IMG/VR virus record: IMGVR_UViG_3300043436_002011 | Span: 1 to 25,644 of that record | Strand: one strand, 5' to 3' | Source: a virus | DNA: 25,644 nt | Shown: positions 1 through 25,644 of the stretch, piece by piece | Numbering within the stretch: position 1 is the first letter of the stretch | How the letters are laid out: every line of letters begins with the position of its first letter | Made by a program: the position numbers and the translations under genes | The notes under the pieces: generated by a model | The model's input: only the letters and a program-made list of their open reading frames with translations | What the model was told of the DNA's origin: nothing | The model's database searches: none

Positions 1-313
1 TGTTCATCCAATCAGCTAAGAATGATTGCTCAATCTCAAATTGACAAACTTCTGTGTTCAAAGCGATTTTACAAACGTCCATTGTTTTTGCTGACAATGT
101 AGAATCGTTCGCAACGAAATCACAATCAGCCTCGGTTAATAGTGTACCGAAATCTAAAGAAGCGATTTTAGTTGATTCTTTGATTCCAAGTAATTGACGA
201 AATTGTGCGCTTGAACGGTTAGACAATAACGCTTTCGTGTAAAATTCTTTTGGATTAACTTGCAATAACGCGTTGTTTGTTACGTCCATTGCAAAATGTA
301 CTTTTCTGCTCAT
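1..313 (-). CDS. Major capsid protein, N-terminal 104 residues (cut by window edge)
   Basis: The minus-strand frame opens at ATG 313 and runs off the left edge, giving 104 residues that begin MSRKVHFAMDVTNN. The visible part has a long helix with SNRSSAQFRQLLGI at residues 31-44. It then reads TLSAKTMDVCKIALNTEV (72-89), followed by CQFEIEQSFLADW. This pattern, a strand carrying the 'late capsid' phrase followed by an [E/D]FExxW-like helix, resembles the start of major capsid proteins of Bacteroidota phages. The ATG lies one base beyond the stop codon of the XkdF-like protease/scaffold gene, and capsid directly after protease is the usual phage head order. I infer capsid from both points. Without the rest of the protein another abundant head protein remains possible. 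Confidence 0.6.
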   Translation of the reverse strand, partial: MSRKVHFAMDVTNNALLQVNPKEFYTKALLSNRSSAQFRQLLGIKESTKIASLDFGTLLTEADCDFVANDSTLSAKTMDVCKIALNTEVCQFEIEQSFLADWMN

Positions 314-314
314 G

Positions 315-1376
315 TTATTTTTTGTTTAAAAATTTTGATAATTGTTCTATTTTCGACATCTTTAATTCCATGCCTTGTTTCGGCACTTCTGCCATTTCTA
401 CTTCTTCAACTGTTGCCACATCTGCGACTTTCAATTCTGCAATCATTGAATAAATCTCATCAAATTTCGCATCAACTTCTGCCTTAGTGTAAGCTTCGAC
501 TGCTGGCGTTTCTTCTGCCATTTCTACTTCTTCGACAACTTCTTCAACTGCCATCTCTACTTCTTCTATTGCCACTTCTTCGGTTGCCATTTCCACTTCT
601 TCGGCACCCATTGACGTAATAACATTATCGGTAATAACTACAGGAGCGTCGTCGATTGTCACATCTCCACTAAAGTTCTCGATTGGAGTAAATTCAGCAT
701 CTAATACAGAAACTTCTGCACCCACTTCGAGTACATCTGCTGTAACGATTACTTCACCACTATCCGTTCCGACTGCTTCCGTGAATTGAGCGACAAACTT
801 TCTCTTTTTGCTCATATTTATTGGTTTAATAATTTCTTGTTTTGTGAATTTCAACGCACTTTCACCGTGAATTGAGAATCCAATTTTACCGCTATCCACA
901 CAATCAAAGTATGCTTGCTTATCTGTGAATTGTTGAACTGCAAACCATGTCTTTTCAGGGCATTCAATACCGTAAGTAATTAATGATTTATCAGTCTTTG
1001 GTGTTTCAACTAACCACGTTTCTAGAATGTAACTAGGTACGCGTTTAGCTTCGTCGTGTTCGTCGTTAAAAACGTCTTTTCCACTTCTATCCTTTTGGAA
1101 CTTAACAAACATTTGTTCAACAATTTCAGGAGTTACGTTAACGTAGTATTCTTCTCCCGTTTCTTCGTCACGCCTGTAAATTTTTGAGGGAATAAGTACG
1201 GGACTTGCTATCCTATATTTCAAATCGTCTTTAAAAATCATTTGTTTGATGTCGCTCAATGCTATTCCCTTAATCATTATTGCAGGATTTGCAGTATTAG
1301 CAATTTCTAGAACGCCTAAATACTCGCCATTTTCGGCATCGCACTCATCAATTGAAAGATTATAGACTGGTAACAT
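315..1376 (-). CDS. XkdF-like prohead serine protease with C-terminal scaffold-like region
   Basis: This 353-residue protein is probably a capsid maturation protease fused to a scaffold. Residues about 36-177 follow the XkdF family (putative phage serine protease, S78-related): KGIALSD, then SPVLIPSKIYRRDEETGEEY (59-78), VNVTPEIVEQMFVKFQ, then NDEHD with a candidate catalytic His107, ESWIVE-like ETWLVETPKTDKS, and GKIGFSIHGE with candidate Ser168. The remainder (about 178-353) is acidic and low in complexity. It holds four copies of EEVEMA (259-264, 271-276, 282-287, 324-329) and a short helical end, KMSKIEQLSKFLNKK. Proteases of this type often carry the scaffold that is digested inside the prohead, so I infer that role for the tail. 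The capsid gene follows after one base. The protease call is fairly sure; the scaffold role is inferred. Confidence 0.82.
   Translation of the reverse strand: MLPVYNLSIDECDAENGEYLGVLEIANTANPAIMIKGIALSDIKQMIFKDDLKYRIASPVLIPSKIYRRDEETGEEYYVNVTPEIVEQMFVKFQKDRSGKDVFNDEHDEAKRVPSYILETWLVETPKTDKSLITYGIECPEKTWFAVQQFTDKQAYFDCVDSGKIGFSIHGESALKFTKQEIIKPINMSKKRKFVAQFTEAVGTDSGEVIVTADVLEVGAEVSVLDAEFTPIENFSGDVTIDDAPVVITDNVITSMGAEEVEMATEEVAIEEVEMAVEEVVEEVEMAEETPAVEAYTKAEVDAKFDEIYSMIAELKVADVATVEEVEMAEVPKQGMELKMSKIEQLSKFLNKK
391..603. repeat. Degenerate direct repeats coding EEVEMA
   Basis: Near-identical copies of gccatttctacttcttc occur on the plus strand at about 391, 517, 550 and 586, with one or two differences. 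They encode the repeated EEVEMA units of the protease/scaffold protein on the minus strand. Intervening shorter cacttcttcggttgcca units extend the pattern. Such repeats can expand or contract by slippage or recombination. Confidence 0.85.
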
Positions 1377-1396
1377 GTCGATAATAGGTAAAATTG

Positions 1397-1404
1397 TATC
1401 TTTG
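1397..1404 (+). promoter_or_regulatory. Bacteroidota -7 element for the chaperone pair
   Basis: TATCTTTG matches the Bacteroidota consensus TAnnTTTG exactly and lies 16 bases before ATG 1421, in the 44-base gap between divergent genes. No convincing TTG -33 element is seen at normal spacing, so the call rests on the -7 match and on its position in front of the only plus-strand genes. Confidence 0.5.
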
Positions 1405-1420
1405 TCCTAAAATGTAAATT

Positions 1421-1969
1421 ATGATTAATCTGAAATTAGACAATGAAACGTTTGAACTTCGCAATGAAGCGAATGAAATAACGCTTAAAGAATTTAACAA
1501 AATCTACACAATCCTACAATCTCAAACGTTAGGGAAATTAGAACAATATTGTGAGGTGTTTAAAACGCTTGGACTTCCTGAGGCGATTATTTACGATATG
1601 GATAATGATTCATTTATTGAATTAATTAAGTCTTTTAATGCAATGACTATTACAAGTGAATTGCCAGCTAAAGAAATTGAATTGAACGGTTACAAATACG
1701 TTGCTTACACGGGTGACGAATTTAAGTTTAAAACAAAGGATTTGATTGAGATTGAAAAGAGTGCCAAACGTGGTGTAACAAATTTCCCTAGCTTTATTCT
1801 TGCTATTATTTTTAAACGCGCTGACTTGACCGTAAATGAACATTACGAGAAATCACATTTAGAACTTAAAGCAAAGTTATTTGAGGATAATGTAAAGGCA
1901 GATTTTGCTATTCCTTACATCACTTTAGTAGCAAAGAAAACTTTGAAATCTTTAGAGGATGGCAAATAG
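1421..1969 (+). CDS. Tail assembly chaperone-like protein 1
   Basis: This 182-residue acidic, mostly helical protein begins MINLKLDNETFELRNEANEITLKEFNKIY. The phrase ITLKEFNKI followed by a helical LEQYCEVFKTLG segment and a DSFIELIKSF segment recalls small chaperone-like proteins of Bacteroidota phage tails, which open with an 'ITLxxF' helix. It overlaps the next gene by 11 bases, its ATG lying in GAGGATGGCAAATAG, so the two are probably translationally coupled. A similar N-terminal pattern in the next protein suggests the two are paralogues. Its position, beside tail completion and tape-measure genes but on the opposite strand, supports tail assembly. No catalytic motif is visible. The function is inferred from pattern and position and is moderate at best. 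Confidence 0.45.
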   Translation: MINLKLDNETFELRNEANEITLKEFNKIYTILQSQTLGKLEQYCEVFKTLGLPEAIIYDMDNDSFIELIKSFNAMTITSELPAKEIELNGYKYVAYTGDEFKFKTKDLIEIEKSAKRGVTNFPSFILAIIFKRADLTVNEHYEKSHLELKAKLFEDNVKADFAIPYITLVAKKTLKSLEDGK

Positions 1970-2606
1970 TTGGAAAGACGTAACAGTTAACCAATTTTTA
2001 GAAATCGTAGGGCTTGAACAAGAAGATTTAAGCCCTACTGAATTTCTTATTGAACGTATCTCAATAGTTACTGGAAACGATTATTTTGATACAGACGAAA
2101 TCGAATTAAACGAAATACTAAAACAGTTTAGTTGGATAGACAAACTACCTAGCAAAAAATCAAATCAATCATTTAAGCATTTAAGTTTTGGGAACTTTGT
2201 GGATCTAGAATATTACTGCACCGATAAAGCACCGATTGAGAATATTGATAAGATTTGTGCAACTATTAAAGGTTACGAAATACTAACCTTTGAATGTGAA
2301 AAGATACAAGAAGAATCTATCTTCGACCATTACACAACGATTGAAAATTACATTTCTTACCGTACAAAATTACTAGATAAGTACAAAGGACTTTTTGAGG
2401 AAGAAGAGGATGAAGAAGATTTTGAGGAAGAAGAAGAAATACAACAAACCAAACCGCAACCAACAAATAATAAATGGGGTTGGCAAAGATTAATTTATCA
2501 ATTGTGTAATGGTGACATCACCAAGGCAAATGAAGTTACAGATTTACCACACATCATGGTTTTAAATTGGCTTTCTATGGAGTCTGAATTAAAACTTAAA
2601 GGTTAA
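1959..2606 (+). CDS. Tail assembly chaperone-like protein 2
   Basis: This 215-residue protein opens with SWKDVTVNQFLEIVGL, passes through a helical segment containing LIERISIVTG, then has a run of almost pure Glu/Asp at about 146-163 (FEEEEDEEDFEEEEEI). The C-terminal domain reads KWGWQRLIYQLCNGDITKAN followed by EVTDLPHIMVLNWLSMESEL. The end of the protein resembles the C-terminal helical domain of Bacteroidota phage tail chaperones ('W..IY.L..GDI.K...V......L.WL'). The arrangement of two overlapping genes, the second longer with an acidic linker, is reminiscent of lambda G/GT. However, the second frame is +1 relative to the first and no slippery site is obvious, so ordinary re-initiation is more likely. 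The stop codon overlaps that of the convergent minus-strand gene within GTTAAC. Confidence 0.45.
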   Translation: MANSWKDVTVNQFLEIVGLEQEDLSPTEFLIERISIVTGNDYFDTDEIELNEILKQFSWIDKLPSKKSNQSFKHLSFGNFVDLEYYCTDKAPIENIDKICATIKGYEILTFECEKIQEESIFDHYTTIENYISYRTKLLDKYKGLFEEEEDEEDFEEEEEIQQTKPQPTNNKWGWQRLIYQLCNGDITKANEVTDLPHIMVLNWLSMESELKLKG

Positions 2607-3016
2607 CCCTCTAGGTAAAAATTGTAAAGCCCACCGCCCTCGGGTTGGTTAACGATAATAATATTTGCTAGTTCCAAAGTAACATTATCAAATCTTAATA
2701 ACGGATATTCATTTTGTAGATAGGCTCTGAAATACTGCCTATAACGTTGTGTTGTATTGTCAAATGACCGTGAGTTCTTAAACCATGATAATAGTTGCAT
2801 AGGAATAATGTGATAGCATAAATACGGCTCTGCGTAAATCTTAACAGTAAATGTATAATCGCTTGACATAAATGTACCAAAGTTGTAATCTATTTCAGCT
2901 GTTACATCAATGGATTTATACAACGCACGCGTGTCAATCAAAGGAGCGTTTAAGATTATCTCTTTGAATTTACGTGTGTAACGTCGGTCAATATCTCGGG
3001 GTGTTCTAAATGCCAT
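2603..3016 (-). CDS. Tail completion-like protein (gp10-like fold?)
   Basis: This 137-residue protein begins MAFRTPRDIDRRYTRKFKEI. Its section LIDTRALYKSIDVTAEIDY resembles the next protein's AVRTGRMKNSTKVKIDYDF: a short helix, TxR, a helix with KS, then a beta strand ending IDYxF. That pattern is typical of HK97 gp10-like and tail-terminator-type proteins that join head and tail. The end is NIIIVNQPEGGGLYNFYLEG. The gene follows the 115-residue relative by two bases, downstream of the tape measure, so a head-tail joining or tail-end role fits. I cannot name the exact family. It is convergent with the plus-strand chaperones, with the two stop codons overlapping. Confidence 0.45.
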   Translation of the reverse strand: MAFRTPRDIDRRYTRKFKEIILNAPLIDTRALYKSIDVTAEIDYNFGTFMSSDYTFTVKIYAEPYLCYHIIPMQLLSWFKNSRSFDNTTQRYRQYFRAYLQNEYPLLRFDNVTLELANIIIVNQPEGGGLYNFYLEG

Positions 3017-3018
3017 AA

Positions 3019-3366
3019 TTACGCTTTAAATACTTCAAATTCTCTATCTATTTGGTAATCTATCCAAACCCCGTATAACTTATCCAAGGCTTTTTGTACG
3101 TTATCTTTACCTATTGTTTTGTCGGTAATGTTTCGGGGTGTAATATAAATCGTTCCCTTATCTACAAATTTAAAGTAAAAAGTTGAACTAATACTTTTAA
3201 TTGTAAAAACCTCTTTGCTAAAATCGTAATCAATCTTTACTTTGGTACTGTTTTTCATTCTACCAGTACGCACCGCTTTAACGTCTACAATCGTCTTTTT
3301 GATTTCAGCGTTTAGCGTTCTTGTACACGCTCCTAATTGGCTATTAAACTTTGCCTTGCTTGTCAT
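3019..3366 (-). CDS. Tail completion / HK97 gp10-like protein
   Basis: This 115-residue protein contains KKTIVDVKAVRTGRMKNST followed by the strand KVKIDYDF, then TFYFKFVDKGTIYITPRN. The last phrase recalls gp10-like proteins, where an aromatic-rich strand leads into 'Y..FVE.GT.....R/P.PF'. These proteins act at the head-tail junction. The start overlaps the tape-measure stop by four bases (ATGA), so it is co-translated with it. It is probably a distant paralogue of the following 137-residue protein, sharing TxR...KS...IDYxF. The role is inferred from motif and neighbourhood. Confidence 0.5.
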   Translation of the reverse strand: MTSKAKFNSQLGACTRTLNAEIKKTIVDVKAVRTGRMKNSTKVKIDYDFSKEVFTIKSISSTFYFKFVDKGTIYITPRNITDKTIGKDNVQKALDKLYGVWIDYQIDREFEVFKA

Positions 3367-5552
3367 AGTGATGCGCTTGATTTCATTGAATTAACACGGT
3401 TTTGTGTGTTTGTCATATCGGTTTCACTTACAACCGCCGTTACTGTAATGTTTTGACCATTCCCACCATTTGCCCCGCCAGCGTTTTGATTGTTTGCATT
3501 GCCACCGCTACCGAACATATTAAATATTGGTGTTGCGTTTGCTTGTGGTTCACTTACCGACGAACTTGGTGTTGTTGGTGTTTGAGTTCCAGCACCCGAA
3601 TTAAATTGTTTACTTGCAATTACTCCGATTTGTGTTGCACCCGTTGCTCCAGCCAATGCCATTAAAAAAGGATTTGGAGAGGCTTTAGCGATTGCAACAG
3701 CCGTAGCCATACCGGCATTAACCAACGCGGCCGCTTTATCAATTGCAAACTTTTTACGCGCCGCTTGTTCTTGGCTTTTAGCATCTTTTTTTGCCGTTGC
3801 TACTGCTAAATCACCCAATGCAGTCATTAAACCCGTACTTGCATCAACATACTTTTGTATATTTTCAAGTTTAGAATTTAAACTATCCTTTGCTTTTTTC
3901 TTGTCGTATTCTGCAATGTCATCAATTGTCTTTGTTTGAATAGCTTTAAGGGCATCTTGATATGCTTGTTCGTCAATTAAGCCTTTATCTTTAGCCTCTT
4001 TTAATTTCGCTTCATCCTCAAGTTGTTTAGCCTCTAAGTCAGCAACATATTTCGCTCTTTCATCTGTATTAAACGTATTCATCCATGAAGCCAACTCAAT
4101 AGCGTTAGCCTTTTTCTTTTCATCGTATGCCAAGTCAATAGCATCTTCTTCGGCTTTTTGATTTGCTTTTAATACAGTTGTATCTAATTTGTTTTTTTCT
4201 GCGTCCTCAATTGCCTTTGCGTATTTTTCTTTTACCGCCAATTTTTCTTGGTCAATATCTGAAAGTCTAGAGTTTAGAAAGTCTTTATTAAGTTGGTCAA
4301 TTACGGCTTGAGCCTCCTCTGCTTTAGCAACTCTTTCAGTTTCGTATTTTAAATTTATTTCATTTTCAGCATTCTTTTGTGCAATTACAATTTGAGAATA
4401 ATCTTGTTTGTATTTAATAGCTTGGTCTATTTGCGCTTGGTATTTATCGTTGGAAATTTTTATTTCACGATCTTGAGCTGAAAGTAAGTTTAATTCATTT
4501 TCCCTTTGCGCTTCTTTGTTAAATTGAACCGCCTTTTGTATTTCTTGGTTTATTTTGTCTTGATTCTTTTTTCTTGTTTCGCTCGCTTTCTTAGCTATTT
4601 CGGCATTGTCTTCTTCTTCTTTTTTCTTTCTCTTTTTCTTATCGTCTTTTGTTTTTTCTTCAAAAAACGTAACATCCGCGTATGATTGTTTTACAGCTAA
4701 TCCGCTTGCTTTAGCCTTATCGTAAAGGGCTTGTATTTCTGCTTGGTCTAAATCTCCTTTTAGAGCTGCAGCTTTAGCCGCATCCATGTCAGCTTTATAT
4801 CTTGCTTTTGCCGTATTTACAATTAACCAAACTTTTTTACGTTCTAAATCCTCAGTACTTTTACCTTGAAGCTCTGCTATTCTTATTTCATTATCAATAT
4901 CTTGAACAACTGATTTTGTTCTTTCTTCTTGAGCTTTTGCAACTTTTTCGGACGCGTCGGCTTGTGCTTGTGCTGCATCCTCTACGGCAAAGTTTGTTAA
5001 ACCAATCCAATCTAAAAAGTCTTTTATTCCTTGTACAACAAAGTCAATAACGTCTCCTATCGCCTTGAAAATAGTTTTTAAAATGCCTAATTTATCTAAT
5101 AATTTAACTATTCCAACACCTATCAAAACAATAACTCCAGCGATAAGAAATAAAGGATTTGTTAGTATTGCCTTACCAACAGTCATGAAAGTACTTCCTA
5201 ATTGCTTTACGCTTCCTATTGCATCTTTAAACGTAATTGCTTTGGCTGATTTAGCAAACAAGTTTGCACCCTGAACCACACGGTCAAAATCCATAGACAT
5301 AAGACCAGCACTAATTTCCCCTAATGAGTTAGAAACTCTTTCAAACTTTGACCCTGTAGCTATTGCATTAATTTGCTCATTGATTTCTGCCATTGCATCC
5401 TTAAGATTAGCAGCTCGTTCTTGAAGCGCATCAAAGTCTTTTGGGTCGGTTGCTTCTCTAAGAGCTAACTTTGTTTGTTGAAGCTCTCTCCTAAGATTGA
5501 CTACGCCGTCAATGTTTGTTCTTATATCAATGTCTATTACTTTGTCTGCCAT
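3363..5552 (-). CDS. Tail tape measure protein
   Basis: This 729-residue protein has the make-up of a tape measure, which sets tail length and passes through the membrane during DNA entry. The N-terminus (MADKVIDIDIRTNIDGVVNL, then RRELQQTKLALREAT) is helical. A hydrophobic section of about 60 residues starts near residue 127 (AILTNPLFLIAGVIVLIGVG). A long charged coiled-coil zone runs from about 200 to 590, with KKKRKKKEEED in it. A second Ala-rich hydrophobic patch follows (AAALVNAGMATAVAIAKASP), then a Gly/Asn linker and a short tail. Using the usual 0.15 nm per residue, the tail would be roughly 110 nm, a family-based estimate. It overlaps the upstream 927-residue tail protein by 16 bases and the downstream completion gene by four. 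Confidence 0.8.
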   Translation of the reverse strand: MADKVIDIDIRTNIDGVVNLRRELQQTKLALREATDPKDFDALQERAANLKDAMAEINEQINAIATGSKFERVSNSLGEISAGLMSMDFDRVVQGANLFAKSAKAITFKDAIGSVKQLGSTFMTVGKAILTNPLFLIAGVIVLIGVGIVKLLDKLGILKTIFKAIGDVIDFVVQGIKDFLDWIGLTNFAVEDAAQAQADASEKVAKAQEERTKSVVQDIDNEIRIAELQGKSTEDLERKKVWLIVNTAKARYKADMDAAKAAALKGDLDQAEIQALYDKAKASGLAVKQSYADVTFFEEKTKDDKKKRKKKEEEDNAEIAKKASETRKKNQDKINQEIQKAVQFNKEAQRENELNLLSAQDREIKISNDKYQAQIDQAIKYKQDYSQIVIAQKNAENEINLKYETERVAKAEEAQAVIDQLNKDFLNSRLSDIDQEKLAVKEKYAKAIEDAEKNKLDTTVLKANQKAEEDAIDLAYDEKKKANAIELASWMNTFNTDERAKYVADLEAKQLEDEAKLKEAKDKGLIDEQAYQDALKAIQTKTIDDIAEYDKKKAKDSLNSKLENIQKYVDASTGLMTALGDLAVATAKKDAKSQEQAARKKFAIDKAAALVNAGMATAVAIAKASPNPFLMALAGATGATQIGVIASKQFNSGAGTQTPTTPSSSVSEPQANATPIFNMFGSGGNANNQNAGGANGGNGQNITVTAVVSETDMTNTQNRVNSMKSSASL

Positions 5553-8320
5553 GATTCGATTATTATTGTGGTGTTCATTAGTAGCCCATCTGTTAAAGTT
5601 CCTGAAGAGTCTATTGTTCTTATCTCAACTGTAAAATTGTTTATTCTACCTATTGAAATGAACCCTACAGTTGACTTTGCAAATTGAGCAACGCAAAGGA
5701 CTTGACCTAAAAATACACCGTTTGGCGATGTTAATTGATAGTGTCCTATATTGATTCTTGTAATCGTTAATCCGAATTGGTCAACTGCAATATCCATTGT
5801 AGGGTTTGCAGTACCTACCTGAGTAACCAACGCCTTAAATAGAAATTTAGGCGAAAGTATTTCTTTGTTTCCTACAAAAAGATTATCAGTGTAAAGTCCA
5901 TTTTTTTCTACTACCTTATTATCTCCGATTACAATTGCATTTTTAACCGTTCCTAATATTTGGTTTCCGTTTCCTAATACAATAACGCCACCGCTTGAGC
6001 TATCGCTAGTCAAAGAATCGTAACGTTTTTTAATGATATCCTTTATTGGAACTTTAATGCCAGCATCGTTTTTACTCGGTTTAGTTGGTTTCGGTATCCT
6101 AAACTTTGGTAATGTTACTTCCTGGTCAACACTTAATAACTCGAACTTTGTAGGGGCGTTGCTGTTTGCATCGTAGTCAATAACTTTGTTTATTACCCAA
6201 TAAGAACGATCTAAATAGATTTTATCGTTCAATCTCATTTGTGAAATCTCAAACGCGTTTATATTCAAATAAACAGAATAGAGTTTACCGCTATTGATTT
6301 GCGCAACCGTTCTCCTCCAGTAGGTGTTCCCTAAGTTATTGTAAGGAATAGTACCGTAGTTATTATCAAAGTAATAGTCACACGTGCCAAAGTTCAAATC
6401 TTTGTTTGCGTTTACGGGTGCATCGAAGTGACCAACAAACGGATATTCATTTACGCTTATCCATTGAGTTGGTGTATCATTGATTTGATAATAACCGCAA
6501 GGATATTTGCCACCGTCAAAAACTATTCTTGGTAGTGTTTTAGGCTCGCTTCCATTTACTCCGAATACAGTTGCACCGAATGGAGTTGAAACAAAAGGAG
6601 ACGCCCCAAAAATAACATCTTTCTTTACTTCATTTTTTATGTACTCGTTATCGAATGTGTATTGTACTTGTCCATAAACCTCGTTCACATTTTTAAGGTA
6701 ACCAACGTTTAACGCATCGGTGTCGCTTGCATAGGTTAATGTTAATTTCTTTGCGGTTAACTCAGGTAAGAATGTCAAAGTATGCGGTAACTCCTTACAA
6801 AGTTTGTTTGTTGCGTCAAACGTTCGCCCACTATCGTAATACTTATCCCTAGTCATTAAGATAATATCTTTCGGATTATCAACATTTGGAATGACAAAAA
6901 GATTGAACAACGTGAAAATAGATTTTAGAAAGTCGCTTTGTTTGATATTGGCGGGAATAAAATCATTCATTACTACGGGAAGCCCAAACGATAAACTTTC
7001 GCCACTTGGTACAATTCTAATTTTAATGTAATTTATTACCATTGAAAAATTAGTGTTTGCACTACCACCCCCGCCTCCGATAATAACAAAAGACGGTATT
7101 GTATTTGTTTGTGGTAAAGCACCTAATCTTAAAACATCATTAAAATTAATATTTGAAGTTGAAATATTTATAGTATTTGTACCACTTGAAATCAAAGTTT
7201 CTCCAGGGCTAAAAACATAAGTATCTGGAATAACAGATGCGCCGTCTGAGTTTACAGTAAAGCCACTTGAAACATTATTATAAAATCCAAATGCATCACC
7301 CGTGTCAACGTTTGCTTGGTTTAAAACTCTAAATAAAGGGCGCGTTGTTAATTGCTGTGATGGTGCCTCTACTCTTATGTTTACACTTTCTAAATTTTCA
7401 ACAAATAAACTATGATTAACCTCAATTTGATATTCTAAATTATTAGGTGGACTAATAAAAAACGCACTTGTATACTGTGAAAGCGTTGGATTATAATATC
7501 CATTTGGGTCTGAAATTTCTGTATTAACATCTATTTTTTTCCAAAACGTTGGTTGGTTATTATACGTCAAATATTGCTCTGAATTGTCCTCAGCTATTAC
7601 CTGTGATTCATCTTGAACAGTTGTACTAATTTTTGATTTACCACCGTTGTAAGGTATCAGCATTTTATCAATACCGATTGATTGCATTTCATCTAACTGA
7701 TACGAATAACCAGCGTTTGAAAATATACGGTTAAGATACTGCCAAACATAAACAGCGGGCTTCATTTCCGTAAGGTTGTATTGCGCATCGTCGGTGATTG
7801 GTAGCACGTATTTATAGCCATCCTCCTTTACATGGTCAAAACTTGCAATTACATCACTCGCTTGATATGTGTGGTTTAAGTCGCTAAAATCTAAGTCAGT
7901 CAGCAACTTACTACCTATGTCGGTAAACAACTCCGAAACGGTATCTTTCACGGTAACAGTGTACATGATTTGCTCATCGTTGCCTATGCCAGTCGAAATC
8001 TTTTCTACGTCGATTAACTGAATAATTGCGTTATCCAATACTATCTCACCGTCTTGCTCAATCAAACACGCTTGTTTGGTGTTGATATTAAATTCTAAGG
8101 TTACAGCGTTAACATCGAATATGTCATCAAAGACAAGGTTGTTATGTTTCGTTCCTACAATTTTAATCGACTTACTGAAAGAACCCGTTTTACTTGTCAA
8201 GTCCCTAACGTCTGACACTCCAAAATTCAAAGGCACTACAACGTTTTCTGCAACCTCTAAATAATCGTTTATACCAACATTAAAGTAATCCCCTATTAAT
8301 CTAATTCTAGTTACCGTCAT
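5537..8320 (-). CDS. Large tail (tip/distal) structural protein
   Basis: This 927-residue protein begins TVTRIRLIGDYFNVGINDYL and VAENVVVPLNFGVSDVRDLT. It then has SKTGSFSKSIKIVGTKHNN, a pattern I know from distal tail or baseplate-like proteins of Bacteroidota phages and prophages ('...VDI.....SFSKTI.LPGT..N...F...'). Residues 777-806 (GGVIVLGNGNQ, then NAIVIGDN) look like a YadA-type trimeric beta-roll. The end, from about 824 (SPKFLFKALVTQVGTANPT...), resembles a C-terminal domain common on Bacteroidota tail proteins. There are also poly-Gly turns (IGGGGGS). It starts with an ATGA overlap with the 480-residue tail protein and precedes the tape measure. It probably forms part of the tail tip or host-contact structure; the exact role is inferred. 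Confidence 0.65.
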   Translation of the reverse strand: MTVTRIRLIGDYFNVGINDYLEVAENVVVPLNFGVSDVRDLTSKTGSFSKSIKIVGTKHNNLVFDDIFDVNAVTLEFNINTKQACLIEQDGEIVLDNAIIQLIDVEKISTGIGNDEQIMYTVTVKDTVSELFTDIGSKLLTDLDFSDLNHTYQASDVIASFDHVKEDGYKYVLPITDDAQYNLTEMKPAVYVWQYLNRIFSNAGYSYQLDEMQSIGIDKMLIPYNGGKSKISTTVQDESQVIAEDNSEQYLTYNNQPTFWKKIDVNTEISDPNGYYNPTLSQYTSAFFISPPNNLEYQIEVNHSLFVENLESVNIRVEAPSQQLTTRPLFRVLNQANVDTGDAFGFYNNVSSGFTVNSDGASVIPDTYVFSPGETLISSGTNTINISTSNINFNDVLRLGALPQTNTIPSFVIIGGGGGSANTNFSMVINYIKIRIVPSGESLSFGLPVVMNDFIPANIKQSDFLKSIFTLFNLFVIPNVDNPKDIILMTRDKYYDSGRTFDATNKLCKELPHTLTFLPELTAKKLTLTYASDTDALNVGYLKNVNEVYGQVQYTFDNEYIKNEVKKDVIFGASPFVSTPFGATVFGVNGSEPKTLPRIVFDGGKYPCGYYQINDTPTQWISVNEYPFVGHFDAPVNANKDLNFGTCDYYFDNNYGTIPYNNLGNTYWRRTVAQINSGKLYSVYLNINAFEISQMRLNDKIYLDRSYWVINKVIDYDANSNAPTKFELLSVDQEVTLPKFRIPKPTKPSKNDAGIKVPIKDIIKKRYDSLTSDSSSGGVIVLGNGNQILGTVKNAIVIGDNKVVEKNGLYTDNLFVGNKEILSPKFLFKALVTQVGTANPTMDIAVDQFGLTITRINIGHYQLTSPNGVFLGQVLCVAQFAKSTVGFISIGRINNFTVEIRTIDSSGTLTDGLLMNTTIIIESWQTK

Positions 8321-9759
8321 GCGTTAATCGGATTTTGTACAGCGTAACGTACGTTAATAGTTTTACGGATTAAGTTCCCGTTTTTAGATCGTTCAACATC
8401 GTAACCGCTTTCAGTCACTTGACACGCGAAATAATCGTTACCAACTTTTAAAAACACATACCCACTTGTCATTAATTGCTCAAAGTAAACGCTTTCAGCA
8501 TCGGTTAAATAATTTGTGTTTAAAGTTAATTCTTTGGTGTTATCAACGTGGTAAGTAGTCGTGCCACTTTCCCAAGTGTTGAACGTCACAAGTCCAGCGT
8601 AAACGTTTCCAAATTGTTTATTGTAAGTCAATCGGTTTACTTGACCTTTTTCATACGCACGTAATTGCATAGCGAAGTTGGCGAACGTTCCTAGTCTATC
8701 CATGAAAACTATTTCGTAATCTTCAATATTGCAACGTCTATCAATTTGGTATGTGATAACTTCAGTTAACGGTGTTCCACTCGTATTGGTCAAATAAACG
8801 TTTACGATTTTGGCGTTATCCTTTACGATTGGTAAAGTTCCTGAATCGACCGTCAAAGTTCCTTGATTACCTAAACCGCTAGCGACTTGTATAATCCCTT
8901 GCGCAGTTGTTGCAGTTATTGAACGGTATGCAATATCTCCTAAGTCATTCTCAAAAGTAATGCGTAAAGTTCTTGAAATGTAGTTATTGAAAAACGCAAG
9001 CCAATTATCCTGATTTGGATTTTGTTTAACGATTCGTGGCATATTGGTTAAAAACTCTCCAACAACTGGAGTACCTAAAACAAATTGCGCACCAGTGAAA
9101 GAATTCATATCTTTTAGTGGTATAGCAATATTTGCAGTAGATAATTTCGTTTGTCGTGTAAGATTCAAGAAACGAGATTTTCTATTATCAGCGTAGTACA
9201 TCTTACCGGGTGTCGCACCGCCCGAACCAATCCACGGCAATTGAGTAACCACCGTATAATTGTCAGGCTCTATTGTAACCGTAAACAAACCATTTAAAGC
9301 ATCCCTAAAATCATTGTAAGTAGTATTAAGTTCTACTCTTACTTGGTCACCAACGATAAACGGGTGAGGCGTTACGTTTGGCGTTTGATTGAAACCCGTC
9401 AATCCACTATCAAAAATATAATCATCAAAATCCCACGCTACAATATACTCCTCACCAAAGCGAATGTCAAACTTCAAATAATGTTCTAAAGCGTTTTGAG
9501 CATCGGAGTTTTGAAAAGGATTATGCGCGCTTAAAAAGTTTTGTACATCTCTAGAAATATCTACTTCCGCCCAACCGTCAACTGGTCTAGGTGCGTATTT
9601 CTTTTCAAAAAGTTTATCTCCTGATCCGTCAGCGTTGTACACTTCGACAATGTATCTAAATGCTTTCTCGTTTACGTTTGTACTACTCAAATACCAACGC
9701 AAAGGATTGTAGCCTGCGCTTAGTGTGCTTTGATTTGTACTTTCAATCGTTATTGCCAT
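8317..9759 (-). CDS. Tail structural protein
   Basis: This 480-residue beta-rich protein starts MAITIESTNQSTLSAGYNPL, then has FRYIVEVYNADGSGDKLFEK, and later RRCNIEDYEIVFMDRLGTF. These phrases match a widespread uncharacterised tail-associated protein in Bacteroidota phages and prophages. It sits between terL and the 927-residue distal tail protein, the two separated by an ATGA overlap. There is no catalytic motif, and beta-sandwich or baseplate-hub folds seem plausible. It follows terL by 21 bases, with no promoter element seen in the gap. The tail assignment rests on family resemblance and neighbours. Confidence 0.55.
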   Translation of the reverse strand: MAITIESTNQSTLSAGYNPLRWYLSSTNVNEKAFRYIVEVYNADGSGDKLFEKKYAPRPVDGWAEVDISRDVQNFLSAHNPFQNSDAQNALEHYLKFDIRFGEEYIVAWDFDDYIFDSGLTGFNQTPNVTPHPFIVGDQVRVELNTTYNDFRDALNGLFTVTIEPDNYTVVTQLPWIGSGGATPGKMYYADNRKSRFLNLTRQTKLSTANIAIPLKDMNSFTGAQFVLGTPVVGEFLTNMPRIVKQNPNQDNWLAFFNNYISRTLRITFENDLGDIAYRSITATTAQGIIQVASGLGNQGTLTVDSGTLPIVKDNAKIVNVYLTNTSGTPLTEVITYQIDRRCNIEDYEIVFMDRLGTFANFAMQLRAYEKGQVNRLTYNKQFGNVYAGLVTFNTWESGTTTYHVDNTKELTLNTNYLTDAESVYFEQLMTSGYVFLKVGNDYFACQVTESGYDVERSKNGNLIRKTINVRYAVQNPINA

Positions 9760-9780
9760 ACTTAAAATAGGATTTATTTG

Positions 9781-10971
9781 CTACATGTCCATTGAGAATG
9801 ATTCGCCAATGTCGGTGCCTGAATAACTATCTACCCATAAATTAGCGTATCTAATCGCATCCATCGCATCGTCAAACAGTTTGAGCGGTTCTTCCGTTTG
9901 CACCCCGTTAATTTTTCTGTAGCGATATTTCTTATTCTCACGAATGATATTAGAACTATCAGAATGTACAAACACTTTCTTTTGCTTGAGTTTGTCTAGT
10001 CCGCTTTTAACGTTCTTGTTGGCGTTCAAAACATAGTAACCAGCATTTCTAATATCTTGTATCATTTCGGGGCGCGCGTAGTCAGCAATTATCTCAATGC
10101 TATTCTCAATCCCTTTGGACTGCATTAAGCTAACGAGTTGACCACTTGTCAAACCCTCACGGTAAATAATTTCTTCAACAAAGATTTCATCTTCAAAATA
10201 CCAAACACGGCATAGTGCCGTAGGGTGTACAAAACCAAAATCCAATCCATAGCAATATTGTTGAAAGCGCTCAGGCTTTTTATCCACTTGTTCCCAAACC
10301 TCAAAGATAGATTCTTGCAGTTGTCCGATTTCACCTAAGCCATACACTTGCCACCAATTCCACCAATAACCTTTATTCCCGCTTTTCTCTTCTTTCTCCG
10401 CTTTGGCTTTCCTTAGCATTAAATCTTTAAATATCCTTTGCGGTATTGCCTCGTTATCTTTGTATGTAAGTTTAATGAAGTCAACTTCTTTTTGTGGGAG
10501 TATTTCGGTATGCGCCCAAAATTCCATGTCCGCGTTAAAGTCCATCCAAACCTCTTCGCTTCGTATCATAAGCGCATCCGCTATTTCGTAGTCGATATGA
10601 TTCGCCTCGTTTAAAAATAAGATTTGACGTTTACCACTGGCTTTAGCTTTTCCGACTGTGTCAAATGATTTAAACTGTATTTTTGATCCGTTGCTTAGCG
10701 TGTAGATCAAACTTGAAGCGTTCCAGCTCGTATCATTCCATCGCCCCTCGTCAATTAGGAAATTAATGAAAATATCTAAGGCGCCCTCTTTAACGGCTGT
10801 TAAAGTTTCAGCAACTATTGTTATCCTTATTCGTGGTGTTTCAAGTCCTTTGTCGTAAAGTATTGGAACTATTCCGAACGTCTTACCGCTACTCGTAGAG
10901 CCTTGAATAATCTTAATAGGCTGTTTTAAGGCTAACATTTTCCTAAGTGCTGTGGTAACCTCAAAAGCCAT
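9781..10971 (-). CDS. terL: Terminase large subunit
   Basis: This 396-residue protein is the ATP-driven packaging motor and nuclease. The ATPase has the Walker A motif GSTSSGKT at residues 24-31 and a Walker B-like ILFLNEA at about 117-123. The nuclease domain has GLDFGFVHPTAL with acidic D244, IIADYARPEMI with D297, and LFDDAMDAIRYA with D367, D368 and D371, consistent with an RNase H-like metal site of PBSX/Terminase_3-type proteins. Length is normal for the smaller members of the family. It lies in the packaging unit, with a 56-residue gene between it and the small subunit. The 5' end overlaps a 21-base direct repeat shared with the preceding junction. Confidence 0.92.
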   Translation of the reverse strand: MAFEVTTALRKMLALKQPIKIIQGSTSSGKTFGIVPILYDKGLETPRIRITIVAETLTAVKEGALDIFINFLIDEGRWNDTSWNASSLIYTLSNGSKIQFKSFDTVGKAKASGKRQILFLNEANHIDYEIADALMIRSEEVWMDFNADMEFWAHTEILPQKEVDFIKLTYKDNEAIPQRIFKDLMLRKAKAEKEEKSGNKGYWWNWWQVYGLGEIGQLQESIFEVWEQVDKKPERFQQYCYGLDFGFVHPTALCRVWYFEDEIFVEEIIYREGLTSGQLVSLMQSKGIENSIEIIADYARPEMIQDIRNAGYYVLNANKNVKSGLDKLKQKKVFVHSDSSNIIRENKKYRYRKINGVQTEEPLKLFDDAMDAIRYANLWVDSYSGTDIGESFSMDM

Positions 10972-10988
10972 ACTAATCGATTTTAAAT
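10968..10988. repeat. 21-base direct repeat, copy 1 (terL junction)
   Basis: This segment is identical to 11140-11160. On the minus strand it holds the last codons FKID of the 56-residue gene, its TAG stop and the first bases of the next ATG. The second copy holds the same features of terS. The 172-base offset equals the insertion of the 56-residue gene. Confidence 0.95.
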
Positions 10989-11143
10989 TTCTTTAATTTC
11001 TTTTTTAGCCTTTTATTTTCACTTTCTAAAAAACCTATTCTAAATTTTAAAGAACTATTTTCAACTAATGCTTTATGAAATTGGAAGTATTCACCTTCGC
11101 GCCTAACGTTAGTATAGTAATCATATTTAGTTATTTTATCCAT
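10973..11143 (-). CDS. Small protein inserted between terS and terL
   Basis: This 56-residue protein is too short for a standard ORF list and reads MDKITKYDYYTNVRREGEYF, then QFHKALVENSSLKFRIGFLE, then SENKRLKKKLKKFKID. It is charged and helical, with a heptad-like LxFRIGFLExENKRLKKKLKK suggesting a short coiled coil and a basic tail. I do not recognise a family. It ends FKID-stop exactly as terS does, and its DNA junction with terL duplicates the terS junction. Its stop TAG is one base from terL's ATG. It may be a small packaging accessory or merely an insertion, and the function is unknown. Confidence 0.75.
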   Translation of the reverse strand: MDKITKYDYYTNVRREGEYFQFHKALVENSSLKFRIGFLESENKRLKKKLKKFKID

Positions 11144-11160
11144 ACTAATCGATTTTAAAT
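11140..11160. repeat. 21-base direct repeat, copy 2 (terS junction)
   Basis: This copy is identical to 10968-10988. It contains the end of terS (FKID, TAG) and the ATG of the 56-residue gene. Recombination between the copies would remove exactly the 56-residue gene and restore a direct terS-terL junction. Confidence 0.95.
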
Positions 11161-11531
11161 ACTCTAGGTTCTGATTTAATCGTATGTTCTATTTTAGTGC
11201 CGTATTTCTGCGGTCTAAGTTTGGAAAGAATAAATTTAAGTGTGTCAACTTTCAATCTATCTCTAGCGATTGCATTACTTCCAATATTTACAGTTCCTTT
11301 AACTGTAGAATCATTCCAGTTTTCAAATGATATTTCCCTAAGCAAGTCCTCAAGGTAATCAAGTTGTTTCTCGCGCGCACGCGTGTACCTCTCCTCGTTC
11401 AGTTCACTTTTTTTCAAATGATTCCTAAAAGCATTCTCTGTCGCTAGTCCATTATTACGACAAATGGAGAGTAACCCTAAGTGAGTTCTCTCCAAATCTG
11501 AACATATTTTTTCAAACAGTTCGGCTTCCAT
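11145..11531 (-). CDS. terS: Terminase small subunit
   Basis: This 128-residue protein has a helix-turn-helix-like N-terminus (about 13-48, LERTHLGLLSICRNNGLATE), a middle helix with AREKQLDYLEDLLREI, and the signature RDRLKVDTLKFILSKLRPQK at 90-109, then YG. That last phrase is typical of small terminase subunits, which recognise phage DNA and present it to the motor. The start ATG overlaps the stop of the 99-residue protein by one base. It is followed by a 56-residue gene and then terL. The family call is firm from the C-terminal signature and from context. Confidence 0.88.
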   Translation of the reverse strand: MEAELFEKICSDLERTHLGLLSICRNNGLATENAFRNHLKKSELNEERYTRAREKQLDYLEDLLREISFENWNDSTVKGTVNIGSNAIARDRLKVDTLKFILSKLRPQKYGTKIEHTIKSEPRVFKID

Positions 11532-11830
11532 TACTCCTCAATTTGTTCGATAAACGCTTTCTTACTTGTCGCTTTGATATTCGGGAAACGTTCACGTAAT
11601 TCGTTCAATGTGAAATCTGCGTAACTATCAGCTACTAATCCGTTGTTTTCATTTGACGGAGTATCATTGATGACACTCTGTGATGTTTCTTCCTCAAACA
11701 TAAATGCAAATTCTTTGATGTTTGCCCAATGATTAGGATTTACTTCTGATGTGTTAATTTGGATTTTTCCAATCGCTTTTGAATTTACCGTTACGATACA
11801 ATTCTCAAATTCTTCTTTAAATTTTGCCAT
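11531..11830 (-). CDS. Small protein with C-terminal HeH/SAP-like helix
   Basis: This 99-residue protein starts MAKFKEEFENCIVTVNSKAI and has a beta-like N-terminal half (residues 10-45), a low-complexity linker (48-66, SNENNG) and a helical C-terminus at 73-99 reading FTLNELRERFPNIKATSKKA and then FIEQI. That last part resembles HeH/LEM-like DNA- or protein-binding helices found on phage head-tail proteins. It starts inside the end of the sigma-like gene (14-base overlap) and ends one base into terS. A packaging-related or late regulatory role is a guess from position. Confidence 0.6.
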   Translation of the reverse strand: MAKFKEEFENCIVTVNSKAIGKIQINTSEVNPNHWANIKEFAFMFEEETSQSVINDTPSNENNGLVADSYADFTLNELRERFPNIKATSKKAFIEQIEE

Positions 11831-12341
11831 GGTTTCTAATTTCTTGTTTCATTTCATTTATTAAATCATTCGCTGTTTGCTTACTTAGATTGAAGTATTT
11901 AGCGAAATCCCTTACTGTTCTGTATCTCTTTATGAAATACGCTTCAAAGATAATCTTTTTTATACTACATTTCAAATTTAGCCTATACGCTTCGATTTGT
12001 GCTTTTTGGCTATTCCGTTTGATGTCGTGTTCTATCTCTAATAGGATATTATTTTCTTCTTGTCTTTCGATACCTATCAACTCCGAATGCCTTTCTTTGA
12101 ACTGGTAATTCGTTACGCTGTTTTGTTTGCAAATTTCTAGGTTTATCTTACTAAAAAAATAAGATTGCAGTTGTCCGATTGTTTCGATTTTATCCTTGCA
12201 TTTTAGAACGTGGATATACGCCTCACTAATTACAATCTCTGGATCAAAATTTCTTTTTTTTCGTCGCACAAAGTCGCTAGAAACTTTTAAAAGTAACTGA
12301 TAATTTTCATTTACGTAGTTATCAATTTGTGACTTTTGCAT
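11817..12341 (-). CDS. Sigma factor-like transcription regulator
   Basis: This 174-residue protein, taken from ATG 12341, begins MQKSQIDNYVNENYQLLLKV. The frame opens further upstream, but the longer reading overlaps almost the whole end of the 63-residue gene, so the internal start with a 20-base overlap is preferred. The N-terminal half recalls sigma region 2: DPEIVISEAYIHVLKCKDKI, then GQLQSYFFSKINLEI. The C-terminal half, from about 141 (YRTVRDFAKYFNLSKQTAND), is a region-4-like helix-turn-helix. The protein is short compared with typical sigma-70 members. The gene stands just before the 99-residue gene and terS, so I infer a late transcription activator or sigma factor for head-tail genes. 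Confidence 0.6.
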   Translation of the reverse strand: MQKSQIDNYVNENYQLLLKVSSDFVRRKKRNFDPEIVISEAYIHVLKCKDKIETIGQLQSYFFSKINLEICKQNSVTNYQFKERHSELIGIERQEENNILLEIEHDIKRNSQKAQIEAYRLNLKCSIKKIIFEAYFIKRYRTVRDFAKYFNLSKQTANDLINEMKQEIRNHGKI

Positions 12342-12513
12342 ACCACTCATTAAACTGTACACGCTTAATTTTTCGCTTTGTCTTACTACACATACAGTAG
12401 TATTCAGCATCGCTATTATACGCCAAAAAGATACGCTGACAAGTCAACATATCCTTTTTACTGTCACTTGGGTGCGTCTGCCAAGTATCAATTTCGCTCT
12501 GTGATAGAATCAT
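12322..12513 (-). CDS. Small Cys-containing protein
   Basis: This 63-residue protein ends with YYCMCSKTKRKIKRVQFNEW. The CxC pair plus a basic stretch suggests a small nucleic-acid or metal contact, but the family is unknown. Its start lies within the end of the 78-residue membrane gene and its end overlaps the sigma-like gene by 20 bases, a tight arrangement that supports translation. A promoter-like element sits 22-54 bases upstream, so it may be the first gene of the packaging/tail unit. Confidence 0.6.
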   Translation of the reverse strand: MILSQSEIDTWQTHPSDSKKDMLTCQRIFLAYNSDAEYYCMCSKTKRKIKRVQFNEWYAKVTN

Positions 12514-12724
12514 ACAAATAAGCTATTAACGATGCAAAGATAGCATAATATACATTCCATGTAACAATTAGCACACTCCAAAATGATAAGCATTTAAAAC
12601 ACGTTACAATGTCGATTACTTTCTCTAGTCGCTTGATTAAGTATAAACGTTCAATCCTTTCTTGCAATGGTTCAAAATGCGTAATAAACCACGCTATTAA
12701 AAACACTTTTAAAGCTACTACCAT
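12488..12724 (-). CDS. Small membrane protein with CxxC
   Basis: This 78-residue protein has an N-terminal hydrophobic helix (VVALKVFLIAWFITHF) and a second one ending in FWSVLIVTWNVYYAIFASLI. Between them lies CFKCLSF, a CxxC motif. The pattern resembles small phage membrane proteins of unknown role, possibly DUF1360-like. It overlaps the lipoprotein gene by seven bases. A promoter-like element for the next unit lies inside its 3' end. It could have a part in lysis or exclusion, but this is a guess. Confidence 0.6.
   Translation of the reverse strand: MVVALKVFLIAWFITHFEPLQERIERLYLIKRLEKVIDIVTCFKCLSFWSVLIVTWNVYYAIFASLIAYLYDSITERN
12535..12567 (-). promoter_or_regulatory. Bacteroidota promoter for the packaging/tail unit
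   Basis: On the minus strand TTG (12565-12567) is followed 22 bases later by TATCTTTG (12535-12542), matching TTG-N17-23-TAnnTTTG. The predicted start lies a few bases downstream, just before ATG 12513. It lies inside the end of the 78-residue membrane gene, so it would add an internal start for the sigma-like and packaging genes. Confidence 0.6.
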
Positions 12725-12957
12725 GTTGTCAACGTATCAATGCAAACCGCTTGCCCTAGTGGCGTAGAATTATACTGCGCTTCGGGAATGTTATAAATCA
12801 CTTTCAGATTATCGGAGCAAACATTTTGCAAAATAAATACTCTATCTGTTTCCATTTTCATTTTTAGAAGTCCACAATTACAAAGCGTTTCTTCTTTTTC
12901 TTCTTTCTTGCAAGACACCAAAACTAGCAACGATGCAAATAAAATTACTTTTTTCAT
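12718..12957 (-). CDS. Small phage lipoprotein
   Basis: This 79-residue protein starts MKKVILFASLLVLVSCKKEE, a signal peptide with the lipobox LVSC and Cys16 as predicted acylation site. The charged KKEEKEE right after the Cys resembles Bacteroidota lipoprotein export signals. Further cysteines occur (CNCG, VCSD, AVC), so disulphides or metal binding are possible. A spanin-like lysis or superinfection exclusion role is conceivable, but the sequence alone does not show one. Confidence 0.7.
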   Translation of the reverse strand: MKKVILFASLLVLVSCKKEEKEETLCNCGLLKMKMETDRVFILQNVCSDNLKVIYNIPEAQYNSTPLGQAVCIDTLTTW

Positions 12958-12965
12958 AGTTCAAT

Positions 12966-13211
12966 TTAATTAAAATTTTTCTTTAATCCACATTTTACAC
13001 ATTCGAAATAATTTTCACTTTCTGTTATTGTATTTTCATAAATATGATTGCAACTATCTCCGCTCCAAATAACTTTTTCTAAACCTTGCTTTGTTTGTCG
13101 AATAAGTTTGTAATGTGTAGCCACTAAAAAATCTCCGTCGATTATTTTGTAAATATCATTTTCTAACCTTTCAATTTCTTCTTTCAGCTTTTTAGAATAG
13201 TGCTTTTTCAT
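12966..13211 (-). CDS. Small protein with possible zinc site
   Basis: This 81-residue protein has a basic helical start (KKHYSKKLKEEIERLENDIY) and ends ESENYFECVKCGLKKNFN. Together with an earlier CNHIYEN, the C..H....C..C arrangement could form a small zinc site. No family is recognised. A -7-like element lies immediately upstream of its ATG. It precedes the lipoprotein by eight bases. Confidence 0.6.
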   Translation of the reverse strand: MKKHYSKKLKEEIERLENDIYKIIDGDFLVATHYKLIRQTKQGLEKVIWSGDSCNHIYENTITESENYFECVKCGLKKNFN

Positions 13212-13216
13212 ATTCT

Positions 13217-13224
13217 CAAATTTA
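13217..13224 (-). promoter_or_regulatory. Possible Bacteroidota -7 element
   Basis: TAAATTTG on the minus strand matches TAnnTTTG and is six bases before ATG 13211. Transcription from here would start almost at the ATG, so the message would be nearly leaderless. There is no TTG at normal spacing, so this is a weak call. Confidence 0.3.
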
Positions 13225-13228
13225 CAAT

Positions 13229-13531
13229 TTATTTTCTAATCGAACGGTCTAAAAGAAACTGATAAACTTCTGCTGGAGTATTTTCCGCTAGAAATTTATT
13301 CATTTCATCGTCTCTTTGCAGTTCGTGTGTTCGTGGACTTATTAAAGTAGGTGGCTTTTTGTATTCGTGCAAACCAAAGATAAAAGTTGAATTGTCTTTT
13401 ATTAATCTCACATCAATACCACCCTCTCTCATTGTTGAATAGTCGTAAGGGTTAATGCAAGGTATCAAACCTAGTTTAGTGTGTCTAAATGGCTTGTAAC
13501 CTATGGAAATTAAATACTCAATTATTTTCAT
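13229..13531 (-). CDS. Hypothetical phage protein
   Basis: This 100-residue protein begins MKIIEYLISIGYKPFRHTKL and ends TPAEVYQFLLDRSIRK. A helix-strand start (YLISIGYKP) and a helical end suggest a small globular fold; no motif is recognised. It follows the 39-residue membrane gene by seven bases and ends 17 bases before the next ATG. Confidence 0.6.
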   Translation of the reverse strand: MKIIEYLISIGYKPFRHTKLGLIPCINPYDYSTMREGGIDVRLIKDNSTFIFGLHEYKKPPTLISPRTHELQRDDEMNKFLAENTPAEVYQFLLDRSIRK

Positions 13532-13538
13532 GTTTTTT

Positions 13539-13658
13539 CTATTCAGGCATCACGCCACTACATTTCGCAACTATCGCAATAATAACCACTATTGCAACTC
13601 CAAAGATAACACGCTCAAAGTTTTTTTCTAGCGGTTCGTTTCTGTTAAATTTTCTCAT
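13539..13658 (-). CDS. Small single-pass membrane protein
   Basis: This 39-residue protein, found by reading the gap, begins MRKFNRNEPLEKNFERVIFG. One hydrophobic helix follows (VIFGVAIVVIIAIVAKC), then GVMPE. The basic N-terminus and short outer tail suggest an inner-side N-terminus. Its start overlaps the stop of the 85-residue gene by four bases (ATGA). No known holin family is recognised, though a small membrane role in lysis is possible. Confidence 0.6.
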   Translation of the reverse strand: MRKFNRNEPLEKNFERVIFGVAIVVIIAIVAKCSGVMPE

Positions 13659-13912
13659 AGTTTTTCATGTTTATATTTTACTAAATCTTTTTCAATATCA
13701 ATCAAAATTGACTCAGTTGGATATGTAACTCCCGTGCTAGTTTTACCAGTCATGTGTCTGTACACTCCGATAAAATGGCCACAAAATGTATCTATATTGA
13801 CATCATAATCAATAATGTCAAATGCAAATTTATTTGATTCTACATAGAGTTTCAATCCATGTTTTTTTCCTAGTTCAATTATTTGTTTTTTCATCTTCTT
13901 GATATTTTCCAA
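13655..13912 (-). CDS. Hypothetical phage protein
   Basis: This 85-residue protein begins MENIKKMKKQIIELGKKHGL and has a beta section with ESNKFAFDIIDYDVN. An internal ATG at 13894 (MKKQIIEL) is an alternative start that would shorten the overlap with the preceding gene from 38 to 20 bases. No family is recognised. Confidence 0.55.
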   Translation of the reverse strand: MENIKKMKKQIIELGKKHGLKLYVESNKFAFDIIDYDVNIDTFCGHFIGVYRHMTGKTSTGVTYPTESILIDIEKDLVKYKHEKL

Positions 13913-14138
13913 TCATTAACTGAATAGCACTCCTAATTACTGAATCAGGATTTATGCTATTTCCATTCTCAAGCATTACTTCTAATTGTTCAAATAACTG
14001 CATCATTTCAATTATTCGCTGTTGTTGTTGTTTGGCTTGTTCACATTCATTCCATACTTTTAACAATGCTTGTTGAACACTTAAACTTTCAGGATAAGCT
14101 GTTTTAAGTTGTATCTCTTTAATTCTTTCTGTTGTCAT
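13875..14138 (-). CDS. Helical hypothetical phage protein
   Basis: This 87-residue protein is read from ATG 14138, where the start overlaps the upstream stop as ATGA. It begins MTTERIKEIQLKTAYPESLS and then has VQQALLKVWNECEQAKQQQQ, a phrase common in small early genes of Bacteroidota phages. It is predicted all-helical and may be a coiled coil. The frame continues 11 codons further upstream but that extension would overlap the previous gene. No function is known. Confidence 0.6.
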   Translation of the reverse strand: MTTERIKEIQLKTAYPESLSVQQALLKVWNECEQAKQQQQRIIEMMQLFEQLEVMLENGNSINPDSVIRSAIQLMIGKYQEDEKTNN

Positions 14139-14359
14139 AGTTTTTCGATTTCTTGTTTGACTTGTTGCCAATAGTTATAACTTCTGCATAAGTCTATGTC
14201 TCGATAATCCAAGCATTGATTTAATATCTCATCAACTGCAATTAATGCACATTGTATTGCATATTTTCTTCTTGAATCTATGCTAGAATTTTCACTAAAA
14301 TAAGTTAACAGAAAATAATACTTATCAAATAATTCCATTGCTTTCTCCTTACTCTCCAT
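14135..14359 (-). CDS. Hypothetical phage protein
   Basis: This 74-residue protein begins MESKEKAMELFDKYYFLLTY, then has YAIQCALIAVDEILNQC and ends YWQQVKQEIEKL. This mosaic, 'KEKAxELFDKYY... QCALIAVDEIL ... YWQxVKQEIE', is a recurrent small gene in Bacteroidota phages with no known function. The start overlaps the previous gene by 11 bases and the end overlaps the next start (ATGA). Confidence 0.65.
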   Translation of the reverse strand: MESKEKAMELFDKYYFLLTYFSENSSIDSRRKYAIQCALIAVDEILNQCLDYRDIDLCRSYNYWQQVKQEIEKL

Positions 14360-14540
14360 AAACCAATTTTATAAATTTACTTAAATCTCTGTGGTCGTTG
14401 ATACCGTAAACTTGAAAGTCGTTCAAGAATATTTTTATCCCTAATTCATCAAATGAAACATCTATGTCTTCAAATGAATACATATCTAAATCGTTATGAA
14501 ACTCAAAGTCTAACGATCTTAGTTGGTTCTCTGTTATCAT
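14349..14540 (-). CDS. Hypothetical acidic protein
   Basis: This 63-residue acidic protein begins MITENQLRSLDFEFHNDLDM and continues YSFEDIDVSFDELGIKIFLN. No motif is recognised. It overlaps the preceding paralogue gene by four bases (ATGA) and the next gene by 11, so it is probably translated as part of the small-gene operon. Confidence 0.55.
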   Translation of the reverse strand: MITENQLRSLDFEFHNDLDMYSFEDIDVSFDELGIKIFLNDFQVYGINDHRDLSKFIKLVYGE

Positions 14541-14749
14541 TTTACGTCACGTTTAGCAATTGCCATCCAATAGTCATGACCTTGCGGTGTTTCATCGTAC
14601 CAAAATGCAAGCGTAATAAAATACTCAAACAATCTATATTCGTCATTCATTAACTCATGGAAATTATTCTCCGCGTTTTTTACATTTTCTCTAAATTCTT
14701 TCTGCTCTTGTTCACTTAAATAAGCAAACCATTCTATACCTTTTTTCAT
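14537..14749 (-). CDS. Small protein, tandem paralogue B
   Basis: This 70-residue protein begins MKKGIEWFAYLSEQEQKEFR and ends with DETPQGHDYWMAIAKRDVK. It is about half identical to the protein encoded immediately upstream (14746-14946), sharing MKKGxxWFxxLSE, FRxN, and ETPxGxxYWxxIAK. The two clearly arose by tandem duplication. The family recurs in Bacteroidota phages and its function is unknown to me. It overlaps both neighbours by four bases. Confidence 0.65.
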   Translation of the reverse strand: MKKGIEWFAYLSEQEQKEFRENVKNAENNFHELMNDEYRLFEYFITLAFWYDETPQGHDYWMAIAKRDVK

Positions 14750-14946
14750 TTTACTTCACTTTTAGCAATTAAAGCCCAATACCATTCTCCCTCTGGAGTT
14801 TCTTCCCAAAAGAAAGCACCTAGAATAAATTGATAAAAACTTTCTTCTTCACTTTCCATTATTTGATAAAAAATTTTACAATTTGCTCTAAAATTTCTTT
14901 GTTGTACTTCACTCAAGAAAGAAAACCAGTAACTACCTTTTTTCAT
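14746..14946 (-). CDS. Small protein, tandem paralogue A
   Basis: This 66-residue protein starts MKKGSYWFSFLSEVQQRNFR and ends EETPEGEWYWALIAKSEVK. It is about half identical to its neighbour B, with one four-residue gap. Both have a tail of ETPxGxxYWxxIAKxxVK. The stop overlaps the next ATG by four bases. No known family name applies. Confidence 0.65.
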   Translation of the reverse strand: MKKGSYWFSFLSEVQQRNFRANCKIFYQIMESEEESFYQFILGAFFWEETPEGEWYWALIAKSEVK

Positions 14947-14947
14947 C

Positions 14948-15160
14948 TTATAAACAATTTTTGTTAAACCACTCTATCGCTTGCTCGTTAGTGCTGAAAC
15001 GTCTTAAATGCGTTTTAGTCTTTACATCTCTAATTACCCACCAACCACGCAAATATTTAATTTCGTACTTTGGTCTAATGTTTTCGGATATGATAATTGC
15101 TCCAAATAAGATCGTTAACATTACAACAACCGTTGCGATTAATAATTCATTTTGCATCAC
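14948..15160 (-). CDS. Small membrane protein with cytoplasmic tail
   Basis: This 70-residue protein has an N-terminal hydrophobic helix (LLIATVVVMLTILFGAIIIS). It then has a soluble domain with YEIKYLRGWWVIRDVKTK and EQAIEWFNKN. The ATGATG start overlaps the end of the RHH-like protein by 14 bases. Function unknown; a membrane-associated phage factor is the most that can be said. Confidence 0.6.
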   Translation of the reverse strand: MMQNELLIATVVVMLTILFGAIIISENIRPKYEIKYLRGWWVIRDVKTKTHLRRFSTNEQAIEWFNKNCL

Positions 15161-15296
15161 TTGATTTTTTAGTTTCGTACTCTCGATAATTCTCCGCCAA
15201 CTTTTTATATTCGTCAGCGTATTTCGCAGTCACTTTGGCTTGCACCATAACCGCATCTTTTACTTTTTTTCTTCCAGCGTTTCTGTCGTTCTTCAT
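15147..15296 (-). CDS. Small basic protein, possibly ribbon-helix-helix
   Basis: This 49-residue protein, found by reading the gap, begins MKNDRNAGRKKVKDAVMVQA, then KVTAKYADEYKKLAENYREY. The stretch GRKKVKDAVMVQAKVT followed by a helix is like the strand-helix start of ribbon-helix-helix DNA-binding proteins. The protein is short for that fold, so it may instead be a simple basic helix. A -7-like element is 19-26 bases upstream, making it first gene of the small-gene unit. Confidence 0.55.
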   Translation of the reverse strand: MKNDRNAGRKKVKDAVMVQAKVTAKYADEYKKLAENYREYETKKSSDAK

Positions 15297-15314
15297 TTCG
15301 TTTAAATATTTCAG

Positions 15315-15322
15315 CAAATATA
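15315..15322 (-). promoter_or_regulatory. Bacteroidota -7 element for the small-gene unit
   Basis: TATATTTG on the minus strand matches TAnnTTTG exactly. It lies in the AT-rich gap after the NinB-like gene and 19 bases before ATG 15296. No TTG is seen at usual spacing. Confidence 0.5.
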
Positions 15323-15349
15323 ATATTATTATTTTAATAAACTAATATT

Positions 15350-15763
15350 TTATAAATATTCTTTAAATTTCTCTATCTCGCTATCAATTGCAAACTTATT
15401 TTGTATGTATTCATCAGGAGTTGGTATGTAACAACCTTGCATACTTGCAAACGTTCTAATCCATTCAATAAATTCAGTCATTTGTTTAGTGTCTAAATCC
15501 CTTGTACGTTTCGTTTTGGTGTTTTCTCCGTCAAATGTGTGCATAAAGTGGCACGCTCGTTTTAATAGTTGCTTAGCATCTTCCAAATGGTTTCCGCTTT
15601 CAATTGCAAATAAAGTTATGCAAACGTGCAAATAACTATTTTGCGATAGTGTACGAGTCTTTTTCTTTTCCGTTAACTCAATTATACACTTCTTACTCAA
15701 TAATGCATCTAAACGGCTTAAAAGCTTATTTACTTCTAATTCTTTTGATGTGTCGTAAATCAT
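15350..15763 (-). CDS. NinB-like recombination protein
   Basis: This 137-residue protein has RTLSQNSYLHVCITLFAIES at 37-56, which fits the NinB-type 'R(S/T)LxQNxxLHxxLxxxA' core. It then has AKQLLKRACHFM, and an end with TEFIEWIRTFAS, GCYIPTPDEYIQ, and SEIEKFKEYL. NinB family proteins bind ssDNA and take part in phage recombination. The gene ends the unit that begins with the replication gene. Its start overlaps the NinG stop by four bases (ATGA), as in lambdoid and many other phages. The call is by motif and neighbour, moderate confidence. Confidence 0.6.
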   Translation of the reverse strand: MIYDTSKELEVNKLLSRLDALLSKKCIIELTEKKKTRTLSQNSYLHVCITLFAIESGNHLEDAKQLLKRACHFMHTFDGENTKTKRTRDLDTKQMTEFIEWIRTFASMQGCYIPTPDEYIQNKFAIDSEIEKFKEYL

Positions 15764-16269
15764 TTCAATAAGTTTTTATATTTTTCAATCATTTCTTTAA
15801 TTTCAGGAATAGAGTATTTTCGGCTTTCGTGCGCTCGTTTCTCCAACGCTTCAATTCTTTCTTGTCCTATGCGAAGCGTTAACCATCTTTTGTATTCGTG
15901 AATGTTACCACCTCGAAATTGGTTACAATGTACGCACTGGCTGTGTACGTTGTCCTCATCAAATCTAACGCTTGGATAGTTTCCTACGCTGTAAAAATGT
16001 CCCGCATCTCGCTTTGCGGTCATGTTGCCACACGAAATACAAAGTAACCCCTCGTCACGTTTACGAATCCATTTGTTAAAAACAACTTGCAAAGCGTTTG
16101 AATAGTCGCTTAATGTCATTAACTCCTTTTTCATTTCGGCTTTCTTTTTCTTCCATTGTTTCGCTTTTACTTCGCTTACAAATATTTCAACGCATTCAGG
16201 TCTTACCATGCAGTGCTTTTGGAGAAAGGTTTTTGGAGTAAATTTGTCTTTACAGTTTTTGCACTTCAT
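15760..16269 (-). CDS. ninG: NinG/Rap-like recombination protein
   Basis: This 169-residue protein is read from ATG 16269, which overlaps the upstream stop as ATGA; the frame continues 21 codons further upstream but that part is a run-on. It begins MKCKNCKDKFTPKTF, with cysteines C3, C6, C20 and C26 for a zinc site. A second cluster has C77/C80 (CISCGN), DAGHFYS with H91, then SQCVHCN with C112 and C115. It ends WLTLRIGQERIEALEKRAHE. This is the NinG/Rap pattern; in lambda Rap is a branched-DNA nuclease that helps RecBCD-linked recombination. An HNH-like role is consistent. The adjacent NinB-like gene supports it. Confidence 0.87.
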   Translation of the reverse strand: MKCKNCKDKFTPKTFLQKHCMVRPECVEIFVSEVKAKQWKKKKAEMKKELMTLSDYSNALQVVFNKWIRKRDEGLLCISCGNMTAKRDAGHFYSVGNYPSVRFDEDNVHSQCVHCNQFRGGNIHEYKRWLTLRIGQERIEALEKRAHESRKYSIPEIKEMIEKYKNLLK

Positions 16270-16517
16270 AATTCGTTTGTTAAATGTAATTGTTTTAAAA
16301 CTTCGATTATAATTCCTTTTGCACGCTGGCAATCTTTATTCGTTCGTGGATCAATTTTCTTTTCGATTATTGCATCAACTATCTCCTTTTGCTTTGTCGC
16401 TGTAAAATGGCTATTAAAAGAAATGAAATGATTACAATCTACTTTCTGATTTGGAAATTTAAACACATCGTTAACCAAGTCAAAGAATGATTTTTTGTTA
16501 AGTTCTTCAAATGTCAT
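16266..16517 (-). CDS. Hypothetical phage protein
   Basis: This 83-residue protein begins MTFEELNKKSFFDLVNDVFK and has the basic stretch EKKIDPRTNKDCQRAKG, then IIIEVLKQLHL. Mostly helical; no family recognised. It overlaps both the preceding 234-residue gene and the NinG gene by four bases, so it is in the replication/recombination operon. Confidence 0.6.
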   Translation of the reverse strand: MTFEELNKKSFFDLVNDVFKFPNQKVDCNHFISFNSHFTATKQKEIVDAIIEKKIDPRTNKDCQRAKGIIIEVLKQLHLTNEL

Positions 16518-17218
16518 AAGTGCGTGAATAAATAATAGTGATACAATAATTCAAAAGTCCAAAATACTGGAATGTTTTGTGATTCGTCAATAAATAATCC
16601 GAAATGCTCGTTTTTATGTCGCGTGACAATTTTACTATTTTCTTGGTCTAAATCATTTTCTGCTTGCTCTTTGAGAATATCCGCGTTCCTTACATCAAAT
16701 TCGTGGCGTTTACCAATCGCGCACTTTTCGTAAATAGTAAGCTCTTGACCGTCTTTCCATTTTTTAACCGCGTCTTGTAAGAATTGGTTTGCTTCATTCG
16801 CGAACTCCTCAACTTTTTTATTCTCGTTATGAATTTCATAAGACACGCGCGCAACTTTTGCTTTTTTGACTAAATACGCGTCGATAATTCTTAATATTTC
16901 CGAAAGTTTAAAAAAAGTATTTATGTCGGTTTTATTATCAATGATTTCTTGAAATACGTAATCAATTTCCTTTACTGAAATTTTACCCCGTTTTTTTTGG
17001 ATTTGCGACACGAACTCCGATACTGTGGTAATATCTATTTCTTTTGAGTAGAAAAGCGTTCCTAGACGCTTTAAAGATAAACTAAGCGAAGGATTAACCA
17101 TTTCTTTAGGTTGCTTTTCGATTTCTTGACCGTAAGAAACCAAAATATTCAATTCTTCATTTGAAACATTAATTCTCAATGTTTGCAATTTCTTCTTCAA
17201 GGCGTCTGTTTTCTGCAT
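16514..17218 (-). CDS. Hypothetical protein of replication unit
   Basis: This 234-residue protein is helical and charged, beginning MQKTDALKKKLQTLRINVSN. It has KRLGTLFYSKEIDITTVSE, KTDINTFFKLSEILRIIDAY, and an end WTFELLYHYYLFTHL with many aromatics. It overlaps the upstream 113-residue gene by 50 bases. No enzymatic motif is visible. Its place between the initiator-like gene and NinG suggests a replication accessory role, such as helicase loading or binding of the initiator, but this is inference only. Confidence 0.6.
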   Translation of the reverse strand: MQKTDALKKKLQTLRINVSNEELNILVSYGQEIEKQPKEMVNPSLSLSLKRLGTLFYSKEIDITTVSEFVSQIQKKRGKISVKEIDYVFQEIIDNKTDINTFFKLSEILRIIDAYLVKKAKVARVSYEIHNENKKVEEFANEANQFLQDAVKKWKDGQELTIYEKCAIGKRHEFDVRNADILKEQAENDLDQENSKIVTRHKNEHFGLFIDESQNIPVFWTFELLYHYYLFTHL

Positions 17219-17510
17219 CTTGTAATTCTTGTTTTGTGAATAAATGTTTTAATATGTTTTGTACTCCTAGTTTCGGGTCTGCTTGTATTTCTATTCCGCT
17301 TGCTAATTTCATCACAACGTTACCTATTTCCTTTGGTGTTGTATGCGGGCGCGCTTTCATTATCAATCGTTCCCAAAGTAGGAATTGTTCATCTGTATAA
17401 GCGTATGCCGTTAGCGCGTTGAAAGTTTTTATCGCTTTTCCGATTTCGCTAGTCGTCGAAACAACTGAGGTCGTACGGTTCGCTTGTAACTCGTTTGTCT
17501 GTTTTGCCAT
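17169..17510 (-). CDS. Helical hypothetical protein of replication unit
   Basis: This 113-residue protein begins MAKQTNELQANRTTSVVSTT and has IGKAIKTFNALTAYAYTDEQ and then FLLWERLIMKARPHTTPKEI. The end is a charged helix (QELQDAENRRLEEEIANIEN). Its start overlaps the initiator-like gene by 62 bases and its end overlaps the next by 50, unusually long for this genome, but there is no ATG further in until M51. Function unknown, probably replication-associated by neighbourhood. Confidence 0.6.
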   Translation of the reverse strand: MAKQTNELQANRTTSVVSTTSEIGKAIKTFNALTAYAYTDEQFLLWERLIMKARPHTTPKEIGNVVMKLASGIEIQADPKLGVQNILKHLFTKQELQDAENRRLEEEIANIEN

Positions 17511-18150
17511 AGTTTTGTGCTTTAGTGATTAATTGATCGAATTTTTCTCTAAGTTTTTCAGTTGACTGGATATTCTGTTTCCAAAATAAATCCTTTTTGA
17601 GTAAGTCAAAGACAAGTAGCATTTCGTCGCGCGTTCGGTTATCGCTAGTCGCAAGTAATCGAATCGGAGTAACACATCGTTTGTAAGTAAGTTTGTCTAG
17701 GTGTACCCAGCGCACATCTAAATCAATTGCGTTCTGTTGGAATAGTTGAAAGAAAGCATTGGCAACATTGAAATAATCAATTTGGTCTTGTGGGACGTCT
17801 GAAATGATAATTTCGGACATAAGATATTTCCCTTTCTCTTTCTCTTGTACTTGTCCTTTCTCTTTCTCTTGTACGGCAGGGGCTACCATACCCCCTTGCG
17901 TACCCCCTACGGTAGGGTCAAACATAGGGTCTTTAGTTTTATCAAAATATCCTTTTGTTTGTGAGTAAATAGAATGACTTTGAGATATGTACGCAAATTT
18001 AGCCATACCAGTTAATTCAGTATCAATATTCTCAAATTGCTTTTTTAGGATAGCATCGTAAAATTGTAGCCTATCTTTGTCGTTTAATTCTTTTCCAATC
18101 TCATAGTAGGAAAGAAAAAAATTAAATGCTTTACGTTTCGATTTACTCAT
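17449..18150 (-). CDS. Replication initiator-like protein (DUF6291-like N-terminus)
   Basis: This 233-residue protein is read from ATG 18150, beginning MSKSKRKAFNFFLSYYEIGK, then ELNDKDRLQFYDAILKKQFE. This N-terminal pattern, with the helix GMAKFAYISQSHSIYSQTKG, resembles the DUF6291-type domain on phage replication proteins. A linker with two QEKEKG units follows, then a C-terminal helical domain with YFNVANAFFQLFQQN and later RDEMLLVFDLLKKDLFWKQN, plausibly a DnaD-like or helicase-loader part. A frame extension of 12 codons to ATG 18186 would lie inside a leader hairpin, so the shorter start is preferred. It heads the replication/NinG unit. Confidence 0.65.
   Translation of the reverse strand: MSKSKRKAFNFFLSYYEIGKELNDKDRLQFYDAILKKQFENIDTELTGMAKFAYISQSHSIYSQTKGYFDKTKDPMFDPTVGGTQGGMVAPAVQEKEKGQVQEKEKGKYLMSEIIISDVPQDQIDYFNVANAFFQLFQQNAIDLDVRWVHLDKLTYKRCVTPIRLLATSDNRTRDEMLLVFDLLKKDLFWKQNIQSTEKLREKFDQLITKAQNYGKTDKRVTSEPYDLSCFDD
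17831..17874. repeat. 24-base tandem repeat in the linker
   Basis: Two copies, 20 bases identical, begin at 17831 and 17855. The 24-base period keeps the frame and encodes VQEKEKG twice in the replication protein. It is a short charged linker. Confidence 0.9.
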
Positions 18151-18151
18151 T

Positions 18152-18275
18152 AGTGCATGTTTATTAATTGCAAAAGCCTCGTTCAACTTTCAGGCATGCA
18201 CTCCCTAATCATCAAACAAGGCTTTAAATAACTTCTTTTGGTTTATACTGAATAAAATGTGCATCTATTATTCAG
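18152..18275 (-). promoter_or_regulatory. Structured leader of the replication gene
   Basis: In minus-strand RNA order, a first hairpin pairs CTGAATAA (18268-18275) with TTATTCAG (18248-18255), with ATGCAC in its loop (18259-18264). A second has an 11-pair outer stem AAAGCCTTGTT/AACGAGGCTTT (18215-18225 with 18173-18183, one G-U), followed by an inner TTAGG/CCTGA stem (18204-18208 with 18190-18194) and loop GAGTGCATG. The loop's AGTGCATG (18195-18202) is exactly complementary to CATGCACT at 18152-18159, just before ATG 18150. It also pairs over six bases with loop 1. Pairing to the initiation region could block translation. The leader starts after the -7 element at 18286. All pairs are read directly; the regulatory meaning is inferred. 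Confidence 0.55.
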
Positions 18276-18285
18276 AACCGTGAAA

Positions 18286-18293
18286 CAAAGATA
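18286..18293 (-). promoter_or_regulatory. Bacteroidota -7 element for the replication unit
   Basis: TATCTTTG on the minus strand matches TAnnTTTG exactly, ten bases after the end of the helicase-methyltransferase gene. Predicted transcription begins near 18279, giving a leader of roughly 130 bases. No TTG at usual spacing. Confidence 0.5.
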
Positions 18294-18302
18294 GTAAATT
18301 AA

Positions 18303-20486
18303 TCAATCGAAAAGCGTTAAAGTAGAGTTTTTTTCTTCAACGCAATCCTTATGGTTTTTTGCATTTAAAGTAAAATAACTTTCTTTCAATTCAATTGATA
18401 TTGATTTACGATTCATTTTTAAAGCGCAAAATCCCTCGCTACCAATACCTCCAAATGGACTTAAAACTGTTTCCCCCTCATTTGAGTATAAATGAATGAT
18501 TCTTTCAATTGTATCTAACTGAAGCGGGCAAATGTGTTTTTCATCGTTTCCGTCACGCCCTGAACGGTATTGCAAAGTTCTTGAATAGTCAATATCATAC
18601 CAAACTGGACTGGCGTATTTTTGCCAAAGGTCAACTGGTAAATAGTCTTTCTGACTTGAGTCTTTATCTTGATGCGTAATTGGAACTAAATTTTCCCCCT
18701 CGTTTCTGAAAAATAAAACGTAGTCAGGAATACCTACCCTAGTCATTGAACTATCTTTTTTGATAGTTTTATGAAGTAATCCTAACGCTTTTGTTCTTTG
18801 CATTTCAGTTACTGGATTTTTCCAAATAGTAACACGTGAATGATAAATGAATCCCATTTCTTGAAACCAATCAATTAACATTCCTGAAAAGTCACGTAAA
18901 CCGATATACCCCTCTTTACCTTTTTGAATTGGAAGATCCATTACGTGAATACCACAAATACGCCCGTCTTTCAAAACTCGTTTTAATTCAGGAATAAGGA
19001 ACTTAAAATGTTGCTCAAATTGTTTGTAATCTGAAACGTTACCCATATCCTCCTCTTTATCTGAATAAACATATAATTCAGCGAATGGAGGACTAAAAAT
19101 TACTAAGTCTGCTATATTGTCAGGTAGTTTCGCAGTTTCTTGAACGCAATCACCATTTATAACATGGTAATCGTTTGTTTTTACTTCTTTATTTTTCACG
19201 GTAAATTTACTTTTATTTGATTTATAATTCGTTTCAGCAGAGTATTTACTCATTTCTGAAATCATTTCTTTGTGTCTTTGACCTTTTTCAATAATTGTTT
19301 GTCTTACGTTAATTTGGCTTTCAGGAATCAAAATATGAACTTTTACTTTCTCTTTTTGACCAAATCTATAACAACGTCTAACGGCTTGATAAAACGCTTC
19401 AAATTTGAAATCATAAGACATAAAAACCATATTATGACATTGTTGGTAATTCATACCAAATGAAGCGATTGAAGTCTTTGTTACCAATACTCTAAATTCT
19501 TCGTCAGAAAACCCGTTTAAATGTTTTGCTTTATATTCAGGACTGTCAGAACCTTGAACATTTACGCAGTCGTCAATCAACTTTGAAACGGTATCGGTTT
19601 CATTATTTTTAAGCCCCCAAACAATCCATTGTTCATTATTTGAATTAACGAGTTCTAACGTCTTTTCAATTCTTTTGTCAAATGAACGTTGTAAATCTTT
19701 ATGTAAGTCGGTAGCACTTACTGCAACATCTCCAAATAAAGTATTTGTATTGTTTTCAACTGGTATAATATGCTCGATGTATTCAATTTCAGGTAAATTA
19801 TAACCGTTCATTGTGAAACCTAAAGTTTCAGGATTATCAACAGCAATAGACCACGTACATACATAGTTCCAAAATGTATCTTTTGCGTGCTTTCTAAGTC
19901 TCCATTTTGAAGTTTCCCCACCGTCATGAACAAAAAACATTGCAAGCATTTCAAGATAAGACATTGCGCCCAAAAATTCAGAGTGTTGACCTAATTCCAT
20001 ATGATCGTTTGGACTAGGCGTAGCAGTACAAGCTAATTTGTACGGAGTATTTTTAAAAGTCTCAATAATTAAGTTTGAAAGTTTACCGTCTCGACCTTTT
20101 AAAATTGAACTTTCATCAAGAATAACACAACTATATTTTGAAGTATCAATATTTTTCAATTGTTCATAATTGGTAACATCCATTACTTTCATATTGATGC
20201 CGAATTTTTTACCCTCTCTTTCAGTCTGTTTTGTAACCGCCAAAGGTGCTAAAATTAAAGCTGGCATATTTGTTTTCTTTGATACTGCATCTGCAAATGA
20301 TAATTGCATCAAAGTTTTACCAAGTCCACAATCTGCAAATATTGCAAAACGACCTTTTTGTAATGCAGTTTTTACAATGTACTTTTGAAATTCAAATAGA
20401 TTTGAGTTCAATTCATTTTCATCGAGTTCAAAACCTGAACTGATAAATGATTTTTTCTTTGTTTCTAGGAATTTGTTATAATCCAT
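18303..20486 (-). CDS. SNF2-type helicase fused to DNA methyltransferase
   Basis: This 727-residue protein is read from ATG 20486 (MDYNKFLETKKKSFISSGFE). An N-terminal extension of 35 codons to 20591 would start within five bases of the -7 element and is coded by the leader's inverted repeats, so it is rejected. The helicase part has a Q-like LFEFQKYIV, Walker A DCGLGKT (52-58), LDESS (D124/E125), TATPSPN (154-160), and motif VI QAVRRCYRFGQ (367-377). The methyltransferase part has catalytic SPPF at 465-468 and SAM-binding SPFGGIGSEG at 676-685; the order IV then I fits a beta-class enzyme making N4-methylcytosine or N6-methyladenine. No nuclease motif is seen. It probably moves along and methylates phage DNA, protecting it from host restriction. 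Confidence 0.85.
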   Translation of the reverse strand: MDYNKFLETKKKSFISSGFELDENELNSNLFEFQKYIVKTALQKGRFAIFADCGLGKTLMQLSFADAVSKKTNMPALILAPLAVTKQTEREGKKFGINMKVMDVTNYEQLKNIDTSKYSCVILDESSILKGRDGKLSNLIIETFKNTPYKLACTATPSPNDHMELGQHSEFLGAMSYLEMLAMFFVHDGGETSKWRLRKHAKDTFWNYVCTWSIAVDNPETLGFTMNGYNLPEIEYIEHIIPVENNTNTLFGDVAVSATDLHKDLQRSFDKRIEKTLELVNSNNEQWIVWGLKNNETDTVSKLIDDCVNVQGSDSPEYKAKHLNGFSDEEFRVLVTKTSIASFGMNYQQCHNMVFMSYDFKFEAFYQAVRRCYRFGQKEKVKVHILIPESQINVRQTIIEKGQRHKEMISEMSKYSAETNYKSNKSKFTVKNKEVKTNDYHVINGDCVQETAKLPDNIADLVIFSPPFAELYVYSDKEEDMGNVSDYKQFEQHFKFLIPELKRVLKDGRICGIHVMDLPIQKGKEGYIGLRDFSGMLIDWFQEMGFIYHSRVTIWKNPVTEMQRTKALGLLHKTIKKDSSMTRVGIPDYVLFFRNEGENLVPITHQDKDSSQKDYLPVDLWQKYASPVWYDIDYSRTLQYRSGRDGNDEKHICPLQLDTIERIIHLYSNEGETVLSPFGGIGSEGFCALKMNRKSISIELKESYFTLNAKNHKDCVEEKNSTLTLFD

Positions 20487-20498
20487 AATTTTTAAATT

Positions 20499-20584
20499 AA
20501 AAAAGCCACTCAAATTTGTAACAGCTTCGACCTTGTTACGCCTTTGAATGGCTCTAAACTTTTTAGATTCTATAATGTCGAAGC
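20499..20584 (-). promoter_or_regulatory. Structured, terminator-like leader of the helicase-methyltransferase
   Basis: In minus-strand RNA order the leader holds four elements. First, GCTTCGAC at 20577-20584. Second, a small hairpin TCTAAA-aag-TTTAGA (20553-20567). Third, AGCCATTCAAA (20543-20553), pairing with TTTGAGTGGCT (20504-20514, one G-U). Fourth, GTAACA/TGTTAC (20534-20539 with 20518-20523) continuing that stem. Six U follow the long stem (20499-20504), as in an intrinsic terminator. The apical loop contains GTCGAAGC (20524-20531), the exact complement of the first element, so a pseudoknot or an alternative fold is possible. The region lies between the -7 element and ATG 20486. This could be an attenuator or a riboswitch-like control; an alternative is a DNA-level palindrome such as an origin or operator. 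Confidence 0.6.
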
Positions 20585-20595
20585 GAATCATTTGG

Positions 20596-20619
20596 CAAAT
20601 ATACTAAAACTTTTTAATT
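20596..20619 (-). promoter_or_regulatory. Promoter for the helicase-methyltransferase, repeated element
   Basis: On the minus strand AATTAAAAAGTTTTAG is followed by TATATTTG (20596-20603), matching TAnnTTTG. The 24-base block is identical at 23 positions to 22648-22671 upstream of another unit. There is no TTG at usual spacing. It lies partly over the end of the helix-turn-helix gene. Confidence 0.55.
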
Positions 20620-20970
20620 GTCTAGCGTTTTTATCAATTTCATTTCAAAATTTGTGCATTGATTTCCGTCGGTTCCCAACATATTCATTTTTCTAATTGG
20701 AATTTGACCGCTTGCAATAAACCACATCCAATCCTTTTGAAACGTTTGTTCGGGAGTGTCATTGAAAATATGCGAGGTGTTTTCCAAATGTCGAATGCTT
20801 GAAATATTGCATCTGAAAACTTGCATTAATTCTCGCTTGCTATAACCTTGCTTTCTCAAGTGAACAAATACTAGTTTCTTCATTGTTACCAAGTAACTGA
20901 AACGATATTGTTCATGGTTTCGTGGATTAAAATACTCGATGTATTTATCTAGTGGCTCTTTATTTTTCAT
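20614..20970 (-). CDS. Helix-turn-helix protein (DnaA C-terminal-like?)
   Basis: This 118-residue protein has FSYLVTMKKLVFVHLRKQGY at about 24-43 and then SKRELMQVFRCNISSIRHLE at 44-63. It forms a clear helix-turn-helix, with spacing that recalls the DnaA C-terminal or replication-repressor type. It may bind the phage origin or a promoter. It overlaps the upstream gene by 11 bases. Just after its stop lies the promoter of the helicase-methyltransferase gene, which suggests it might regulate that gene. Confidence 0.6.
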   Translation of the reverse strand: MKNKEPLDKYIEYFNPRNHEQYRFSYLVTMKKLVFVHLRKQGYSKRELMQVFRCNISSIRHLENTSHIFNDTPEQTFQKDWMWFIASGQIPIRKMNMLGTDGNQCTNFEMKLIKTLDN

Positions 20971-21157
20971 AAATATTTAGAAATCTATATTCTGGAACTG
21001 TAAACTCTGTTAATGGATTGTAAGATGTTGGTTTAATAACATTGTACGTTACTAATTTAACTCCGTACTTATTCACGTTTGTAAATATTACTTCTACTAT
21101 CTGCGGTCTTGTTACGTTACTCCATTTTTGACCTACTTTTACTTCTTCTATTATCAT
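20960..21157 (-). CDS. Hypothetical small protein
   Basis: This 65-residue protein reads MIIEEVKVGQKWSNVTRPQI and then VEVIFTNVNKYGVKLVTYNV, a likely small beta barrel (SH3-like or Tudor-like). No family is recognised. It overlaps neighbours by four and 11 bases, in the small early operon. Confidence 0.6.
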   Translation of the reverse strand: MIIEEVKVGQKWSNVTRPQIVEVIFTNVNKYGVKLVTYNVIKPTSYNPLTEFTVPEYRFLNIYEK

Positions 21158-21375
21158 TTTAAAAAATATTTGATTATTTGTATTTTACTTAACTCTACAA
21201 AGGTAAACTTACCCTCTATTCTTTTCATTACTCCGCCAACTTTAAAGGCTTGCTTAACGTTGCATTTTTTGCAACAAATACATTTTCCTTTGCTGGATTT
21301 AATTTGGTACTTGCTAGAATCCTTTTTGAATAAAAATAAAGGTTTCCTTTTATCGCACTTATAACAACGCTTCAT
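21154..21375 (-). CDS. Small zinc-ribbon protein
   Basis: This 73-residue protein has MKRCYKCDKRKPLFLFKKDS, then SSKGKCICCKKCNVKQAF. The C..C......C..C arrangement is a zinc ribbon, like those found on small phage proteins and HNH-related domains ('CxxCxxxxPLxxFxKD ... CxxC'). It has no HNH catalytic histidine that I can see. It is basic and may bind nucleic acid. It overlaps the 75-residue gene by one base. Confidence 0.65.
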   Translation of the reverse strand: MKRCYKCDKRKPLFLFKKDSSKYQIKSSKGKCICCKKCNVKQAFKVGGVMKRIEGKFTFVELSKIQIIKYFLK

Positions 21376-21602
21376 TAAAAATTCATTTTACTAGGGATTA
21401 TCATACATTTTTCCCCGTTTATTTGCTCAAATCTAACCAATTTAATACTGGGAAATTCTTGTTTCACTTCTTTGTTAATCGCAAATGAAAAGTCTTTACA
21501 CGAATAACTTTCAAGTCCTGACCGTATAAGTTCCTCCGCTTTTTGTCGATGTCTTACACGCTCAACTGAATTGGTATAATTTATTTCAATTGTTAGTTTC
21601 AT
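21375..21602 (-). CDS. Hypothetical small protein
   Basis: This 75-residue protein begins MKLTIEINYTNSVERVRHRQ and continues KAEELIRSGLESYSCKDFSF, ending IIPSKMNF. The alternation of a strand, a helix and strands is all that can be said. It is one base from the next ATG and one base after the 165-residue gene. Confidence 0.6.
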   Translation of the reverse strand: MKLTIEINYTNSVERVRHRQKAEELIRSGLESYSCKDFSFAINKEVKQEFPSIKLVRFEQINGEKCMIIPSKMNF

Positions 21603-21603
21603 A

Positions 21604-22101
21604 CTACCAATTTTCTTGAATGTTTGCTTTTTCTTCGTCTGTTAGGTAGGCGAAATAACAAAAAGTTCCATAATCTTTCATTTGAAACACACATTTATTT
21701 GTTTCTGAAATTTTATAAACATCTTGCAAAAAACCAACAAAATAACAATTATTATCACTCCAAAACTTCCCGAAATCCCCAATTTTTATTTCTCGTTTCT
21801 TTTCTACTAACTCAAAACCCCAACTTTCAGCTATTAATTTAAGTGCATCTAAAGACATTCCAACTTCTTTTATAGGGTTTAACATTTGCTCTAGTTGGTT
21901 TAAGGTTATTTCTTGTCTGTGTGCTTTCATTTTAATACAATACCAACCCAAATCAAAACAAAGACTCATTGGCACATTATAAAATTCATTTAATAATACT
22001 GATTCGTTAGTTATAATTTCCCCAGCATCACTTAAAATCTGAATTGCTCTATTTCTTTTTTCTTCGCTGTCAATTACAACGTAAATTTCTTCTTTTTTCA
22101 T
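21604..22101 (-). CDS. Hypothetical phage protein
   Basis: This 165-residue protein is read from ATG 22101 (MKKEEIYVVIDSEEKRNRAI), a start known in small Bacteroidota phage proteins. The frame runs on upstream to ATG 22185, but a -7 element at 22161 within that part shows the upstream codons would not be in the mRNA. It has a middle section with SLCFDLGWYCIKMKAHRQEI and an end with GTFCYFAYLTDEEKANIQ. No motif or family is known. Confidence 0.6.
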   Translation of the reverse strand: MKKEEIYVVIDSEEKRNRAIQILSDAGEIITNESVLLNEFYNVPMSLCFDLGWYCIKMKAHRQEITLNQLEQMLNPIKEVGMSLDALKLIAESWGFELVEKKREIKIGDFGKFWSDNNCYFVGFLQDVYKISETNKCVFQMKDYGTFCYFAYLTDEEKANIQENW

Positions 22102-22160
22102 GGTGTTTAATTTATTAATTTTTCTTTGTTTTTCTATTTCTTTTGCGCTTTCCATCATTG

Positions 22161-22168
22161 CAAATATA
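22161..22168 (-). promoter_or_regulatory. Bacteroidota -7 element for the small early unit
   Basis: TATATTTG on the minus strand matches TAnnTTTG and lies 60 bases before ATG 22101, downstream of a terminator. It starts a unit of five genes ending at 20614. No TTG at usual spacing. Confidence 0.45.
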
Positions 22169-22194
22169 ACTCCTGAATAACCCATTATTTGTTT

Positions 22195-22221
22195 TTTAAA
22201 GGGCAGTAATTAAACCGCCCT
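22195..22221 (-). terminator. Terminator of the two-gene unit
   Basis: On the minus strand AGGGCGGT (22214-22221) and ACTGCCCT (22200-22207) form an 8-pair stem with one G-U and a 6-base loop. It is followed by a short TTT and then AAAAAAC. It lies five bases after the stop of the 65-residue gene. The T-run is short, so it may be weak. Confidence 0.55.
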
Positions 22222-22225
22222 ATGT

Positions 22226-22423
22226 TTATAAGTCATCGTTTCTCCATTTTTCGGTTAACGTATCATCAATGAAGCTAAAAACATCTGTTTCTTGAATCTC
22301 ATCGGTTACATCATGCTTACCTAACATGATTCGTTCAATGACTGGTTCATCTTCACGGTTCTTTTTATAAAACACTTCGAAAGTGATTCCCTCGTGATCG
22401 TAGTTAAAATTATTGAAAGCCAT
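22226..22423 (-). CDS. Hypothetical small acidic protein
   Basis: This 65-residue acidic protein begins MAFNNFNYDHEGITFEVFYK and ends DVFSFIDDTLTEKWRNDDL. It lies three bases from the preceding basic 65-residue gene, and the pair has its own promoter and terminator. An acidic partner next to a strongly basic protein could suggest they interact, which is a guess. Confidence 0.6.
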   Translation of the reverse strand: MAFNNFNYDHEGITFEVFYKKNREDEPVIERIMLGKHDVTDEIQETDVFSFIDDTLTEKWRNDDL

Positions 22424-22426
22424 AAC

Positions 22427-22624
22427 TTAGTCGTTTAAAATGTAATCGTAAGTAATTTTGTGTTGCATTATGTAGTTAGAATCCATGTAATAGTTGCCTA
22501 TACACATTCTATCAAAATATACACTCCAGTGATAAGCCGTTTTGGTTTTAGTAAATGCGTGTTTAGTAACTCTGCGAAGTCTATTCGCTTTTGATTTGCT
22601 TGTAATTTTTGCTTTAATTCTCAT
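22427..22624 (-). CDS. Hypothetical small basic protein
   Basis: This 65-residue protein starts MRIKAKITSKSKANRLRRVT and is strongly basic in its first half, then WSVYFDRMCIGNYYMDSNYI. It could be a small nucleic-acid-binding protein, but there is no named motif. It is the first gene of a short unit, 24 bases after the -7 element. Confidence 0.6.
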   Translation of the reverse strand: MRIKAKITSKSKANRLRRVTKHAFTKTKTAYHWSVYFDRMCIGNYYMDSNYIMQHKITYDYILND

Positions 22625-22647
22625 AACTTTTTCGTTTTAGATATACG

Positions 22648-22677
22648 CAAATGTACTAAAACTTTTTAATTAAACAA
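22648..22677 (-). promoter_or_regulatory. Bacteroidota promoter, best match in the window
   Basis: On the minus strand TTG (22675-22677) is followed 19 bases later by TACATTTG (22648-22655), matching both elements at optimal spacing. Its block AATTAAAAAGTTTTAG plus TACATTTG recurs with one difference at 20596-20619. Confidence 0.7.
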
Positions 22678-22708
22678 TACTTTTTTAAATAATAATTGAA
22701 AATAAATT

Positions 22709-22740
22709 AAAAAATCCGCTAAACTCTAGGAATAGCGGAC
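22709..22740 (-). terminator. Terminator of the recombination unit
   Basis: On the minus strand TCCGCTA (22733-22739) pairs with TAGCGGA (22715-22721), leaving an 11-base loop, and six T follow (22709-22714). It lies 23 bases after the stop of the SSB-like gene. Confidence 0.8.
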
Positions 22741-22762
22741 TTAAAAATAAAATTAATTTAGA

Positions 22763-23059
22763 TCAGAAAGGTAAATCTGTATTTGGTAAAGTTTCGTTAC
22801 CCGCTGGAATATCATTCTGAATAGCTTTTTCAGCCACTTTAATGCTTCCGTCAGTCCAAATTACTCTACCGTTAGCGAAGTATGTTTTCTTTGCTCCTGA
22901 TTCGCGCTCTTCTTTGCTTTGGTTGTAGCACATTGAAACGTTATTGTCGTACTTCGTTTCATCGTTTACAGAAATACTTACATTCAAATATTTTCCGTCT
23001 TTAAGTTTTGATTTGTCAATCTTTGTTACATCAATTGACATTTGGATAATTGCACTCAT
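22763..23059 (-). CDS. SSB-like single-stranded DNA-binding protein
   Basis: This 98-residue protein has a beta-rich N-terminal part (IIQMSIDVTKIDKSKLKDGK, then YLNVSISVNDETKYDNN), then KKTYFANGRVIWTDGSIKV. It ends PNTDLPF. The last residues match the acidic-hydrophobic tip DLPF of bacterial SSB proteins, which binds partner proteins. The body is shorter than E. coli SSB and not clearly an OB fold by eye. Its place directly after a Rad52/ERF-like annealing protein supports ssDNA binding in recombination. A terminator follows. Confidence 0.65.
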   Translation of the reverse strand: MSAIIQMSIDVTKIDKSKLKDGKYLNVSISVNDETKYDNNVSMCYNQSKEERESGAKKTYFANGRVIWTDGSIKVAEKAIQNDIPAGNETLPNTDLPF

Positions 23060-23061
23060 AT

Positions 23062-23571
23062 TTACTTGTTTTTAAATTTAACCATTAAACTGCTTTTTGT
23101 TGGCTTTAAAGATACTTTTGTTACTTCTATACCGTCAGCGTCGTAAATCGCTTCTTTTGATGCCGTAGCGACCTTAATTAACTCTTGGCGTTGTTTAAGT
23201 TTTTCGCTTAATTCTTGAATAAGGAAATCTTCTGAATAGTTTAATAACTTGCTACCCTCTTTTGATGTAAATTCAACTCCAGCAATTACAAAAGTTTTAT
23301 CGTAGCTTCTAGCTTCGTCCATTGCTGTTTCTTCTACTTTGCGTTTTGCTTCGTCGAATATCTTTTCCAGCTTCTTGTAAACTGCGAAAACTTCTAAGGC
23401 TTTCAATTCTCCATTATCCACGCCCTCGTTAAGCGTTTTGATAAATCCCTCTACAGTGGGAACTAAACTATCCTTTGCTACTACTAAGTCAAAGTTAGCG
23501 TTTGGTTGAGCGTTTGCCCAACCGTTTGCTTCTGCATCTCTATCGATGTCGTAAATGTGATTCTCTTGCAT
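23062..23571 (-). CDS. Helical recombination-unit protein
   Basis: This 169-residue protein begins MQENHIYDIDRDAEANGWAN, has charged helices around VFAVYKKLEKIFDEAKRKVE, then NYSEDFLIQELSEKLKQRQE, and ends with a basic KVSLKPTKSSLMVKFKNK. It sits between an annealing protein and an SSB-like protein, as small helper genes often do in phage recombination cassettes. No family name is known to me; a partner or nuclease-inhibitor role is speculative. Confidence 0.6.
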   Translation of the reverse strand: MQENHIYDIDRDAEANGWANAQPNANFDLVVAKDSLVPTVEGFIKTLNEGVDNGELKALEVFAVYKKLEKIFDEAKRKVEETAMDEARSYDKTFVIAGVEFTSKEGSKLLNYSEDFLIQELSEKLKQRQELIKVATASKEAIYDADGIEVTKVSLKPTKSSLMVKFKNK

Positions 23572-23576
23572 GATTA

Positions 23577-24140
23577 TTATAATTGTGCTAATTGATTAGC
23601 GGTTAATGTAAAATTGTTAATTAAATCCTCTTTTGTTGCTTTTCCGTCTGCAATAGCTTGTAATGCGTTGGTAAATCTTTCATCTGAAATGCTTGGATTA
23701 GGCTCTTTAAATTCTTTTTTCATTTCTTCAACATATCTAACATCGTCAAATTTACCCATGAAAATATCAGCGTTAAAACCTAACTTAGAAATTGCCTTTG
23801 TCAAAGCATCGGTTTCAATTTTCTTTGCAAAGTTATCGTCAACCATTGTACAATTTCTATCCATGTACATTTTGCATGAATTGATAATCTCAAATTCTCC
23901 ATTTGGAAAAAAGAAAATACCTTTAAAAACTACAATGTTAAATTTTTCTGCAAGTGAGTAATCTAAAGTAATATTTTTAAACCCCCATTTTTGCCCATAA
24001 ACTCCAAATTCTTCCGTTACTTGCATGATTTGGTACTGCGGTGCAATAGCTGTTATTTCATGTCCTGAAATCTTAGCTTTCTTTGTGTACTTTGGATTAG
24101 TTTTTTCAACTCTATTCCATAAGTCTAAATTGTTTTCCAT
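23577..24140 (-). CDS. Single-strand annealing protein (Rad52/ERF-like)
   Basis: This 187-residue protein has SGHEITAIAPQYQIMQVTEE (25-44) and FGVYGQKWGFKN (45-56) near the N-terminus. The signature KKIETDALTKAISKLGFNAD (106-125), then IFMGKFDD, is typical of Rad52/Sak or ERF-type annealing proteins of Bacteroidota phages. These coat ssDNA and anneal complementary strands. It is the first gene after a -7 element and precedes the helper and the SSB-like gene, as expected of a recombination cassette. The annealing class is fairly clear; the exact superfamily (Rad52 or ERF) needs profile search. Confidence 0.75.
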   Translation of the reverse strand: MENNLDLWNRVEKTNPKYTKKAKISGHEITAIAPQYQIMQVTEEFGVYGQKWGFKNITLDYSLAEKFNIVVFKGIFFFPNGEFEIINSCKMYMDRNCTMVDDNFAKKIETDALTKAISKLGFNADIFMGKFDDVRYVEEMKKEFKEPNPSISDERFTNALQAIADGKATKEDLINNFTLTANQLAQL

Positions 24141-24162
24141 AATTAATTAATTTTCGTTTGTG

Positions 24163-24170
24163 CAAATATA
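24163..24170 (-). promoter_or_regulatory. Bacteroidota -7 element for the recombination unit
   Basis: TATATTTG on the minus strand is an exact TAnnTTTG match 22 bases before ATG 24140. No TTG at usual spacing. Confidence 0.5.
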
Positions 24171-24192
24171 GTAATTTAGTTTTAATAAAATA

Positions 24193-24414
24193 CTATTTTT
24201 TAAAAGTTTCTTTATAATAATTTTCACTACAATCTTTATTTGGGGCGCAAACATCAAAATAATCCGAACTAAAAAATTCGCCCTTAGTGAATGCTGACAT
24301 AATTAATTGCTTTTCCATTTCTTTGGCTTGTTCTAATAAAGAATGACAAACAAACTTATCTTTATCACTATTCCATAATTGTTCAAATAACCACTCTACT
24401 GCTGTTTTTTTCAT
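24193..24414 (-). CDS. Hypothetical small phage protein
   Basis: This 73-residue protein begins MKKTAVEWLFEQLWNSDKDK, then CHSLLEQAKEMEKQLIMSAF. The phrase KTAVEWLxEQL ... QAKEMEK is a common small gene in Bacteroidota phages, of unknown function. It starts one base after the stop of the 56-residue gene. No motif is seen. Confidence 0.65.
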   Translation of the reverse strand: MKKTAVEWLFEQLWNSDKDKFVCHSLLEQAKEMEKQLIMSAFTKGEFFSSDYFDVCAPNKDCSENYYKETFKK

Positions 24415-24415
24415 C

Positions 24416-24586
24416 TCAATACTTATTAGATTCTAAAATAGCAATCGATCTTTTCAACTGCTTTACTTTTAATTCGTCTTCGATTATTTCACTTTGGAAA
24501 CGTAAATCTATAATCACATCTTCCGAAAGTCTTTTTTCGATTTCTTTGAGTTTTGCTTTCAACTCGAATAGTGGGAAATTTTCCAT
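24416..24586 (-). CDS. Short coiled-coil protein
   Basis: This 56-residue protein, found by reading the gap, starts MENFPLFELKAKLKEIEKRL and ends KQLKRSIAILESNKY. It has regular hydrophobic spacing consistent with a coiled coil. It begins one base after the preceding tiny gene's TAG. No family is known. Confidence 0.6.
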   Translation of the reverse strand: MENFPLFELKAKLKEIEKRLSEDVIIDLRFQSEIIEDELKVKQLKRSIAILESNKY

Positions 24587-24587
24587 A

Positions 24588-24665
24588 CTAAATAAAACAT
24601 AAAGCGATTAATACTAAAGCATGCAATCCAAACACTACTAAATAAATTCTCTTTTCGTTTTTCAT
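24588..24665 (-). CDS. Tiny membrane peptide
   Basis: This 25-residue peptide reads MKNEKRIYLVVFGLHALVLI, then ALCFI. It has a basic start and one hydrophobic helix. It lies just before the coiled-coil gene (one base between stop and ATG) and after a -7-like element, so it may be translated. It could also be a leader peptide. Very short, so moderate to low confidence. Confidence 0.4.
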   Translation of the reverse strand: MKNEKRIYLVVFGLHALVLIALCFI

Positions 24666-24688
24666 CTTAATTAATTTTAAAGTTTCAG

Positions 24689-24696
24689 CAAATCTA
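24689..24696 (-). promoter_or_regulatory. Bacteroidota -7 element for tiny-gene unit
   Basis: TAGATTTG on the minus strand matches TAnnTTTG, 24 bases before ATG 24665. The nearest TTG is at 25 bases, just beyond the usual range. Two direct repeats lie 32-65 bases upstream of it. Confidence 0.45.
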
Positions 24697-24727
24697 CTAA
24701 CTCATTTTCGATAAATTACTACAATTG

Positions 24728-24761
24728 TGATGAACGGTAAATATCAATGATGAACGGCAAA
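24728..24761. repeat. Two direct repeats, period 20, upstream of a -7 element
   Basis: TGATGAACGGTAAA (24728-24741) and TGATGAACGGCAAA (24748-24761) are 13 of 14 identical with a 20-base period, about two helical turns. In transcription direction they sit upstream of the -7 element at 24689, where an activator or repressor would bind. Confidence 0.8.
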
Positions 24762-24764
24762 ACG

Positions 24765-24790
24765 AAAAAAGCACCCCTCTCGAAGTGCCT
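24765..24790 (-). terminator. Terminator after the lysin gene
   Basis: On the minus strand GCACTTC (24782-24788) pairs with GGGGTGC (24771-24777), two G-U pairs, with a GAGA tetraloop, followed by TTTTTT (24765-24770). It lies about 50 bases after the lysin stop. Confidence 0.8.
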
Positions 24791-24841
24791 TAATTTACCT
24801 AAACGAAAACTAAAAATTAATTTATGAAAAAACAAAGTTAG

Positions 24842-25390
24842 TTAAAATTCGTCAACTATAACCATTGACCAAATCTTTTGAGGCTCTAACAAATTAATCA
24901 CTTTCAAATATGTTGGTATGTCATTAAGTACAATGCAACCCTCACTCCAACCCCCAATATTTTTCTTTACAATTTTACGGTTAATATCATGGTCCGCTGG
25001 ATGAAAGTTGAAGCCTCTAATATCTGTTTTAATTTCAGTCGTTGGATTCGTTTTGCCGTCTGCAGTAAAATCTCTTTGATAAGGAAAACCAACTCTTTGA
25101 AGTCCCGCTTTAACTTTGCCTTTATGTTTGCCTATAATCCACGCGCCATAGTTCCAAACATTCGCACAAACAACGCCAGTACCTTTGTTTCCTTTGTTAG
25201 TTGTACACGAAGTTACAAGCACAAACTTTGATCCACGAAACAAATAACATTTATCATCAAATTTATCCGTTTCATCTTCATTACTTCGCACAGATAAAAT
25301 CCAATAAGTTTCGGGAATACCTTTGAAACCTTTAATCGTTTTTACTTTGTCTAGTAATTGAGTAGCTGTATAATTTCTAACGTTTGTCAT
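24842..25390 (-). CDS. L,D-transpeptidase-like lysin / peptidoglycan enzyme
   Basis: This 182-residue protein has FNFHPADHD (H130) and GGWSEGCIVLND (S149, G151, C152), close to the YkuD-type catalytic HxxxD ... SxGCI(V/R) arrangement. No signal peptide is present. In phages such proteins are found where the endolysin would be; the YkuD fold normally acts on peptide cross-links of peptidoglycan, here probably by cutting or amidating. It follows the 79-residue gene by no gap and ends at a strong terminator. Alternative: a tail-associated peptidase. The fold call is good, the lysin role is inferred. Confidence 0.65.
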   Translation of the reverse strand: MTNVRNYTATQLLDKVKTIKGFKGIPETYWILSVRSNEDETDKFDDKCYLFRGSKFVLVTSCTTNKGNKGTGVVCANVWNYGAWIIGKHKGKVKAGLQRVGFPYQRDFTADGKTNPTTEIKTDIRGFNFHPADHDINRKIVKKNIGGWSEGCIVLNDIPTYLKVINLLEPQKIWSMVIVDEF

Positions 25391-25630
25391 TTAATCTAAG
25401 TTTAAATTGTAACTGTTTAAAACGTTTCTTAGTTCCTCACGCATAGCTATTGCAATTTCTTGTTCTATTTCGCTTGCTGAATCTTGAATTAAACTTTCTC
25501 CGTATTTAGTTATACTGCGTAACTTTTGATCTAAGTCCCAAATCGCAATTTTCCACTTATAACCATCGAGTGCCGTTTTTACTTCGTCTTGTTCTTCAAC
25601 GCTATCAAATTCTAAAATTACTTTACCCAT
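25391..25630 (-). CDS. Hypothetical phage protein
   Basis: This 79-residue protein begins MGKVILEFDSVEEQDEVKTA and has LDGYKWKIAIWDLDQKLRSI. It is predicted alpha/beta with an acidic C-terminal helix (EIEQEIAIAMREELRNVLNS). It resembles a widespread small phage protein next to lysin or replication genes ('KVILEFD..EE...A.DG..W..A..'), of unknown function. It is immediately followed by the lysin gene. Confidence 0.6.
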   Translation of the reverse strand: MGKVILEFDSVEEQDEVKTALDGYKWKIAIWDLDQKLRSITKYGESLIQDSASEIEQEIAIAMREELRNVLNSYNLNLD

Positions 25631-25644
25631 TTTTTTTTGATTAA

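Follow-up and report, generated by a model that had tools for sequence, protein, structure and literature searches.

A two-hairpin leader with competing loop pairings: a candidate RNA switch ahead of a replication-initiator gene in phages of Bacteroidota

What controls a phage replication-initiator gene whose start codon is preceded by the exact complement of an upstream hairpin loop? The question is raised by a viral sequence from IMG/VR (record IMGVR_UViG_3300043436_002011, positions 1 to 25,644; this whole stretch of 25,644 nt is referred to here as the window). On the minus strand of the window, the loop of the second of two leader hairpins, AGTGCATG, is exactly complementary to CATGCACT just ahead of ATG 18150, and it is also complementary over six bases to the loop of the first hairpin. 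To our knowledge, RNA regulation in Bacteroidota phages has been little described. Comparison of related sequences places region 18293-18150 in a family of leaders that recurs in Bacteroidota phages, and we consider the chances about even that it acts, close to the promoter, as an RNA switch for expression of the initiator.

Anatomy of the leader and its gene

The gene downstream of the leader (Table 1) has PHROG matches to 2514, a DnaD-like helicase loader (3.4e-15), and to O-like replication initiation (2e-11). TTG 18186 was considered as an upstream start and rejected, because the family alignments begin near the N terminus given by ATG 18150. Within the gene, a 20-nt direct repeat at 17831-17874 encodes a repeated QEKEKG stretch.

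Table 1. Coordinates of the two leaders and of the genes that follow them in the window
Feature	Position	Strand	Basis or remark
Promoter box TATCTTTG (consensus TANNTTTG)	18286..18293	-	Sequence; Bacteroidota-type -7 box
Hairpin 1 (stem 8 bp, loop 12 nt)	18248..18275	-	Fold; co-varying stem columns in the related GCAG class
Loop-1 word ATGCAC (copy A)	18259..18264	-	Complementary to loop 2
Linker from hairpin 1 to hairpin 2, A/U-rich, 22 nt		-	Sequence
Hairpin 2 (9-nt loop on an inner stem, then a purine-rich internal loop and a long outer stem)	18173..18225	-	Terminator-like
Loop-2 word AGTGCATG (copy B)	18195..18202	-	Complementary to copy A and to the start copy
Start-site copy CATGCACT	18152..18159	-	One base (A18151) before ATG 18150-18148
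Replication-initiator/DnaD-like helicase-loader gene, 233 aa	17449..18150	-	PHROG matches
Second leader, same family, without start copy	20499..20603	-	Covariance model, 56 bits (R1 search); 63 bits, E 6e-10 (later search)
Second leader, promoter	20603-20596	-	
Second leader, hairpin 1 with GCTTCGAC	20589-20566	-	
Second leader, hairpin 2 with GTCGAAGC	20553-20504	-	
Helicase-methyltransferase gene, start ATG 20486	18303..20486	-	Pfam N6_N4_Mtase and helicase C-terminal domain; PHROG DNA helicase

The twofold complementarity of loop 2 proposed in the original prediction is exact, although the gap before the ATG is one base and not two, and hairpin 2 is longer than had been implied, with an outer stem of ~14 to 15 bp and an inner stem of ~5 bp on either side of the internal loop. 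The hairpin is followed by a short U-tract (TTTT) and ends 13 bases before CATGCACT. The fold energy of the leader corresponds to z = -2.7. When the 25 bases around the start were shuffled, an 8-nt complement to the loop arose with p = 2.6e-4, and shuffling of loop 1 gave a 6-nt complement with p = 5e-3; both matches jointly were seen in 0 of 300,000 shuffles. The two alternative duplexes have calculated energies of -9.0 (loop 1-loop 2) and -12.7 kcal/mol (start-loop 2) in the window, compared with -9.0 and -13.8 kcal/mol in the relative L003, and lie within ~2.2 kcal/mol of each other in the remaining leaders that carry a start copy. These similar energies, together with the co-variation of the three segments in relatives described below, support, as anatomy, the predicted competition of loop 1 and the start region for loop 2.

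Two points speak against an attenuator in the window copy: its U-tract is short, and a simple terminator scan of 18000-20800, which admits loops of 3 to 8 only, found no terminator. The covariance models of Rfam 15 gave no match to the window at E <= 1, and BLAST with the leader DNA returned chance-level matches only. The reading frame that opens in loop 1 (ATGCAC..., 19 codons long in the window) was also considered as a leader peptide and rejected, as the L003 version stops after 6 codons and the ATG is absent from most loop words. For the predicted pairing, homologues are a stronger proof than shuffles.

A second leader of the same kind precedes the helicase-methyltransferase gene, whose true start is probably ATG 20486 rather than that of the longer open reading frame that reads through the leader. 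The original prediction had treated the initiator leader as independent of the methyltransferase "attenuator." This holds for pairing specificity and otherwise fails: by their sequences, the two belong to one family and differ in their loop words.

A family of kissing leaders

The members of this family share a plan rather than a sequence: the promoter box TANNTTTG, hairpin 1, an A/U-rich linker, and a terminator-like hairpin 2 with a U-tract, usually ending 8 to 23 nt ahead of a start codon. Three rep-operon loci of very different letters follow it, with complementary loops GCGTGGAAAC/GTTTCCACGC (L004), GCTCCTAC/GTAGGAGC (L005), and GGTTTGGCG/CGCCAAACC (L006). With a strict scanner requiring the promoter box, two hairpins, complementary loops, and a U-run, 21 of 844 promoter-like sites scored at least 23, compared with 0.55 in shuffles, near-identical contigs being counted separately.

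We then used covariance models. Model R1, made from seven leaders structured by hand, with linkers and loops trimmed, is blind to loop-loop pairing. In the first locus set it recovered three further distinct leaders (L015, L033, and L016, which also occurs as L054), and the loops were complementary in all three. In 80 NinG-bearing viral contigs, R1 gave 43 matches at E < 0.1; relaxing the limit to E 2 raised this to 53, and every one of them lay on the coding strand, as did the matches in two other model searches. In cultured phages, model R2 detected six leaders: three in Flavobacterium phage hattifnatt9-1 and one each in Flavobacterium columnare phage FCV-1 and the phages Danklef_1 and Freya_1 of Polaribacter. 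All six show loop complementarity of 7 to 8 nt. The carriers among cultured phages thus infect Flavobacterium and Polaribacter, and a 50-kb Staphylococcus phage stretch had no model match. At least one match was present in 27 of 39 whole viral records, with a maximum of three per record.

The pooled nonredundant set comprises 101 leaders with 56 different loop words; it is a nonrandom sample, since R2 and part of the pool derive from R1 matches and R1 was trained on scanner finds. Loops 1 and 2 match over at least 6 nt in 97% of these leaders versus 16% of mismatched (noncognate) pairs, and over at least 8 nt in 59% versus 0.9%. In some members, loops of 6 to 7 nt are fully complementary. A U-run of at least 6 is found in 86 of the 101, and 91 begin with TANNTTTG, partly by construction, as the box is in the model. 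Weak members of the family are probably being missed: in L139:32534-32622, a subthreshold match (E 1.6) with 8-nt loop complementarity (CCGCCAAG) lies before a gene for a beta-lactamase-fold protein.

The internal loop of hairpin 2 is recurrent and purine-rich (GGAU/UGAA, or AGUA/GAA in the GCAG class), and may shape the hairpin for kissing. Such a recurrent element would also suit a platform bound by a protein of the phage or its host, either an antiterminator or a Rop-like binder of kissing complexes. The put element of phage HK022 is a two-hairpin antitermination RNA with a conserved sequence contacting RNA polymerase, and the present leaders resemble it in placing two hairpins near the start of early phage transcripts, before early operons. 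Unlike put, however, they are hypervariable in both loops and stems, with conservation limited mostly to the promoter, the U-tract, and the internal loop, and their loops pair together; a protein platform thus appears quite improbable.

The family is apparently undescribed. A search of Rfam with L090, L111, and L020 gave only two subthreshold matches, neither of them on a leader, and no account of such leaders was found in a literature search of open-licence papers.

A start-site copy before initiator genes

Most leaders of the family lack the copy of the loop-1 word that abuts the initiator gene of the window. In the first sets (68 leaders), nine carry such a copy, 6 nt or longer, downstream of hairpin 2 and ahead of the ATG; when the words were permuted between these leaders, the count averaged 0.13 and never exceeded 2 in 2,000 permutations. 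In the pooled set, the copy is present in the sense orientation in 16 of 98 leaders and in the antisense orientation in none (permutation means of 0.44 and 0.20, respectively). All 16 leaders with a start copy are followed by a replication-initiator-like gene, versus 22 of 85 others (Fisher p = 1.4e-8, an optimistic value because the seed proteins came from loci with a start copy and relatedness was ignored).

The words themselves differ among orthologues (ATGCAG, GTGCAG, AGGCAG, AAGCAG, GAGCAG, GTTGCAG, ATGCAC, ACGGTCA, and CTTCGAC, among others), and the covariation search called for in the original prediction found concerted changes in the two loops and the start copy. In an alignment of 19 leaders, which are related, so that the counts are not independent events, columns 19/74/108 read A-U-A (8 leaders), G-C-G (7), or U-A-U (4) with no exception. 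A second position is variable as well, and two sequences retain A-U at the start copy although their loop 1 now forms a G-U pair through drift. Of the six positions in the kissing and start pairings, the other four are invariant. Kissing pairs are 100% standard, and start pairs are 100% standard at all six positions. The covariation score was 0.466 for the hairpin stems plus the kiss (0.137 shuffled) and 0.343 for the start pairing (0.111 shuffled), and no shuffle reached either value.

An orthologue survey yielded 22 "triples," about five of which resemble AT-rich chance matches (2.6 expected). Homologues that keep the gene and lose complementarity at the start had been named beforehand as evidence against the switch. 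Many such cases exist, with the kissing leader and the gene kept and the start copy absent (L185, L186, L220, L224, L231, L232, L238, L239, and L244), yet the start-copy subclass still co-varies; in other orthologues the leader sits one gene further upstream. The start copy is therefore an add-on to the kissing leader. Kissing between loops 1 and 2 is the core of the family, and pairing of loop 2 with the start is an elaboration specific to initiator genes.

A short word in inverted and direct copies beside an initiator gene might also be read at the DNA level, as repressor operator repeats or as a replication origin, the latter having been suggested in the original prediction. The family matches, however, are strand specific, the words lie in loops of co-varying stems, and the third copy is always in the sense orientation. 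A search of 17700-18700 showed no iteron array, and copies of the leader also stand ahead of operons without an initiator. We therefore set the origin aside and regard any DNA-level function as very improbable.

The leader as a movable module

Leaders and genes occur in several combinations. L001 has the leader and gene of the window preceded by a different upstream gene end, while L003 has a near-identical leader and a gene with a different N-terminal half. Polaribacter phages Danklef_1 (L138:28556-28656) and Freya_1 (L139:36634-36734) carry an identical leader before different genes, and this leader therefore marks a recombination boundary. Leaders with the word AAGCAG precede two types of protein, and members of the family are also found before helicase, endonuclease, and small-ORF operons.

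Such modularity, with near-identical leaders before different genes (the window and L001 versus L003, Danklef_1 versus Freya_1, and the AAGCAG leaders), is compatible with a passive structural leader, in which the kissing hairpins would protect the 5' end of the mRNA or insulate the gene from upstream transcription, the start copy being incidental. This would leave unexplained why start copies are sense only, are confined to initiator-like genes, and co-vary with both loops, and we consider it unlikely.

Other RNA-like elements were noticed before helicase genes. In L038 and L039, a tRNA-like stretch whose GGTTCAATTCC resembles a T-arm lies ahead of the helicase-methyltransferase, within ~200 bases upstream of the start of the helicase match at 5001; ARAGORN called no tRNA. 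In L023, a strong hairpin (GGGGGTGTAA...GTTGCACCCCC) outside the leader family lies within ~100 bases upstream of 3858, directly before a helicase gene.

A proposed switch and its relation to known systems

On/off switching of initiator expression is what we infer from the competing pairings. Loop 1 would be transcribed first and could capture the emerging loop 2 by kissing, which would leave the start site free of loop 2 and perhaps disturb the terminator; the initiator gene would then be expressed. Were loop 1 unavailable, loop 2 would pair with the start region and hide the ribosome landing site, and hairpin 2 with its U-tract would attenuate transcription, turning expression off. Loop 1 might be sequestered in trans, by loop 2 from a second leader RNA with matching specificity. 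Many Bacteroidota phages probably use a leader switch of this kind to control DNA replication.

The proposed switch has features of several known systems. In ColE1, replication is controlled by RNA I and RNA II, whose short hairpins carry complementary pairing loops, the two RNAs being transcribed from opposite strands. In the leaders, too, loops of short hairpins are predicted to pair and replication is the putative target, but both loops reside in one RNA from one strand. Like attenuators with intrinsic terminators, the leaders place a hairpin and a U-tract between promoter and first gene; unlike them, they have no conserved leader peptide or ligand-type aptamer that we recognised, and the alternative partners are a kissing loop and a start site.

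The closest layout is that of phage P4, in which the CI RNA pairs with the upstream seqA and the downstream seqC, causing premature termination of replication-gene transcription (PMC4825925). The order seqA-CI RNA/seqB-seqC has its counterpart here in a word that occurs twice, with its complement between the two copies in a hairpin loop, all within a replication-gene leader, and termination, the outcome described for P4 in that work, is also the output proposed here. This word-complement-word layout occurs in the window and in 16 of 98 leaders in all, most family members lacking it. In contrast to P4, the complement lies in a terminator-like hairpin and the last copy abuts the ATG; kissing is general, the words are hypervariable, and there are up to three leaders per phage.

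It is tempting to extend this likeness to a trans-acting immunity or copy-control RNA, and we entertain this as a tentative possibility. A terminated leader of ~110 nt would accumulate, and its loop 2 would pair in trans with loop 1, and with the start copy if present, of newly made leaders that share its specificity; this would force termination or block the translation of replication genes in the same or a superinfecting phage. The A-B-A order upstream of replication genes, B lying in a hairpin loop, is as in P4, and words acting as specificity types would explain both the 56 words among 101 leaders and the different words borne by listed leaders of one phage. On the other hand, cis pairing would normally outcompete trans pairing, word diversity is also expected if complementarity alone is constrained, and loop-1 words are not enriched before the starts of other genes on the same contig (1 seen versus 1.3 expected).

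Implications

The leaders would define a regulatory module common to many phages: a promoter, a kissing pair, and a terminator-like hairpin, joined before initiator genes by a start copy. The private loop words allow a clear prediction of specificity, and the cultured carriers (Flavobacterium phages FCV-1 and hattifnatt9-1 and Polaribacter phages Danklef_1 and Freya_1) make the leader testable. The 56 loop words also offer RNA design a naturally occurring collection of kissing pairs. More speculatively, and with rather low confidence, Bacteroidota phages may possess a widespread, hypervariable RNA self-recognition system, in which leader RNAs with the same word silence one another in trans and the start copy serves as a second lock on the initiator gene. 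If this is true, a private loop word for each early operon would provide superinfection immunity or replication copy control by RNA alone.
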